Positions 1 through 64,000 of a DNA stretch of 64,000 nt are shown one piece after another. Position 1 is the stretch's first letter. Each line of letters starts with the position of its first letter. A program made the translations under genes and the position numbers. The notes below the pieces were generated by a model. The model worked only from the letters and a program-made list of their open reading frames with translations, was not told where the DNA came from and did no database searches. The stretch comes from Snodgrassella communis (GTDB lineage: Bacteria; Pseudomonadota; Gammaproteobacteria; Burkholderiales; Neisseriaceae), in NCBI RefSeq assembly GCF_914768045.1, contig NZ_CAJZCD010000001.1, positions 248,001-312,000 of the forward strand, read 5' to 3'.

Positions 1-860
1 CCGGCACCGGCCAGCTGGCCGCATCTATCCTGCCAGCACTGCACCACAGCCAGCTTCAACACTACTACATCATCGAACTATCAGCAGAACTGGCGCAGCG
101 CCAGCGTGAATACATTCATACCCATGCCCCTGCGCAGGCAGATAAAGTTACCCATTTAACCCAGTTACCAGCACAATTTGATGGCATACTGCTCGGTAAT
201 GAAGTTCTGGATGCCATACCAGTACCGGTTTATCAACGTCATGGAAATCAGATAGCAGAAATGGGCGTCAGCTGGCTGGACGGCCAATTAAAATGGCAAC
301 CCCGTCCCCTTAACAATCCGGCTGCACAACAGCAGATACTGCAAACCTTCCCCGCAACAGCAGAACCCTATCAATCCGAACTGCATCCACAACAATATGC
401 ATTCATCGCCACACTGGCGCAAAAACTGCAACGCGGAGCCATGATCTGGATTGATTATGGCTTTGATGCAGCACAGTATTATCACCCGCAGCGCCGGCAA
501 GGTACCCTGATCGGACATTACCGCCATCACACCATTCATAACCCCTTTTACTACCCCGGCCTAACCGACCTAACCGCCCATATCAACTTCACCCGCATTG
601 CCGACGCCGCAATCGATAACCATCTAGACTTAATTGGTTACACCAATCAGGCAACATTCCTGCTCAATCTGGGCATAACCGAATTACTGGCACAAACCGG
701 CAAGCCAGAAGATACAGCCTACATCCAGGCAGCCTCAGCCTGCCATACCCTGCTCAACGCACATGAAATGGGCGAATTATTTAAAGTTATCGCATTTGGC
801 AAAGATATTGATATTGACTGGCAAGGATTTATACATGGAGATTTGTGTCATAAATTATAA
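1..860 (+). CDS. SAM-dependent methyltransferase, MidA/COG1565 family (5' end outside window)
   Basis: The reading frame is already open at base 3 and runs to the TAA at 858-860, so the N-terminus lies before the window. The visible part starts with a glycine-rich SAM-binding motif (GTGQLAASIL), then an acidic strand end (YYIIELSAEL) and the signature LLGNEVLDAIPV. The motif IDYGFDAAQYYHPQRRQGTL further on is also typical of this family. Its eukaryotic relative, NDUFAF7, is a protein-arginine methyltransferase that assists complex I assembly; the bacterial role is less certain. The window lacks only the N-terminal segment of a protein normally about 380 residues long. Family assignment is firm; substrate is unknown. 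Confidence 0.85.
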   Translation, partial: GTGQLAASILPALHHSQLQHYYIIELSAELAQRQREYIHTHAPAQADKVTHLTQLPAQFDGILLGNEVLDAIPVPVYQRHGNQIAEMGVSWLDGQLKWQPRPLNNPAAQQQILQTFPATAEPYQSELHPQQYAFIATLAQKLQRGAMIWIDYGFDAAQYYHPQRRQGTLIGHYRHHTIHNPFYYPGLTDLTAHINFTRIADAAIDNHLDLIGYTNQATFLLNLGITELLAQTGKPEDTAYIQAASACHTLLNAHEMGELFKVIAFGKDIDIDWQGFIHGDLCHKL

Positions 861-956
861 ACAAACCAATTACAGAAAAATCTTACTTGCAAGCATATAA
901 ACCCTTATTATCTACAAACTACAATTAATTCTAACAGCAGGAGCATATAGAAAATA

Positions 957-1886
957 ATGGCTTATGATCTAACCAAAAGACTAGTAATAGGATTGGCTTC
1001 AAGTGCATTATTTGATTTAGAAGAATCAGATCAGATTTTCAGAACCGAGGGAGAGCAGAGTTACCGAAAGTACCAGAGAAAAAATGAAAATAAACCACTC
1101 GAAAAAGGAGTTGCATTCCCTTTTATAAAAAGACTTTTGTCATTAAATTCATTAAATGATGAAAATGGAGCTCTTGTAGAAGTAATATTATTATCAAGGA
1201 ATGATCCAGATACTGGCTTGAGAGTGATGAACTCAATAGAGTATTACAATTTAAACATTACCAGAGCTGTTTTTTTGCAGGGAAAGTCACCTTTGCCTTA
1301 CATACCCGCTTTCGATATTGAGTTATTTCTATCAGCTAACAAAGTTGATGTGCGTCAAGCGACAGTAGCTGGTTATCCTGCTGGTATGGTAATGAAAGGA
1401 AACATAAAAGACGATATTAACGACCATGAGCTAAGAATCGCCTTTGATTTCGATGGTGTAATTATTGATGATGAAGCTGAAGCAATCTACCAGCAAAATG
1501 GGGATTTAAAAAGTTTTCATGAGAATGAGAACATAAAACGAAATATTCTTCATAATCCAGGGCCATTAAATGAATTTATTTGCAGACTAGCGCATATTCA
1601 GAAAATCGAGCATTTAGAACTATCTCAAAATCCTAAATATCAACCAATTCTTAAAACAGCGCTCGTCACAGCCAGAAACGCACCGTCACATACAAGAGCT
1701 ATTAACACTTTAAGAGAACTAGGAATAGAAATTAATGAAGCTTTTTTTCTTGGCGGAGTAGAAAAATATAAAGTATTAGAAATTATACGACCACACATTT
1801 TTTTCGATGACCAGATGAACCATTTAGAAAAAGTAGCACAAATACTACCTTCGGTACACATTCCATTTGGCGTGACTAATCCTTAA
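957..1886 (+). CDS. Cytosolic 5'-nucleotidase, cN-I family (PF06189)
   Basis: This 309-residue protein begins LTKRLVIGLASSALFDLEES and has the conserved blocks VEVILLSRNDPDTGLRVMNS and FLSANKVDVRQA of the cytosolic 5'-nucleotidase I family. The HAD-like catalytic motif FDFDGVIIDDEAE lies near residue 163. A later acidic pair (HIFFDDQMNHL) is the likely second metal-binding region. Enzymes of this type dephosphorylate nucleoside monophosphates. It stands alone between the methyltransferase and an oxidoreductase. The gene is more AT-rich than its left neighbour, which could mean acquisition. A GGAG lies a little far upstream of the ATG. Confidence 0.8.
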   Translation: MAYDLTKRLVIGLASSALFDLEESDQIFRTEGEQSYRKYQRKNENKPLEKGVAFPFIKRLLSLNSLNDENGALVEVILLSRNDPDTGLRVMNSIEYYNLNITRAVFLQGKSPLPYIPAFDIELFLSANKVDVRQATVAGYPAGMVMKGNIKDDINDHELRIAFDFDGVIIDDEAEAIYQQNGDLKSFHENENIKRNILHNPGPLNEFICRLAHIQKIEHLELSQNPKYQPILKTALVTARNAPSHTRAINTLRELGIEINEAFFLGGVEKYKVLEIIRPHIFFDDQMNHLEKVAQILPSVHIPFGVTNP

Positions 1887-1946
1887 AATATGCTGATAAT
1901 TAAGTAAATTTTCGAGGTTACTGAATACATAAAAAAGGAAAAAGCC

Positions 1947-2975
1947 ATGTCATTATTATTATCTCCAGTCACCATTGGCAATCTGTCGCTGAAAAACCGC
2001 GTAGTTATGTCGCCGATGTGTATGTATGAAGTAAAAAAGGAAGATGGAATAGTTACGCCGTTTCATTTTGCTCATTATGGCGCGCGAGCCATTGCCAATG
2101 TTGGTCTGATTATTATTGAAGCGACTGCTGTACAGCCAGATGGGCGCATTACTAAGTATGATTTAGGTCTGTGGGACGATAAGCAGACAGAAAAATTTAG
2201 CCAGCTGGTAGATTCATTACATTATCTGGGCAGTAAGGTTGGTGTCCAACTGGCTCATGCCGGACGTAAGGCAGTTGATGCACAACAGCCGGTAGCACCG
2301 AGTGCCATCGCTTTCAATACCAATTCAATAACACCCAAAGAACTTAGCCTAGATGAAATCAAACAGATCCGGACAGATTTTGTGGCTGCAAGCAGGCGTG
2401 CGCAACAGGCTGGTGTAGATGTTATTGAAATTCATGGTGCTCATGGATATCTGATCAATGAATTTCTGTCACCACTGAGTAATCAGCGCGGGGATGAATA
2501 TGGCGGTTCGTTAGCGAATCGATATCGTTTGCTGCACGAAATTGCCACTGATATGCGCGCACAGTTCTCCGGTTCATTGTGGGTACGTCTGTCTTTATCC
2601 GATTACGACCAAAGTGGTCAGCAAAACAGTATTGCCGACTGGCAGCAAGTATGCCAGTGGCTTGAACGAGATGGTATTGATGTATCCACCGGTGGTGTTA
2701 TGGATTATGCCCCCGATTTGCCACTACATGGCGGTTATCAGACACCGTTTGCTACTGCCATGAAACAGGCCGTGAATATTCCGGTAGCGACAGTAGGCTT
2801 ACTGGATAGTCCGGATCTGGCTGAATATATCCTGCAAACCAAGCAGGCAGACCTGATTCTGGAAGGACGGGTATTATTACGCAACGTCAACTGGCTAGCT
2901 GATGCTGCACGGCAGTTGCACGACCATCATTATCAGCCTTTCAATGATTCTTACCAGCGCGGGCAAATGAAATAA
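1947..2975 (+). CDS. namA: NADH:flavin oxidoreductase, old yellow enzyme / NADPH dehydrogenase (YqjM-NamA type)
   Basis: A 342-residue TIM-barrel flavoprotein beginning LLSPVTIGNLSLKNRVVMSP, the standard FMN-binding opening of the old yellow enzyme family. Other signatures are QLAHAGRKA, the active-site helix IEIHGAHGYLINEFLSPLSN with its RGDEYGGS continuation, and the C-terminal phosphate-binding segment ADLILEGRVLLRN. The YqjM-like subclass is suggested by length and by MCMYEVKKEDG. Such enzymes use NAD(P)H to reduce activated C=C bonds, often in electrophile detoxification. A strong GGAAAAAG ribosome site precedes the ATG. It appears monocistronic. Confidence 0.88.
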   Translation: MSLLLSPVTIGNLSLKNRVVMSPMCMYEVKKEDGIVTPFHFAHYGARAIANVGLIIIEATAVQPDGRITKYDLGLWDDKQTEKFSQLVDSLHYLGSKVGVQLAHAGRKAVDAQQPVAPSAIAFNTNSITPKELSLDEIKQIRTDFVAASRRAQQAGVDVIEIHGAHGYLINEFLSPLSNQRGDEYGGSLANRYRLLHEIATDMRAQFSGSLWVRLSLSDYDQSGQQNSIADWQQVCQWLERDGIDVSTGGVMDYAPDLPLHGGYQTPFATAMKQAVNIPVATVGLLDSPDLAEYILQTKQADLILEGRVLLRNVNWLADAARQLHDHHYQPFNDSYQRGQMK

Positions 2976-3013
2976 GATTATCCGGTCTGTTCAGTAATAA
3001 TAAATTCTCTTTA

Positions 3014-3505
3014 TTATTCTATTTCTGTTGCCACCTGCACGGATTGCGGTTGCAAACAAGACAGATACTGTGGCTGCATCTGTACCAGAAAACCGCGCTT
3101 ACCGCCATTAATATAAATCAGTGGCAAAGCATAAATACTTTCCTCCACATATACCGGCAGCCCGGCCTTATTACCAAACGGGCTGGTACCACCTACCAGA
3201 TAACCCGTCCATTTATTGGCCTGCTGCGGGCTGGCCGGTTCTATATGCTTCATACCCAGCTTTCTTGCCAGCTGTCGTGTAGAAATATGCCGGTCACCGT
3301 GCATCAGTACAATCAAACCTTGCTTGTGTTCATTTTGCAGCACAATGGTTTTAATCACTGCATGTTCGTCCACGCCCAGTGCTAACGCCGATTGTGCCGT
3401 TCCTCCATGCTCAACGTAAGTATATTCACGAGGTTCAAACGGTATCTGGTGCGCACGCAAAAAACGGATAGCAGGAGTTACTGGAAATTTACTTTTACTC
3501 ATCAC
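3014..3505 (-). CDS. ybaK: Cys-tRNA(Pro)/Cys-tRNA(Cys) deacylase, YbaK/EbsC type
   Basis: This 163-residue single-domain protein matches the YbaK fold: TPAIRFLRAHQIPFEPREY at the N-terminus, the editing-pocket lysine in EHAVIKTIVLQ, VLMHGDRHISTRQLARKLG, and the glycine-rich loop LVGGTSPFGNKAGLPVY. YbaK hydrolyses Cys-tRNA(Pro) made in error by prolyl-tRNA synthetase. It is divergent from ridA, with about 70 bp between the two starts, so the promoters share that gap. Confidence 0.92.
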   Translation of the reverse strand: MMSKSKFPVTPAIRFLRAHQIPFEPREYTYVEHGGTAQSALALGVDEHAVIKTIVLQNEHKQGLIVLMHGDRHISTRQLARKLGMKHIEPASPQQANKWTGYLVGGTSPFGNKAGLPVYVEESIYALPLIYINGGKRGFLVQMQPQYLSCLQPQSVQVATEIE

Positions 3506-3574
3506 TTCACCTCATCAATTCAGGCAAGGACAACTGTGCTAACATCATTGTTTTACTACTATAAGAGCCTGTAC

Positions 3575-3925
3575 ATGAGTATCGAATTTTACCAGAGCGG
3601 TAACCGCCTTGCAGAAGCCACCATTGCCAATGGTCTGATATTTCTCGCCGGACAGGTACCCACTAATGAGGATGCCGACATCACCGCACAAACTGCCAAT
3701 GTTCTGGCACAGATAGATACTATTCTAGCTGCCTGTGGCAGTGACAAACAGCATATCTGCGAAGCAGTTATATACCTGAGCGATATGCAGGAATATGCGG
3801 GCATGAATCAGGTATGGGACAACTGGGTTACTTCTGGTAAAGCACCGGCAAGAGCCTGTGTTCAGGCTGTTCTGGCTAATCCAAAATGGAAAGTGGAAAT
3901 CAAACTGACTGCGGTACAGAAATAA
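3575..3925 (+). CDS. ridA: RidA family enamine/imine deaminase
   Basis: The protein (116 residues from the ATG at 3575) has the RidA/YjgF signature: ANGLIFLAGQVPTN, then TANVLAQIDTILAACGSDKQHI, and the C-terminal block GKAPARACVQAVLANPKWKVEI, which contains the conserved arginine that binds the substrate carboxylate. RidA hydrolyses reactive 2-aminoacrylate and related enamines. The frame is open further upstream, but homology begins at MSIEFYQSG and an AAGAG lies just upstream of this ATG, so the shorter start is preferred. It converges on argJ across a bidirectional terminator. Confidence 0.9.
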   Translation: MSIEFYQSGNRLAEATIANGLIFLAGQVPTNEDADITAQTANVLAQIDTILAACGSDKQHICEAVIYLSDMQEYAGMNQVWDNWVTSGKAPARACVQAVLANPKWKVEIKLTAVQK

Positions 3926-3938
3926 TCCAGCTGAAACA

Positions 3939-3970
3939 ATAAACCCGCCATAACAGCGGGTTTATTTTTG
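3939..3970. terminator. Bidirectional rho-independent terminator between ridA and argJ
   Basis: Ten-base perfect arms (ATAAACCCGC at 3939-3948, GCGGGTTTAT at 3956-3965) enclose a 7-base loop. A T-run follows on the plus strand and an A-rich flank lies on the other side, so it can stop both converging transcripts. Confidence 0.85.
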
Positions 3971-3984
3971 AGTAAGCTAACTAA

Positions 3985-5202
3985 TTAGCTACGGTAATCA
4001 GCATTAATCGCCACATACTCTTTGGATAAATCACAGGTATAAATTTTCGCCTGCGCTTCAGCTCGTGCCAAATCAATTGTCACGGTTATTTCATCCTGTG
4101 CCATTATTTGCTGACCAGCCTCTTCTGTATAGCTGCTGGCACGCCCACCTTTTTCTGCCACCAAAACATCACCCAGATATACTTTAATTGCTGCTACATC
4201 AAGATCAGCGATTCCTGCATAGCCAATAGCACACAAAATACGCCCCAGATTGGGATCACTGGCATAAAAAGCGGTTTTTACCAGTGGTGAACGAGCAACT
4301 GCATAACCCACTTGCCGCGCCTCAGCTTCTGTCAGCGCATGACGTACATCAATAGTAATAAATTTAGTTGCACCTTCACCATCGCGCACGATAGCCTGCG
4401 CCAGCTCCAGTGCCAGATCAGCCAGTACAATTTTCACCGCAGCATAATTCTTGCTGGACATAGAAACGATTCGACTTAATGAAGACTTACCCGTAGCCAC
4501 AACCACAAAACTGTCATTCGTAGATGTATCGCCATCCACAGTAATCGCATTAAATGTTGTGGCCGCCACCTCTGCTACCATTTGTTGTAACAGTGGCTGG
4601 GCTATAGATACATCAGTAAACACAAATCCGAGCATAGTGGCCATATTCGGATGAATCATACCCGAACCTTTGGCAATTCCGGTAAAGTGTACCTTATGCC
4701 CATCAATATATACGGTACGGCTGGCCATTTTGGGCACAGTATCGGTAGTCATGATTGCGGCCGCAGCCTGCGGCCAGTGCCCAACTTTAACTTTTGGTAA
4801 TGCTGCTACAATTTTATCTACTGGCAATGGTTCAAGAATCACCCCAGTAGAGAATGGCAGTACTTCTGAAGCTTGGCAGCCAATCTGTTGTGCTACCTTT
4901 TCACAAATAAACTCTGCATCTGCCAGCCCCTGCTGGCCGGTACCGGCATTGGCATTACCGGTATTAATCACCAGTGCACGTACTCCTGTACCGGCCGCCA
5001 AATGCTGCTTGGCAATCTGCACAGGTGCCGCACAAAAACGGTTTTGTGTGAATACAGCGCCAATGCTGTTTACACTATTAAGTACCACCAAAGTTAAATC
5101 ATCGTGTTTTGGCTTTTTGATTCCAGCCTGACCAATGAAAACCTGCACACCATCAATAGCCAGAATCTGTTTATCACTCGGTACAGATAAATTAACTGCC
5201 AT
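3985..5202 (-). CDS. argJ: Bifunctional glutamate N-acetyltransferase / amino-acid acetyltransferase ArgJ
   Basis: A 405-residue ArgJ. The self-cleavage motif KGSGMIHPNMATMLGF is intact, with the nucleophilic Thr in ATML that splits the precursor into alpha and beta chains. TVDGDTSTNDSF and DPNLGRILCAIGYAG are further family signatures. ArgJ moves the acetyl group from N-acetylornithine to glutamate and can also use acetyl-CoA, giving the cyclic arginine pathway. The C-terminus ends in the conserved YVAINADYRS. It is about 60 bp downstream of pssA and could be read from the same transcript. Confidence 0.95.
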   Translation of the reverse strand: MAVNLSVPSDKQILAIDGVQVFIGQAGIKKPKHDDLTLVVLNSVNSIGAVFTQNRFCAAPVQIAKQHLAAGTGVRALVINTGNANAGTGQQGLADAEFICEKVAQQIGCQASEVLPFSTGVILEPLPVDKIVAALPKVKVGHWPQAAAAIMTTDTVPKMASRTVYIDGHKVHFTGIAKGSGMIHPNMATMLGFVFTDVSIAQPLLQQMVAEVAATTFNAITVDGDTSTNDSFVVVATGKSSLSRIVSMSSKNYAAVKIVLADLALELAQAIVRDGEGATKFITIDVRHALTEAEARQVGYAVARSPLVKTAFYASDPNLGRILCAIGYAGIADLDVAAIKVYLGDVLVAEKGGRASSYTEEAGQQIMAQDEITVTIDLARAEAQAKIYTCDLSKEYVAINADYRS

Positions 5203-5264
5203 AAATATTCTCCTTTATATTGAATGCATCAGCTTATTTTTTTACAACGCTAAATAAGTCCTCA

Positions 5265-6050
5265 TCACGATTCTGGCTGAAATTTACGTTTGGTTAGCAC
5301 GCGCCAGATAAACATCACATAGCCAGATAAACTATAGAGTAGGAAAAATGTAAACAACACCACCGATGGTTCCCATGTCACCACCAGCAGGAAGATTACA
5401 GCCAAAATCATCACAAAAAAAGGTACTTTGCGGTAAACATTAATTTCTTTAAACGACCAGAAAGGTATCTGCACTACCATAGACAAACCACCAAACAGGG
5501 TAATAATCAGGCAAAGCCAGTTTAAATGAGGTAAGCCGTGAAACGTATGACTTACCCAGATCAGACCAATCACCAGAGCAGCAGCTGTCGGGCTGGGAAT
5601 CCCGATAAACCATTTTTTGCTTACCTTGCCAATCAGAGTATTGAAGAGTGCCAGCCGCAAAGCCGCACAGGCACAGTAAATAAAGGCTACTGAATAGCCA
5701 ATTTTACCGAAATGAAATAACTGCCACTTATACGCAACCAGCGCTGGTGCTACGCCGAAACTCACCATATCTGCCAAACTGTCCAGCTGCTCACCAAACG
5801 CACTTTGGCTATTGGTTAGGCGTGCAACCCGCCCATCCATTCCGTCCAGCAGCATAGAAATAAACACTGCTATCGCTGCAATTTCATAATGACCATGCAT
5901 AGACTGAGTAATCGCATAAAAAGCCGCAAACAGCGCAGCCAGCGTAAATGCATTCGGCAACAAATAAATACTGTTGTCACGTAGCCGCCGGCGCCGGCTC
6001 GGACGATTAGGACGATTATGTTTAATCATATTAGCTTGTTCTTGTGTCAT
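5265..6050 (-). CDS. pssA: CDP-diacylglycerol--serine O-phosphatidyltransferase
   Basis: This 261-residue membrane enzyme has an arginine-rich N-terminus (RPSRRRRLRD) and the CDP-alcohol phosphatidyltransferase motif DGMDGRVARLTN followed by FGEQLDSLADMVSFG, containing all catalytic Asp residues. Several hydrophobic helices follow. It makes phosphatidylserine from CDP-diacylglycerol, which Psd (encoded at 7336-8118) decarboxylates to phosphatidylethanolamine. The gene starts about 27 bp after hflX ends, which suggests one transcript psd-hflX-pssA. Confidence 0.93.
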   Translation of the reverse strand: MTQEQANMIKHNRPNRPSRRRRLRDNSIYLLPNAFTLAALFAAFYAITQSMHGHYEIAAIAVFISMLLDGMDGRVARLTNSQSAFGEQLDSLADMVSFGVAPALVAYKWQLFHFGKIGYSVAFIYCACAALRLALFNTLIGKVSKKWFIGIPSPTAAALVIGLIWVSHTFHGLPHLNWLCLIITLFGGLSMVVQIPFWSFKEINVYRKVPFFVMILAVIFLLVVTWEPSVVLFTFFLLYSLSGYVMFIWRVLTKRKFQPES

Positions 6051-6077
6051 CTTTAATCAAATCCTCGGTAGGCAGCA

Positions 6078-7259
6078 TTAACTACCAACCTGTTCATCAT
6101 GTCTTACATGCTTAAAGTTAGCCAGTTCAATCATGGCCGTACGCAAATCAGCCAGTCCACTACCATCTTGTACTGAAATATAAACTGCCTGTGGACGGCC
6201 TCGTGCATCACATACGATACCCTGTGGCCGTTGCGCAGCAGCCAGTTTGTCAATTTTATTATAAATAATCAATTGTGGTATGTTTGCTGCATTAATTTCT
6301 TTCAGCACCGCATTCACATCATCGATTTGCCGTTCAAATTCCGGATGAGTAACATCAACCACATGTAACAGCACATCAGCCAGCGCAGTTTCTTCCAGCG
6401 TAGCTGCAAAAGCAGCCACTAGACCATGCGGCAAATCACGCACAAAACCTACTGTATCAGACAACAATACACTTGTCTGATCATTCAGATACAGGCGACG
6501 CACCGTATTATCCAGCGTAGCAAACAGCTGGTCTTCCGCCACTACCTGTGCCTTAGTCAGGCGGTTAAACAAACTGGACTTACCCACATTAGTATAGCCT
6601 ACCAGTGCAAAAGCAGGCAGCATACCCTGATTACGGCTTTTACGTTGTGTTGCCCGCTGCCGCCGTACTTGCTGCAACTGCTGGCGTAAACGGGTGATTT
6701 TCTGCCTGATAAGGCGGCGATCGGTTTCCAGACGTGTTTCACCCGGCCCGCGTAACCCTATCCCCCCGCGCTGGCTTTGCAAATGCCCATAACCCCGTAT
6801 CAGCCGGCTGGACAAATGCACCAGCTGTGCCAGCTCTACCTGCAAACGTCCCTCCTGACTACGCGCACGCCGTGCAAAAATAGCCAGAATCAAGCCCACC
6901 CGATCCAATACCCGGCATTGCAGCAACCGTTCCAGATTACGTTCTTGCGTTGGCGTCAGCGCATGATTGAATACCACCAGATCAATCTTAGTCTCAGCTA
7001 CCTGCTGCGCCAGCTCTTCAGCCTTGCCCTTGCCCACAAACAATGCACTATCCGGCTGCTGGCGTTTACAAGTCATCACGCCCACCAGTTCAGCCCCACT
7101 GGCACGCACCAGTTCCTGTGCTTCAGCCAGTGCCGACTGAAACAGCGTTGTACGGCGCTCAGCCACAACCGGAAAATCCTTATCCAGCATGACACCTACC
7201 AGCAACACCCGTTCAGCTGCCTGTTGGGCAGTCAAACTGGCTTTAGCAATTTCACTCAT
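6078..7259 (-). CDS. hflX: GTPase HflX
   Basis: This 393-residue protein has the HflX N-terminal domain (FVGKGKAEELAQQV, VVFNHALTPTQERNLERLLQCRVLDR), a basic coiled-coil linker, and a GTPase domain with G1 GYTNVGKSS, G3 DTVGF and G4 NKID. The glycine-rich segment SQRGGIGLRGPGETRLETDRR is diagnostic. HflX binds the 50S ribosomal subunit and splits stalled or heat-damaged ribosomes. It lies between psd and pssA, with a DUS-derived hairpin separating it from psd. Confidence 0.95.
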   Translation of the reverse strand: MSEIAKASLTAQQAAERVLLVGVMLDKDFPVVAERRTTLFQSALAEAQELVRASGAELVGVMTCKRQQPDSALFVGKGKAEELAQQVAETKIDLVVFNHALTPTQERNLERLLQCRVLDRVGLILAIFARRARSQEGRLQVELAQLVHLSSRLIRGYGHLQSQRGGIGLRGPGETRLETDRRLIRQKITRLRQQLQQVRRQRATQRKSRNQGMLPAFALVGYTNVGKSSLFNRLTKAQVVAEDQLFATLDNTVRRLYLNDQTSVLLSDTVGFVRDLPHGLVAAFAATLEETALADVLLHVVDVTHPEFERQIDDVNAVLKEINAANIPQLIIYNKIDKLAAAQRPQGIVCDARGRPQAVYISVQDGSGLADLRTAMIELANFKHVRHDEQVGS

Positions 7260-7280
7260 AAGCTATCTGATTAAATAACA

Positions 7281-7318
7281 ACAGGCTGCCTGATCCCGAA
7301 AAGGAGCAAACAGCCTGT
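7281..7318 (-). terminator. DUS-derived hairpin between psd and hflX
   Basis: Arms ACAGGCTG (7281-7288) and CAGCCTGT (7311-7318) are exact complements around a 22-base loop. The left arm lies within AGGCTGCCTGAT, an 11/12 match to the AGGCTGCCTGAA uptake sequence. No strong T-run follows, so termination is likely only partial. Confidence 0.5.
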
Positions 7319-7335
7319 ATAACAATAAATAATAT

Positions 7336-8118
7336 TTATTCCTGTGACAGGACATGCTGTGCAGCTAGCGCTGCCCGGTCGGTGGCTTCTTTCACCATAT
7401 CAGCCTGTTCTGTTGTGTTGTCCACAGAATTGGCACCATTTTCTGGCGCAGAAGTGGCAGCCGGCGGCGCATGTAAGGGCAAAGTAGCCAGAACTGTACT
7501 ACTGGCTCTTACCTTATCACCAATTGCTACCAGCGCAGTGGCATCTTCAGGCAGATAAACATCCACACGCGAACCAAAGCGGATAAGACCATAACGATTA
7601 CCGCGATGCAATATATCGTGTGCATTAACATAACACAGGATACGCCGTGCCACCAGACCGGCAACCTGTACAAAAGTTACCGGCCGGCCAGTCTTTGTTA
7701 CCGCCAGCACCGCATTACGCTCATTTTGCACACTAGCCTTATCCATTGAAGCATTCAGAAAACTACCCTTAAAATAATCTACCCGCTCCACCTTACCATC
7801 AATTGGACAGCGATTGGAGTGAACATTAAACACATTCATGAACACACTGATTTTCAGCGCATTAACACCACGATATGGGTCAGTAGTTTTTTCCAGCACA
7901 ACAATCCTTCCGTCTGCCGGGCTTAATACATCTTCCGGCCCCGTGGGAATATCACGTGCCGGGTCACGGAAAAACTGCACCACAAATACTGTCAGTGCCC
8001 ATAACGGCAGCGACCACCATCCACACCAGATAGCCGTTAATATGCTCAGCACCAGACTGCCGATAATAAACGGCCAGCCTTCCTTTGCAATCAGAGGGTA
8101 AGGATACACACGCGACAC
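7336..8118 (-). CDS. psd: Phosphatidylserine decarboxylase proenzyme (short form) with Ala-rich C-terminal tail
   Basis: Of 260 residues, about the first 215 form the short (Psd-A) type. Signatures are [12 protein letters not shown], the N-terminal membrane segment, [17 protein letters not shown], and the processing site [11 protein letters not shown], where cleavage at Gly-Ser generates the pyruvoyl group. The enzyme makes phosphatidylethanolamine. The remaining 45 residues are an Ala/Glu-rich tail after [12 protein letters not shown] that is not part of the usual domain; its role is unknown. It is the first gene of the probable psd-hflX-pssA unit. Confidence 0.93.
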
Positions 8119-8296
8119 AAGACTACTCCTTTACAGATGAGATACTGCGGACAGGCCGCCACATAGAAACAATGACAAAATTATAACCTGAAATCTGTCT
8201 TTTGAAATACTGCCTATAACTTTAAGCAGATTTCACAATACCAGCAATATGGTCATGAATACACACCACAACTTTGGGTTACGCAGGCAGCAACTA

Positions 8297-9826
8297 TCAT
8301 TTAAACAGAAAAATGGCCAGCATCACCAGCGCAATTACCGCCAGCCAGAAATTCTGCTGTCGCTGGGTACGCAGTAAATGAACATAGGCATCACGCCATT
8401 GCAGATGCTGCCTTTCATCTACCAAAGCATTCAGCTTGCGTGGCAGAACTGGCAGCATCTGAGCCCAGTCCGGAGCTTCCTGCCGTATCGCTTTCCACAG
8501 AGCTTTCAAACCAATCTGGTTATGCATCCAGCGGGTTAAAAACGGTTTGGCTGTCGCCCATAAATCCAGCTCGGGATCAAGCTGTCGCCCCAGTCCCTCA
8601 ATATTCAATAACGTCTTCTGCAATAACACCAGCTGCGGCTGAATTTCAACATTAAAACGGCGACTGGTTTCAAATAACCGCATCAGCACCATACCAAAGG
8701 AAATCTCAGCCAGCGGCTTATTAAAAACCGGTTCACATACTGCACGTACCGCTGCCTCCAGCTCCTCCACCCTTGTGTCTGCCGGTACCCAGCCAGATTC
8801 CACATGCGCCACTGCCACCCGATGATAATCGCGATTAAAAAACGCCAGAAAATTAATCGCCAGATAACGTTTATCGTAATCAGTCAAAGTGCCAACAATA
8901 CCAAAGTCCAGCGCAATATAACGACCGTCATCCGCCACCATAATATTTCCCGGGTGCATATCCGCATGGAAAAATCCATTATCAAACACCTGAGTAAAGA
9001 AAATTTCTACCCCATAGCGAGCCAGCTGGCGTAAATCAATATTTTTCTCACGCAGCCTGCCCAGACTGGTAACAGGAATACCATCCATCCACTCAATAGT
9101 CAGTACTTGGCGGGCACAAAAATCATAATAAACTGCTGGAATAATCAGCATCGAACTATTACTGAACTGGCGTCCGAGCAAACTGGCGTTGGCGGCCTCT
9201 CTCATTAAATCCAGCTCATCATGCAGATAATTCTTAAATTCAGCCACCACCTCGCGCGGCTTCAGCCGCTTGCCATCAGCAAACAGCCATTCCACCCAGC
9301 GCGCACCCATAGCCATCAGCGCCAGATCCTGATCAATCACTGGAGCAATATTCGGACGCAACACCTTAACTGCTACCTTCTGACCAACACCACCATCTGC
9401 ATTAAACAGATAAGCTTCATGTACCTGCGCAATAGAAGCACTGGCTACCGGCTGCGGATTAAAACGGGCATAAATCGCCTCCAGTGGCTTACCCAGCTCA
9501 CTTTCAATAACCTTAATTGCCACATCGCTGTCAAACGGTGGCACACGGTCTTGCAACAGAGCCAGCTCATGAGCATAATCAGGCGGTATCAAATCTGGCC
9601 GCGTAGATAATACCTGCCCAAACTTTACAAAAATCGGCCCCAGACTCTCCAGCGCCAGACGCAAGCGCACCGCCGCCGATAACTGCCGGTATTTGCGACC
9701 ACGAGGCATCATGGATACAAGCCTTTGTAACCATAACGACCTTATATGCACTTGCACCAGATCTAGCAAACCATATATATAAATCGTCTGGATAATTACC
9801 CAAATTCGTTTAGGCCAACACCACAT
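8297..9826 (-). CDS. ubiB: Ubiquinone biosynthesis atypical kinase UbiB
   Basis: This 509-residue ABC1/ADCK-family protein has the signature [14 protein letters not shown] with its KxGQ motif, the alanine-rich nucleotide loop ([13 protein letters not shown]), the invariant lysine in KVAVKVLRP, the catalytic segment [12 protein letters not shown] and the metal-binding DFG (ALDFGIVG). A hydrophobic C-terminal anchor ([16 protein letters not shown]) matches membrane-bound UbiB. It is needed for ubiquinone synthesis, probably by extracting lipid intermediates with ATPase activity. A GGAG lies 8 bases before the chosen ATG. Confidence 0.95.
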
Positions 9827-9912
9827 GAATGCCGCTCCGGTTTATCCAAATAAAACGACTATTGTACGGGATTTTATTCCCCTTTACCGAGCAATAGCCG
9901 CACCTGCCGGTA

Positions 9913-10422
9913 TCACTCTGTTTTAGCATTCTTTTCCGTTAACTGTACCGCACCGGCCACATCTCCCGGCATAAACACATAAGCACGCCCGAAACCGGTT
10001 ACCAGACGCGCTTTTTCCAGTTGCAGGCGAAACAGCATAAAATCCGGCAACTCGCCCAGCACATCTACCGTTTTGCCTAGCTTAGCTTTCATCGTCTGCA
10101 AAGCCGCAATACCATCAGTAGTATCTTTTTCAATAGTGGTTACCGACACCGTGTAATTTAGCCGCGCACGGGCAAATATATTGCGAGCAGAAGCTTCATC
10201 TTCAATCAGCATCACATTCGCCTGCTGCTGCCGCTGTAAATTCTGCGTATGTAACGACAATCCCGACAACAACACATACAGACAACCATCATGCTCGGCA
10301 AATGGCGCATAGCTCGCTAGTGGCACCCCATCCTGTCCTACTGTAGCCAGAACCAGAGAATCTAACTGCTGTAGCCGTGTTACGGCTGCCTGAAGTTCAG
10401 CTATATCATGTTGCTCGCTCAT
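9913..10422 (-). CDS. HugZ/HutZ-like haem-utilisation protein (PNPOx-like split barrel)
   Basis: The protein (169 residues from the ATG at 10422) has the split-barrel fold of pyridoxamine-phosphate-oxidase-like proteins. Recognised blocks are SLVLATVGQDGVPLASYAPFAE, YVLLSGLSLHTQNLQ, VMLIEDE, and the C-terminal LVTGFGRAYVF, which in HugZ-type enzymes belongs to the haem-degrading subgroup. The start at 10422 is preferred over an upstream in-frame codon because TAGGA precedes it and the extra residues have no homology. A Fur-box-like sequence lies 36 bp upstream, which fits iron-controlled haem degradation. It could instead be a plain flavin-binding pyridoxamine-oxidase-like protein. Confidence 0.72.
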   Translation of the reverse strand: MSEQHDIAELQAAVTRLQQLDSLVLATVGQDGVPLASYAPFAEHDGCLYVLLSGLSLHTQNLQRQQQANVMLIEDEASARNIFARARLNYTVSVTTIEKDTTDGIAALQTMKAKLGKTVDVLGELPDFMLFRLQLEKARLVTGFGRAYVFMPGDVAGAVQLTEKNAKTE

Positions 10423-10457
10423 ATATCTATTCCTAAATCGGATTAACCATATCAAAT

Positions 10458-10476
10458 ATTAATGATAATAATTTCC
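10458..10476 (-). promoter_or_regulatory. Candidate Fur box upstream of the HugZ-like gene
   Basis: The 19 bases beginning ATTAATGATAATAATTT match the classic Fur consensus (three GATAAT-type hexamers) at 14 of 19 positions. The site sits 36 bp upstream of the predicted start, where a repressor would cover the promoter. The region is AT-rich, so some of the match could be chance. Confidence 0.5.
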
Positions 10477-10750
10477 ATCTGAAAACTCAAACACCATTTA
10501 TATACTCTGCACCACCCATCATTGCCCGCAAAAACATCCATACCCAACAATACAGATAAAAAAATAATTCTGAATCAATTATAAACATAAACAACTGATC
10601 TAAATCAACATATCTGCCATCCGTCAGCCCATTTTACAGCGGCAATAAAAACATATTAAATATCAACAACCCAAAATTTAGGTAAAATCACCAGCCGGCC
10701 TCCACTAACCCTTTCAAATCGACTTAACCAACCAGCAGTGGTACAGCATC

Positions 10751-11296
10751 ATGACTAAACAGCATAATCAAACAACAAAACAACCCCAGAAACATCCTCG
10801 ACCATTTAAGCAGCGACTGCTCAAACTGGTATTATTCTGCGGTTTTCTGATTCTGTTTATCTTCCTGCAAGCCAATCTGGACAGCAGAACAGCCGAAAAC
10901 CGCAAACCTTGGCACTCAGATTTCACCATTGCCGCATTTGAACCAAATGGCTCCTTTCTGGCCTTACCCTATTCCTATGTCCAGCAGCATTCACTGGCTA
11001 AAACTACCTTTCTGGCCAAAAAACCAGACGGCAGCAAACAAAAGAATGACAACGATACCTTTAGCTACAAAGTTGTACAGCAAACAGCGCAACAACAACT
11101 GATCCAAACCAGCTTGCGGACATCCCGCAGCATAACTGTTGCCACCTATCAAGCAACAGCCAGCACTGTTACACCCATCAAATCCACTGCCTATACCGTA
11201 GAACAGATATCCATAGCTGCAGTATTGGCCTTAATCAGCGTATTAATCTTACAGTTTTTATACCGGCTTTTACGCCGTCGCATTTCTCACCAGTAA
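10751..11296 (+). CDS. Two-TM membrane protein of unknown function, 'DFTI' family (copy 1)
   Basis: I do not recognise a named family. The 181-residue protein has a basic N-terminus, one membrane helix (LVLFCGFLILFIFLQA), a periplasmic or extracytoplasmic region of about 100 residues, and a second helix near the C-terminus (ISIAAVLALISVLILQFL) followed by RRRR. The middle region shares HSDFTI, DTFSYK, TYQ and TPIKS in order and spacing with the proteins at 54893-55417 and 57992-58408, so all three belong to one family. The other two lie among Rhs toxin remnants, which hints at an immunity-type role. This copy stands alone upstream of and convergent with obgE. Confidence 0.75.
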   Translation: MTKQHNQTTKQPQKHPRPFKQRLLKLVLFCGFLILFIFLQANLDSRTAENRKPWHSDFTIAAFEPNGSFLALPYSYVQQHSLAKTTFLAKKPDGSKQKNDNDTFSYKVVQQTAQQQLIQTSLRTSRSITVATYQATASTVTPIKSTAYTVEQISIAAVLALISVLILQFLYRLLRRRISHQ

Positions 11297-11343
11297 GCAA
11301 ATTAAACTTTTCCTTTCACATATCTCCTGCCTTATTCAAACAC

Positions 11344-11368
11344 AAAAAAGCCACCTGTAACAGGTGGC
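11344..11368 (-). terminator. Rho-independent terminator of the rplU-rpmA-obgE unit
   Basis: GCCACCTG (11350-11357) and CAGGTGGC (11361-11368) form an 8-bp stem with a 3-base loop. Read on the minus strand, the stem is followed by TTTTTTG. It lies just after the obgE stop. Confidence 0.85.
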
Positions 11369-11394
11369 CAAACAAACCATACCAATTGATTGAA

Positions 11395-12549
<1,155 letters not shown>

Positions 12550-12658
12550 TTATGCCCGGGCAGACAAAAAGCGTACTGCCCATGTGAAAGCGTCATAGCG
12601 TGATTATAGCTAAACTACAGCACAATAGTGCTGACTATTCACCACAACCGGCTTTACA

Positions 12659-12689
12659 ACAAAAAAGCCCTGCCAGACAGGCAGGGCTT
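12659..12689 (-). terminator. Strong hairpin after rpmA
   Basis: AAGCCCTGCC (12665-12674) and GGCAGGGCTT (12680-12689) form a perfect 10-bp stem with a 5-base loop. The minus strand continues with TTTTT. It should attenuate read-through from ribosomal protein genes into obgE. Confidence 0.85.
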
Positions 12690-12704
12690 AGTATCAGTAA
12701 AAAC

Positions 12705-12977
12705 TTACTCGTCTGCGCCAGTATACGGACGCACACTTACCGTTTTACGGTTCAACGCACCTTTTACGGCAAATTCCACATAACCATCCACTTTAGCGAA
12801 TAAAGTGTGGTCTTTACCCATACCTACATTTTCACCAGCGTGAAAACGGGTACCGCGTTGACGAACAATAATTGAACCAGCCGGAATCAACTCATTACCA
12901 AAAGCTTTAACGCCTAAGCGTTTGGCTTCTGAATCACGACCGTTGCGGGAGCTACCGCCTGCTTTTTTGTGTGCCAT
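12705..12977 (-). CDS. rpmA: Large ribosomal subunit protein bL27
   Basis: A full-length 90-residue bL27 with the conserved opening [16 protein letters not shown] and [26 protein letters not shown] contains the segment near the peptidyl transferase centre. The N-terminus starts directly at the mature AHKK form, with no cleavable extension of the Firmicutes type. It is 20 bp downstream of rplU and co-transcribed. Confidence 0.98.
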
Positions 12978-12997
12978 TCTGTTATTCCTTCACTCAA

Positions 12998-13306
12998 TTA
13001 GGCAATCGCCACGATTTCAATCTGGGTAAAATTCTGGCGGTGACCTTGACGTTTCTGGTAATGTTTACGACGACGCATTTTGAAAATGCGTACCTTATCG
13101 TGACGGCCATGGGCAACCACTTTAGCGGTTACTTTCGCACCTTCAATAAAAGGCGTACCCACCTTCACCGCTTCACCGTCAGCAATCATCAAAACTTCAT
13201 TCAGTTCGATCTGGCTGTCGAGTTCTGCTGGTATCTGTTCTACTTTTAATTTTTCGCCAACGGTAACTTTATACTGTTTACCGCCGGTTTTTACGACCGC
13301 GTACAT
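12998..13306 (-). CDS. rplU: Large ribosomal subunit protein bL21
   Basis: A 102-residue bL21 beginning [14 protein letters not shown], with [13 protein letters not shown] and the basic C-terminal signature [20 protein letters not shown]. The frame is open upstream, but GGAG sits just before the chosen ATG and homology starts there. A consensus promoter lies 69 bp upstream. A short hairpin of the type TTCCG/CGGAA lies in the leader at about 13350-13370; whether it regulates is unknown. Confidence 0.98.
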
Positions 13307-13374
13307 ACTCAACTCCAATAGGAATTCAATTAAAAAAACAAAAACTAAATTTCCGCACAAAAACGGAATTGGCA

Positions 13375-13404
13375 ATTATAACAATCACTGATTTTACTGT
13401 CAAA
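13375..13404 (-). promoter_or_regulatory. Consensus sigma-70 promoter for rplU-rpmA-obgE
   Basis: On the minus strand TTGACA (13399-13404) is followed by a 17-base spacer and TATAAT (13375-13380). Both hexamers are perfect consensus and the spacing is optimal, as expected for a highly expressed ribosomal protein operon. Confidence 0.9.
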
Positions 13405-14263
13405 ACAGTAAATAAAATATCTTTCTGTCTGTATAGAACTGAAACAATATATATACATATAAAGACTGCAATCCGAATATATCTATCTTTCCACTATCAG
13501 CATCACACCTGCCAGTAAACCGCCTTACTAACAGCCAGTTAAGAAGCAGTAATCAAACCTGTAGCAATGACTTCATCAATAACACTCAGCACTATAGGCA
13601 TCTGCATAAGACTTCCTATCTGCAACACTGGCTAAGCTTAGCGTACTGTTCAAGCAAAAATCATGGCCACAAATTCTTGCTGATTAATCGAACATCCAAC
13701 AACCGGCTCCACACTATAAATAACTAACTTTATTAATCTGAAAACCTTATCCTAAAATACAGCCAATACACAAAAAAACCACAAAAAATTTCTTTACGAA
13801 CACAGAAATTTGCAAAAAGCAATTTAATGCCAAAAAAAGTCAATAAAAACCTATTTTATTATTAATTATGACATATTTAAGCAATAAAATAACAAACAAA
13901 TCATTCAAAACCAAGAATTACACACACCAAACCCATTCAGCATTTATCTATAAACTAATACTAACTATAACTTAGTGCTTGAATTAACATTGATTAGCAA
14001 ATTTAAAATAGTATCAATAGCAGACAAGCTGAAAACCAGCTAGATACAAGGCTGAAATAAATTTCATCTCTAATTTCATAACAATCAATCGACATAAATA
14101 TTAAAATCAAAAGCATAAAAAAAGGCCAATCGAAAATATTTAATCTCCAGTTCAGCAAAATTTCCTCTCCTAAACTAATGTCATTTACACAACCTATTGA
14201 AAAAAATTAGACTTTATTTGTGTTAACATAAATTTTCCTTAATAAATCAATTTAGGAAATAAA
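13405..14263. other. Long AT-rich intergenic region, no gene seen
   Basis: About 860 bases between the rplU promoter and a small secreted-protein gene. Both strands have dense stop codons. I saw no tRNA-like cloverleaf, transposon end or long hairpin. The last 60 bases carry the ribosome site (TTTAGGAAATAAAATG) of the next gene. Decayed genes or small RNAs cannot be excluded by eye. Confidence 0.5.
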
Positions 14264-14557
14264 ATGAAAAAATTAGCCGTACTTTTTACATCTTTGCTTT
14301 TAGCCCTTCCCGCCAGCAGCTTTGCCGGTAATTCCAATGTAGGCATAGTTCACCCTATCGGTGATGTTAATTTACCTATTGCCAAACCGATTGAGATCAC
14401 TTCTCCTTGGTTATTAGTTGAATCAAAACCCATTTTGCATATTCTGTACATTTGTACTTGGCAGCGTGCTACCATCAACATTAATGGCACCACCAAAATA
14501 GAGAAACAAACACATCTTGGTCTTGGCAGCTGTATACACACCATGCCCAAAAACTAA
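14264..14557 (+). CDS. Small secreted protein of unknown function
   Basis: A 97-residue protein with a clear Sec signal peptide: MKKLAVLFTSLLLALPASSFA, with likely cleavage after the SFA. No lipobox cysteine is present. The mature part of about 76 residues contains PIGDVNLPIAKPIEI and two cysteines (CTW, SCI) that could form a disulfide. I do not recognise the family. AGGAAATAAAATG is a good ribosome site and a UUCG-loop terminator follows, so it looks like a real monocistronic gene. Confidence 0.65.
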   Translation: MKKLAVLFTSLLLALPASSFAGNSNVGIVHPIGDVNLPIAKPIEITSPWLLVESKPILHILYICTWQRATININGTTKIEKQTHLGLGSCIHTMPKN

Positions 14558-14579
14558 ACGGCATTTAAATACCCATATC

Positions 14580-14607
14580 AAACTCCTTATTCGTAAGGAG
14601 TTTTTTA
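14580..14607 (+). terminator. UUCG-tetraloop terminator of the small secreted-protein gene
   Basis: AAACTCCTTA (14580-14589) and TAAGGAGTTT (14594-14603) pair perfectly across a TTCG loop, followed by TTTATT. Confidence 0.9.
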
Positions 14608-15402
14608 TTGACCGTAGCATTTCAGACTGGCTACACCCGATTTGCACAATCCAGCCAGATTATCTGGTCTCAATCATTGAAGAACACCAAACAGCAACAT
14701 ACTTTGATTACCCAAAAACATTTACATAGCTATATACATACAAATCTGATAGTGAACTTATCCGCACAAACTTAGCTACAGTAAGCGCACAGCAACATTT
14801 TTACCTTACCAACCTCACCTGCCAATACATTAATCTTTATATATACCGGTAGACAAAAGCCGCCATTAATTGCATACAGAAAAATAACCACACCAAATAT
14901 AATCTTGACCGATTTCGTCTCTGCATCCCCTTACAGCAATATTGAAGCCATCGCCAAAAGCACAGCAAACAGCACAATATCCAGCGTAATACTAGAAAAA
15001 CCAATATCTGTAGCCATAAACTTATATTGATACCAAAAACATTATTCACACGCCCTAATCCATTAGCAAAAATACACGCACTGTCTGTACCGGACAAAAT
15101 CAGCTACCTAACTAGCATCAATCCAGCAGCCATACGTTACCAAAGCAAGCAACATACTCACCTAGAACAACTGCAATTTGATCAACCAACTGACTCACAT
15201 ATATCTACAGACATAAAAGCCTACTGCGCATTCAATCTTCAGCACCTTACTGCGGCCACAGAATCCATCTGAATTAACCCAATCTAACTTTTCTCTTTCC
15301 TAAATTGATTTCAAGTATAATAATAGACAATAGTGCCCAGCAGTTACGAGCACATATGGATTAAATCACATCACCAGTACCAGTTGCAGAAACCTTAAAC
15401 AC
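14608..15402. other. Intergenic region upstream of ispB, possible gene remnants
   Basis: About 800 bases without a gene I can support. On the minus strand a stretch of hydrophobic codons (about 14931-15017, 28 codons from an ATG) ends in LDIVLFAVLLAMASILL. It loosely recalls the C-terminal helix of the three-copy membrane protein family seen elsewhere here, but there is no good ribosome site. An open plus-strand frame at 15027-15272 has no recognisable features. Confidence 0.4.
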
Positions 15403-16377
15403 ATGCTTGAAAACCTGCCTTATTTCCAAAAACACCTGCCAGAAGACCTAAACCGAGTTGATGCAGTAATCAACCGAGCTGTCGAATCTGAAGTTGTCCT
15501 GATTTCTCAAATCGGCCAGTACATTATCAGCGCCGGCGGAAAACGTCTGCGCCCGATAATCACCATTCTTGCCGGTAAGGCACTGGGCTACAATGAGGAT
15601 CCACTGTTTTCACTGGCAGCCATGGTGGAATTCATCCACACCTCTACCCTGCTGCACGATGATGTAGTAGATGAAAGCGACCTGCGCCGTGGCCGTGAAA
15701 CCGCAAACAACCTGTTTGGTAATGCCGCAGCCGTACTGGTAGGTGACTTCCTCTATACCCGCGCCTTTCAGCTAATGGTAGGTTCCGGCAGCCTGCGTAT
15801 TCTGGAAGTAATGGCCGAAGCCACCAATATCATCGCTGAGGGTGAAGTGATGCAGCTGATGAATATTGGCAATATCGACATAACCGAAGAACAGTATCTA
15901 CAGGTAATCAAATACAAAACCGCCAAATTATTTCAGGCCGCAGCACAGGTGGGCGCCATACTGGCCAAGGCTACCGAAAAACAGGAACTGGCACTGAAAA
16001 ACTACGGCACTTATCTGGGCACAGCATTCCAGATTATCGATGATGTGCTGGATTACGCCGGCGATGTAGATACCATTGGTAAAAACGTTGGTGACGATCT
16101 GGCCGAAGGTAAGCCCACCCTACCGCTGATTTACCTGCTCAATCAGGGCAGCCCTGCCGCCGCTGCTGATGTGCGCCACGCACTGGAGCATGCCGACCGC
16201 AGCTATTTCGACAAAATTCACCATCATGTTATTCATTCAGATGCATTGGCCTATTGCACCGAACAGGCCAAAAAAGCAGTAGATGCCGCCATTAACTGCC
16301 TGAATGATTTACCAAATAACGATACCACACAGGCCATGCGTGATTTAGCATTGGCATCTTTAGCCCGAATCTCTTAA
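15403..16377 (+). CDS. ispB: Octaprenyl (all-trans polyprenyl) diphosphate synthase
   Basis: A 324-residue trans-prenyltransferase. It has GGKRLRP for substrate binding, the first Asp-rich motif LLHDDVVDESDLRRG, GDFLYTRAF, the lysine in IKYKTAKLF, and the second Asp-rich motif QIIDDVLDYAGD. IspB makes the side chain of ubiquinone, linking it to UbiB (8297-9826). Chain length cannot be read from sequence by eye, but octaprenyl is usual in the family. Confidence 0.93.
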   Translation: MLENLPYFQKHLPEDLNRVDAVINRAVESEVVLISQIGQYIISAGGKRLRPIITILAGKALGYNEDPLFSLAAMVEFIHTSTLLHDDVVDESDLRRGRETANNLFGNAAAVLVGDFLYTRAFQLMVGSGSLRILEVMAEATNIIAEGEVMQLMNIGNIDITEEQYLQVIKYKTAKLFQAAAQVGAILAKATEKQELALKNYGTYLGTAFQIIDDVLDYAGDVDTIGKNVGDDLAEGKPTLPLIYLLNQGSPAAAADVRHALEHADRSYFDKIHHHVIHSDALAYCTEQAKKAVDAAINCLNDLPNNDTTQAMRDLALASLARIS

Positions 16378-16383
16378 AATAGC

Positions 16384-16418
16384 GGGCTATGGCTGATTCC
16401 AACCATAGCCCTGTTTTT
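16384..16418 (+). terminator. ispB terminator
   Basis: GGGCTATGG (16384-16392) and CCATAGCCC (16403-16411) pair perfectly across 10 bases, followed by TGTTTTT. It separates ispB from the tRNA gene. Confidence 0.85.
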
Positions 16419-16422
16419 CAGT

Positions 16423-16497
16423 CTCGCCGTAGTTCAACGGATAGAACACATGCCTCCTAAGCGTGTGATACAGGTTCGATTCCTGTCGGCGGGACCA
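16423..16497 (+). tRNA. tRNA-Arg (anticodon CCT)
   Basis: A complete cloverleaf can be drawn. The acceptor CTCGCCG pairs with CGGCGGG (one G-U). The D stem is GTTC/GAAC and the anticodon stem CATGC/GCGTG, with loop CTCCTAA giving anticodon CCT. The T arm is ACAGG-TTCGATT-CCTGT, discriminator A, and CCA is encoded. The AT-rich four-gene operon starts right after it, so it may mark an integration point, but I found no repeat of its 3' end further on. Confidence 0.95.
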
Positions 16498-16530
16498 TTT
16501 CCCCAGACCCGGTTACTACACGCTAAATAA

Positions 16531-17586
16531 TCAGTTTTCTTCCTGATAATAAATCTTATAAAACTTACGCCCATCACCATCTCTACCTTTTTCAATCATA
16601 TCTTTGCCACCGTGAATATAGATATGAAAATTTTTATCCAGCTTCACTACACTCTTAAAATACCTCTCCTGTTTTTTTACTGCTTTCGGAGAAATATCAA
16701 AGTTCTTAACCGGTTCTAATTGCGTTTCCTGCGCATAATTCTGACTAAAATCTTGATATTTCTTAATTAAATCATCTTTTGCAAACACCTGCTGCTCAAA
16801 TTCCTGTAAATCAAACTGTTCATTATTTTTAAAATAGTCCACAGAACGATTAAGTAAATCTATTTTTTCCGACTTACTGGCTTCATCATCAGCATCCATG
16901 GTTTGAGCTATAAATTGCTTGGCCGTTTCCATAATATATGTCGTCTGATGAAATTCGTTATTGATTGGTTTAATACTTAGAAAATCTTCTGTCCAGTACT
17001 TGGCTTCTGCACGTCTGTTAGTGTTATCCACAATGGCAATCAGATAGCCCTGTTCCCGATGCAGATTAAAAATTAGGCAACCTTTATCCAGCTTCTGAAT
17101 ACTTAAGCCTTCAATATCCGCCAAATCGTAACCAGTTTGCTTGTCTTCAACTTTAAGAATTTTCTGCTTATTTTCAGATTTAAAGATACCAATACAATCC
17201 ACTAATTCATCATCAACTGTACAATCAGCAAGATAAAATACCCCTAACTCACCAGCTTTGATTTGCGGGTGGTTACTTTTCTCATACAGATAACGCCCCA
17301 TATTTTTAGACTGATTGATAAAACTATCAATATCAGTGTTCTCAAACATGGCATTGATAATGGTATAAACTGGATTAAGCTCCAAATCGGGAAAAAAATG
17401 AAACTGATACAATTCATCAAATTTGAAATTAGAAGTGATTAACTTATTAAAAGTATCTTCCACATTCGTATAATCGCTTAACTCATCACACAGGCGTACA
17501 CCATCCGCAGTACTTTTATTACCAATACTGTGTATAATTAATCTACTAATATTTCCAAGAACAAATTTCGGCATAAATTCAAACAT
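16531..17586 (-). CDS. Nucleoid-associated protein, YejK/NdpA family (PF04245)
   Basis: This 351-residue protein matches the 37-kDa nucleoid-associated family. It opens ISRLIIHSIGNKS, has a middle region with GELGVFYLADCTVDDELVDCIGIFKSE, and FLSIKPINNEFHQTTYIM. The C-terminal basic part ends with KFYKIYY. E. coli YejK binds nucleoid DNA and interacts with type II topoisomerases. Its start codon is only 2 bases after the stop of the ABC ATPase gene, so it is the fourth gene of that operon and likely translated by coupling. Its base composition is slightly less AT-rich than the other three genes. Its role in the system is inference. Confidence 0.8.
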   Translation of the reverse strand: MFEFMPKFVLGNISRLIIHSIGNKSTADGVRLCDELSDYTNVEDTFNKLITSNFKFDELYQFHFFPDLELNPVYTIINAMFENTDIDSFINQSKNMGRYLYEKSNHPQIKAGELGVFYLADCTVDDELVDCIGIFKSENKQKILKVEDKQTGYDLADIEGLSIQKLDKGCLIFNLHREQGYLIAIVDNTNRRAEAKYWTEDFLSIKPINNEFHQTTYIMETAKQFIAQTMDADDEASKSEKIDLLNRSVDYFKNNEQFDLQEFEQQVFAKDDLIKKYQDFSQNYAQETQLEPVKNFDISPKAVKKQERYFKSVVKLDKNFHIYIHGGKDMIEKGRDGDGRKFYKIYYQEEN

Positions 17587-17588
17587 TC

Positions 17589-19451
17589 TTATATAAGTTC
17601 ATTTGGTATAAGGGCATTCCCATCAATAAATTCATCAATCAAAATAAAATTTGGCAATTTTTCCCAATCACTTGGTAATGCATGTTCTGTCAAAATTATT
17701 TGAAACGGGGTTTTATTTTTAATAACCATTGTATCAATAAAAGAATTAAGCACATGAAAAATTGTTTGCAGCATTTCTTGATCTTTTTCATAGCGCAAAA
17801 AGGGAATGCTAGGCTGGTCAATAAAAATAATTTGTGGCACATAATGAATATTCATATTAAACATATGTATATGCAACGCCAAGTACATGCATAAATGCAA
17901 AAACACATAATTAGCCTGACTCCCTATCTCACTAATAGGAAAGAATGACGCCATATTTGGTGGGCAGATATCTAATGTTAAATTTTTTATATTCAAAGCC
18001 ACACTATATTCACTATACTCTGTGAACCAGTTAAGTTGAGTATAGACTTTCTGTATACATTCATTTAATAAGCGTATTTTTTGTAATTTTATAATCTCAT
18101 ATTGGCATTCAGCAGATTCCTTAGAAAATTCATCTTTTTTGTCATTTAAACGCTGTAATTCTTTTAAGTTAGTCGCTAAATCACATTCAATTTTATTAAT
18201 CTCTTCAGCATTCAAAAGAGATTTTAATCTACCTTCTATATTTCCAATATTGATAAAACTTGCATTGTCGTGCAAAAAATTATTTGATGATTTATTTTTT
18301 TCTTTAATTTGCCTATTAATATTATTTAGTTGTTCTTCAAATACTTTCAAATCTTCAGAAACATCTAATGGTGAAATTTGTTGATTAATACTTTTCTTAA
18401 TCTTGGAAAAAGAATCTGCCAGCGACTGTAAAAATAATTGTGTTTCATAAGAGTTGGCCAGTTGATTTGACAAATTCTCATTTAAAAATTCAATTGGTTG
18501 TAGGCTATCTGCCAACTTCCTTAAATTTTCTCTGTAATTTTCATATTCTCGTTTGTATTTTTTTAACTTCTGTATTTCTAGAATAATATCATTTCTTTTT
18601 TGATTGAGTCTTTCATCATCTTCATCAAGACCAGAATTACCTACTGCCATACTTTTAGCGATGATAATGATTTGCTCAATCAATGTTATTGCTTCGTTTT
18701 CATTTTTAAATGTTTGCGATGAATCAATAAAATTGTATTTTTTAGAATCATCAATTAATGATTTTACTTTATTTTTATATTCTTCGATTATTTTTTCATT
18801 TTTTTTAATATTACCTATAATTTGATTAATTTCTCTAGTAATTCCTTTTGTAGCTTTATTTGTAGCTTTTATTTCAACATTATTAGCGCCAATAATTAAT
18901 TCAAATATATGATTGAGCATTTTACCAGTGCCGCTATATTTGAAATCGTCGCTAAAAAATTTTTGGTCAAAATATATATCAGGTTGAGCAATAATTTTTT
19001 CTGTTAATGTACAGAAAATCAAAAAATGTCGATAAGATAATAAATTATTGTAAGCCTGTTTCAATTCATTAGAAAAGTTAAAATATTTATTTAGATGTTG
19101 TTTAGTCTTTAAGATAGTTTGGTTACTTACGGGTTTTTCAGGTAAAGGGCCTAAACTAAAATATATATCTTGAGATACAATACCGTTTTCTGGGGAGCTT
19201 CGAGCTATGGAGATTTCTTGCCCATCAAGAATTAAACGGATTCCAAACCACGATACAGCATTAGCAATTTTATCTGCAATTTGTGTTTTACCAGAAAGTA
19301 AACAATAATCAACAATACGCCAGATAGTGGTTTTACCAGTACTTGAACTTCCTGTAATAACATTAATTTTATTGGGTTTAAACAAATAACTTTTAGGAGA
19401 TATGGATTCGTTTTTAAACCAAAGTTTAATTTCGAGTAATATAAATTTCAT
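17589..19451 (-). CDS. ABC-type ATPase of an ABC three-component system (DUF3732-like)
   Basis: A 620-residue SMC/Rad50-like ATPase. The Walker A, GSSSTGKTT, is at residues 34-42, within the DUF3732-like opening. A long central region is rich in Lys, Glu, Asn and Leu and is predicted to be coiled coil (about residues 190-460). The C-terminal lobe has the Walker-B-like IIFIDQPSIPFLRYEKD and a histidine in ILTEHALPSDW. DUF3732 proteins are the ATPase of ABC-3C conflict systems. The gene overlaps the middle component by 4 bases and is strongly AT-rich. Confidence 0.82.
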   Translation of the reverse strand: MKFILLEIKLWFKNESISPKSYLFKPNKINVITGSSSTGKTTIWRIVDYCLLSGKTQIADKIANAVSWFGIRLILDGQEISIARSSPENGIVSQDIYFSLGPLPEKPVSNQTILKTKQHLNKYFNFSNELKQAYNNLLSYRHFLIFCTLTEKIIAQPDIYFDQKFFSDDFKYSGTGKMLNHIFELIIGANNVEIKATNKATKGITREINQIIGNIKKNEKIIEEYKNKVKSLIDDSKKYNFIDSSQTFKNENEAITLIEQIIIIAKSMAVGNSGLDEDDERLNQKRNDIILEIQKLKKYKREYENYRENLRKLADSLQPIEFLNENLSNQLANSYETQLFLQSLADSFSKIKKSINQQISPLDVSEDLKVFEEQLNNINRQIKEKNKSSNNFLHDNASFINIGNIEGRLKSLLNAEEINKIECDLATNLKELQRLNDKKDEFSKESAECQYEIIKLQKIRLLNECIQKVYTQLNWFTEYSEYSVALNIKNLTLDICPPNMASFFPISEIGSQANYVFLHLCMYLALHIHMFNMNIHYVPQIIFIDQPSIPFLRYEKDQEMLQTIFHVLNSFIDTMVIKNKTPFQIILTEHALPSDWEKLPNFILIDEFIDGNALIPNELI

Positions 19452-19900
19452 AACTGTATCTTAAATATGATGTACAAATCAGTAAGTGAATAATCTTTAA
19501 TCAATTCTACAAATATAGGTATGACTTTTTCTATTTTTATAAATCTTATCCCTAGTTTATTGATATCAAATTCAAGTTCTTTTTTTATAGATATCATATC
19601 TGTAATTTTTATCACACCACTTTTGCGCAAAATCATCAGTGCATTAATAGTAACAGGCAACAATGAAAGAAATCTGTTATTAAATGCAGTAAAATATAGA
19701 CGTTTATCCTGAACAAACTGCTCTATATTTAAATAATTAACTTCTTTTCTTAATAGATGATTAACTGTACGGTTATCAAATAAGAAAGGCAAAATTAAGG
19801 GAGCTAATGCAATATCAATCTGTTTTAATTTATTTATCATGGACAATAAAGCAGTTGTAGCAATAGCTTCGTTATTATAAAGATAATATATTGGTTTCAT
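19448..19900 (-). CDS. ABC three-component system middle component (MC)
   Basis: This 150-residue protein begins YYLYNNEAIATTALLSMINKL, the typical opening of ABC-3C middle components (YNNE-x-A... ALLS). The rest is helical with a winged-helix-like end (LELRFIKI-type segment FDINKLGIRFIKIEKVIP). MC proteins are thought to bridge the ATPase and the effector. It overlaps both neighbours by 4 bases (ATGA), so the three are translationally coupled. Confidence 0.78.
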   Translation of the reverse strand: MKPIYYLYNNEAIATTALLSMINKLKQIDIALAPLILPFLFDNRTVNHLLRKEVNYLNIEQFVQDKRLYFTAFNNRFLSLLPVTINALMILRKSGVIKITDMISIKKELEFDINKLGIRFIKIEKVIPIFVELIKDYSLTDLYIIFKIQL

Positions 19901-21111
19901 GATTTTTTATACCTATTCTGCCAGTCATAATGCCAGCCTATCCTTAATTCGTCAGATAATGCATAAAGATGACCTTGATGTATAACTAAATTATAGAATT
20001 TATCATGACCTGGAATGCCAATATATTCTTCATGTAATTCATCGACAAGTGTGATAGCTTGGTGTTTGATTTCATTGTCTAACTCATCAATTGAAATACC
20101 CTGATTTAACTTTTTAGTTATCTCTCGATATAAACGCTTTGATTTTGTATTGCAAAGATCTATACAATTATTATCATACTGTTCTATATCAGACTGGCTA
20201 ACCATCCCCTTTCTAACCCAATAAAAAACATTATCAATCATTTTTAACTTCTTGAAAGTCAAGTCAAGAATTTCTTCGGATTGTGGTTGAATATACTCTA
20301 TATCAAGTAATTGCCTTATAAATATTTGATTTTCCAAATTATCTGGAATAACACAAACTGGTTCTCGTATTGGTAACTGATTAGGATTAAATGCATAATC
20401 CATGCAATTACCGAATCTAGTCGTAAAATCATCAAAGGTTATTATGAATTCTTTTCTATTTTTAATATCAAAATATCTAGCTTTAGATATATTAGAGTAA
20501 TACTTATCGAAAATTGCCTCTACAAAATTCTCTTTTCTACACATGTAAAGAATTTGATCTTCAATTTTTTTTATAAGATTATCAACACCTAAATCAATTG
20601 ACAAATTTAAGAAAAATAATTTCAGTTTTATTATATCAAGATTTTTAATTTTATCTATACAATCTAGGATTGTCTGATTTTTAGTTTTTATATTTAAAAT
20701 ATATTCTTTAAATACATCTATATTTTTAGTTTTTTGAAAATTACTAAGCTGCTTAATAAACTCATTTCCATTTTCATTCATATTTGTAACTAGTACAAAA
20801 GAATATTTCTCTAAATTAAGCCCAAAAGAAATTAAATTTAGCCAAGAAGATAATGTATCCCAAAAACCATCATTTAAAGTGGCCATATTTTTTACTTTCC
20901 CATTTGCTTTATTAATGGAATGCTTCAACTGAAGTAAAATAATTGACCCATCTTCTTTTTCTATATGAATATCATCTTTAATTTCAAAACCAATTTTCTG
21001 ACCTTTTCTTAATTCCAATGCTAAAAAAAGAAAGTAAAGAAATTGATAATCATATCCTGTAACAGATGCAGCAGCAGAACGCTTAACTTCTTGTTTTGTC
21101 AATTGGTCCAT
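19897..21111 (-). CDS. ABC-3C effector/CTD protein with nuclease-like N-terminal domain
   Basis: This 404-residue protein opens SAAASVTGYDYQFLYFL, then has FEIKDDIHIEKEDGS followed by QLKHS (Glu43, Asp47, Gln61, Lys63). This pattern recalls the PD-(D/E)xK-type nuclease domains of Cap4/DUF4297 effectors. The end, YALSDELRIGWHYDWQNRY, is characteristic of the C-terminal domain found in ABC three-component system proteins. It is the first gene of the operon and probably carries the toxic activity, with target DNA inferred from the fold. GC content is very low. Confidence 0.75.
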   Translation of the reverse strand: MDQLTKQEVKRSAAASVTGYDYQFLYFLFLALELRKGQKIGFEIKDDIHIEKEDGSIILLQLKHSINKANGKVKNMATLNDGFWDTLSSWLNLISFGLNLEKYSFVLVTNMNENGNEFIKQLSNFQKTKNIDVFKEYILNIKTKNQTILDCIDKIKNLDIIKLKLFFLNLSIDLGVDNLIKKIEDQILYMCRKENFVEAIFDKYYSNISKARYFDIKNRKEFIITFDDFTTRFGNCMDYAFNPNQLPIREPVCVIPDNLENQIFIRQLLDIEYIQPQSEEILDLTFKKLKMIDNVFYWVRKGMVSQSDIEQYDNNCIDLCNTKSKRLYREITKKLNQGISIDELDNEIKHQAITLVDELHEEYIGIPGHDKFYNLVIHQGHLYALSDELRIGWHYDWQNRYKKS

Positions 21112-21497
21112 AATAAAGGCTTTTGAATTAACAGTATTTAATTATATTTAGATACAAATCACAGATAAACCTAGTACTACTTATATTTTACATAAATTTT
21201 CTATACAAGGACTATTTGTAGCAAAAAAGCTAAAATTATTAATAAAATTTATACACTCTTCTATTAAATTAAAATATAAATGAAATATTTAGCATTTGTA
21301 GTCTTAGAAATTATTCTGATTACACCATATTTATACCACAAATGTAATTTTATGTTAATTAATTTGGCTGTTTTTTATTACATAAAACTTAATACAAGCT
21401 CTAAAATATAAAATAGGTTAATATTATTACTATTTTTTACGTAAATGTTGCTTAATTATTGAATTTTATTAAACTCACTATCAGGAATTAAATAAAC
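21112..21497. other. AT-rich gap between the ABC-3C operon and fhs
   Basis: The two flanking genes diverge, so promoters for both must lie here. I could not choose a convincing -35/-10 pair in such AT-rich DNA. No repeat of the tRNA-Arg end is visible, so an attachment site is not supported. Confidence 0.5.
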
Positions 21498-23198
21498 ATG
21501 GCCTTTACCCTTTCTTCCATTACAGAAATCGCCCACAACTGTGGCATCCCAGAGCAATATCTTATTCCTTATGGTCATGAAGTAGCCAAGGTGGATTTGC
21601 AGATGATTCAGCCAGATGCAAAACAAGGCAAGCTGGTACTGGTGTCGGCGATTACGCCTACGCCGCTGGGTGAAGGTAAAACGGTTACGACAATCGGGCT
21701 GAGTCAGGGGCTGAATTTTATCGGGCAGAAAGCGATTGCCTGTATCCGCCAGCCCAGTCTGGGGCCGGTGTTTGGGGTGAAAGGTGGTGCTGCCGGAGGC
21801 GGTAAGGCGCAGGTGTTGCCGATGGAGAAGCTTAATCTGCATTTAACCGGTGATATTCATGCGATTACGGCGGCGCATGATCTGGCCTCTGCGGCACTGG
21901 ATGCACGCTTATATCATGAGGAGCATCTGGGTGAGGAGTTTACGGCGCAAACGCAGTTGCCACGGCTGAATATTGATAAAAACCGGATTGTGTGGAAAAG
22001 GGTTATTGACCATAACGACCGTGCGCTGCGCCGGATTAAGGTGGGCGTGGGTGGTGGTGTTAATGGGGTAGAACGGGAAGACGGGTTTGAGATTTCGGCA
22101 GCTTCGGAGCTGATGGCGATTCTGGCTCTGGCTACTGATTTACAGGATATGCGCCAGCGTATCGGGCGGATTATTCTGGCTTATGATACTCAGGGTAATC
22201 CGGTTACGGCAGAACAACTGGAGGTAGCCGGTGCGATGACGGTATTACTGAAAGAGGCGATTAATCCCAATCTGATGCAGACGGCGGAGCAGACGCCGGT
22301 GCTGATTCATGCCGGTCCGTTTGCCAATATTGCGCATGGGAATTCTTCAGTGCTGGCAGATAAGGTGGGATTGCAGCTCGCTGATTATGTGGTTACTGAA
22401 GCTGGTTTTGGTTCGGATATGGGTATGGAGAAGTTCTTTAATATCAAATATCGCCAGACTGGTGTGGCGCCGTCGTGTGTGGTGCTGGTGGCTACGGTGC
22501 GCAGTTTGAAATCCAACAGTGGCCGCTTCAATATTAAGCCCGGGCAGGCGTTACCGACGGAGGTAACGCAATGTAATGTGGAACTGCTGGCAGAAGGCAG
22601 TGCCAATCTGGGCTGGCATATTCAGAATGCGAAAAGTTATGGTTTGCCGGTGATTGTGGCGATTAACCGCTTCCCATACGATCATGATGAAGAACTGGAT
22701 TTTGTTAAACAATATGCTTTGGAACACGGAGCCTGTGCTTGTGAAATCAGTAATGCGTTTACTCAGGGCGGTGCAGGTACGCAAGCGCTGGCGCGGCATG
22801 TGGTGGCTGCGTGTGCACAGGATAATGCGGTTACTCTGCCCTATGCGGACAATATGCCGCTGGCAGAAAAGATTCAGACGATGGCGAAAAAATATGGCGC
22901 GCGTCAGGCTAATTTGTCGGCACAGGCTGAGCAGAATCTGGCGGAAATCCAGCGGCTTAAGCTCGACCATCTGCCTTTGTGTATGGTGAAAACGCCGTTA
23001 TCTATCAGTGCCGACCCTAATCTGAAAAATGTGCCTACTGATTTTGATGTTGAAATTACACGTTTGCAGCTATCAGCCGGTGCCGGTTTTATTCGGGTGT
23101 ATGCGGGTAATGTGATGACGATGCCGGGGCTGGGTACTTTACCTGCTTACCGCCAGATTGATGTTGATGCTGCGGGCAATATTGTCGGCTTGCATTAG
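21498..23198 (+). CDS. fhs: Formate--tetrahydrofolate ligase
   Basis: A 566-residue enzyme with the ATP-binding loop [20 protein letters not shown] and the signatures [19 protein letters not shown] and [14 protein letters not shown], plus [20 protein letters not shown]. It makes 10-formyl-tetrahydrofolate from formate, ATP and tetrahydrofolate. It is full length. It borders the AT-rich ABC-3C island; the return to normal base composition at its start marks the island edge. Confidence 0.97.
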
Positions 23199-23244
23199 TG
23201 TTGTTTGAGCTTAATTAATACGGATAGGTGTTAATTATCTCAGG

Positions 23245-23283
23245 AAAGGCCACGATGGTTTGTATGCTGTTGTGGCTTTTTTC
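23245..23283 (+). terminator. fhs terminator
   Basis: AAAGGCCAC (23245-23253) pairs with GTGGCTTTT (23272-23280, one G-T), with further T's after it. The 18-base loop is long. Confidence 0.65.
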
Positions 23284-23429
23284 TTGCGGTCTATTGTGGC
23301 GGGTTATGCTGGTACGGCTTAGATAGATGGTGTTTTTGAGCTATATAAAGTAATTTGGCAAATATTATCATCTTTGTTTATATTTAATTTATTGCACAAT
23401 TATATTTAACAATTTTATAATTTAAAATT

Positions 23430-23478
23430 AAAATAACAGGTATAAATTAAACATAATATAATTTATACCTGTTATTTT
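23430..23478. terminator. Long 20-bp hairpin upstream of the tal stop
   Basis: The arms at 23430-23449 and 23459-23478 are perfect reverse complements over 20 bases around a 9-base AT-rich loop. The core is ATAACAGGTATAAATT. T-tracts lie on both sides, so it can end tal (minus) and stop any fhs read-through (plus). Confidence 0.8.
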
Positions 23479-23491
23479 TTAACTTAAACCT

Positions 23492-24547
23492 TTAATTCAA
23501 AGGTTGCAATAAGGCATCGAAGGCATCTATAAATTGTTGTAATCCTTCCTGTTGCAGGCGGCTGGCCAGTATTTCAAGGTTGATACCTAGTTGCTCGATT
23601 TCAATCAGTACGCTTTTGGCGTGTTGTACGTCCTGAGTCAGGGTAGCCGCAGCTTTACCATGGTCGATAAAGGCGTTGAGGGTATTGGCCGGTACGGTAT
23701 TGATGGTGTCTGCACCAATGATGTTTTCTATGTAGCAGACGTCGGAATAAGCCGGATTTTTGGTGCCGGTAGAGGCCCAGAGCAAACGCAGTGGTGCAGC
23801 CTGCTGTGCAGCCAGATCGGTAAACTCGCGGCTTTGGATAAATTGCTGCCATTCGGCATAGGCGGTTTTGGCCAGTGCTATGGCGGTTTTGCCCTGTAAA
23901 GAAGCTGGCAGGGTGATGTCCAGTGCGCTGTCAATCCGCGACAGGAAGAAGCTGGCTACTACCTGTATGCGGTTAACGGGCAGGTTGTTGGCCAGACGCT
24001 GGCGAATGCCGGCTGCATGTGCCTGCCATGATTTTTGCAGCTGAGCTTTGGAAAACAGCAGGGTAAGGTTGACGTTGATGCCTTGTGCCACGAGTGTGGT
24101 TAAAGCCTGTATGCCGCTATCGGTAGCAGGTATTTTTATCATGACGTTGGAGCGGTCGAGCAGCTGCCATAAGCGTACGGCTTCGGTAACGGTGGCCTGT
24201 GCGTCATCGGCCAGATCAGGAGCGACTTCCAGACTGACAAAACCGGCTTTTCCCTGACTGCTTTCATATAAAGGCAGGCAAATATCACAAGCAGCCTGTA
24301 CATCCGCCACGGCTAGCTGTTCGTAACGTTGTTTCGGGGTTAGTGCCTGCTGTTTGAGGCGGGCAATATCGTTTTGGTACAGGCTGTCGCCGGCAAAGGC
24401 TTTCTGAAAAATGGCCGGATTGGAAGTCACGCCACTGATGCCCGCCTCCAGCATTTGGACCAGCTCTCCTGACTGAATCAGGCTTCTGGAAAGGTTGTCT
24501 AGCCAGATTTGCTGTCCCAGTGTGTTGACTTGTGATAATACGGTCAT
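23492..24547 (-). CDS. tal: Transaldolase
   Basis: This 351-residue protein is of the longer transaldolase type. It opens [20 protein letters not shown] and has [39 protein letters not shown] (Schiff-base lysine region), [11 protein letters not shown], and [16 protein letters not shown]. It moves a dihydroxyacetone unit between sugars in the non-oxidative pentose phosphate pathway. Codon use is typical of the chromosome. Confidence 0.95.
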
Positions 24548-24748
24548 TTTGTTTCCTTGTGGTAAATATCTGTTAGATATGATTTGTTTAGGTTAATCAA
24601 TTGATTGAACCGGTTGTTAATGGGTTATGGCTTACTCTAACGAGGCTTGGGTATTTTGACAAGTTCCTTAAGCAAACATAATGACTGTTATCAGGTTATA
24701 ATCAGGTTAAATTTGTTTTGTTTGCTTATTATTGCTGCTGATGGTGCT

Positions 24749-25723
24749 ATGAACGTTCAGGATAAATATTTGGACTGGGGCAAGGAAGTTTTTGCTATTG
24801 AAGAACAGGCTGTACGGGAAGTTGCGTCCAGTCTGGATGAGCATTTTGCCGCGGCTGTGGCTACTATTCTGGATTGTCGCGGGCGGGTGATTATTACCGG
24901 TATGGGTAAAAGTGGCCATATCGGGCGCAAAATTGCTGCTTCTATGGCTTCTACTGGTACGCCAGCTTATTTTGTCCATCCGGCTGAAGCAGGACATGGC
25001 GATCTGGGTATGATTGTGGATGGCGATGTGTTGATTGCGCTGTCCAATTCTGGTGAAAGTGAAGAAATTCTGGCGCTGATACCGGCCATCAAGCGCAAAC
25101 ATGTGCAGTTAATCTGTATTACCGGCAAAGCCAGTTCCAGTATGGCGAAACATGCCGATATTCATTTGTGCGCTCATGTATCACATGAGGCTTGTCCGCT
25201 GGGGCTGGCGCCTACATCCAGTACCACTGCGGTGTTGGTACTGGGCGATGCGCTGACGGTTGCGTTATTGCGGGCGCGTCAGTTTACGCCGGAAGATTTT
25301 GCACTGAGCCATCCGGCCGGCAGTTTGGGTAAGCGTTTGTTGTTAACAGTGGCAGATGTGATGCATGGTGGTCAGGAAATGCCGCTGGTACAGGAAGATA
25401 CGCTATTGCATCAGGCCATTGTGACTATGAGCGAAAAAGGTCTGGGTATGCTGATAGTGGTAGATTGCAACGGGCAGTTAAGTGGTTTATTTACAGATGG
25501 CGATTTACGCCGTCTGTTCCAGAATAACCAGCAATTGAAAGACTGGACAATGGCAGATGTGATGGGACATGCGCCTAAAACCATTAGGCCAGATCGGCTG
25601 GCTACGGAAGCGTTAAAAACCATGCAAACCAATAAGGTAAATGGTCTGGTGGTTATTGATGAGGATAACCGTCCGGTTGGTGCGCTGAATATGCATGATT
25701 TATTACAGGCGCGCATTGTTTAG
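24749..25723 (+). CDS. kdsD: Arabinose-5-phosphate isomerase KdsD
   Basis: The protein (324 residues from the ATG at 24749) has an N-terminal SIS domain with GMGKSGHIGRKIAASMASTG, HPAEAGHGDLGMI, and ALSNSGESEEIL, then two CBS domains (VADVMHGG..., DVMGHAPKTIRPD). It converts ribulose-5-phosphate to arabinose-5-phosphate, the first step of Kdo synthesis. The frame is open further upstream, but homology begins at MNVQDKYLDWG. It heads a cluster with kdsC and lptCAB. Confidence 0.95.
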   Translation: MNVQDKYLDWGKEVFAIEEQAVREVASSLDEHFAAAVATILDCRGRVIITGMGKSGHIGRKIAASMASTGTPAYFVHPAEAGHGDLGMIVDGDVLIALSNSGESEEILALIPAIKRKHVQLICITGKASSSMAKHADIHLCAHVSHEACPLGLAPTSSTTAVLVLGDALTVALLRARQFTPEDFALSHPAGSLGKRLLLTVADVMHGGQEMPLVQEDTLLHQAIVTMSEKGLGMLIVVDCNGQLSGLFTDGDLRRLFQNNQQLKDWTMADVMGHAPKTIRPDRLATEALKTMQTNKVNGLVVIDEDNRPVGALNMHDLLQARIV

Positions 25724-25755
25724 GCGGTCTGGCAAGTTATTTTAAGGGTATATTG

Positions 25756-26298
25756 ATGAATGCAATGATGTCTGCTACTGCACTCTTGCAGGCTGCACAG
25801 CAAATCAAGCTGTTTATTATGGATGTAGACGGTGTGCTGACTGATGGCCGTATTTTTATCCGTGATAATGGCGAGGAAATCAAGGCATTCCATACGCTGG
25901 ACGGGCATGGGCTGAAAATGCTACACCGGCACGGTATCCAGACGGCAATTATCACCGGACGTGATGCGCCCTCTGTTGGGATTCGTGTTCAGCAGCTCGG
26001 TATTCAGCATTACTTTAAAGGTATTACGGATAAGCGCAGTTGTTATCAGCAACTGCTCCAGCAACTGGAATTAGGTGAACAGCAATGTGCTTATATCGGT
26101 GATGATGTGGTGGATTTACCGGTGATGAGACATTGCGGGCTGGCGATAGCCGTACCGAATGCGCATGCACTGGTATTACAGTATGCTGATTATGTTACTC
26201 GGGCGCAAGGTGGTGCCGGTGCGGTACGTGAAGTATGTGATTTGTTACTGGATGCACAAGGATTTCTGGCTGCTGAAATGGCGGAGTATCTGGCATGA
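25756..26298 (+). CDS. kdsC: 3-deoxy-D-manno-octulosonate-8-phosphate phosphatase KdsC
   Basis: A 180-residue HAD phosphatase with the catalytic motif IMDVDGVLTDGRIF, FHTLDGHGLKML, AIITGRDAP, the lysine region GITDKRSCY and the acidic motif YIGDDVVDLPVM. It dephosphorylates Kdo-8-phosphate. The ATG at 25756 has AAGGG 7 bases upstream; a TTG lies directly before it. Its stop overlaps the lptC start by 4 bases. Confidence 0.95.
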   Translation: MNAMMSATALLQAAQQIKLFIMDVDGVLTDGRIFIRDNGEEIKAFHTLDGHGLKMLHRHGIQTAIITGRDAPSVGIRVQQLGIQHYFKGITDKRSCYQQLLQQLELGEQQCAYIGDDVVDLPVMRHCGLAIAVPNAHALVLQYADYVTRAQGGAGAVREVCDLLLDAQGFLAAEMAEYLA

Positions 26299-26879
26299 GT
26301 GTGTTACGCAGCCGCAGTAACTGGGTTTTCCCGCTGATTCTGGCGGTGGCACTTGGTGGTATCAGCTTCTGGCTTGATCGCATTACTGAAGTGAAAATGG
26401 TGGAAATTCCGCTGAATCCGAAAGAACCAAAGTATGAGATTAGTACGATTAACGGCGAACGCTTTGATGAGCATGGGCAGTTAAGTGAAACGATCCATGC
26501 AACTGCTGCACGGCAGTTTCCGCAGCAGACTGTTATTTATATTGATAATCCTGATATGAGTTTGTATAAAAACGGCGCTGAACTGTATCGTATTAAGGCC
26601 AGTACCGGCCAGTATTATACTGACAGCCGGCAGGTGGATTTGCTTGGGCAGGTAGTGTGGCACAAGAAATCGGTAGGCGATGAACCGGAAGGCCAGCTGC
26701 AAACCAGTGTTTTACATGTAGATACACAAACTCAGGTAATTAAAACCGATGCGCCGGTCACATACCAGTATGGGATGTCGCATGGTACATCGCAAGGTTT
26801 TGAATATGACAAACAGCGCGGTTTTCTGAATTTACCCGCGCGTGTAAAGGCTATTATTTATGATCCGCATTCGCACTAG
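26295..26879 (+). CDS. lptC: LPS export protein LptC
   Basis: This 194-residue protein has an N-terminal signal anchor (NWVFPLILAVALGGISFWL) and a periplasmic beta-jellyroll of the OstA-like type (YEISTINGERFDEHG, YTDSRQVDLLGQVVWHKK). It bridges LptB2FG and LptA in lipopolysaccharide transport. It is coupled to kdsC by ATGA and its 3' end overlaps lptA by 20 bases. Confidence 0.9.
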   Translation: MSVLRSRSNWVFPLILAVALGGISFWLDRITEVKMVEIPLNPKEPKYEISTINGERFDEHGQLSETIHATAARQFPQQTVIYIDNPDMSLYKNGAELYRIKASTGQYYTDSRQVDLLGQVVWHKKSVGDEPEGQLQTSVLHVDTQTQVIKTDAPVTYQYGMSHGTSQGFEYDKQRGFLNLPARVKAIIYDPHSH

Positions 26880-27363
26880 TGGTAAAGTTTTAGCAGCTAT
26901 GCTGCTACTCGCAGGCAGCATGGATGTCTGGGCACTGGAAAGTGACCGGCAGCAACCAATTCAGATTGAGGCTGATCAGGGCTCTCTGGACAAACAGAAT
27001 CAGACAACGGTGTTTACTGGTAATGTTAAAATGCGACAGGGTTCTATGTATATGAATGCTGCCCGTGTGACTGCGCATAAGGATAATACCGGTAACCAGA
27101 CTATTATTGCTGATGGCAAACCGGCTACATTTGGCCAGCAACTGGAAAAAGACGGCATGGTATTTGGTCAGGGCGATAATGTGCATTATGAAAGCCAGAG
27201 TGGCATTGTTACCATTACTGGTAATGCTCAGGTAAACCGCGGCGGCGATATGGCGCGCGGCGCTGTAATTGTTTACAACACCAATACTGAAGTTTATACG
27301 GTTAAAAGTTCACCCAAAGGGCGGGTACATGTCATTATCCAACCACAACAGAAAAAGAAATAG
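26860..27363 (+). CDS. lptA: LPS transport periplasmic protein LptA
   Basis: A 167-residue protein with a signal peptide (VLAAMLLLAGSMDVWA, cleavage after the Ala) and the OstA/LptA jellyroll: PIQIEADQGSLDKQN, TVFTGNVKMRQGSM, HYESQSGIVTITGNAQVNRGG. LptA forms the periplasmic bridge for LPS. It starts inside lptC and lies 9 bases before lptB. Confidence 0.93.
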   Translation: MIRIRTSGKVLAAMLLLAGSMDVWALESDRQQPIQIEADQGSLDKQNQTTVFTGNVKMRQGSMYMNAARVTAHKDNTGNQTIIADGKPATFGQQLEKDGMVFGQGDNVHYESQSGIVTITGNAQVNRGGDMARGAVIVYNTNTEVYTVKSSPKGRVHVIIQPQQKKK

Positions 27364-27372
27364 GCTAGGCTC

Positions 27373-28116
27373 ATGAATGTAACGTCTACTGTGCCGCAAA
27401 GCCAGCTATGTGTCAGCGGCCTGCAAAAAAGTTTTAAACAGCGTCAGGTAGTCAATGATGTTGCTTTGGAAGTAAATAGTGGTGAGGTAATCGGTTTACT
27501 TGGCCCGAATGGTGCCGGTAAAACCACTAGCTTCTATATGATTGTGGGGCTGATTGCTGCCGATGGTGGTCGTATAACATTAGATGGTCAGGACATCACT
27601 CATCGTCCGATTTATGAACGTGCCCGTTTGGGTTTGGGCTATCTGCCACAAGAGGCATCGATTTTCCGCAAAATGACGGTAGCCCAGAACATCAATGCTA
27701 TTCTGGAAATCAGTTATCCGCCGGAAAAACGCGCTGAACAGCTGGAGCTGCTGCTTGCAGATCTGCATATTGAGCATATACGCAATAATACTGCGATTTC
27801 TCTGTCTGGTGGTGAACGTCGCCGCGCCGAAATTGCGCGGGTACTGGCAATGAATCCGCGCTTTATTCTGCTGGATGAACCTTTTGCCGGGGTTGATCCG
27901 ATTGCGCTGATTGACATTCAAAATCTGATTTCATTCCTGAAACAGCGTGGTATCGGCACACTGATTACAGACCATAATGTGCGTGAAACCCTGCGTATCT
28001 GTGATCGCGCTTATATTATTAATCAGGGTAGTGTACTGGCTTCCGGTATACCAGAAGAACTGGTTAATAATGACCAGGTGCGCGCTGTTTATCTGGGTGA
28101 GCATTTCGAGTATTAA
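27373..28116 (+). CDS. lptB: LPS export ABC transporter ATP-binding protein LptB
   Basis: A 247-residue ABC ATPase with Walker [14 protein letters not shown], signature [17 protein letters not shown] and Walker [14 protein letters not shown], plus the H-loop [11 protein letters not shown]. The sequence [15 protein letters not shown] is typical of LptB. It powers LPS extraction together with LptFG, which are not in the window. rpoN follows immediately, an arrangement also seen in enterobacteria. Confidence 0.97.
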
Positions 28117-28122
28117 GTGCGT

Positions 28123-29502
28123 ATGCAAAAGACCTCTACTCATCTTAAACTCAATCTTACTACACGTCTTAGTCCCAAGCTGCAACAATCATTACAGGTA
28201 TTGCAGCTATCCACACTGGAACTACAGGAACTGGTTTCTGGCTGGCTGGCCGATAATCCTTTCCTCGAAGAAGTTGAAAATACGCCTGAGGATGCTACAA
28301 TTTTTTCTCAGTATGTTCAGCCGCCACAACATGGCATGATGGAAGGCGAAAGCGATATCTGGGAAACGCTGGCCGATGAGCCTGATATGTATGCATTACT
28401 GCGCCGGCAGGTGTGTGAATACGACTTGGACGATGCTACGGCAGCTCTGGTTTATTTTTTGATTGATAATTTAAATGAACAGGGTTATCTGGACGGTAGT
28501 TTAACCGATCTGGTAGAAAATGCACCTCTGGAGTGGCGACTGGATGAAAAGGAGCTGGCTCGTGCGCTGGCTATCCTGCAACAGTTCGAACCAACGGGTG
28601 TTGGTGCACGTGATTTACAGGAATCGCTGCTACTGCAACTGGATAATCTGTCACTTGCACCAAGCGTGAATAGTGATGCCATTCATACCTGTGCGCACCT
28701 GTTGATTAGTGAATACTTTGGTCAGTGGCTCAGCACTCACCAGTTCAAGCAACTGTGCCGTAAATTGCCACAGTTTTCTGCCACTACTCTTGAAGCAGCC
28801 TGCAAACTGATTGGCACTCTGAATCCTTTTCCTTGTTATGGCTTACCTGATCGCAATGGTATTCTGGCTATACGTCCTGATCTGGAAGTGTATACCGATA
28901 ACAACGGTTGCTGGCAAATCCGTATTCTGCGCGATGCTTTTCCACAATTGAAAATAGAAGCTGGTGTAGAGGAGTGGTTACAGCAAGAAAACACGGAAAT
29001 GGATGCGATGTGCAAAAGCAAATGGCAGGAAGCACAAACCTGTATTAATAGTTTGCAAATGCGAAAAACCACTTTACAGCGTCTGGGGGAATGGATTTTG
29101 CAGCAGCAACAGGATTTTTTCAATTTTGGCTCACTGGCCTTAACTCCATTAACAATCAAGGAAACAGCTCAGGCACTGCAACTGGCAGAAAGCACCATTT
29201 CACGCGCGATTAATCAAAAATACCTGACTTGTTCACAAGGTGTTTTTCCTCTGCGTTACTTTTTCAGCCAGTCTGTAGCCACCACAGATGATGGCACAGG
29301 TAACAGCCAGACAGCTATTAAATCATTACTGCAAAGTATGATTAACGAAGAAGACCCGCAACATCCCTACTCTGATTCGTATCTGGTCAGCCAGTTGGCG
29401 AAACAGGGCATCAATCTGGCACGGCGCACAGTAGCAAAATATCGTGAGGCCTTGAAAATTCCACCGGCGCACCAACGTAAAGTACAATACAACAATCATT
29501 AA
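28123..29502 (+). CDS. rpoN: RNA polymerase sigma-54 factor
   Basis: This 459-residue sigma-54 is complete: region I (LKLNLTTRLSPKLQQSLQVLQLS), a core-binding region with EPTGVGARDLQESLLLQL, the HTH region (TIKETAQALQLAESTISRAI) and the C-terminal RpoN box ARRTVAKYREALKIPP. Some Neisseria carry a disrupted rpoN, so an intact copy is notable. A GTG two codons upstream, right after the lptB stop and with GAG before it, is an alternative start. No enhancer-binding activator is visible in the window. Confidence 0.93.
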   Translation: MQKTSTHLKLNLTTRLSPKLQQSLQVLQLSTLELQELVSGWLADNPFLEEVENTPEDATIFSQYVQPPQHGMMEGESDIWETLADEPDMYALLRRQVCEYDLDDATAALVYFLIDNLNEQGYLDGSLTDLVENAPLEWRLDEKELARALAILQQFEPTGVGARDLQESLLLQLDNLSLAPSVNSDAIHTCAHLLISEYFGQWLSTHQFKQLCRKLPQFSATTLEAACKLIGTLNPFPCYGLPDRNGILAIRPDLEVYTDNNGCWQIRILRDAFPQLKIEAGVEEWLQQENTEMDAMCKSKWQEAQTCINSLQMRKTTLQRLGEWILQQQQDFFNFGSLALTPLTIKETAQALQLAESTISRAINQKYLTCSQGVFPLRYFFSQSVATTDDGTGNSQTAIKSLLQSMINEEDPQHPYSDSYLVSQLAKQGINLARRTVAKYREALKIPPAHQRKVQYNNH

Positions 29503-29566
29503 TTTTCAGTTAGCTTATATAAAATTTATTTTGTCTTTCCCAAAACCCTTAAAAAGGAGTTAAGCT

Positions 29567-29899
29567 ATGAACCTGAAATTTGTCGGGCAAAACCTAGACG
29601 TTACCGCTGCCTTGAAAGATTACACCGTGAGTAAGCTGGAACGTATTATTCGACATGCGGATCAGGTAATCAGTGCAACTGTTACTTTTTCGGTATTAAA
29701 AGTTCAGAAAAAAGCGGAAATTGACTTACATCTTTCTGGTAAAGACATCCATATTGATTGTGTTGATAATGATATGTATGCAGCCATTGATTGTTTGATG
29801 GATAAGCTGGATCGGGCAGTCATTAAATACAAGGAAAAAAAGCAGCCTTCACATCAGACACCCGAGATAATAACCGATATTGCCACAGAATCTGAATAA
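29567..29899 (+). CDS. hpf: Ribosome hibernation promoting factor (short HPF/RaiA type)
   Basis: A 110-residue protein opening MNLKFVGQNLDVTAALKDYTVSKLERI, with HADQVISATVTFSV and DMYAAIDCLMDKLDRAVIKYKEK. This is the conserved helix that binds the 30S A/P sites. It lacks the long C-terminal dimerisation domain, so it is the short form. AAGGAG lies 6 bases upstream. The rpoN-hpf order is conserved in proteobacteria. Confidence 0.95.
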   Translation: MNLKFVGQNLDVTAALKDYTVSKLERIIRHADQVISATVTFSVLKVQKKAEIDLHLSGKDIHIDCVDNDMYAAIDCLMDKLDRAVIKYKEKKQPSHQTPEIITDIATESE

Positions 29900-30091
29900 C
29901 TTGTTAGCTACCTTAAAATTATACCGATATGAATACCTTTGCAGTTCTGAATGCAATTTTCTGCTAAACTGGTTCACTACAGGTATATAATCAATCAGGA
30001 AATAATACTTTGTCTGCTATTAACAGTTTTCTAGCAATACAAATATGAATTGATACAAAATTATTCTATTACTCTTGAAAAAGGTATTAAC

Positions 30092-30295
30092 ATGAAACTG
30101 AATATGAAAACATTGGTATTACTAGCCGCCACAGCTGCATCTCTCTCTGCCTGTGCAGACATGACACCAGCTCAGCGCAATACAGCTGCTGGTGTTGTCG
30201 TGGGCGGTGTGGCTGGTAATCTGCTGGGAAAAGATACCGGTGCAACCTTGGGTGGCGCTGCACTGGGTGGCGTTATTGGCAGCCAGATTAAATAA
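30092..30295 (+). CDS. Glycine-zipper lipoprotein
   Basis: The protein (67 residues from the ATG at 30092) has a lipoprotein signal peptide ending in the lipobox LSAC. After it comes DMTPAQRNTAAG and a glycine zipper (GVVVGGVAGNLLGKDTGATL, then GGAALGGVIG), typical of small outer-membrane osmotic-stress lipoproteins of the OsmB/SlyB kind. AAGG precedes the chosen ATG. A further in-frame Met is three codons on. Precise role unknown. Confidence 0.8.
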   Translation: MKLNMKTLVLLAATAASLSACADMTPAQRNTAAGVVVGGVAGNLLGKDTGATLGGAALGGVIGSQIK

Positions 30296-30311
30296 TCAAA
30301 TTGTTAAATGT

Positions 30312-30343
30312 AAAAAGCCTACTATGAATAGTAGGCTTTTTTT
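30312..30343. terminator. Bidirectional terminator
   Basis: AAAAGCCTACTA and TAGTAGGCTTTT form a 12-bp stem with a 4-base loop, with A's on the left and T's on the right. It ends the lipoprotein gene and the converging TerC-family gene. Confidence 0.88.
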
Positions 30344-30365
30344 ATGACTACCTGTCTGTACCGAG

Positions 30366-31931
30366 TTATTCAGCTTCTGGCAGTTCAATTTTGCTGATAC
30401 GTACCCGTTCCAGACGATGGCCGTCCTTGCTCAATACTTCAAAACGATAACCGGCATAATCAATAGTATCGCCGACATCGGGGATATCCTGCATTTCTTC
30501 CATGATCAACCCTGCTACAGTATGATATTCAGCATCTTCCGGTAGTGTCGGCAAAGACAGATGCTGAGCCAGAATGGCATATTCCAGACTGCCATCTACG
30601 GTAACACTGTGATCAGCATTTTGCTGAATACTAGGTGCATCTGCGCGTTCATACTCTTCCGGAAAATCACCGGCAATGGTTTCCATTAAATCTTTCATGC
30701 TTACCAGCCCGAGAACGGCACCAAACTCATCCACGACCAAAGCAATATCTGCACTTCGTGAACGGAATAACTCCATAGCATCAAGCACGGTACTGCTATC
30801 AGGTAAGACTAGTGGCTGCCGCAAAGCGGCCTGAATATTTAACGATTCACCCTTTAAAAGTTGGTTTAACAAATCCTTTTTATTAACAAATCCCAAGGGT
30901 TCATCAATACCTGCCTTGCCTACTACTACCAGTCGGGAAAAGGGCGTATCTTGTAATTGCTGGTGCTGTTGTTGCCGTGGTTGCGATAAATCCAGTCGTT
31001 CAATATCGCTGCGTGGTGTCATTACGCCCATTATCGGTCGTTCTGCCAGAGTCAACACACTACGTATCATGGATTTTTCATTTTCTTCAAAATGCTCATC
31101 GTCTTCTGCTTGGGTGCCATTCTTAGCCAGCTCCTTTTCACGCAATCCCATCATCCCCAATACACTGTCTGCGGTACGATACCGCCATGAACGACCAATC
31201 ATGTCATTACGGCGGCTATTACGTGTAGAAATCTGGTTAAAAATTTCAATCAGGATAGAAAAGGCGATAGCGGCATATAGGTAACCCTTAGGTATTGCAA
31301 AGTGCAACCCTTCAGCAATCAGGCTGAACCCAATCATCAGCAAAAAACCCAGACACAGCATCACCACTGTAGGATGCCGGTTTACAAACTCGGTTAATGG
31401 CCCGCTAGCCCAAATCATGATTGCCATAGCAATAATTACCGCCAGCATGGCTACTGTAATGTGTTGCACCATGGCTACAGCAGTAATCACCGAATCAAGT
31501 GAGAATACCGCATCCAGCACCACAATCTGCAATACCACACTCCAGAAACTGGCATATACAGCCACATTGGTAATCGAGGCTATGGCCGTATGGCCTTCCA
31601 GACGTTCATGTAATTCAGTGGTTGCCTTATAAAGCAGAAATAGTCCACCGCCAAACATAATCAGATCTTTAATCGAAACGGCAAAACCACCAATATGCAC
31701 GAACGGCTTGGTTAGAGTAATAATAAAAGACATCAGTGCCAGCATCACAATACGGATGAGCACGGCCAACGTTAAGCCGGCTATGCGGGCATGGTCGCGC
31801 TGCTTCGGACTGGTTTTATTCGCCAGAATCGCCACAAATACCAGATTGTCTATACCCAGAACAATTTCCAGAATCACTAGGGTAATCAGCCCCACCCATG
31901 TGGCCGGTTCTCCCAACCAGCTAAAATCCAT
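30366..31931 (-). CDS. TerC-family membrane protein with CBS pair and CorC/HlyC domain (YoaE/YegH type)
   Basis: This 521-residue protein has a TerC N-terminal half with seven or so helices (LEIVLGIDNLVFVAILANK, DAVFSLDSVITAVAMV, with conserved acidic residues in membrane), then two CBS domains (GVMTPRSDIERLDL, VDEFGAVLGLVSMKDLMETI) and a C-terminal CorC/HlyC transporter-associated domain. TerC proteins have been linked to manganese export. The substrate of this longer type is not established. Confidence 0.88.
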   Translation of the reverse strand: MDFSWLGEPATWVGLITLVILEIVLGIDNLVFVAILANKTSPKQRDHARIAGLTLAVLIRIVMLALMSFIITLTKPFVHIGGFAVSIKDLIMFGGGLFLLYKATTELHERLEGHTAIASITNVAVYASFWSVVLQIVVLDAVFSLDSVITAVAMVQHITVAMLAVIIAMAIMIWASGPLTEFVNRHPTVVMLCLGFLLMIGFSLIAEGLHFAIPKGYLYAAIAFSILIEIFNQISTRNSRRNDMIGRSWRYRTADSVLGMMGLREKELAKNGTQAEDDEHFEENEKSMIRSVLTLAERPIMGVMTPRSDIERLDLSQPRQQQHQQLQDTPFSRLVVVGKAGIDEPLGFVNKKDLLNQLLKGESLNIQAALRQPLVLPDSSTVLDAMELFRSRSADIALVVDEFGAVLGLVSMKDLMETIAGDFPEEYERADAPSIQQNADHSVTVDGSLEYAILAQHLSLPTLPEDAEYHTVAGLIMEEMQDIPDVGDTIDYAGYRFEVLSKDGHRLERVRISKIELPEAE

Positions 31932-31958
31932 TTTCTTTTCCTATACGTTAAACAAAAA

Positions 31959-31992
31959 CAGGCAGCCTGCTACACGAGCAAAGCTGCCTGAA
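31959..31992. repeat. DUS-derived hairpin between the TerC gene and engB
   Basis: CAGGCAGC (31959-31966) and GCTGCCTG (31983-31990) pair perfectly. The right arm lies in AAGCTGCCTGAA, 11/12 of the AGGCTGCCTGAA uptake sequence. It sits in the divergent gap, so it may serve uptake rather than termination. Confidence 0.55.
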
Positions 31993-32206
31993 ACCAGAGA
32001 AAAACATGTCTACATGCACAATACTACTGCCCGAGACCCCGTCTTCCATCTGAATGTTTCCTTAAAATAAACTTGGTTTAGTTTAGCAGTATGATATAAA
32101 AAATCAAGTGCCGTACATCAAAACCACTGTTAATCTATCTTTCTAAACTCGGATTATGCTCAAAAAACATGGTATGCTATTACCTTGTTATCTTTTTTAG
32201 TTACTC

Positions 32207-32857
32207 ATGAATCTGTTTCGTCACGCTCAGTTTTATACTACCGTTAATCACCTGAAAGATCTGCCTACAACAACCGCTGAAATTGCTTTTGTAGGTCGCA
32301 GTAATGCAGGTAAATCAAGCGCCATTAACACTCTGACCAACCACACCCGTTTGGCCTATGTGTCCAAAACGCCCGGTCGTACCCAGCATATCAATTTTTT
32401 TGAACTGACCAATGGCGGGTTCATGGTTGATTTACCCGGTTATGGTTATGCACAGGTACCGGAAGCAATACGCCGTCACTGGGTAACTTTACTAGGTGAT
32501 TATCTGCAAACAAGGGCGCAGCTAATCGGGCTGATTCTGATTATGGATGCACGCCATCCACTTAAAGAGTTGGACAAACAGATGCTGGATTTTTTTGCGG
32601 TAACCAATCGCCCTGTTCATATTTTGTTATCCAAAGCAGACAAATTATCTAAAAATGAGCAGATTAAAACATTGGCCAGTGTTAAAAAAGCACTCCAACC
32701 ATATTTTGCCCGCCAGCAAGTCACTGTACAACTATTCTCCAGTCTAAAAAAACACGGCATAGATGAGGTGAATCAGATTGTAGCTGATTGGTTTAACCAA
32801 CACGCTTCTCTTCCTGTAGCAGAGACAGATACACCAGTACAGAAAGCAAACAATTAA
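32207..32857 (+). CDS. engB: Ribosome biogenesis GTPase EngB (YihA/YsxC)
   Basis: This 216-residue GTPase has G1 [16 protein letters not shown], the switch region [15 protein letters not shown]3 DLPGYGYA, and G4 LSKADKL. It acts in 50S subunit assembly and is usually essential. It is followed by a decayed immunity gene rather than another core gene. Confidence 0.95.
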
Positions 32858-32893
32858 ATTTCCTGCTATAGAAAATTTATTAAGAAAATTAAA

Positions 32894-33780
32894 ATGACTG
32901 GATTTGAACAACAATGCCGTCAGAACTATTAGATGAAGATTTTTACTATTATTTTCAGGAAAGACTTACAAAGCTAATTGGTATGGTCGATAACGTTATG
33001 AAAAAGGAAAAAGATGGTTATGCAGAATTTATGATAGAATTATAATATCAATAATTTTGTTTAACCTATACATTATAATTATAATTCAATAGGTTATTAT
33101 CTAGAATAGGATGTATTTTAAGCTATATTCATAGCTCTATTGATTATGTAGATAAATATAATCTTGTCCATTCAGATGATTAGATAAATATTATTATATT
33201 AACGGAATATTTTAAAACTGAAACATTATCGAATTTGTTGTGGTTAGCAATTTTATTTAGACACCAAGATTGGTTTGAAACCATTGTTAAAGCTGTCGAT
33301 TCTGCTCAAGAAAAACGAGAGAAAGCATTAGATAGTCTAATTGCAATGAAAATTGCAAACTACCCAATTACTGTAGAAAAAACACCACGAGAACTAAACT
33401 TTCGTAATCTTCTTTATAAAGCTATTCATGCGCAAACCGACAAAGATACGTTAAAGTTTTTAGATGAATACTTACGCCGTTGGTATGATGGTCTGCGTAA
33501 AACTGGATACAATTATGATGATAGTCATTTAAAACAGCAGGAGAACGCTAAAGACACTTGTTCTTTTGTGGGCTATTGGTGCTTTGAAGCCGCTGCGGTG
33601 GCACATTTGAAAGATATTGATGAGAGCAACCTACACCATTTTATTTAGTACCCCAAAGATAAGGTTGAATATGCTCGCAATAATCGTCAATAGATATTGC
33701 GTCAATTAATCGCAACGGGGGAAGATTATCGTTATTGTTGCTGGTTTTACAAGGTAGGCGCGTTAAGTCAATAGATTTCC
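32894..33780 (+). pseudogene. Decayed PoNi-like (DUF1910/DUF1911) immunity gene
   Basis: The longest surviving piece (33235-33648, 137 codons) contains GYWCFEAAAVAHLKDIDESN and LDEYLRRWYDGLRK, which match the C-terminal domain of PoNi-type immunity proteins against PoNe DNase toxins. The same frame continues past a TAG with YPKDKVEYARNN and past another TAG with LIATGEDYRYCCWFYK. Upstream, LLDEDFYYYFQERLTKLIGM and YVDKYNLVHSDD are N-terminal pieces split by a frameshift and stops. The gene is therefore dead. No PoNe toxin gene is nearby, so it is an orphan relic. Confidence 0.72.
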
Positions 33781-34118
33781 CACTTTAAATATTAGCGCTA
33801 AAAAAGATTAACTAGGTTCATACTGATTATCATCAGGAAATAAATATGACATAAATAAAATATAAAGAGGTAATTTTGTGGTTTTAAGTTCCTCTAACAA
33901 GATCACTTTTAGTTAAACCAATAAAATTGATTAACTGGCCGTGTAGTATTTTCGTGTTAGTTTATATTAGTGGGCTTTTTTATAGCCAGCCTGAATCATT
34001 TACAGATAAGATGTAAATTAAATCAGACAATTTTATATCAATAACGGATACATTAATCTTATGCCTAAACAGGTAATCCGGATAAAGACAATCACTTTAT
34101 CCGGCTGCTGAATATTAC
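33781..34118. other. Gap between immunity relic and misS
   Basis: AT-rich with no coding signal. A 10-bp inverted repeat, CCGGATAAAG (34078-34087) and CTTTATCCGG (34095-34104), sits just after the misS stop. It lacks a T-run on either side, so it may be a weak terminator or an mRNA-end stabiliser. Confidence 0.5.
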
Positions 34119-35528
34119 TTAGCTTTTATCTTTCTGGCGACTTCTGTTTCTGCTCGGCGTAAATTTAGGCAACAAAAAATGCATACTTAAACCTTTGGGC
34201 TGCTGATTATCTGCATAAATCTTGCCATGGTGGCGATCAATAATATGCTTGGTTAAAGCCAGTCCCAAACCAGTACCCGGTTTATTGGCACTGCTGTCTG
34301 CGCGATAAAAGGCAGTAAAAATATGCGGTAACTGATTCTCTGCCACACCAGGGCCATCATCGCTGACATCAACCTGCCATTGCAATTTACCTCCTTCATG
34401 CACATGAATTTTGATTTCACTGCCTTCAGGGCTGTAATTAATTGCATTACGTACCACATTATCAAAAGCACGATACAAATAGCTTTCATTAGCTTTTACC
34501 ATTGCAGTTTCTGGTATATCACTCTGCCATGATAAGGTTTGCTGGTGTTGCATGGCCACTGCCTGATTGTCTTCGACAATCTGTTTAATTAGTGGCACCA
34601 GTGGTAGCGGTTCAAGTGTAATTGGCAAGTCAGAAGTTTCCAGTCGCGACAAAGTAAGCAGTTCACCTACCAGTAAATCCATGCGCCCAAGCTCACTTTC
34701 TAGACGCTGCAAGTGCTGTTCCTGCTTTTGCGGCTGCACATGAATCAAACCGATAATGGCCTGCATACGTGCCAGCGGCGAACGCATTTCATGAGAGACG
34801 TGATGCAATAAGTGGCGTTCTTTTTCAACCAGCTTTTGTAATTTATCGGCCATATTGTCGAACTGTACAGCCAGAGAATACAGTTCATCACGCCTTTCTG
34901 AAAGCTGATGCGATACCCGAGTCTGCAAATTTCCATGTGCCAAACGATCCATACCTCGCCACAGAACACGGATCGGCTGGGTAATATTATTGGCCAGAAT
35001 ATAGGCTGTAAGCAGACCAACAACAATAATGAAACTGAGAATAATAAACTCATGCCAGACTGGTGCAATAGGCAGACCGGGTATAAAAAATGGACTTGGC
35101 GGACGAGGTGTGCGCTCATGACTCCAACCACGAATCATAAACAGATATTCTTCCCCAAGTGAATTATAAGAAATCTGCACCAGTTTTGAATTTGGATGTG
35201 ACAAGGCAAATTCATGAGCCTTATCAATATCTTCAGGGTCAATAGGGCGCCCGAGAATATCGTTCTTGTTGTCACCAGTGATAACGTACAGATTTTCACC
35301 ACCGGGACTATTACCCCACTCCTTTAACTGCTCCCGTATACCGGCATCACCACGAGCCTGAAATGCATTCATGGTACTGCTGAGCAGGTTTTCTTCAAAG
35401 TTACGCTGCTGTTTGAACCGGGTTTCAGCCAGCGTGTTTTGTACCAGCCAGAAAGAAGAACTGGCTACAAAAATGGCACAAACAATCACTGCACAAAACG
35501 TAGCAAATATACGGGGAAACAGTTTCAT
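34119..35528 (-). CDS. misS: Sensor histidine kinase MisS (CpxA-like)
   Basis: The protein (469 residues from the ATG at 35528) opens MKLFPRIFATFCAVIVCAIF, closely resembling Neisseria MisS. It has two membrane helices flanking a periplasmic domain of about 140 residues, a HAMP domain, the H-box (LLHHVSHEMRSPLARM), N-box (NVVRNAINYSPEGSE), and ATP lid motifs DDGPGV and GTGLGLALTKHII. In Neisseria MisRS responds to envelope stress. A TTG-initiated extension of 18 residues would overlap misR by 14 bases; the shorter start matches the family. Confidence 0.92.
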   Translation of the reverse strand: MKLFPRIFATFCAVIVCAIFVASSSFWLVQNTLAETRFKQQRNFEENLLSSTMNAFQARGDAGIREQLKEWGNSPGGENLYVITGDNKNDILGRPIDPEDIDKAHEFALSHPNSKLVQISYNSLGEEYLFMIRGWSHERTPRPPSPFFIPGLPIAPVWHEFIILSFIIVVGLLTAYILANNITQPIRVLWRGMDRLAHGNLQTRVSHQLSERRDELYSLAVQFDNMADKLQKLVEKERHLLHHVSHEMRSPLARMQAIIGLIHVQPQKQEQHLQRLESELGRMDLLVGELLTLSRLETSDLPITLEPLPLVPLIKQIVEDNQAVAMQHQQTLSWQSDIPETAMVKANESYLYRAFDNVVRNAINYSPEGSEIKIHVHEGGKLQWQVDVSDDGPGVAENQLPHIFTAFYRADSSANKPGTGLGLALTKHIIDRHHGKIYADNQQPKGLSMHFLLPKFTPSRNRSRQKDKS

Positions 35529-35568
35529 ATGGTAGAACAGGCCGTTTATCAACAGCCTGTATTCTGGT

Positions 35569-36252
35569 TCAGTTTTTAACAAACAAATAACCCAGACCTC
35601 GTACGGTCTGAATCAGACTGGCATTGCCAAGCTTATGCCGGATACTGGAAATATGAACGTCTATACTACGGTCGAATTTGGCCAGTTTGCGCTCCAATGC
35701 TTCAAGTGACAGGGTTTCTTTGCTTACCACCTGCCCAGCATGACGCATCAGTACTTCGAGCAAATTAAATTCCGTACTGGTCAACTCAAGAGGTTCATCC
35801 TCAATAGTAACCTGACGCTTGGCCGGATACAGCACCACGCCACTGGCTGCAATACTGTTTGGGATACCATTTTGGTCATTGTCTTGACTCTGGTGCGTAC
35901 GGCGTAAAATCGCATTAATGCGTGCTAATAACTCACGTGGCTGACATGGTTTCGGGACATAATCGTCCGCACCCATTTCCAGACCAATAATGCGATCAAT
36001 ATCATCACCTTTGGCTGTCAGCATAATGATCGGCACCTTGCTTTGTACGCGTACAGTTTTCAACACATCCAGGCCGTTCATTTTCGGCATCATGGAATCC
36101 AGTACCACTACGTTATACTGACCACTTAAAATTTCTTTAACACCAGCTTCGCCATCAGCGACACGACTTACTTCCAGTCCTTCTGCTGTTAGATACTCAG
36201 TGAGTAGTTCAGTCAACAAATTATCGTCATCAATTAATAATACACGATTCAT
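35569..36252 (-). CDS. misR: Response regulator MisR (CpxR/OmpR family)
   Basis: A 227-residue OmpR-type regulator: acidic pocket LLIDDDNLL, phospho-acceptor Asp in VVLDSMMPKMNG, the conserved Lys in DDYVPKPCQPRELLARI, and a winged-helix DNA-binding domain with LTSTEFNLLEVLMRHAGQVVSKE and SLIQTVRGLGYLF. It forms one operon with misS. Regulated genes in the window cannot be identified by eye. Confidence 0.93.
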   Translation of the reverse strand: MNRVLLIDDDNLLTELLTEYLTAEGLEVSRVADGEAGVKEILSGQYNVVVLDSMMPKMNGLDVLKTVRVQSKVPIIMLTAKGDDIDRIIGLEMGADDYVPKPCQPRELLARINAILRRTHQSQDNDQNGIPNSIAASGVVLYPAKRQVTIEDEPLELTSTEFNLLEVLMRHAGQVVSKETLSLEALERKLAKFDRSIDVHISSIRHKLGNASLIQTVRGLGYLFVKN

Positions 36253-36414
36253 ATCATCCTCCTAAATGGAAGTGCACAGTTTGTATTTACTACAAACCCA
36301 TATACTTTATTTACACTTTGTATCTTAACATGTGGGTTGAAATTATCTTTACAATAACAGGGCTTTTGCTCACTTTTTCATTAAAAACCACTATGTTAAA
36401 TATGTGTTTAAACC

Positions 36415-38223
36415 CTATAAACAATTCATTTTCTGAGCACTTTGCTGCTGATATTTCAGACAATCCTGCTGCAACTGTGGTATCACTGCCACTGCTTGCG
36501 GTCGTTCCCTGATTCCGTTTATGAAAATTGGAACTAATCCCGGATAATAATGACTTACCTGACTAAACCACAGCTGTGCAGCCTCATTCTGATGTTCCTG
36601 TTGCAAGTAAAGTCCACGCATGAAAGTGTTGCTGTAAGGGCGATATTGGCCAGCGAGCAATGCAGCTTGTTTACCCCATAAAGGTAAAGAAGAATTAGTA
36701 ACATTAAGTTTTTCAATAACCGCCATATCAACATAATAACGCAGAAAATACATCTGTTTACGCAAGTCATGCATACGGCTTACTTGTTCCACCTGTGGCA
36801 TGTCACGATTAGCACGCACCTTTAAAAAACGTTGATAGGACAACATTTGCTGCAACAACAATCCCATACATATCAATATCAACATAGCCCAGAACTGGTT
36901 TGCCCGAACAGAGGCTGGCAGACCCAATTGGGTCTGCTGATGCTGTGATAACGGTGTCAATGCGATGAATAGCACAAATACAGCAAGAAAATAGCTATAC
37001 CATAACGGATATTCCAGCATACTGTGGCATAAAGACACCAGAATCATGCTCATCAGCACAATAGATGCCGGGTTAAATCCTTTACGTAAATGTGGCCATA
37101 TCGCCCAGATAAAAGAGATACTAGCAATCAAGAATCCGATCAATCCTGTTTCTGCTAGTAATTGCAGTACAAGATTATGACAATGAGTAAACAGCACTGT
37201 ATTTTCATACTGGCGAAATCCGCTCGGATAGATATCAGTAATGGCAAAACCCTGATAAGCATAGCTGCCCCAGCCATAACCAAACCAAGGAGCACTTTTG
37301 AATATCAGCCATGCTTTATACCATTCCATTTGGCGTCCGGACTGAGCAAATCCACCCTGCTCCAGCCGAGCAGTACCAGACTGAAAATTAATATGCATCA
37401 ACATTTCAAATAAAGGGCTTAGTATTAACTGAAACAGCAATACCAGTCCGATAGCTGTGGCTAGCATTAGCAGCAAACGGTTTGCCGCAGCACCAGCGCG
37501 CCAGCGCCAGAAAAATAGTGACAGACCAATAACCAGCACATACACAATAATCGTACGTGAACCAATCAGCCCCATTACTCCGGTAAACCAGATTAATAGT
37601 GACCATACCAGCCAATTAGGCAGACGCCGTTGCTGCCATAAAAAACATAAAGCCAGCACACCCCACATCAGGTAATGCCCAAGATGATTACGCTGTGCCA
37701 ACTGCCCATAAATATAATAATTACCCGGACCATTCAATATACCGGGAAACCAGCCAGTCACACCAGTAAACTGCAGCACACAGACTAGCGACTGTAACCA
37801 TACCCCCAGCACCAGCGCCATAGCCAAAATAGTCACTGCCTGAGTCTGGCCAATGCGAATCACCCAGTCGCGTGCAGCCCAGGCCAGTATAGCAAGCACC
37901 ATAAAAACCAACGCAGTCAAGTCAGACTGGCTGGCATAAGGCAGTTGCATTATGCGTGCCTGTAGTACTAACAGAATAGCAAGCAATAGCAGCCCGATAG
38001 TGGTAGCTGGAAGTGAAAACTGTGTTTTGCGTGTCAGCACGGTTAACCCGGCCAGACAAAGTACAAAAAACAAGGTTCCTGATTCCAGATAAAAACTTGA
38101 CAATGTACCAACACGCCAGCTCGACATAAATGGTACGATGCACAAGGTTAGCATTCCCAGCCACCAGATTAGGGGGGATGAACGATAAATATTCGGACAC
38201 GAATCAATTCGTGGCTGATTCAT
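36415..38223 (-). CDS. pglL: PglL-type O-oligosaccharyltransferase (Wzy/WaaL superfamily)
   Basis: A 602-residue polytopic membrane protein with about 12 helices. The N-terminal PglL_A signature is NYYIYGQLAQRNHLGHYLMW. The large loop contains GFRQYENTVLFTHCHNLVLQLLAETGLIGF, matching the catalytic His region of the Wzy_C/ligase family. The C-terminal part is the DUF3366-like domain. PglL moves lipid-linked glycans onto pilin or other periplasmic proteins in Neisseria. The start with GGAG 7 bases upstream is chosen over one four codons earlier. A plain O-antigen ligase cannot be excluded. Confidence 0.82.
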   Translation of the reverse strand: MNQPRIDSCPNIYRSSPLIWWLGMLTLCIVPFMSSWRVGTLSSFYLESGTLFFVLCLAGLTVLTRKTQFSLPATTIGLLLLAILLVLQARIMQLPYASQSDLTALVFMVLAILAWAARDWVIRIGQTQAVTILAMALVLGVWLQSLVCVLQFTGVTGWFPGILNGPGNYYIYGQLAQRNHLGHYLMWGVLALCFLWQQRRLPNWLVWSLLIWFTGVMGLIGSRTIIVYVLVIGLSLFFWRWRAGAAANRLLLMLATAIGLVLLFQLILSPLFEMLMHINFQSGTARLEQGGFAQSGRQMEWYKAWLIFKSAPWFGYGWGSYAYQGFAITDIYPSGFRQYENTVLFTHCHNLVLQLLAETGLIGFLIASISFIWAIWPHLRKGFNPASIVLMSMILVSLCHSMLEYPLWYSYFLAVFVLFIALTPLSQHQQTQLGLPASVRANQFWAMLILICMGLLLQQMLSYQRFLKVRANRDMPQVEQVSRMHDLRKQMYFLRYYVDMAVIEKLNVTNSSLPLWGKQAALLAGQYRPYSNTFMRGLYLQQEHQNEAAQLWFSQVSHYYPGLVPIFINGIRERPQAVAVIPQLQQDCLKYQQQSAQKMNCL

Positions 38224-38265
38224 ATAATTCTCCAACGAACAATGCCGTTAACTGGCTTAGTATTT

Positions 38266-38305
38266 ATAAACAGGCTGCCTGAAAATTTTCAGGCAGCCTG
38301 TTTAT
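38266..38305. terminator. Terminator built from a perfect inverted pair of DNA uptake sequences
   Basis: A 40-base perfect palindrome centred on AAAATTTT. Each arm contains AGGCTGCCTGAA (38272-38283, and inverted at 38288-38299). It follows tatC (minus strand) and precedes pglL. T-rich tracts flank the stem. Paired DUS as terminators are well known in Neisseriaceae. Confidence 0.92.
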
Positions 38306-38327
38306 TTCAGTATACAAAATAAAAAAT

Positions 38328-39092
38328 TTATTGTCTCCGCGAATGAACGGATAAAGCTGTCTCTTTCCTGTCACCACCCAGACAGCGACATATCAGAATC
38401 CCAACTTCATAAAGCAAAATCAAGGGAATAGCCAGCATGGTTTGCGACAAAACATCCGGCGGCGTTACCACTGCTGCCACAACAAAAGCCCCTACTACGA
38501 TATAAGCACGGGCTTTTGTTAACTGTGTAACTGATACCATCCCAATTCTGTTTAGCAGAATCACCAGTACCGGAACTTCAAATGTTACGCCAAATGCCAC
38601 AAACATACCTAGAATAAAGGATAAATATTTATCAATATCGGTCGCCATACTGACTCCGACAGGCGTAATACCAGTAAGAAAACGGAATATAACTGGAAAA
38701 ACCAGATAGTAGGCAAATGCCATACCCAGAGCAAACAATAATATGCTGGCAATTAACAGCGGCAAAACCAAGCGTTTTTCATGTCGGTACAAACCCGGTG
38801 CAACGAAAGCCCAGATTTGATATAACGTATGTGGCAACGTTAGCAAAAATGCTGCCATCAACGTAACTTTTAATGGTACAAAAAATGGCGCAATCACTTC
38901 AGTAGCAATCATATGCTGACCGGCCGGTAAATTTGCCATTAACGGCTCGGCTACAAAAGTATAGATTTTCTGCGCAAAAGGCACCATAAGCGCAAAACAC
39001 AACAACATAATACCCAGAATCCACATCAGACGGCGACGCAATTCCAGCAAGTGATCAATCAATGTCAATTCAGTATTTTCATCAACCGGCAT
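38328..39092 (-). CDS. tatC: Sec-independent translocase TatC
   Basis: A 254-residue protein with six membrane helices. It opens LTLIDHLLELRRRLMWILGIM, with the conserved Glu/Arg cluster for twin-arginine recognition, then FFVPLKVTLMAAFLLTLPHTLYQIWAFVAPGLY, and FGVTFEVPVLVILLNRIG. TatC binds signal peptides of folded substrates. The Met giving MPVDENTEL is chosen. It is last in tatABC. Confidence 0.97.
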   Translation of the reverse strand: MPVDENTELTLIDHLLELRRRLMWILGIMLLCFALMVPFAQKIYTFVAEPLMANLPAGQHMIATEVIAPFFVPLKVTLMAAFLLTLPHTLYQIWAFVAPGLYRHEKRLVLPLLIASILLFALGMAFAYYLVFPVIFRFLTGITPVGVSMATDIDKYLSFILGMFVAFGVTFEVPVLVILLNRIGMVSVTQLTKARAYIVVGAFVVAAVVTPPDVLSQTMLAIPLILLYEVGILICRCLGGDRKETALSVHSRRQ

Positions 39093-39108
39093 TACAAGCA
39101 CCTATCCA

Positions 39109-39585
39109 TTAATGTCGGCGTACGCGCAATTTTGGGCTTATGCCACGCCGTGGTCGCATATCCCGCCGGCGTTGTAAAGCCTGCCGGCGTAATGAAACCC
39201 GATGCAGCAATGGCGCTTCTGCTACTGGTGAGCAACAATCAGGCAAGGGTTCTGATAATACTGACATACTATCTGCCTCCACATGCGGTTCATCTTTGCC
39301 CAGCTGGCGTTTCAGTGCATCTACTTCGCCTCGGATACTGCGCACATTGGAGTTGATATCGTGCTCAAGTGCTCGGGCGGTTGCTTCTATACTGTCACGT
39401 GCCTGTCTGAATTCCGCCACTCCGGCCTGTTGGCTCAATTCGGTCTTAACATTATTAATAAAATTCTGAATGCGACCTACCCACAAACCAGCGCTACGCG
39501 CCACCTTGGGCAACCGTTCCGGCCCAAGTACCACCAGTGCCACAACGGCAATCAGTAAAATTTCACCAAAGCCCAAGCCAAACAT
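39109..39585 (-). CDS. tatB: Sec-independent translocase TatB
   Basis: A 158-residue protein starting MFGLGFGEILLIAVVALVVLGPERLPKVAR, the single membrane helix, Pro hinge and amphipathic helix of TatB. The rest is a charged coiled helix. The C-terminal tail is very basic (LRRQALQRRRDMRPRRG), which is unusual and may mean a frameshifted or extended end. It lies 9 bases after tatA. Confidence 0.93.
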   Translation of the reverse strand: MFGLGFGEILLIAVVALVVLGPERLPKVARSAGLWVGRIQNFINNVKTELSQQAGVAEFRQARDSIEATARALEHDINSNVRSIRGEVDALKRQLGKDEPHVEADSMSVLSEPLPDCCSPVAEAPLLHRVSLRRQALQRRRDMRPRRGISPKLRVRRH

Positions 39586-39594
39586 AAAAGTCTT

Positions 39595-39795
39595 CTACGC
39601 TTTATTGTCATCATTATTATGATCGATTACAGCATCCTTTTTCGCGATCTCTCGATCACTTTCATTCAGTCCCTGCTTAAAGTCATGTACCGCACCACCC
39701 AGATCCTTACCAATATTGCGTAACTTTTTAGTACCGAAAATCAGCACAACAATCAGCAAAACCACTGCCCAATGCCAAATTGAAAAACTACCCAT
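39595..39795 (-). CDS. tatA: Sec-independent translocase TatA
   Basis: A 66-residue protein: [20 protein letters not shown] then the [16 protein letters not shown] hinge and amphipathic helix, typical of TatA, which forms the protein-conducting assembly. The gene follows hisE, as in Neisseria. Confidence 0.97.
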
Positions 39796-39880
39796 AATAT
39801 TATCCTTTACTTCAACTGCCTAAAAAAAACATGCGCCGGCTGTTTGTTCACAGCAGCGCACATTTAAAAATACGTTGTAA

Positions 39881-40228
39881 TTACTGTGATTTACGGCTGG
39901 CTTTTTCTGTCAAACCAGAAATATGCTGTCGCTGCTGCAATTCCTGTAACACATCTTCAACCCGTATCTGATGATACGTTAGCAACACCATAGTATGAAA
40001 CCAGACATCAGCCACTTCCTTAATCAAATGCTGTCTGTCACCATCCTTGGATGCCATCAGCACTTCACCAGCCTCTTCAATAACTTTTTTGAGGATTTTA
40101 TCTTCACCGCTATGCAATAACTGCGAAACATAAGAAGATTGAGGTGACGCCTGTCGCCTGGCATCAATTATATCAGCCAGCTCAGTTAAAACCATGGACA
40201 CATCTGCTGCTTCTGGTGTTTGTGTCAT
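39881..40228 (-). CDS. hisE: Phosphoribosyl-ATP pyrophosphatase
   Basis: A 115-residue all-alpha NTP pyrophosphatase: VLTELADIIDARRQASPQSSYV, KILKKVIEEAGEVLMASKDGD, and HLIKEVADVWFHTMVLL, with the metal-binding EExxE-type helix. It performs step two of histidine synthesis. hisE and hisI are separate genes here, not fused as in enterobacteria. Confidence 0.95.
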   Translation of the reverse strand: MTQTPEAADVSMVLTELADIIDARRQASPQSSYVSQLLHSGEDKILKKVIEEAGEVLMASKDGDRQHLIKEVADVWFHTMVLLTYHQIRVEDVLQELQQRQHISGLTEKASRKSQ

Positions 40229-40239
40229 TCTGTTCCCTT

Positions 40240-40671
40240 TTAATCATCATGCGTCTGCTCCTGAGCAGAACGCATATATATCTCATTTTCAGCTTTAATA
40301 ACCGGTTCGACACTTTGCCAGTTACCATTCTGGTAAAGCCGAAAAAAACAACTGGTATGCCCAGTATGACAAGCAATACCGCCATACTGTTCAATCAGTA
40401 ACACCACAGCATCACCATCACAATCCAGCCGCAGTTCATATACCTTCTGCATATGGCCAGACTGTTCGCCTTTCTTCCACTGCTGTTGACGCGAACGGCT
40501 ATAATAATGAGCAAAGCCCGTTGTTACTGTCTGGCGCAAAGCCTGTGCATTCATCCAAGCTACCATCAGCACACGCAAAGTATGTCTGTCCTGCACTACT
40601 GCACAAACCAAACCATGCTCATCCCACTTTACTGCATCCAGAAGCGTATTCACCACAGCAATTGTCCTCAT
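40240..40671 (-). CDS. hisI: Phosphoribosyl-AMP cyclohydrolase
   Basis: A 143-residue enzyme with [38 protein letters not shown], the metal-binding LDCDGDAV and Cys-containing [12 protein letters not shown]. It is step three of histidine synthesis. The ATG giving MRTIAVVN is chosen; a TTG start six codons upstream is possible. It ends 11 bases before hisE. Confidence 0.95.
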
Positions 40672-40706
40672 TTTCAGGTAAATATACAACCACCATCAGA
40701 CCTGAA

Positions 40707-41474
40707 CTATACACGCATTTCAATACCTGCATGTTTCATTGCCATTTTAGCATCCTGAATACGTACTTCGCCGAAATGGAAAATACTGGCTGCCAGCACT
40801 GCATCAGCATGACCTACCTGCACGCCCTCAATTAGATGCTCAATATTACCCACACCACCGGAAGCAATTACCGGTACGTTAACAGCATCACTTACAGCCC
40901 GAGTAAGAGGTAAATTGAAACCGGCTTTGGTACCATCACGATCCATACTGGTCAACAGAATCTCACCTGCTCCACGCAGCGCCATATCCTGCGCCCACGC
41001 TACTGCATCCAGCCCCGTCTGTCTGCGCCCGCCATGAGTAAAAACCTCCCAGCACGTATTTTCAGCGTCAATTGCCTTGGCATCTACAGCCACAACAATC
41101 GCCTGATTGCCAAAAAATGCACTAGCTTTGTTTACTAGCCCGGGATTTGTGACTGCAGCTGTATTAATCGATACTTTATCTGCGCCTGCATTAAGCAGCC
41201 GGCGTATATCTTCAACACTGCGTACCCCGCCACCTACAGTCAGCGGAATAAACACTCGGCTGGCTACCGCCTCGATAACATGTAAAATCGTATCACGATT
41301 ATCTGAACTGGCGGTGATATCCAGAAAAGTAAGCTCATCAGCGCCTTCATCATTATAGCGTTGGGCTATTTCCACGGGATTACCAGCATCGCGCAAGGAA
41401 ACAAAATTAACACCTTTGACTACACGCCCGTTATCAACATCCAGACAAGGAATAATACGCTTGGCTAAAGCCAT
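40707..41474 (-). CDS. hisF: Imidazole glycerol phosphate synthase subunit HisF
   Basis: A 255-residue (beta-alpha)8 barrel: [18 protein letters not shown] with catalytic Asp, [19 protein letters not shown], and [11 protein letters not shown] with the second catalytic Asp. It uses ammonia from HisH (42767-43414) to form imidazole glycerol phosphate and AICAR. It is upstream of hisI. Confidence 0.97.
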
Positions 41475-41508
41475 GATACTATCTTTCTCAGCTATGCAAT
41501 AGCAATAA

Positions 41509-41838
41509 TCAGTTCAGCCAGCGCTCAACAAGAGTAGGCATATTCAGCTGTAAATAATAATAGACAACACCTACTATTATTGAATAAATCGCGGCACTTA
41601 GACTACTGAGGCAAACAATATCAAATAACCATATGGCAATAAACACATAAATCCATTGCGCAATCCATCCCAATAACCAAGCATTGTTCACATCTGGCCA
41701 AGCATGTTGCATGATGCAGTTTACCCCCATCATTATGATAATAAACATACTGGCCTCAAAAAAACTCTGCCTTTTGCGATTCATTGTCAAGAATAGCCAT
41801 AACGCCAATATTAGCGAACCAAATATATTAACCATCAC
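41509..41838 (-). CDS. Small four-helix membrane protein of unknown function
   Basis: A 109-residue hydrophobic protein with about four membrane helices ([64 protein letters not shown]). No known motif is recognised. It lies between hisA and hisF in the same direction, so it is probably transcribed with the his genes, but a link to histidine synthesis is not evident. Confidence 0.65.
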
Positions 41839-41975
41839 ACTGTCTCCCTAATCATACAACATTACAGTTAAATAAATTACACCGGTTTCCCGATAACCCC
41901 TGTTATCAAACATCATTATTTTTCAATATTTTTAGTCAGAATTCAGATATTTTGCTGGACAGATGAAAGCAGAAT

Positions 41976-42716
41976 CTAGCATTTATTCTGGTCAGCCATG
42001 CGCTGGGCAGTTGCCAGATCAAGGGAACCTTCATAAATTGCCCGTCCGACAATAGCACCGGCAACGCCTTGTTCTGCTACTGCGCATAGTGCCTCTACAT
42101 CTGCCATACTGGTCACACCACCGGATGCAATTACAGGCACAGCAACCTCCTGAGCCAATTTCACTGTGGCATTTATATTGACACCGCCCATCATTCCATC
42201 ACGTCCGATATCAGTATAGATAATACTGTCAATACCATCATCTGCAAACCGTTTGGCCAGCTCTGTCACATGCAAATCAGTTACTTTTGCCCAGCCATCA
42301 ATCGCAACCAGACCATCTTTAGCATCCAGTCCGACAATAATCTGCCCGGGGAAAGCAGCGCATGCCTGCCGGACAAACTGTGGATTATTGACTGCAGCAG
42401 TGCCGATAATGACGTAACTTAGTCCCAGCTGTAAATATCGCTCAATAGTATGTAAATCACGAACACCACCGCCAAGCTGAACCGGTACATTATCAGCCAC
42501 CTGCTCCAGTATTGCTTTGATAGAAATCATATTTTCTGGCTTACCGGCAAAAGCACCATCCAAATCCACCAAATGCAAACGGCGTGCTCCCTGTTGACAC
42601 CAGTGCAAAGCCATCTTTGCCGGTTCATCAGAAAATACCGTCGCTCTGTCCATTAGGCCTTGTTGCAGGCGCACACACTGTCCGCCTTTTAAGTCAATCG
42701 CAGGAATCAATAACAT
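41976..42716 (-). CDS. hisA: ProFAR isomerase HisA
   Basis: A 246-residue barrel related to His[20 protein letters not shown] with catalytic Asp, [26 protein letters not shown], and the second Asp in [13 protein letters not shown]. It catalyses the Amadori isomerisation at step four of histidine synthesis. Confidence 0.97.
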
Positions 42717-42766
42717 ATCAAATTCGCATATACCAATAGATTAAACACCACCACCATTAAATTAAA

Positions 42767-43414
42767 CTAACATGTACCATCCCACCGCAAAAAATTACCC
42801 AGCAGCTGCAAACCAGCCACATGGCTTTTTTCAGTATGAAACTGGGTAGCAAAAACATTATCCTTACCCACCATACAGGCAAAATCACTGCCATAATCTG
42901 CCTTACCCATAACAATAGACGAATCTTGTGGCAACAGATAATAACTATGAACAAAATAAAACCATTCATCTTGTTCAATCGAGGCAAACAAAGGGTGGTT
43001 TTGAGTCTGATGGACGCGATTCCAGCCCATATGCGGTATTTTCAGCAATCTTCCATCCGCATCTGAAGCATTCTGAAAACGCTGTACAGTTCCTTGAAAC
43101 CAGCCCAACCCGGCAGTATTACCTTCCTCACTGAAATCAAACAATAATTGAGCACCAACACAAATACCAAAAAAGGGTTTACTCCGTAAACCATCCATTA
43201 GTGCCTCGGCCAACCCGCTTTGCTGCAAAGCTGCCATACAGTCCGGCATAGCTCCCTGCCCGGGAAAAATAATTTTATCTGCCGCATATACCTCATCCGG
43301 TCTTGCCGTCAAAATAATTTCGGCCTGCATCTGCTGTAACTGATTTGCAGCCTGTACCGAATGCAGCACCGAGTGCAGGTTGCCCATACCATAATTAACA
43401 ATGGCTACCTTCAT
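42767..43414 (-). CDS. hisH: Imidazole glycerol phosphate synthase subunit HisH
   Basis: A 215-residue class I glutamine amidotransferase: VAIVNYGMGNLHSV, FPGQGAMPDCM, nucleophile Cys in GICVGAQLLFD, and His/Glu in FATQFHTEKSH. It supplies ammonia to HisF. The ATG at 43414 is chosen; a TTG lies two codons upstream. Confidence 0.96.
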   Translation of the reverse strand: MKVAIVNYGMGNLHSVLHSVQAANQLQQMQAEIILTARPDEVYAADKIIFPGQGAMPDCMAALQQSGLAEALMDGLRSKPFFGICVGAQLLFDFSEEGNTAGLGWFQGTVQRFQNASDADGRLLKIPHMGWNRVHQTQNHPLFASIEQDEWFYFVHSYYLLPQDSSIVMGKADYGSDFACMVGKDNVFATQFHTEKSHVAGLQLLGNFLRWDGTC

Positions 43415-43420
43415 CTTCAA

Positions 43421-43964
43421 ATCTTTATTAAAATCAAATGAGTATATTCGAACCAGATTCTCCTAGAATCTGACTCTCATTATACGGGCTGATTGTAACC
43501 CGTTACCTTACATGAAATGAGAATCGCTAAGAATCAGCAAAAATAGATTTGTCCAATACCTAGCTATCATTCTGAAGTGAAAAAGCTTGTTCTTACCATC
43601 AATCATCCCGGTGAACTAATCCCATCACACTGGTTTTATCTTCCAGCTGACAGTTCATTCATAGCTACCAAGCACTTAGCATCAACCCGTCTATTAGTAA
43701 CGGCTCCGGATTCGGCAAGGAAACCATCATTATAGCCACCAGATTTTACAATCGAACATTATCACAAATAAACAAATAAATATATAAATAAAAAATTATT
43801 TATATATTTTAATCTTAAAGCAGCCATCTAGCAGCATGTCAAGCATTCGCTATCGTCACACAGACAAACATCAAAAGTAGTGTTAACAATACACTTAAGA
43901 CAGTACAGAAAAAAATATCCGTAAATGTATACACCTCAACATATAATCAATCTATCTAGAACCA
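43421..43964. other. Non-coding gap between hisB and hisH, with a hairpin
   Basis: About 540 bases with no open frame on either strand. An inverted repeat, CAGATTC and GAATCTG around TCCTA (43454-43472), lies 40 bp upstream of hisH. It could be an operator or leader hairpin. I see no histidine-codon-rich leader peptide, so classic his attenuation is not supported. Confidence 0.5.
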
Positions 43965-44558
43965 TTAAGCAGTCAGCGTACCCTTGGTTGACGGCATCAC
44001 CCCTGCCATACGCTCATCCGCAGCCACAGCCATCCGCAACGCGCGACCAAATGCCTTGAAAATCGTTTCTGCTTGATGATGCGCATTCACACCACGCAAA
44101 TTATCAATATGCAACGTAATCATTGCATGATTCACCAAACCATGAAAAAACTCACTGAACAGATCAACATCAAAGCGCCCGATTAAAGCACGGGTAAACT
44201 CAACGTTATACACCAGCCCCGGTCGACCTGATAAATCCAGCACCACCCGGCTTAACGACTCATCCAGCGGCACATAACTGTGACCATAACGTGTAATTCC
44301 GCACTTATCTCCCCAAGCCTGTTTCAATGCCTGTCCCAGCGCAATACCAATATCCTCAACTGTATGGTGGTCATCAATATGCACATCTCCGCGACAGCGG
44401 ATATCCAAATCAATCAACCCGTGGCGTGCAATCTGATCCAGCATATGCTCCAGAAAAGGCACGCCAGTATCAAAATTCCCCACACCAGTGCCATCTAAAT
44501 TAATGCTTATCTGTATTTTAGTTTCGCTGGTATTACGTATAATTTTCGCAGTCCGCAT
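43965..44558 (-). CDS. hisB: Imidazoleglycerol-phosphate dehydratase
   Basis: A 197-residue monofunctional His[20 protein letters not shown], the metal-binding [31 protein letters not shown] and [21 protein letters not shown]. It lacks the N-terminal phosphatase of enterobacterial HisB. The start at 44558 has GGGAA 6 bases upstream; another ATG four codons earlier is possible. Confidence 0.96.
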
Positions 44559-44801
44559 GCAATTTCCCATTCAAAAATCATTTACCTGCTTATTTGGCGT
44601 AAATTGCCAACAGCATTCCTCTATTTACAACCACAATCTATACCAACTCATGTCTGCCGACAAGACTGCCCTATTATTTCTTATCGTATATTCTTAAAGC
44701 AGCATCCCTACTAAACATAACATTATCCGGCAACTTACCCTTGCTTTCGACCAGTTTGACTACATTATATTAATATTTAGCTAATCTTATTCAGTACAAC
44801 C

Positions 44802-45758
44802 ATGAGCCAAACCAGCCATTATCAGTTAGAACAAATAGACAACACAGCTCTGCAACGCCTGTGTGGAGTATTAGACCAGCATATTGCCAGTCTGGGCAAA
44901 GCCTTAAATCTTGAAATTACCCGCCGTTTCGACCATTTCACCTTAACTGGAAAACAAATCAGTCAAGGAATCAAAGCACTGGAAAATCTGGCCAGCATCG
45001 CGCGGGAACGCGACCTCAACGATAGCGACGTCCAGCTGGCTGCAATAGAAGCCAAAACCAGTATTCATCAAGATACAGAACATCACGAACCTAAAGTCTG
45101 GACATTGCGTACCCGTCGCGGCAATATCGGTGGCCGTACGCCACGCCAGAATGGCTATATACAGGCATTATTAAAACATGATGTAGTATTCGGTCTGGGT
45201 CCTGCCGGTACCGGCAAGACCTATCTGGCCGTAGCCGCAGCCGTAGATGCCATAGAAAAACATCAGGTAGAACGCATCGTACTAGTACGCCCTGCCGTAG
45301 AGGCTGGTGAAAAACTGGGCTTTCTGCCCGGTGATCTGGCACAGAAAGTCGACCCATACCTGCGCCCCCTGTATGATGCCCTCTACGACCTGATGGGTTT
45401 TGACCGTGTAACCAAACTGCTGGAAAAAGGACTGATTGAAATCGCGCCCTTAGCCTATATGCGCGGACGTACACTTAACGGTGCGTATATCATACTGGAC
45501 GAAGCCCAAAATACCACACCTGAGCAAATGAAAATGTTCCTCACCCGCATAGGTTTTGGTGCTAAAGCAGTTATTACCGGTGATACCAGCCAGATTGACT
45601 TGCCCAAAAACATCAAAAGCGGCCTGAAAGATGCACGCGAAAAGCTCAACAACATTGACGGCATCTATTTTCATGTATTTACCAGCGAAGATGTAGTACG
45701 CCATCCTCTGGTGCAAAAAATCGTTGATGCCTACGATGCTGCTGCCGAAAAGGAGTAA
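44802..45758 (+). CDS. PhoH-like ATPase (YbeZ type)
   Basis: A 318-residue protein with an N-terminal KH-like domain and a PhoH ATPase domain: Walker A GLGPAGTGKTYLAVAAAVDA, VLVRPAVEAGEKLGFLPGDL, PLAYMRGRTL, Walker B YIILDEAQNTTPEQMKMFLTR, and ITGDTSQIDLP. YbeZ usually works with the RNase YbeY, encoded next to it in most proteobacteria. Here no ybeY follows; a decayed DUF6678-like gene is found instead. Confidence 0.92.
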   Translation: MSQTSHYQLEQIDNTALQRLCGVLDQHIASLGKALNLEITRRFDHFTLTGKQISQGIKALENLASIARERDLNDSDVQLAAIEAKTSIHQDTEHHEPKVWTLRTRRGNIGGRTPRQNGYIQALLKHDVVFGLGPAGTGKTYLAVAAAVDAIEKHQVERIVLVRPAVEAGEKLGFLPGDLAQKVDPYLRPLYDALYDLMGFDRVTKLLEKGLIEIAPLAYMRGRTLNGAYIILDEAQNTTPEQMKMFLTRIGFGAKAVITGDTSQIDLPKNIKSGLKDAREKLNNIDGIYFHVFTSEDVVRHPLVQKIVDAYDAAAEKE

Positions 45759-45808
45759 TAATCCACAATGGTGTTTATCGAAATAACTAGAATATTTAAT
45801 CTACAATA

Positions 45809-46332
45809 ATGGAATTCAATGATTTAAATGGTATAACTTCCTTATATAATGAATATAAACATTACATAACAGTGCATAAAGACATACAGCAACTAAAACA
45901 GAAAGTAGTGGAAATCATAGTAGCAAAACAATTTATTCCCATGATGAACGACCTCAAATGGATTAAATTGCAGCATGCTGTGAGCAGCTTAGCTTTTGAA
46001 CCGCCTTATATATTGCGCTGTATCACAGATAAAGATAAAACCTGCTATACCTTACTTAAATAAAGTACCAAACTGGCTAGATAACTGGAATAATTACTAT
46101 TATGAAGTATGCCACCACTCCTTATGATTAAGTGGCTCAAAGTTCGGCCACAATAAGCCAGCACAGAGGCAGATTAATTGCCGATAAAATAATTGATGAA
46201 ACCACTGCATTCAGAGCAACTCTTGAATGCCTGCGTATCCCTTATGATAAAGAAGGCAACATTTTTACCATTTATGGATGTAAACAGACCAAACATACAA
46301 CCTTAGAAAACACATGCCATCCAGCATGTTAA
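45809..46332 (+). pseudogene. Frameshifted DUF6678-like gene
   Basis: Four segments in three frames read like one protein. The first (45809-46063) ends MNDLKWIKLQHAVSSLAFEP then a stop. A short segment reads VPNWLDNWNNYYYEVCHHSL, the next MIKWLKVRP, and the last (46132-46332) has LIADKIIDETTAFRATLECL and IPYDKEGNIFTIYGC. The order NDxKW, DxWYYE, WLK, IxDxTxxF, IPYxxEGxxxxIYG recalls DUF6678, often found among orphan immunity-like genes. This is recognition from memory; the first segment alone could also be a small intact gene. Confidence 0.55.
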
Positions 46333-46370
46333 ACTAGAACCGTTAAAACGGATTTCAACCAAGTATAAAC

Positions 46371-47210
46371 ATGCAAAAAACCATCCTGATCACCGGTTGC
46401 TCCAGTGGCATTGGCTATGCCACAGCACAATTACTGCGTCAGGACAACTGGCGCGTCTATACAAGCTGCCGTCGCGCAGAAGATGTAGAACGCTTACGTG
46501 CCGAAGGTTTTCATAGTCTGCAACTGGATATCACCAGTGACGAACAAATACATACTGCTATCGAAACCGTAATCACCGAATTCGGCCGATTGGATGCCTT
46601 ATTCTGCAATGCTGGCTATGGCCAGACTGGTGCTGCCGAAGACATCAGCCGCGCAGCCCTGCAGGAGCAGTTCAACACCAACGTATTTGGTACTTGGCAA
46701 TGCATCAATGCCGCCATCAAAATCTTTCGCCGCCAGCAACATGGCCGCATTTTGGTTAACTCCAGCATACTGGGTTATGCAGCCATGCCATGGCGCAGTG
46801 CCTACATCAGCAGCAAATTCGCACTGGAAGGATTATGCGACACCCTGCGACAGGAAACCCATGCCAGCGGTATCCATATCAGCCTGCTCGAACCGGGGCC
46901 AATTGCCACCCGCTTCCGTCCCAATGCCCTAGTCAAATTCAAACAGTATATAGATGTTGAAAACAGCGTACATCGTGCTGCCTATCAGGCGCAGCTCAAC
47001 CGCCTGCAAACTGCTGGTGCTGTAGCACCATTTACATTAACTGCCGAACAATGCGCCAGCGTCTGCGTGCGTGCCCTGAATGCCCGCAAACCCAAAGCAC
47101 GCTATCCAGTTACCGTACCGGCACATCTATTCTGGTATTTAAAAAAGCTCTTACCCATTAGCTGGCTAGACTGGCTGTGTCGTATTGCCGTCAGCAAACA
47201 GGGAAAGTAA
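46371..47210 (+). CDS. SDR family NAD(P)-dependent oxidoreductase
   Basis: A 279-residue classical short-chain dehydrogenase: cofactor loop ITGCSSGIGYATAQ, CRRAEDV (basic residues favouring NADP), NAGYGQTG, catalytic Ser in VNSSILGYAAM and YxxxK in AYISSKFALEG, then the LEPGPIATRF segment. The substrate cannot be told from sequence. It appears monocistronic. Confidence 0.92.
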   Translation: MQKTILITGCSSGIGYATAQLLRQDNWRVYTSCRRAEDVERLRAEGFHSLQLDITSDEQIHTAIETVITEFGRLDALFCNAGYGQTGAAEDISRAALQEQFNTNVFGTWQCINAAIKIFRRQQHGRILVNSSILGYAAMPWRSAYISSKFALEGLCDTLRQETHASGIHISLLEPGPIATRFRPNALVKFKQYIDVENSVHRAAYQAQLNRLQTAGAVAPFTLTAEQCASVCVRALNARKPKARYPVTVPAHLFWYLKKLLPISWLDWLCRIAVSKQGK

Positions 47211-47567
47211 AACAGAATCAACCATCCCTCTTATCTTTACAGCAAACAAAAAATCTTACCGTAATGACAGAACCATCCAGTACACGCCATTATCCCGCAA
47301 GAGGCACAACAACCGCATAAAATAAACCCACAATCAAACAGTACCAAACTTGCTTGCTTCATCTAGCTTGGCAGGTAACGGCCGTAAGCGGCGCCAAACT
47401 GCTTAAAAATACAACACCACTTGATACATTTACGAGCAATTCTTCAGCTTAATAAGACTCAATTAAACAAATCCTGCTACAGCCTAAAGAGAAATAGAAA
47501 ACTAAACTTTTATTTTTCCTGAAATTTAGCTAAGCTCATCCTGAAAGCCGATTAATCTTCTTCAAAA
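47211..47567. other. Intergenic region between the SDR gene and acuI
   Basis: No coding signal or clear terminator seen. The right end passes into the acuI promoter. Confidence 0.45.
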
Positions 47568-47618
47568 TTGATTTCAACTAGACAAACAGTCTATAGTAAA
47601 AACTAGACCAGCCGTCTA
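47568..47618 (+). promoter_or_regulatory. acuI promoter with two palindromic operators
   Basis: A likely promoter has -35 TTGATT (47568-47573) and -10 TATAGT (47592-47597) with an 18-base spacer. Two 15-base palindromes share the half-sites TAGAC and GTCTA: TAGACAAACAGTCTA (47579-47593) lies between and into the hexamers, and TAGACCAGCCGTCTA (47604-47618) lies at the start region, 25 bp downstream. This arrangement is typical of TetR-family repressors of the NemR/AcuR type. No TetR gene is in the window. Confidence 0.75.
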
Positions 47619-47642
47619 ATTATCAACAACAGGAATACAACC

Positions 47643-48635
47643 ATGTTAGCTAAAGCCATACTATTAGAAAAAAATCAGACCACGTTTTCCTGTCACATCC
47701 AGAACATCACCGAAGAAGCGTTATTGCAGCAAACAGGCGATACCCTGCTTCAAATACAGTATTCCAGCTTAAACTATAAAGATGCACTGGCCATCACCAA
47801 TACCGGCCCAGTAGTGCGACAGTGGCCGATGATACCCGGCATAGACGGCGTTGGAACCATTATTCACAGCAACAGCAAACAATATCAGTCAGGAGACAGC
47901 GTCATCTTAAATGGCTGGGGCTGTGGTGAAACCCATTGGGGCTGTCTGAGCCAGTATGCTTATCTCAAATCAGACTGGCTTATCCCTCTGCCCACAAATA
48001 TCAGTGCCCAACAGGCCATGATTATCGGCACTGCCGGCTATACAGCCGCCTTGTGCGTCCAACGCATAATCGAACATGGCATCACCCCGGAACAAGGCAA
48101 CATCCTGATCACCGGCGCAACTGGCGGCGTGGGTTCAGTCGCCATCATGTTGCTCACCCAACTGGGCTACACCATCACTGCTGCCACCAGCAAAATCAAC
48201 AACACAGATTACCTACAACAACTAGGCGTGCAACATTTCATCGACAGCAAAACCTTAGCCTGCGCTGGTAAACCATTACAAAAAGAACAATGGGCAGCAG
48301 CCATAGACGTATTGGGTTCACACAGCTTAGCCAATATCTGTGCCCAAATCCAATATGGAGGTATCGTCACTGCCTGCGGCTTGGCACAGAGCATGGATTT
48401 TCCAGCAACAGTTGCCCCCTTTATCCTCAGAGGCATTACACTGGCTGGTATCGACAGCGTTATGGCACCCTATCCAAAACGCATTGCCGCATGGGATTTT
48501 CTAGCCAAAAATCTGAATACCAAACAATTGCAACACATCGGACAAATCATCTCCCTGAATGAATGCCCCAAAATTGCACAAGACATCATTAATGGTACAA
48601 CCAAAGGGCGATTTATCGTCGACGTAAACCATTAA
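47643..48635 (+). CDS. acuI: Acrylyl-CoA reductase-like MDR oxidoreductase (AcuI/YhdH)
   Basis: A 330-residue zinc-independent medium-chain reductase: SSLNYKDALAITNTGPVVR, MIPGIDGVGTI, GWGCGETHWGCLSQYA, and the NADPH loop ITGATGGVGSVAIMLL. AcuI/YhdH reduces acryloyl-CoA and protects against reactive electrophiles. The twin palindromic operators just upstream suggest induction by such compounds. Confidence 0.9.
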   Translation: MLAKAILLEKNQTTFSCHIQNITEEALLQQTGDTLLQIQYSSLNYKDALAITNTGPVVRQWPMIPGIDGVGTIIHSNSKQYQSGDSVILNGWGCGETHWGCLSQYAYLKSDWLIPLPTNISAQQAMIIGTAGYTAALCVQRIIEHGITPEQGNILITGATGGVGSVAIMLLTQLGYTITAATSKINNTDYLQQLGVQHFIDSKTLACAGKPLQKEQWAAAIDVLGSHSLANICAQIQYGGIVTACGLAQSMDFPATVAPFILRGITLAGIDSVMAPYPKRIAAWDFLAKNLNTKQLQHIGQIISLNECPKIAQDIINGTTKGRFIVDVNH

Positions 48636-48757
48636 ACGGACAACTAACAAAACACCTACCCTCCCCAACATGAATAGAAAACAATTCAGCTTAAAGTAAT
48701 GTTAAAATAACCACAGCAAACCTATACAGTACATAACCACCTGCACCACACAAAACA

Positions 48758-49387
48758 ATGAACCCGCCAACCATCTATCTGGCTTCAGGCAGCCCGCGCC
48801 GGCGTGAAATCCTCACTAACCTTGGCTACCATGTCCTGCGCCTACCTGCAGAAATTGATGAAACGCCTTATCCGAGCGAAAACGCAACAGATTACGTCCA
48901 GCGCATGGCACGCATGAAAAATAGTGCTGCGCTTACCACATGGCAACAAAACCAGCAACAGCCACCCGAATTTCCCCTTATCAGCGCCGATACCACCGTC
49001 AGCTTAAATAACCTGATTCTGGGCAAACCAGCCAGCCCCGACGATGCATTCCGCATACTCAAACTACTTTCAGGACGTCAACATCAAGTTCACACCGCAG
49101 TTTGTATTTACTGGCACAACCACACCAGCGACGTTCTGCAAACCAGCACCGTCCACTTCGCCTCCTTACAGGACGAGCAGATTACTGCCTACATTGCTAC
49201 CGGCGAACCACTGGATAAAGCAGGAGCCTATGGTATTCAAGGGTTAGGTGGCATGTTAGTCGAATACATCAGTGGCAGCTTTACCGGCATCATGGGTTTG
49301 CCTGTATATGAAACCACCCAGTTACTCAGCCAATACGGCTGTACACCACTTAACCAATCACAATCAATCAGTTCCGTACCAGTATAG
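48758..49387 (+). CDS. maf: Maf family nucleotide pyrophosphatase (YhdE type)
   Basis: A 209-residue Maf protein: IYLASGSPRRREILTNLGY, EIDETPYPSENATDYVQRMA, ISADTTVSLNNLILGKP, and KAGAYGIQGLGGMLVEYISG. Maf enzymes hydrolyse dTTP/UTP or modified nucleotides. The gene is followed within 5 bases by a small lipoprotein gene. Confidence 0.93.
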   Translation: MNPPTIYLASGSPRRREILTNLGYHVLRLPAEIDETPYPSENATDYVQRMARMKNSAALTTWQQNQQQPPEFPLISADTTVSLNNLILGKPASPDDAFRILKLLSGRQHQVHTAVCIYWHNHTSDVLQTSTVHFASLQDEQITAYIATGEPLDKAGAYGIQGLGGMLVEYISGSFTGIMGLPVYETTQLLSQYGCTPLNQSQSISSVPV

Positions 49388-49391
49388 AATC

Positions 49392-49634
49392 ATGAAACGC
49401 TCTTCATTACTGCTCATTGTCACCATTACCTGCATAGCTGCCTGTTCACACCACGAAAACCATCGCAGCGCCAGCGAAACTGCGGCTATCACCGCTTCAG
49501 ATGTACAAAATGCCCATCTGGAAGCCACCATTACTCTCGACCAAATAGCAAATGAACCAGCTTCGGGCAGCAGCACACCAATCTCACATCACCATTCAGC
49601 ACAACCTGCCTCCACCCACTTACAAAACCAATAA
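49392..49634 (+). CDS. Small lipoprotein of unknown function
   Basis: The 80-residue product has a lipoprotein signal peptide (MKRSSLLLIVTITCIAAC, lipobox IAAC) and a low-complexity mature part rich in Ser, Ala, His and Thr (SHHENHRS, ISHHHS). The His clusters might bind metal, but that is a guess. It begins 5 bases after the maf stop and is probably co-transcribed. Confidence 0.65.
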   Translation: MKRSSLLLIVTITCIAACSHHENHRSASETAAITASDVQNAHLEATITLDQIANEPASGSSTPISHHHSAQPASTHLQNQ

Positions 49635-49836
49635 ATCAAATATCTAGAATATTAACTTATCAACATTAAATCATAATAAATCCATAACATATACAACCCA
49701 TCCAATAGCAATCAACAACAACTATTTAAAATAATCAATCAATTACAAAATCAGTTAACTTGCATCAACACAAGTAATATTCAACAGCATAAAGCATAAA
49801 AAACAAAACATTACCGGCCATCTACAGCAAGCATAA

Positions 49837-49890
49837 TTGACGTACAAAAATCAAAACCCTACCATTCTTGATTAAATAACTTAATCAAGA
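49837..49890 (+). promoter_or_regulatory. Promoter and 25-bp palindromic operator of the umuD-like operon
   Basis: -35 TTGACG (49837-49842), 17-base spacer, and -10 TACCAT (49860-49865) are followed at once by a perfect palindrome with 10-base arms, TCTTGATTAA (49866-49875) and TTAATCAAGA (49881-49890), around ATAAC. It covers the expected transcription start and reaches the first ATG. Its position fits a repressor site, most simply for the UmuD-like protein itself. Confidence 0.75.
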
Positions 49891-50513
49891 TGAGCATCTT
49901 AATGGTTGATACCGCAACAAAATCCAATGGACATGGAGGCACCAGAGCCGGAGCTGGACGTAAAGCCAAAATTGCTGAGCCCAAAATAGTCAAACGCATA
50001 CCTGTAAGCCTGATACCCACAGTAGAACACCTGATAAACCAACTGGCTGATACCCCGCTGCGCCCAGCACAACATCTGCCTGCCAATTGCTGGAAAATAG
50101 CTGACAACCTCAGCCAATTAAACATCCCATTAGCCACAGAAACCATTCCTGCCGGCTTTCCCAGCCCGGCAGAACCTTATATCAGCGATTATCTGGATTT
50201 CAACCAATACCTAATAAAAAACCAGGCTGCCACCATTGCCGTACGCTGTGGCGGAGACTCCATGCACGATGCCGGCATCAGCCGCAACGACCTGCTCATC
50301 ATCGATCGTTCCCTCACCCCCAGACACCGCGACATCGTCATGGCCGACTTGGGTAACGAATTCACCATCAAACGCCTGCACAAACTAAGTAACAACCACA
50401 TCGAACTGCATTCCGAAAACAGCAGCCAGTCCTATCCCAACTTCAGCTTTAGAGAAGGCGATACCCTCACCATCGTCGGCGTAGTCACCTACATTATCAA
50501 ACACACCCGTTAA
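49890..50513 (+). CDS. Long UmuD-like self-cleaving protein (S24 peptidase), possible DNA-damage repressor
   Basis: This 207-residue protein has a UmuD-type C-terminal peptidase: cleavage site IPAGFPSPAEP (Ala88-Gly89), nucleophile Ser124 in GGDSMHDAG and Lys161 in EFTIKRL. The Ser-Lys spacing of 37 equals that of E. coli UmuD, where cleavage is at Cys24-Gly25. An extra 65 residues precede it, with GGTRAGAGRK and KRIPVSLIPTVEHLINQLA, which could be a ribbon-helix-helix DNA-binding element. Acinetobacter UmuDAb is similarly long and acts as a repressor. An ATG at 49902 (203 residues) has the better ribosome site. Confidence 0.88.
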   Translation: MSILMVDTATKSNGHGGTRAGAGRKAKIAEPKIVKRIPVSLIPTVEHLINQLADTPLRPAQHLPANCWKIADNLSQLNIPLATETIPAGFPSPAEPYISDYLDFNQYLIKNQAATIAVRCGGDSMHDAGISRNDLLIIDRSLTPRHRDIVMADLGNEFTIKRLHKLSNNHIELHSENSSQSYPNFSFREGDTLTIVGVVTYIIKHTR

Positions 50514-50523
50514 CCCAGAAATC

Positions 50524-51921
50524 ATGTTATCAGATCAACAACTTGCCTTTGTCGATATCGAAACTACCGGTGGCCGTACTACCAGCGATCGCATTACCGA
50601 AATCGCCGTCGTCTACACTGAAGCTGGTCAGCAACAGCCACAGGTTTTCCACACCCTGCTAAATCCCAACACCAGCATTCCACCTTTCATTCAGGCTCTT
50701 ACCGGCATCAGCAACCAAATGGTAGAACAGGCACCACATTTCAACGACGAAATTGCCGATCAGCTCAGTGCCATTTTCAAAGGGCGTATCTTCGCCGCCC
50801 ACAACGTACGCTTTGATTACGGCTTCATCAAAGCCGCCTTCAAACGTCTGGGCAGAACCTTCAACCCACAACAACTATGTACCGTCAAACTGTCACGTCA
50901 GCTTTACCCTGAACACAAACATCATGGGCTGGACAAAATCATTGCCCGTCACAACATCGACATGCACAACCGCCACCGTGCCTTTGCCGATGCACGCGCC
51001 ATCTACGACTTCTGGCAGCAGCTCAAACACAACTTTCCAGCCGACATACTGCATCAGGCTTGCAAAACCATCATGCAACGCCCCAGCCTGCCCGCCCACC
51101 TTAACAACGATATCCTGAAAAACATCAGTGACGATTACGGCGTGTACCTCATATACGGCGATAACGACCTCCCCTTATATATCGGCAAAAGCAAACAAGT
51201 TAAAACCCGCCTGCTGAGCCATTTCGGTCAGGATGTACACAACAGCAAAGAAATGAGCCTGTCACAGCAGGCCAAAAAAATAGACGTAATCCCTTGCAGT
51301 GGCGAACTGGATGCCCTGCTCACCGAATCTGCACAAATCAAACAGCGCCAGCCTATCCTCAACCGTCGCCTGCGCCGTCAGAAAGACCTGTTCAGCTTCC
51401 AGCTCAGTACCAACACACACGGCTACGACACCTTGAACATCGTGCCCATGCATCACGTCCAGTTCAACCAGCAACAGCGCTACTACGGCCTGTTTCACAG
51501 CAAAAGCGATGCACAGAAAGCCATCAAAAATACCATCAGCAACACCGACCTGTGTCTGCAAACCCTTGGTATCGAAAAAGGCAGCAGCAACCGCCCCTGC
51601 TTCCGCCACCAACTACACCAATGCAGCGGCGCTTGCATCAACAAAATTACTGCCACCACCCACAACCTCAAACTGGCACTGGCCTTACAAAAAATCAAAC
51701 TGGCCGATTGGCCATTTACCAGCTATGCCTACATCAAAGAACAGCAAAAATACCATATCTTCCATCAATGGATTTATCTGGGTAGCGCCAGTAACAACGA
51801 CCAACTGCACACCATCCTCAGCCAGCCACAAGGCCAGCTCGATCGAGACATTTATCAAATCATCCAGCAGCACAAACACCGCCTGCAAGCCCTGAATCCC
51901 ACTCATGTTTGCCCTGATTGA
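50524..51921 (+). CDS. DnaQ-like 3'-5' exonuclease fused to GIY-YIG (Cho/UvrC-type) nuclease
   Basis: This 465-residue fusion has an N-terminal DEDDh exonuclease (FVDIETTGG, AAHNVRFDYGFIKAAF, HRAFADARAIYDFW) and then a GIY-YIG domain (YGVYLIYGDNDLPLYIGKS, with catalytic Glu in LLTESAQIKQRQP). A Cys cluster follows (CFRHQLHQCSGAC), as in UvrC-like proteins. Such DnaQ-Cho fusions are known in bacteria as UvrC-like repair nucleases. It lies between the umuD-like gene (10 bases upstream) and umuC (17-base overlap), so it is made with them. Confidence 0.9.
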   Translation: MLSDQQLAFVDIETTGGRTTSDRITEIAVVYTEAGQQQPQVFHTLLNPNTSIPPFIQALTGISNQMVEQAPHFNDEIADQLSAIFKGRIFAAHNVRFDYGFIKAAFKRLGRTFNPQQLCTVKLSRQLYPEHKHHGLDKIIARHNIDMHNRHRAFADARAIYDFWQQLKHNFPADILHQACKTIMQRPSLPAHLNNDILKNISDDYGVYLIYGDNDLPLYIGKSKQVKTRLLSHFGQDVHNSKEMSLSQQAKKIDVIPCSGELDALLTESAQIKQRQPILNRRLRRQKDLFSFQLSTNTHGYDTLNIVPMHHVQFNQQQRYYGLFHSKSDAQKAIKNTISNTDLCLQTLGIEKGSSNRPCFRHQLHQCSGACINKITATTHNLKLALALQKIKLADWPFTSYAYIKEQQKYHIFHQWIYLGSASNNDQLHTILSQPQGQLDRDIYQIIQQHKHRLQALNPTHVCPD

Positions 51922-53167
51922 CGGCAATAACTTCTATTGCTCCTGCGAAAGAGTTTATCGCCCTGAACTCAAACAACAGCCCATCATCGTCCTGAGTAAC
52001 AATGATGGCTGCGTCATCTCCCGCTCCAGCGAAGCCAAAGACATCGGCATCAAAATGGGCGTCCCCTATTTCCAGATTCAGCACCTCATTCAGCAGAGAA
52101 AACTCACCGTTTTTTCCTCCAATTACGAACTATATGCCGACCTGTCACGGCGCATGATGAACACCATCGCCTCCCTCGTGCCAGCGATTGAAATCTACTC
52201 CATCGACGAATGCTTTGCCGACCTGCACAACCTGAATAACCTGCACCAGCTCGGCCACAACATCCGCAACCGCATCCAGCAATGGGTAGGCATACCCACC
52301 TGCGTCGGCATCGCACCCACCCGCACTCTGGCCAAATTCTGCAACCATCTGGCCAAACGCTACCGCCACCATTTCAACGGCGTCATCGTCTGGACAGACT
52401 GGAATCCCAACATCCAGCAACGCGCCCTTGCCAGCACCCCTGTTAGCGAAATCTGGGGAATCGGCCGCAGAATCGGCCAGAAACTCGCAGCTCAAGGCAT
52501 CCATACCGCCCTCGACTTCATCAACGCCCATACCCCCACCCTTAGAAAACAATTCGGCGTCGTACTCGAGCGTACCCAGCGCGAAATGCAGGGTTTACCC
52601 TGTAGCGAACTCATCATCAACGAAGCCAGTCGCCAGCACATCGTTCGCAGCCGCAGCTTTGGCAACATAATTACCAGCCTCGACGGACTGCAAGCAGCCA
52701 TCAGCCACCACATCAGTGCTGGTGCGGCCAAACTGCGTCAACAAAACAGCTACGCCCACATCATCAGCATTTTTATCTACACCAACCGCTTTCGCCACGA
52801 CCAATCCCAATACAACGGCTACCAGTCTATCAAACTGCCACAGCCCAGTGCTGACACCCTCACCCTAAACCATATCGCCCAGAATCTGCTGCGCAACATC
52901 TACCGCCCCGGCTACAAATATAAAAAATGCGGCATCGAACTAAGTGGCATTGAACCAGCACAGACATTCCAGCAACAGGACTTACTTTATCCCAGCCAAC
53001 ACAACCACAGCACCAAACTCATGAGCGCATGGGATAGCATCACCAGCCGTTACGGCCGCAACAGCATCCAGCTAGGCAGCGAACTGCAATCCAGCCACTG
53101 GCACATGACCCGCGCACAACTCAGCCCGTGCTATACCACCCAGTTTCTGGAAATATTAACTATATAA
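51905..53167 (+). CDS. umuC: Y-family DNA polymerase V catalytic subunit UmuC
   Basis: A 420-residue UmuC: MFALIDGNNFYCSCERVYRP with the metal-binding Asp, VVLSNNDGCVISRSSEAK, YSIDECFAD with catalytic Asp-Glu, HhH segment VSEIWGIGRRIGQKLAAQGI and the little-finger domain. It performs translesion synthesis and normally needs cleaved UmuD. Its start lies inside the exonuclease gene. It is intact at 420 residues. Confidence 0.95.
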   Translation: MFALIDGNNFYCSCERVYRPELKQQPIIVLSNNDGCVISRSSEAKDIGIKMGVPYFQIQHLIQQRKLTVFSSNYELYADLSRRMMNTIASLVPAIEIYSIDECFADLHNLNNLHQLGHNIRNRIQQWVGIPTCVGIAPTRTLAKFCNHLAKRYRHHFNGVIVWTDWNPNIQQRALASTPVSEIWGIGRRIGQKLAAQGIHTALDFINAHTPTLRKQFGVVLERTQREMQGLPCSELIINEASRQHIVRSRSFGNIITSLDGLQAAISHHISAGAAKLRQQNSYAHIISIFIYTNRFRHDQSQYNGYQSIKLPQPSADTLTLNHIAQNLLRNIYRPGYKYKKCGIELSGIEPAQTFQQQDLLYPSQHNHSTKLMSAWDSITSRYGRNSIQLGSELQSSHWHMTRAQLSPCYTTQFLEILTI

Positions 53168-53714
53168 ATACTTTATAGCGTTCCCATAATTAATACAGCA
53201 ATCAGAATGCCTATTTCATATTTTAGATAATCATCATTATAAAAACCAATTGTAACTCCCCCCTACAACTGCCTTGATGCATTCAATGCAATATAGCATC
53301 ATAGCCATATTGAACGCCTGCACCTCCATTTACACACTGGCTGATCTTATTGCCATTACCATCCCATATGAAAGCAAGTTAACCTGCTAGTGTCGTCAGT
53401 TCTCATGTATAACCTAAAATATCTGGTGAATATCTCTAGACGGGCTTCAATGGTATGAGAATTTATAAATAAGCTATAGCCCGAAAGGCTTAGCTCCTAA
53501 ATATGCGCCATAACTGCTCAATAATGATATCTGATCCATCATCTGGAGAGCAGGTACCAGAGTTAAGCAATTTAGATTAAATTCTTTCCAAATTTTCATG
53601 GATATAACCATATAGTAACGCAAATTCGTCTTAGCCATTATATGTGTCTATGCAAAATGCTGATTGATTATCATCATAAAATTAATTGTCGTTAAAACTT
53701 TATCTTTAATCGTA
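53168..53714 (-). pseudogene. Rhs/YD-repeat remnant A and surrounding decayed DNA
   Basis: On the minus strand, 53285-53378 reads LAFIWDGNGNKISQCVNG and GVQYGYDAI, which fit YD-repeat units of Rhs proteins (WDGNGN, YxYDA). The rest of the stretch has scattered stops and no clear gene. It is the leftmost rhs piece of the graveyard that extends to 61 kb. Confidence 0.5.
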
Positions 53715-53949
53715 TTAAAAATTAGAATTTTTTTCTAACTCCTCTTTGATCAAACCGAAAAAAGAATAGGCTGCATCATAAGAATCTATGCATTGATAAT
53801 GTTCATTGATTATATAGTTAACAACCCCATAAACATAATAATAAAATGATACAAGAGGCATCCATCTTAAAGTATCGACATACTCTATAGCAATTACCCC
53901 GCTTTCAAAATTATCATTACAATTAAAGTCGTGATAATTATTTTATTTA
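53715..53949 (-). pseudogene. C-terminal remnant of an unknown (immunity-like) gene
   Basis: An open stretch of about 76 codons without an early start: FESGVIAIEYVDTLRWMPLV, SFYYYVYGVVNYIINEHYQC, IDSYDAAYSFFGLIKEELEK, ending at TAA. A TAA lies just before it in frame. The acidic, aromatic content and position among rhs remnants suggest an immunity gene that lost its N-terminus. An internal Met would give 51 residues. Family not recognised. Confidence 0.45.
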
Positions 53950-54031
53950 TAAAATAAATTCTGTTAGAGAAACTTTGCTAACAATGAATATTTATCGAAT
54001 TAGTTATATAAAAGTATTATTTAATTTTTAT

Positions 54032-54499
54032 TTATGCTTTAAGTGCAAAGGCTTTGATATAATCATCAAGTGTTGAAATGCTTTCCAAATCAATCGGTTT
54101 ATTTAATGATTTTTTTCGTTCTATAGCTATTTCTGTTAAATCTTCTAGTTTTGGGTGATCCACACTAATTTGTAATATTCCCATCTCAGCCAGATGATCT
54201 TCTGGTCTGAGATAGCCAGAGGGGATATCAAAATTGGTTGCAACTTCATTCCATAACTCTAAAATACTTATTTCAGATAGCTTACTATTTGTATAAAAGG
54301 CTAAAATCTCTTGGTCAGATAAATACTTTCTTGTGTCTTTTAATTTATTTAAATATTTATTTTTATGGATTAAGTTTATAGACTCATAAACTATAATATA
54401 TAAAATCAAAGATATAATTAAAAAAGTTATCATAATATGAGCACTATTTTGTATATGAACATTTATCCAAGCTACAGAGATACTACAACCTATTTCCAC
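54032..54499 (-). CDS. Unknown protein with one N-terminal membrane helix (possible immunity protein)
   Basis: The frame has 155 codons; the likely start is the Met at 54433, giving 133 residues that open MITFLIISLILYIIVYESIN. A soluble domain follows: LSDQEILAFYTNSKLSEISI, WNEVATNFDIPSGYLRPEDH, EDLTEIAIERKKSLNKPID. The end is helical. I recognise no family; the ELW...IP...R.EDxL pattern slightly recalls DUF1493. It lies between rhs remnants A and B, so an immunity role is a guess from position. Confidence 0.5.
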   Translation of the reverse strand: MEIGCSISVAWINVHIQNSAHIMITFLIISLILYIIVYESINLIHKNKYLNKLKDTRKYLSDQEILAFYTNSKLSEISILELWNEVATNFDIPSGYLRPEDHLAEMGILQISVDHPKLEDLTEIAIERKKSLNKPIDLESISTLDDYIKAFALKA

Positions 54500-54892
54500 A
54501 CCAAATAAATATCAACCATATCCTATCTAATAAGGTGAAAAGGGTCTACCAGTGTGCCTAATTTGTCTCCAATCCATGTTTTATGTCCACCTATTTAGCC
54601 ACTACGCATGGCCATTATGCGGATTGATACGGATAGGACGTAATCAATCTTGATAACGCCGCCATCGTGATCGGTTTTGCTATTGAACTGGCCATTTTTA
54701 TCGTAACCATACTTTCAAACATTACACATAACATCGGTAACTTTAGTTAGCTGTTTACCTGAACAGCTATAACTAAATCGGTACCTGCTGCGGTTGTAGA
54801 CTTTAATCATATATTACTGTTTATCATAATCAAAACTATATACCGGCTCGTAAATTTTAATCCTATATAATTAATTTGTATTAAATAAAATA
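54500..54892 (-). pseudogene. Rhs/YD-repeat remnant B
   Basis: On the minus strand from about 54860 to 54600, one frame with two stops reads MIKVYNRSRYRFSYSCSGKQ, LTKVTDVM, then KYGYDKNGQFNSKTDHDGGV and IKIDYV. KYGYDxNGQ and TDHDGG are classic YD-repeat units. The original rhs gene has been cut short at both ends here. Confidence 0.7.
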
Positions 54893-55417
54893 TTAATTAT
54901 CCTTATTTAATTTAATATACCTTCTAATATCATTTAATCCATAGGTTGTCAGAAAAGCCAGCACCATCGCCAGCAGTATATAATCAAAAGCATATAGTCT
55001 GGATTTTATAGGTATTATATTATTATCCACAACTTGATAAGTAGACCAGACAGTTCTCTCTGGATCTTTAAATTCAGTTTCAATTTGATGACCATTTTCA
55101 ATTTTCTTTATACTATATGAAAAGCTTGACGGCGTATCATCACCAGCATCCCATTCCTTACGATCAACTTTCTTTGCAGAAATAAAAGAAAAATCTTCCT
55201 TTTGAAAATCCTTAAGTTTACTTAAGTTTAATGGATAAAAAGTCTCATCATCAAATACAACTATAGTAAAATCACCATGTAGAGTTTCTTTATCCGCATA
55301 TCTCATATCGTAATATGAAATTAAATATAAAAAAATCTCTACCAGTAAAAAAAATATTACAAAATTTATTGTATAAATTTTTAGTTTCTCAAAAAAAATA
55401 TACATTATCTTCTTCAT
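54893..55417 (-). CDS. Two-TM 'DFTI' family membrane protein (copy 2)
   Basis: A 174-residue protein with an N-terminal helix (INFVIFFLLVEIFLYLISYY), then HGDFTIVVFDDETFYPLNLS, SSFSYSIKKIENGHQIETEF, STYQVVDNNIIPIKSRLYA and a second helix (YILLAMVLAFLTTYGL). It is homologous to the protein at 10751-11296 (DFTI, FSY, TYQ, PIKS in the same order) and nearly identical to that at 57992-58408 for most of its length. An A8 run lies in the coding sequence of the first helix. It lies between rhs remnant B and an IS element. Function unknown; immunity is possible. Confidence 0.7.
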   Translation of the reverse strand: MKKIMYIFFEKLKIYTINFVIFFLLVEIFLYLISYYDMRYADKETLHGDFTIVVFDDETFYPLNLSKLKDFQKEDFSFISAKKVDRKEWDAGDDTPSSFSYSIKKIENGHQIETEFKDPERTVWSTYQVVDNNIIPIKSRLYAFDYILLAMVLAFLTTYGLNDIRRYIKLNKDN

Positions 55418-55601
55418 ATTTCATCTCCATTAGAAACTTGGATTGCAAAAACAATCCAAGTTTAAAGGTTAATTATATCTTTATATTATACTTGCACTGA
55501 CAAGTTTCTATTGCTGGTTCAAATATTTCACGTGGATAGGCCACACTAATTCATACAACTTTTTTAGGGGGTAAGATAAACTTAACTCTAAAAAGGAAAA
55601 A

Positions 55602-55904
55602 ATGATGAATCAACAAAAACGTGTACAACACTCTTTCAGTGCTGATTTCAAAGCACAAATGGTTAAACTTTATCAGCAAGGAAAATCGCGCAGTGAATTG
55701 GTCAAGCAATACGATTTGACACCTTCCGCTTTAGACCGCTGGATAAGCCAATCTAGTAAAAGCGGTTCTTTTAAGACCAAAGATAATCGCACTCCAGAAG
55801 AAAATGAACTGATTGCTTTACGAAAAGAGCTTAAGCAACTGCGGATGGAAAACGATATCCTAAAGCAGGCTGCACTGATAATGGCACGAAAATCAAAATC
55901 CTGA
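55602..55904 (+). CDS. IS3-family transposase OrfA
   Basis: A 100-residue HTH protein: RVQHSFSADFKAQMVKLYQQ, SRSELVKQYDLTPSALDRWI, and a leucine-zipper-like end (ENELIALRKELKQLRMENDI). It binds the IS ends. The frame ends inside the 5' part of orfB, which is in the -1 frame; an A-rich stretch (ACGAAAATCAAAAT) near 55886-55899 is the likely slippage region. Confidence 0.9.
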   Translation: MMNQQKRVQHSFSADFKAQMVKLYQQGKSRSELVKQYDLTPSALDRWISQSSKSGSFKTKDNRTPEENELIALRKELKQLRMENDILKQAALIMARKSKS

Positions 55905-56002
55905 AAGCAAACCAGCATCGTTATGCTGTAACGGCATTACGTCGCTGCTTAGGGATATCCAGACATTATGCCTATTATCAGTGCAAAACCACTAAACGGA
56001 AA

Positions 56003-56740
56003 TTGGTTGCCCATTACGCCGATAAAATATTGACTATTTTTAAACGCAGCTATCAATCCTATGGAACCAGACGCATTCGTTTTGCTTTACAACAAGCAGG
56101 TATCAGTGTTTCTCGTCGTTACATTGCCCGAGTAATGAAGTCGCTATCATTGGTATCAAAGTATACGATTAAACGTTATCGAGGGTATCAGATAGCAAGC
56201 AATAGTGCAGTCACAGCTAATCATTTACAGCGTCAATTTGATGTAGGTACCAAACAGCAGATTATAGTGGCAGACTTAACCTATATTCGTGTTAACCATT
56301 GCTGGAATTATTTGTGTGTACTACTTAATTTATCGAACCGACAGATTGCCGGTTATAGTGTAGGACAACATAAAACAGCAGATTTAGTGATGTCTGCACT
56401 AAGTCAAATTAAGCAACCGCTGTCATCATTACATCTGTTTCATTCAGATAGAGGAAAGGAATTTGATAATCAATTGCTAGATAAGTGTTTTAATACATTT
56501 AATATACAGCGTTCACTAAGTAAAAAGGGATGTCCGTATGACAATGCAGTGGCAGAAGCAACATTTAAAAGCATTAAAACTGAATTTGTTAAAGGGGAAA
56601 AATTCATGACGACTGAAGAATTAGAACAAGCCTTTGCGGCTTATGCTTATTGGTACAATCATAAACGGTTACATTCGTCATTGGGCTATTTGCCTCCGGT
56701 AGAATTTAACAAACGGCTACCCCTTAATTTTGTTGTTTGA
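56003..56740 (+). CDS. IS3-family transposase OrfB (DDE integrase core)
   Basis: From the first near-start codon the product is 245 residues. The open frame continues upstream to overlap orfA (ILKANQHRYAVTALRRCLGI), so the real product is probably an OrfAB fusion made by -1 frameshifting. DDE residues are in IVADLTYIRV, HSDRGKEFDN and YDNAVAEATFKSIKTE. The end YNHKRLHSSLGYLPPVEFN is typical. The coding region has no stops, so this copy may be active. Confidence 0.9.
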   Translation: MVAHYADKILTIFKRSYQSYGTRRIRFALQQAGISVSRRYIARVMKSLSLVSKYTIKRYRGYQIASNSAVTANHLQRQFDVGTKQQIIVADLTYIRVNHCWNYLCVLLNLSNRQIAGYSVGQHKTADLVMSALSQIKQPLSSLHLFHSDRGKEFDNQLLDKCFNTFNIQRSLSKKGCPYDNAVAEATFKSIKTEFVKGEKFMTTEELEQAFAAYAYWYNHKRLHSSLGYLPPVEFNKRLPLNFVV

Positions 56741-56758
56741 ATAGGTGTTGCCATTCCA

Positions 56759-57113
56759 TCTGGCTTTTGCCCAGATTAGCTTGCCACAAGAGGCTGGAGA
56801 CTCAGCCACTGTCTGGCCTCCTATCAAACATTCCCCACATTTTGCCATACTGATCCAGCTCAGCTATTAGGTCATCGCTGCCATAGATATAGTAGATGGT
56901 CTCCCCGTTTACAGTTATACTGATTTTCCGGCCATACGAGTCGTACTGGTAGCTGGCTATTTCTCCGCTGGTGTTGCTGACTTTACTTAGCCGCTCTGTG
57001 GCGTCATAGTTACGGTTTCAACTTTAAATTAAACATTTAAAAATTATTCCACAATATAGTAAATTACAAGATAATTATACTTAATTTTCAACTAAAATAT
57101 ACATCTCTTTAAT
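56759..57113 (-). pseudogene. Rhs/YD-repeat remnant C
   Basis: On the minus strand, from about 57015 to 56770, the frame reads NYDATERLSKVSNTSGEIAS, YQYDSYGRKISITVNGETIY, YIYGSDDLIAELDQYGKMWG. This is the conserved Rhs core near its C-terminal end (YDSYGR, IAELDQYGK). The sequence stops near the right end of the IS, so the core was cut there. The bases 57016-57113 hold nothing I can identify. Confidence 0.75.
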
Positions 57114-57353
57114 CTAGTAAAAGTTTTTTCTTTTTAATAATTTAAACTCCAGTTTTGGTTCAGAATAATGAATTAAACCGGCAACATCAGTATCTACCAT
57201 TATTCCAGTTTTACATATATCTATCCATGATTCATAATTAAATTCAGGAAGATAATCTTTTGAATCAAAAGAACATAATACTATACCAGTCATCCCTCCT
57301 TCTAAACTAAGTTTATCTCCCGCCCTTATTTCATCACCATTTGGATAATTCAT
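57114..57353 (-). CDS. Small conserved protein, paralogue of the next gene (possible immunity)
   Basis: A 79-residue protein: MNYPNGDEIRAGDKLSLEGG, MTGIVLCSFDSKDYLPEFNY, and GLIHYSEPKLEFKLLKR. It aligns along its whole length with the 80-residue protein at 57463-57705 (NY..G....GD...GG..GI..C.FD.K.Y.P.F.YE). The sequence looks like a small beta-rich domain. I do not know a name for the family. It follows an rhs-linked cluster, where small paralogous genes are often immunity genes. Confidence 0.65.
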   Translation of the reverse strand: MNYPNGDEIRAGDKLSLEGGMTGIVLCSFDSKDYLPEFNYESWIDICKTGIMVDTDVAGLIHYSEPKLEFKLLKRKNFY

Positions 57354-57462
57354 TTTAACTCCATACTTAAATAAATTTCAATTAATATTAATCACCTAGC
57401 ATTCTAATCAAATAATAAAACCTAGCCATATATCACTTCTATTCGATCATTCTTATTCAATC

Positions 57463-57705
57463 CTATGGCTTAGAATCAGCTCTGCTTAATAAAATCAAGT
57501 CGTAATCAGGATATGAATAATGGACTAACCCACCACCATATGTCTTAATCATAACCCCCGATTTACATACATCAGTAAATGTTTCGTACTTAAAATCAGG
57601 AAAATATTCTTTTGTATCAAAACAACATATAATGATTCCTTCAAGTCCTCCACCAAAAGTGACTACATCACCTAATTCAACTTTTCCACCAGCAGCATAA
57701 TTCAT
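57463..57705 (-). CDS. Small conserved protein, paralogue of the preceding gene (possible immunity)
   Basis: An 80-residue protein: MNYAAGGKVELGDVVTFGGG, LEGIIICCFDTKEYFPDFKY, ETFTDVCKSGVMIKTYGGGL, VHYSYPDYDLILLSR. A further decayed copy lies at 59745-59990 with nearly the same end (SYPDCDLILLSRADSES). GGAAAG precedes the ATG. Function unknown. Confidence 0.65.
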   Translation of the reverse strand: MNYAAGGKVELGDVVTFGGGLEGIIICCFDTKEYFPDFKYETFTDVCKSGVMIKTYGGGLVHYSYPDYDLILLSRADSKP

Positions 57706-57991
57706 ATACTTTCCTTAATTAGCTATATCTCCATCAAATATTGACCTAAATGGCAAGAGTATGTAACCACCCTGTCATTCAACCCTATCCAACACCTTGG
57801 AAATATCATCCTTTCTACTCATCATAATCACAAAAGCAGTTGTATAACAGCCCAGTACCAGCATCTTTGAAAAGCACAATCTTCCAAAATAACGACATCG
57901 CCAAGTTCTGCTATTTATAATTAAAAAAGATTAATTAAATCATATTACTAATCAAATAAAGCCCATATAACTAAATTTCATAAATAAAATC
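57706..57991 (-). other. Gap with possible fragment of the same small family
   Basis: On the minus strand near 57925-57840 a frame reads IAELGDVVILEDCAF, recalling the VELGDVV opening of the neighbouring small proteins, then breaks. This could be a further decayed copy. The rest is AT-rich without a signal. Confidence 0.35.
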
Positions 57992-58408
57992 TTAATTAAC
58001 TCTTAATTTAATCCTAAAACACTTCCAAATGTAATTTAATCCATAGATTGTCAGAAGAGCCAGTACCATCGCCAGCAGTATATAATCAAAAGCATATAGT
58101 CTGGATTTTATAGGTATTATATTATTATTCACAACTTGATAAGTAGACCAGACAGTTCTCTCTGGATCTTTAAATTCAGTTTCAATTTGATGACCATTTT
58201 CGATTTTCTTTATACTATATGAAAAGCTTGACGGCGTATCATCACCAGCATCCCATTCCTTACGATCAACTTTCTTTTCAGAAATAAAAGAAAAATCTTC
58301 CTTTTGAAAATCCTTAAGTTTAATTAAGTTTAATGGATAAAAAGTCTCATCATCAAATACAACTATAGTAAAATCACCATGTAGAGTTTCTTTATCCGCA
58401 TATCTCAT
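57992..58408 (-). pseudogene. 'DFTI' family membrane protein (copy 3), N-terminus lost by frameshift
   Basis: The 138-residue open frame, MRYADKETLHGDFTIVVFDD onwards, is nearly identical to copy 2 until the last 20 residues. Upstream, the same N-terminal codons (MKKIMYIFFEKLKIY, INFVIFF) are present on the minus strand up to 58522, but a run of eight A's in copy 2 is seven A's here (near 58448-58455), which shifts the frame. The first membrane helix is thus lost. It may be a dead gene or a reversible slippage (phase) state. The flanking DNA is duplicated too. Confidence 0.7.
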
Positions 58409-58573
58409 ATCGTAATATGAAATTAAATATAAAAAAATCTTTATCAGTAAAAAAATATTACAAAATTTATTGTATAAATTTTTAGTTTCTCAAAAAAAAT
58501 ATACATTATTTTCTTCATATTTCATCTCCATAAAAAACATAGATTGCAAAAACAATCCAAGTTTAAAGGTTAA

Positions 58574-58762
58574 TTATATCTTTATATTATACTTGCACTG
58601 ACCAGTTTCTATTGCTGGTTCAAATATCCCACGTAAAGTTAAACCTTGGCTTAACCAGAAATAAGCTGCTTTTGCTGCATTCTGATGCCTTTTTTGATCC
58701 ATATTTCGCGTTGGCTCTACCATTGCTTTAAATAAGCACAATATAAATCTATTTTTTGACAA
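58574..58762 (-). CDS. Short open frame of uncertain status
   Basis: A 62-codon frame, KAAYFWLSQGLTLRGIFEPA and IETGQCKYNIKI at the end, upstream of copy 3 of the DFTI family. Its last 18 or so codons are also present before copy 2 (55486-55532), where the IS interrupts. It may be the tail of a toxin gene whose core has been lost. It has no good start or ribosome site. Confidence 0.3.
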   Translation of the reverse strand: MSKNRFILCLFKAMVEPTRNMDQKRHQNAAKAAYFWLSQGLTLRGIFEPAIETGQCKYNIKI

Positions 58763-58994
58763 TACCTCCGGCTACTACACCCTATGGTTCCATTATCATT
58801 CATATCACCCACCTACAACTGTAACAGTCCCCAATATAATCACTGTTAAAAAAATGATGGCCACAGTTTTTTCATTACCGATACCCAAATTTTAATATCC
58901 TTAATTAAACAAAATTCAAATTATAATCTTACTACCCACTAAAAAGTGTATGAGCTAATATAACCATCCCCCCCTGACAAAATCATTACCATAT
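58763..58994. other. AT-rich gap
   Basis: No supported gene. A minus-strand frame near 58900-58800 reads GNEKTVAIIFLTVIILGTVT, a hydrophobic stretch that soon meets stops. It may belong to a lost toxin or membrane protein. Confidence 0.35.
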
Positions 58995-59642
58995 CTAATT
59001 TTCACCATAAAGCTGATCTATTTTTTTATTGTATTCTATATAGTATTGTTTAAATTTTTCTTTATCCAATAATCTTTTATATAAATATGTTCGCCTATGA
59101 ATATTAAATAAAATATCTTTTCTACTGTAATTATTTAATTCCTTATCTTTTAGTTTTATTTCCCAATCTTTCAAAGTAAATAATTGAATTTTTTCTTCAT
59201 CAGACAACCTATTTAATTTTTTTATTAATGCAGCCTCTTTAAATTGGGAGATTAGCGTATAACGATAAATATCATTGCTATTTAGCTTATTTTTTTCTAA
59301 ATCTATTTTAAATTTTTCATTTCTTAAAATTATAAATGCATGTCGAGCAATGCAGTAGCGATGCGGTTTTTGCCAGTCAACTGGTCTACCTAACTGTTTA
59401 AGGTATTCATGTGTTTTAATATACCATTCTTCTTTGTCTTTTTTATTTTTATTAACAGCATCAATATAAAAATATGAATAAGCCTCAAAAGTATCCAACC
59501 TAAAAACTACAATAGTGATATACAGATTGTTTTTTTGATTGCTATCCTCTACATCAATAATAAAAGATTTAAAGAATTCATTCTTTCCTGGGCACAATCC
59601 TAATATGTCCCAGTGACAATGACCTATTAAATTTTCATACAT
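58995..59642 (-). CDS. Unknown 215-residue cytoplasmic protein (possible immunity protein)
   Basis: A complete gene with AAAGGA 7 bases before the ATG. The product opens MYENLIGHCHWDILGLCPGK, then IDVEDSNQKNNLYITIVVFR and EEWYIKTHEYLKQLGRPVDW; the second half is highly charged and helical (KIDLEKNKLNSNDIYRYTLI, KEAALIKKLNRLSDEEKIQL). No signal peptide or membrane helix is seen and no family is recognised. It lies downstream of the decayed Rhs toxin tip, the place where an immunity gene is expected. Confidence 0.55.
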   Translation of the reverse strand: MYENLIGHCHWDILGLCPGKNEFFKSFIIDVEDSNQKNNLYITIVVFRLDTFEAYSYFYIDAVNKNKKDKEEWYIKTHEYLKQLGRPVDWQKPHRYCIARHAFIILRNEKFKIDLEKNKLNSNDIYRYTLISQFKEAALIKKLNRLSDEEKIQLFTLKDWEIKLKDKELNNYSRKDILFNIHRRTYLYKRLLDKEKFKQYYIEYNKKIDQLYGEN

Positions 59643-59744
59643 GATTTATTCCTTTCAATTCATAAAAATAACAAATTATTAAATTTGATAAGTGTCATAT
59701 ATTAGAATTTTCTACCAACTATTATATATAATACTACTTTTATC

Positions 59745-59990
59745 TAGTCCTATGACTCAGAATCAGCTCTACTTAATAAAATTAAGTCACAATCGGGATA
59801 TGAATAATTAACTAACCCACCTCCGTGTGTTGCTATCACTATTCCTGTTTTACATACATCGGCAAATGATTCGTATTCAAAATCAAGAAAATATTATTTT
59901 TTTATCAAAACAACATATAAAAGTTCCTTCAAGCCCTTCACTAAAAGTGACTTTATCGCCTATTTTAATTTATCCACTAGCAGCATCTAT
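59745..59990 (-). pseudogene. Decayed third copy of the small 80-residue family
   Basis: On the minus strand the pieces IKIGDKVTFSEGLEGTFICC and FDKK are followed, after a frameshift, by EYESFADVCKTGIVIATHGG and GLVNYSYPDCDLILLSR. The first part also has a stop near its start. These match the proteins at 57463-57705 and 57114-57353. The gene is no longer functional. Confidence 0.7.
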
Positions 59991-59999
59991 ATCTTTATA

Positions 60000-60390
60000 T
60001 TTATTCCAAAAGAATTTTCAGTTTGGATTTTAATTTGTTTTGAAGAGATGATAATGATCTTTCTTAAAAGAATAATGTGGTTTTGCAGGAGGAAAAATAT
60101 CAAGTTGATAAAAAATTGTATCTACAAGAATTTTTCCCTGATATAGTCCTGCATGGAGGACACTTTTTTTAACTTTGCATTCCGCATCAGTATTTACCTT
60201 TTGTTCAACGTTTTCTCATTCAGACTCAACAGATTTAGCCATCCCGTACGCACCCATACCAAGCCCGACAACGTTACCCACAATTGCACCAATTAAAGCA
60301 TCCAGAGGCTCTCCAACTGATCCTCCTACTATAGCACCTATACCAGTAGTGTCTAACCCTGTTGGATCTATCTTTTTATAGGCTTTCCCC
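60000..60390 (-). pseudogene. Decayed Rhs C-terminal toxin tip after a DPTGL junction
   Basis: The minus strand reads GKAYKKIDPTGLDTTG, the usual Rhs core end, and then a glycine-zipper stretch (GIGAIVGGSVGEPLDALIGA, IVGNVVGLGMGAYGMAKSVE). A TGA interrupts the frame at ESE*ENVEQ, after which come LHAGLYQGKILVDTIFYQLD and PAKPHYSFKKDHYHLFKTN. The His/Lys-rich end looks like a nuclease-type active region, but I cannot name the toxin family. It is broken by at least one stop. Confidence 0.65.
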
Positions 60391-60399
60391 TAATATATA

Positions 60400-60860
60400 G
60401 ATAAATATTTAACTCGCCATTCAATGTTTTATCTGTACTGGCCGCTGTAAGGCATCATAGCAGTTGGTTTGTTCTGCCTATGGATACGTGATGCTGGCCA
60501 GGTTACCATCGGTATCATAGCTGTATTTCAGGTTTTGTTTGGGGTGGCCATAGCTGATTGTTTCCTGCACTACTCGGCCTAATGCATCGCACTGATAGTT
60601 GAAGTGGCTATTGGTGTGGTCACTCTGCTGTACGTCTATCAGCTAGTTGTTGGCGTTATATTGGTAGTTGACTGTCTGTTCGGCATTGTCTTCTTCTGCG
60701 ACGATGTAGTTTTGCTGGCTGATGTTGCCAGCGGCATCGTATTGATACTGTACGCGATTTCCATTGGTCTGTTTCTGCTTTATGAGCTAATTGATATTGT
60801 TGTAGCTGTATTCCACATTATTGCCCAGTGTTTTGATTTCTTTGGTCAAGTTATTTCCCT
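60400..60860 (-). pseudogene. Rhs/YD-repeat remnant D, upstream of the toxin tip
   Basis: On the minus strand nearly one frame with a few stops reads NNVEYSYNNINQLIKQKQTN, GNRVQYQYDAAGNISQQNYI, FNYQCDALGRVVQETISYGH and YSYDTDGNLASITYP. These are unmistakable YD repeats (YQYDAAGN, CDALGR, YSYDTDGN). It joins the DPTGL junction to its left. The plus-strand open frame at 60604-60951 is only its shadow. Confidence 0.85.
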
Positions 60861-61113
60861 AGTTATAAACGAAAAGAATTTAACAAAAAAACTTTATAAT
60901 CAATTGGCTATTAATTATTTTAATAGAATATCTATTATAGATAAATATTAATCTATTTATTTAAAACTATATCTTAAATATGTTTAATAATATCTAATAT
61001 AGGATTTAAACAAATAATTTTAAAATCGATTTATTATCATATAAAATTTATTACATATTTTATAATTTTATCAATTGTACAAAAGGCTTTGTTTAATTAA
61101 ATTTTATGCTATT
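60861..61113. other. Very AT-rich gap
   Basis: No coding signal, hairpin or tRNA found between rhs remnant D and the lipoprotein gene. Confidence 0.5.
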
Positions 61114-61560
61114 TTACTTTTTGCATAAATTAGGATCTATATTCTGTGCATATACGAGCATATATCTATTTTTTGTAGATAATTCACCTATAATATACCA
61201 ATTTTGGCGTAGCTCTTTCCAAATATTATATTCTGAATACATGCACCATCCTCTATTTATTTTTTTATCCATTTTCTTTAAATGTGCCATTTGAGCACTA
61301 TTTAGATATAATTGTTCTTTGTTTTCTATTTTATTATTTAAGGTAAAATAAACTTTAAGTTCATTTGTTTCAATATCAGTTTTAACATAAATATTTCTAG
61401 ACTCCTTTGGAAAGTTTTCTGGTAACCAACTATTCACACCAGCGTCAGGTAAAATATCTGTATATTTTTCATAATATGTTACATTTGATGAATCCAAAAG
61501 ATCACATCCATAAAGAAAAAATCCATATAAAAATAACAGTTGTGTATAAGATTTTACCAT
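61114..61560 (-). CDS. Lipoprotein of unknown function (possible immunity protein)
   Basis: A 148-residue protein with a signal peptide ending in the lipobox LYGC. The mature part has ILPDAGVNSWLPENFPKESR, NIYVKTDIETNELKVYFTLN, and a Trp/Tyr-rich end (GWCMYSEYNIWKELRQNWYI). Its ATG overlaps the stop of an upstream frame as TAATG, indicating translational coupling with a gene now cut off by an IS. A lipoprotein directly after a truncated toxin-like gene suggests immunity, by position only. Confidence 0.6.
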   Translation of the reverse strand: MVKSYTQLLFLYGFFLYGCDLLDSSNVTYYEKYTDILPDAGVNSWLPENFPKESRNIYVKTDIETNELKVYFTLNNKIENKEQLYLNSAQMAHLKKMDKKINRGWCMYSEYNIWKELRQNWYIIGELSTKNRYMLVYAQNIDPNLCKK

Positions 61561-61677
61561 TATAAATATCCTTCATTTTCTAATATTTTCATTGTTTTCT
61601 TATAGTTTAGATTAAGGAATTTCCTACATCTATCTTGCCAACTAACATCAACAGGACAACTTAATCAATAATCATTT
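61560..61677 (-). pseudogene. 3' remnant of a gene cut off by the decayed IS copy
   Basis: On the minus strand the last 35 or so codons, LSCPVDVSWQDRCRKFLNLN and YKKTMKILENEGYL, end in TAATG with the lipoprotein start. The frame runs straight into the IS end at 61678, so the rest is gone. Probably a toxin or effector tail. Confidence 0.55.
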
Positions 61678-62897
61678 TGGAATGGCAACACCTATTCAAA
61701 CAACAAAACTAAGGGGTAGCCGTTTGTTAAATTCTACCTCGGGCAAATAGCCTAACAATGAATGTAACCGTTTATGATTGTATCAATAAGTATAAGCCAT
61801 AAGGACTTGTTGTCATTCTTCGGTTATCATGAATTTTTTCCCTTTAACAAATTCAGTTTTAATGCTTTTAAATACTGCCGCCGCATTGTTACACGGACAT
61901 CCTTTTTTACTCAGTGCACATTGTATACTATATGCGTTGAAACATTTATCTAGCAACTAATTATCAAACTCCTTTCCTCTATCTGAATGAAACAGATGTA
62001 ATGATGACAGCGGTTGCTTAATCTAACTTAGTGCAGACATCACTAAATCTGCTGTTTTATGTTGTCCTACACTATAACCGGCAATCTGTCGGTTAGATAA
62101 ATTCAGTAGTACACATAAATAATTCCAGCAATGGTTAACACGAATATAGCTTAAGTCTGCCGCTATAATCTACTGTTTGGTACCTACATCAAATTGACGC
62201 TGTAAATGATTAGCTGTGACTGCACTATTGCTTGCTATCTGATACCCTCGATAACGTTTAATCGTATACTTTGATACCAATGATAGCGACTTCATTACTC
62301 GGGCAATGTAACGACGAGAAACACTGATACCTGCTTGTTGTAAAGCAAAACGAATGCGTCTGGTTCCATAGGATTGATAGCTGCGTTTAAAAATAGTCAA
62401 TATTTTATCGGCGTAATGGGCAATCAATTTCCGTTTAGGGGTTTTGCACTGATAATAGGGATAATGTCTGGATATCCCTAAGCAGCGACATAATGCCGCT
62501 ACAGCATAACGATGCTGGTTTGCTTTCAGGATTTTGATTTTCGTGCCATTATCAGTGCAGCCTGCTTTAGGATATCGTTTTCCATCCGTAGCTGCTTAAG
62601 CTCTTTTCGTAAAGCAATTAGTTCATTTTCTTCTGGCGTGCGATTATCTTTGGTCTTAAAAGAACCGCTTTGACTAGATTGGCTTATCCAGCGGTCTAAA
62701 GCGGAAAGTATTAAATCGTACTGCCTGACCAGCTCACTGCTCGATTTTCTCTGCTAATCAAGTTTAATCATTTATGCTTTGAAATCAGTACTAAAAGTGC
62801 ATCGTGCGCGTTTTAGTTGATTCATCGTTTTTTCTTTTTAGTTGTTAAGTTTACCTTACCCCCTAAAAAAGTTGTATGAATTAGTGTAGCCTATCTA
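61678..62897 (-). mobile_element. IS3-family insertion sequence, decayed second copy in inverse orientation
   Basis: Same ends and length as the copy at 55533-56758, but on the minus strand. The transposase frames are broken by stops: only an 85-codon piece (62170-62427) remains open in the orfB part, identical to the intact copy there. The orfA part near 62540-62830 also has stops. The outer repeat has decayed from TGGA to TAGA. Flanks TTT and ACA give no target duplication. Confidence 0.85.
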
Positions 62898-63151
62898 ACA
62901 CTCAATGGCACTGATTTAGATTTACGTTTGCATGAAAGAAACATCACAGAAATAGATTTAACAGGTGTATGTACCGACATCTGTATTTACATACAGCCGT
63001 TGATGCTTATAACTTTAATTATAAAATAGTAATTTATCAACATGTCGTTGCCCGTTTTGATCCCACAGGATACTACTGGGTTTTAAAACATTTTCAAAAT
63101 AATTTAGAAACCGGCATAATCCAATCATTCAGATTAGTTCATAAATTATGA
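62898..63151 (+). pseudogene. 3' remnant of an isochorismatase-family cysteine hydrolase
   Basis: The plus strand reads NGTDLDLRLHERNITEIDLT and GVCTDICIY, then a frameshift, then HTAVDAYNFNYKIVIYQHVV and WVLKHFQNNLETGIIQ to a TGA. LxGVCTDIC with HTAxDAYN is the active-site Cys region of the nicotinamidase/isochorismatase family. The N-terminal half is absent because the IS copy borders it, and no matching 5' piece is seen on the other side of the IS. Confidence 0.75.
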
Positions 63152-63180
63152 TAATAAACAAACAGCCAGATTATTTAGAT

Positions 63181-63208
63181 ATAAAAAAACCTCACCAATG
63201 TGAGGTTT
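63181..63208 (-). terminator. Terminator of the tRNA-Asn/tRNA-Lys transcript
   Basis: AAACCTCAC (63187-63195) and GTGAGGTTT (63200-63208) pair perfectly over a 4-base loop. The minus strand continues with TTTTAT. Confidence 0.85.
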
Positions 63209-63237
63209 AATTCACCTTACCATAAAGTAAGGATTTT

Positions 63238-63313
63238 TGGTGGGTCGTGAGCGATTCGAACGCTCGACCAACGGATTAAAAGTCCGCTGCTCTACCGACT
63301 GAGCTAACGACCC
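63238..63313 (-). tRNA. tRNA-Lys (anticodon TTT)
   Basis: On the minus strand the sequence begins GGGTCGTTAGCTCAGTCGG, has anticodon loop ACTTTTAAT, T arm GAGCG-TTCGAAT-CGCTC, acceptor end ACGACCC, discriminator A and encoded CCA. All stems close. Confidence 0.97.
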
Positions 63314-63315
63314 TT

Positions 63316-63391
63316 TGGCTCCCCGACCAGGGCTCGAACCTGGGACCTGCGGATTAACAGTCCGTCGCTCTACCGACTGAGCTATCAGGGA
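63316..63391 (-). tRNA. tRNA-Asn (anticodon GTT)
   Basis: On the minus strand TCCCTGATAGCTCAGTCGG starts the molecule. The anticodon loop is CTGTTAA, the T arm CCAGG-TTCGAGC-CCTGG, the acceptor end TCGGGGA, then G and CCA. It is 2 bases upstream of tRNA-Lys in the same transcript. Confidence 0.97.
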
Positions 63392-64000
63392 AAGGAAGAG
63401 CGCATTATAGAGACCGTTATTCAGTTCGTCAAGCGTTTTCAGCTACCCTATCTCTAAAATAGGCTATAAATAATGCAAACCTTTGGTAATCTTATATATT
63501 TAATTGCAATGATTGCTTTGGTTCTATTAATTGCATTTTTAAATATATTTCATTTGTTTTATTTTCTATTCCACCCCCCCTCTATTTTGTCTCAAATCTA
63601 GTGTAATGTTGCTCCGTTTTATGCGTATCAAGAGGATAGCGTATAGATTTATTCGGTCTTACCGCATACTTCTTGATAACTATAAAAATGAGTAATAGTC
63701 AAGACAACTTAGACAATAAAAATTTTGTTTTGCTGTTTAAGGTAGAGAGCAATTGCTACCGTGCTTCTTTCTAAGATGATTGATGAGTTATTTCTTATTT
63801 TCTTTGTGCAATTTTTTTTGCGTCCATGTGCAAATTTCTGCACCGTCTCCAGTATAAATTGATTGAATTCATTATTAATTTATTATTAATAATCAATATA
63901 TTATATTTTTATTCTTATGAATCAAATATGGTATACGAATTGCAATAGCAAAGTAGCTATGCTTAAGCATAGATGAATATTTAACGTGCAACAAGGAGTC
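63392..64000. other. Non-coding region leading to a gene beyond the right edge
   Basis: About 600 AT-rich bases without an open frame. Near the end lies a perfect 16-base palindrome CTATGCTTAAGCATAG (63957-63972), and AAGGAG (63993-63998) forms a ribosome site for a plus-strand gene that starts just outside the window. An imperfect repeat, ATTATTAAT and ATTAATAAT, lies near 63871-63893. The tRNA promoter must also be here, on the minus strand. Confidence 0.6.

Follow-up and report, generated by a model that had tools for sequence, protein, structure and literature searches.

The three-gene operon found in the window (the whole 64,000-nucleotide stretch of the Snodgrassella communis genome analysed here) is in our judgement quite probably a mutagenesis operon repressed by its own long UmuD, in the manner of UmuDAb of Acinetobacter; operator binding, repression, cleavage, induction and the role of its nuclease we infer from sequence. 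This bacterium of the bee gut appears to keep its own mutagenic-repair genes off by means of the long UmuD until its DNA is damaged. The self-repressor reading is based on the homology of the UmuD N-terminus to that of UmuDAb, the layout and conservation of the putative operator, the joint decay of N-terminus and site in the Snodgrassella genome G080, the lack of a LexA above cut-off and the presence of recA in the genome, as well as on the dyads at other long UmuDs, where we saw no LexA box.

Organization of the operon

The Snodgrassella genome (2.31 Mb in 28 contigs) contains umuD, a nuclease gene and umuC as one unit, in which adjoining genes nearly touch or overlap: the nuclease gene starts 10 nt past umuD and shares 17 nt with umuC. 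The features of the unit are as follows, with the basis of each in parentheses.

49837..49865, + strand: promoter with -35 TTGACG, 17-nt spacer and -10 TACCAT (consensus scan, 9/12 matches)
49866..49890, no strand assigned: putative self-operator TCTTGATTAA-ATAAC-TTAATCAAGA (palindrome, conservation, UmuDAb operator layout)
49890..50513, + strand: long UmuD, 207 aa, putative autorepressor and Pol V subunit (ORF, Pfam, NCBIfam, alignment A2)
49932..50057, + strand: N-terminal GRK/extended-helix region, residues 15-56, common to UmuDAb (alignment, model, homology)
50151..50156, + strand: predicted Ala88-Gly89 self-cleavage site (invariant in A2)
50259..50261, + strand: codon of Ser124, predicted catalytic (invariant in A2)
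50370..50372, + strand: codon of Lys161, predicted catalytic (invariant in A2)
50524..51921, + strand: DnaQ-type exonuclease fused to a GIY-YIG/Cho-like nuclease, 465 aa (ORF, Pfam, NCBIfam, alignment)
51905..53167, + strand: UmuC, Y-family polymerase, 420 aa (ORF, Pfam, NCBIfam)

Pfam places a Peptidase_S24 domain at residues 84-199 of UmuD, and the protein exceeds the cut-off of the NCBIfam UmuD subfamily model (130.5 vs 110 bits). The original prediction, that this UmuD with a longer N-terminus keeps the Ala88-Gly89 site and the Ser124/Lys161 pair, is borne out by alignment A2, in all 16 UmuD rows of which, the window row included, the four residues are invariant; in the relative L030, which was left out of A2, the Ala-Gly cleavage site is lost. 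The Gly-Ser and Ser-Lys spacings are 35 and 37 residues, which we take to be those of E. coli UmuD. The S24 part is modelled confidently and matches UmuD', its top structural match, and UmuD on a RecA filament. The protein resembles E. coli UmuD, the Pol V accessory subunit, in its S24 domain, its top structural match and the umuC gene in its operon, but differs from it by about 64 extra N-terminal residues and by the absence of a visible LexA box at the window operon. UmuC carries IMS, IMS_C and DUF4113 above the Pfam cut-offs, and scores 419.6 bits against the NCBIfam UmuC model, just below the cut-off of 431.

The N-terminal extension of UmuD

The extra N-terminus carries the pattern GG.R.GAGRK..EP...KR.P.S. 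The window UmuD aligns over its full length with UmuDAb of A. baumannii (L068) at 42% identity, and the two N-termini alone give an hhalign probability of 97.9 and an E-value of 4.2e-13 in a single comparison. By these alignments, the extra N-terminus is homologous to that of Acinetobacter UmuDAb. A profile search of the PDB sequences returned no relative of the N-terminus and Pfam no fitting one, while PHROG 21736, a family of unknown function, matches it. In the predicted model, residues 31-38 are extended and residues 39-53 form one helix, with good confidence; there is no DSSP strand in residues 31-53 and no confident second helix after them, and residues 58-64 and 67-92 have a pLDDT below 50. 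Residues 31-53 of the model are compatible with, but no proof of, half of the ribbon-helix-helix that was originally suggested.

The putative operator and its decay in G080

The promoter scan yielded 2 sites against a mean of 5 in shuffled sequences, so that the consensus match alone proves nothing; 20 of the 29 columns of the stretch at 49837..49865 are invariant among 11 Snodgrassella genomes. The palindrome begins directly after the -10 TACCAT and ends on the A of the umuD ATG. The original prediction of a perfect 25-bp palindrome behind the -10 box was therefore right about its position, but not about its perfection, since the 10-bp arms are perfect whereas one of the two pairs in the 5-bp centre is mismatched. 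It is not a chance match: it is found once in the window and in none of 100 shuffles. In the gapped alignment of the 11 Snodgrassella genomes, 24 of the 25 operator columns are invariant, and mean conservation falls from 0.996 in the operator to 0.94 in the promoter and 0.85 farther upstream. The search for other copies, which had been proposed as a check, found none with fewer than two mismatches in the genome, so the exact site is that of the umuD promoter only; looser matches sit in prophages, partly at spots unlike operators. That the exact site is present at one operon only counts against a UmuDAb-type system.

A full umuD is present in 12 Snodgrassella genomes (L009-L020), the last of which, L020, is that of G080. 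The N-terminus of the G080 UmuD has lost GAGRK and KRIP while its S24 residues are kept, and four operator bases and one base of the -10 differ from the window. Such joint decay would be expected for a DNA-binding domain and its site once their function is lost, as judged from one lineage, a restriction that also counts against the UmuDAb-type reading. As for the other two Snodgrassella genomes, G078 has no match and G076 a partial one, where a contig end cuts umuD and the umuD and umuC frames look broken. Upstream there is a maf gene in L009-L020 and in L131 (Snodgrassella alvi App4-8); none was found in L021-L030.

LexA in the family

No lexA model match above cut-off was found in any of the 83 family genomes, compared with 6 of 14 controls, and the LexA DNA-binding domain stays below cut-off in the window genome, which has two more S24 proteins (C2:426707 and C1:108484). 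In the window UmuD, Pfam finds Peptidase_S24 only and no LexA DNA-binding domain, and the lexA model reaches only the S24 part, with 54 bits against a cut-off of 110.95. The protein is like LexA in the logic of a repressor with S24 self-cleavage, but unlike it in its DNA-binding part. The search for lexA came out as the original prediction of a LexA-independent damage response had it, but that prediction is broader than what we observe, the exact site being confined to the umuD promoter.

Comparison with UmuDAb and other known systems

The UmuDAb operator is described as 21 bp long, with TTGA/TCAA arms and a five-base GTnAC core (PMC11332147). The original prediction that the window site shares this TTGA...TCAA form holds for the layout, the part at 49868-49888 reading TTGA-N4-ATAAC-N4-TCAA. 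The two proteins are also alike in being long UmuDs with homologous N-termini, an S24 Ala-Gly site and a Ser/Lys pair, in a genus without LexA and with a 21-bp operator with a 5-bp core at the own promoter (PMC11332147, PMC4807011, PMC7273328). However, the window site has the core ATAAC instead of GTnAC, which counts against a UmuDAb-type operator, since GTnAC is reported to be crucial for UmuDAb in vitro; an A at the first position is not among the mutants described in the accessible part of that paper (PMC11332147). The site lies directly after the -10 box, whereas UmuDAb sites lie over -35 elements; umuD shares an operon with the nuclease gene and umuC, whereas umuDAb is divergent from ddrR; and the window genome has one exact site, unlike the case of UmuDAb. 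In the accessible UmuDAb papers the co-repressor DdrR is reported from Acinetobacter only, which counts against the UmuDAb-type reading as well, and the core-containing operator is described as an Acinetobacter trait that differs from the LexA boxes known so far (PMC11332147). Our search of the full-text literature, mostly without subscription journals, found no report of a UmuDAb-type system outside Acinetobacter. FddR of Francisella is likewise a self-regulating S24 protein with a small damage response in the absence of LexA, but that paper finds it to cluster with the repressors of lambdoid phages rather than with UmuD (PMC13148647).

In A. baumannii (L068), TTGAAAATGTAACTTTTTCAA lies ahead of the long UmuD. 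The 21-bp pattern is exact at 15 of the 18 named Acinetobacter loci, one mismatch off at L075 and L140, and absent from L067, which has an insertion sequence upstream. Short UmuDs on viral contigs carry the pattern as well, which fits reports that UmuDAb represses the umuDC genes of prophages (PMC3978071, PMC4807011).

Relatives are present in 22 of the 83 family genomes and 4 of the 12 genera. At the matching place, Neisseriaceae outside Snodgrassella have a GTAAC or GTTAC core, the sites being TTGATTTTGTAACTTAATCAA at L021 and L024, TTGATTGTGTAACTTAATCAA at L025 and L026, TTGATTGAGTAACTTAATCAA at L027, ATGATTTTGTTACAAAATCAA at L022 and ATGATTTTGTTACGAAATCAA at L023. A TATAAT finishes one base ahead of the site in L024-L027, and in genus g7 (L028, L030) GTTAC is present with different spacing. 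A tree of 51 UmuDs puts the Neisseriaceae together in one group (100/98) and Acinetobacter in a different one.

Dyads at long UmuDs across the class

The N-terminal profile matches 33 of 369 class genomes in 29 of 272 genera, a count that takes in the window genome itself as well as a few weak matches with E-values up to 1e-3. We searched from -70 to +5 of the start for the dyad TGAWT-N10-13-AWTCA with at most one mismatch. It is present at 16 of 27 long UmuDs beyond Acinetobacter and Neisseriaceae in the first set and at 16 of 26 in the class sample (2.56 expected in each). Short UmuDs have it in 3 of 38 cases, where 2.58 are expected, and other gene starts in 2 of 43, where 2.15 are expected. 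Fisher's p for long versus short UmuDs is 1.2e-5 in the first set and 9e-6 in the class sample, and 3e-7 for the class sample versus other genes, values that overstate independence, as the loci within each set are partly related. The arms were known beforehand from Neisseriaceae and Acinetobacter, but the length range of 20-23 was picked after the class-sample GTNAC result, so the test was not fully blind. The centre is GTAC or GTNAC in 26 of the 32 matches. At up to two mismatches the dyad says little (long UmuDs 21/26 and 21/27, short 20/38, other genes 14/43; 14 to 16 expected). The LexA box CTGTN8ACAG was found at none of 53 long UmuDs but at 6 of 38 short ones.

The 26 loci of the class sample are what remains of 30 after removal of L345 (the locus of the window genome itself), of L330 (the gene of L105) and of L336 and L352 (near contig ends); 25 of them have a Pfam S24 domain, L333 being the one without. 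L326 and L329 repeat the first-set genes L164 and L151, and the dyad count without both is 15/24. In a further sample one member was clearly new, L355, which has TGATTTATGTACATTATTCA upstream; L360 and L292 are one gene, with TGATTACTGTGTCAATAATCA.

Two other tests were discarded. A palindrome with a GTNAC core only was found at 10 of 32 long and none of 40 short UmuDs of the first set (expected 0.37 and 0.36), but at only 2 of 28 in the class sample (expected 0.28). The class-sample upstream regions showed GTAC cores between the same arms, and the arms were therefore tested instead of the core; the long L156, L187, L199, L215 and L218 and the short L159 and L183 were dropped between the two tests. 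This failure in the second sample counts against the UmuDAb-type reading. The other test, for dyads of any kind with 7 or more of 8 pairs, did not separate long UmuDs (7/26 and 7/27) from short ones (7/38; other genes 3/43), partly because LexA boxes are also palindromic.

By sequence, UmuDAb seems to belong to a larger class of UmuDs that have operators of their own. We lean, with only slight confidence, towards a bolder statement: UmuDs with the GRK N-terminus would be a widespread Pseudomonadota class of self-operated, LexA-independent damage switches, each having a TGAWTA-GT(N)AC-TAWTCA dyad of its own. Of this class UmuDAb would be no more than the Acinetobacter representative, and LexA-less families such as Neisseriaceae would rely on the class as their main mutagenesis switch. 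In Snodgrassella the switch would extend to a UvrC-like nuclease, and prophage sites may read it as well.

The nuclease gene

The nuclease has an RNase_T domain at residues 9-161 and a GIY-YIG domain at 205-245 barely above the Pfam cut-off (22.9 vs 22.6 bits), and its residues 189-449 resemble excinuclease Cho below the model cut-off (211 vs 367). The residues that we take to be catalytic in both domains are invariant in 11 aligned proteins. The E. coli cho gene is damage-inducible. DEDD exonuclease/GIY-YIG proteins and excinuclease Cho (NCBIfam PRK07883, PRK10545) likewise have both domains, but the window nuclease is below both cut-offs and sits inside the umuDC operon.

Of the 14 Snodgrassella genomes, 12 have the operon copy, each time between umuD and umuC, which agrees with the insertion originally predicted and now given by the ORF coordinates. 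In the other 71 family genomes, 61 have only a more distant paralogue, mostly at 30-36% identity and higher over short stretches; Snodgrassella genomes hold both. In L021, L022, L024, L026 and L027, umuC directly follows umuD without the nuclease, and the placement between the two genes is a Snodgrassella feature. L105, with the GRK N-terminus, has the genes together in the order umuC-nuclease-umuD, the sole case among 19 class-sample loci.

Proposed mechanism and alternatives

In the mechanism that we propose, uncleaved long UmuD would dimerise through its S24 domain, and its N-terminal GRK/extended-helix region would bind TTGA-N4-(A/G)TnAC-N4-TCAA downstream of the -10 box and ahead of the start codon, so that none of the three genes would be transcribed. 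Once DNA is damaged, RecA filaments on it would trigger cleavage at Ala88-Gly89, which would remove the DNA-binding part and release the operon. The leftover UmuD' part could join UmuC as Pol V, and the nuclease may add damage-inducible incision and 3'-5' trimming.

The palindrome might instead be the operator of another regulator, such as a prophage-type S24 repressor; the long UmuD would then be no more than a subunit of Pol V whose N-terminus is superfluous. The two additional S24 proteins of the genome and the look-alike sites in prophages speak for this alternative. We consider it improbable, as the type of site tracks the N-terminus in Neisseriaceae and, exactly, in 15 of the 18 named Acinetobacter loci, dyads occur at long UmuDs and are rare at short ones, N-terminus and site decay together in G080, and the homologue UmuDAb is reported to bind such a site (PMC11332147). 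Still less credible, indeed very improbable, is that the inverted repeat acts in the mRNA, folding into a hairpin across the start codon, instead of serving as a DNA operator: it does overlap the A of the ATG in Snodgrassella, but in relatives it lies at varying distances ahead of the start, as far as about 65 bases in Acinetobacter, and the sequence itself is what stays conserved.

A further alternative leaves the regulation as proposed but makes UmuD a pure repressor without a role in Pol V, like UmuDAb of A. baylyi, which is reported to have failed to complement an E. coli umuD mutant (PMC4807011). This is the likeliest of the three, although still unlikely, since umuC is in the umuD operon at all 12 Snodgrassella loci, directly follows umuD in L021, L022, L024, L026 and L027, and G080 keeps the S24 part of UmuD despite its decayed N-terminus.

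Implications for LexA-less bacteria

With a homologous protein-site pair in a LexA-less family and corresponding pairs elsewhere, in other genera, self-repression of Pol V would become a general alternative to control by LexA; the corresponding pairs suggest that a regulator known from Acinetobacter is far more widespread. It would also give a testable rule: where the N-terminus is present, a self-operator is to be expected, and where it is absent, a LexA box or control in trans. Such a self-repressed operon would offer the LexA-less Neisseriaceae a way to induce mutagenesis, and in Snodgrassella, as we propose, a damage-type nuclease has been placed under the switch of the umuDC operon.

Open reading frames around the operon

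Reading of the sequence around the umuD–nuclease–umuC operon gave two further features in the window:

49272-49634, + strand: ORF with a candidate small lipoprotein at its end, starting from an inner ATG
55602-56740, + strand: two ORFs, a candidate IS3-type transposase pair

The former has a weak NCBIfam match to the Ag473 family, with a score far under the cut-off. The putative transposase ORFs lie downstream of the operon, where the DNA is rich in A and T.

Related operons and UmuD-like genes

A nuclease-linked operon is also found in a distant genome of the same class:

G135:C1, minus strand (locus L105): umuC - exonuclease/Cho - long umuD

The repeat GTGTTACA...TGTAACAC is located 5' of umuC at this locus. 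In genus g7, no close umuC was found within 1,500 bases of the long UmuD-like genes L028 and L030; about 830 bases downstream of the L028 gene, the sequence weakly resembles the Y family (25%, E 6e-11), and the L030 protein has lost the Ala-Gly cleavage site.

TGAWT-N10-13-AWTCA dyads often lie upstream of long UmuDs and rarely of short ones. The short UmuDs L181 and L201 (also L160 and L207), which belong to Chromobacteriaceae/Neisseriaceae, are exceptions to the rule that limits such dyads to long UmuDs, since they are preceded by sites resembling TTGAATTTGTACAAATTCAA or TTGATTTTGTACATAATCAA. One Snodgrassella genome harbors a second, short UmuD (L031, G068:C1:116902-117219).

Operator-like sites elsewhere

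By hand count, with part of the sites inspected, additional sites that keep the GTNAC core intact, the core of the umuD-type operator in relatives, are present in 10 of the 22 Neisseriaceae genomes with umuD versus 1 of the 61 without, an association confounded by kinship, since eight of these ten genomes are Snodgrassella.

Prophage genes are flanked by sites resembling the umuD-type operator, e.g., TTGATTATGTAACAGATTCAA:

G000:C5, 24743, 56380, 57950, 67758 and 68966: operator-like prophage sites (L117-L119)
L120-L127 and L129, also L128 (genus g4): further such sites

Endolysin, baseplate hub, and Rha-like and RecT-like families are encoded nearby. With a stop codon before them and a GCCAGC..GCTGGC hairpin after them, several of these sites resemble cassette ends more than they do operators.
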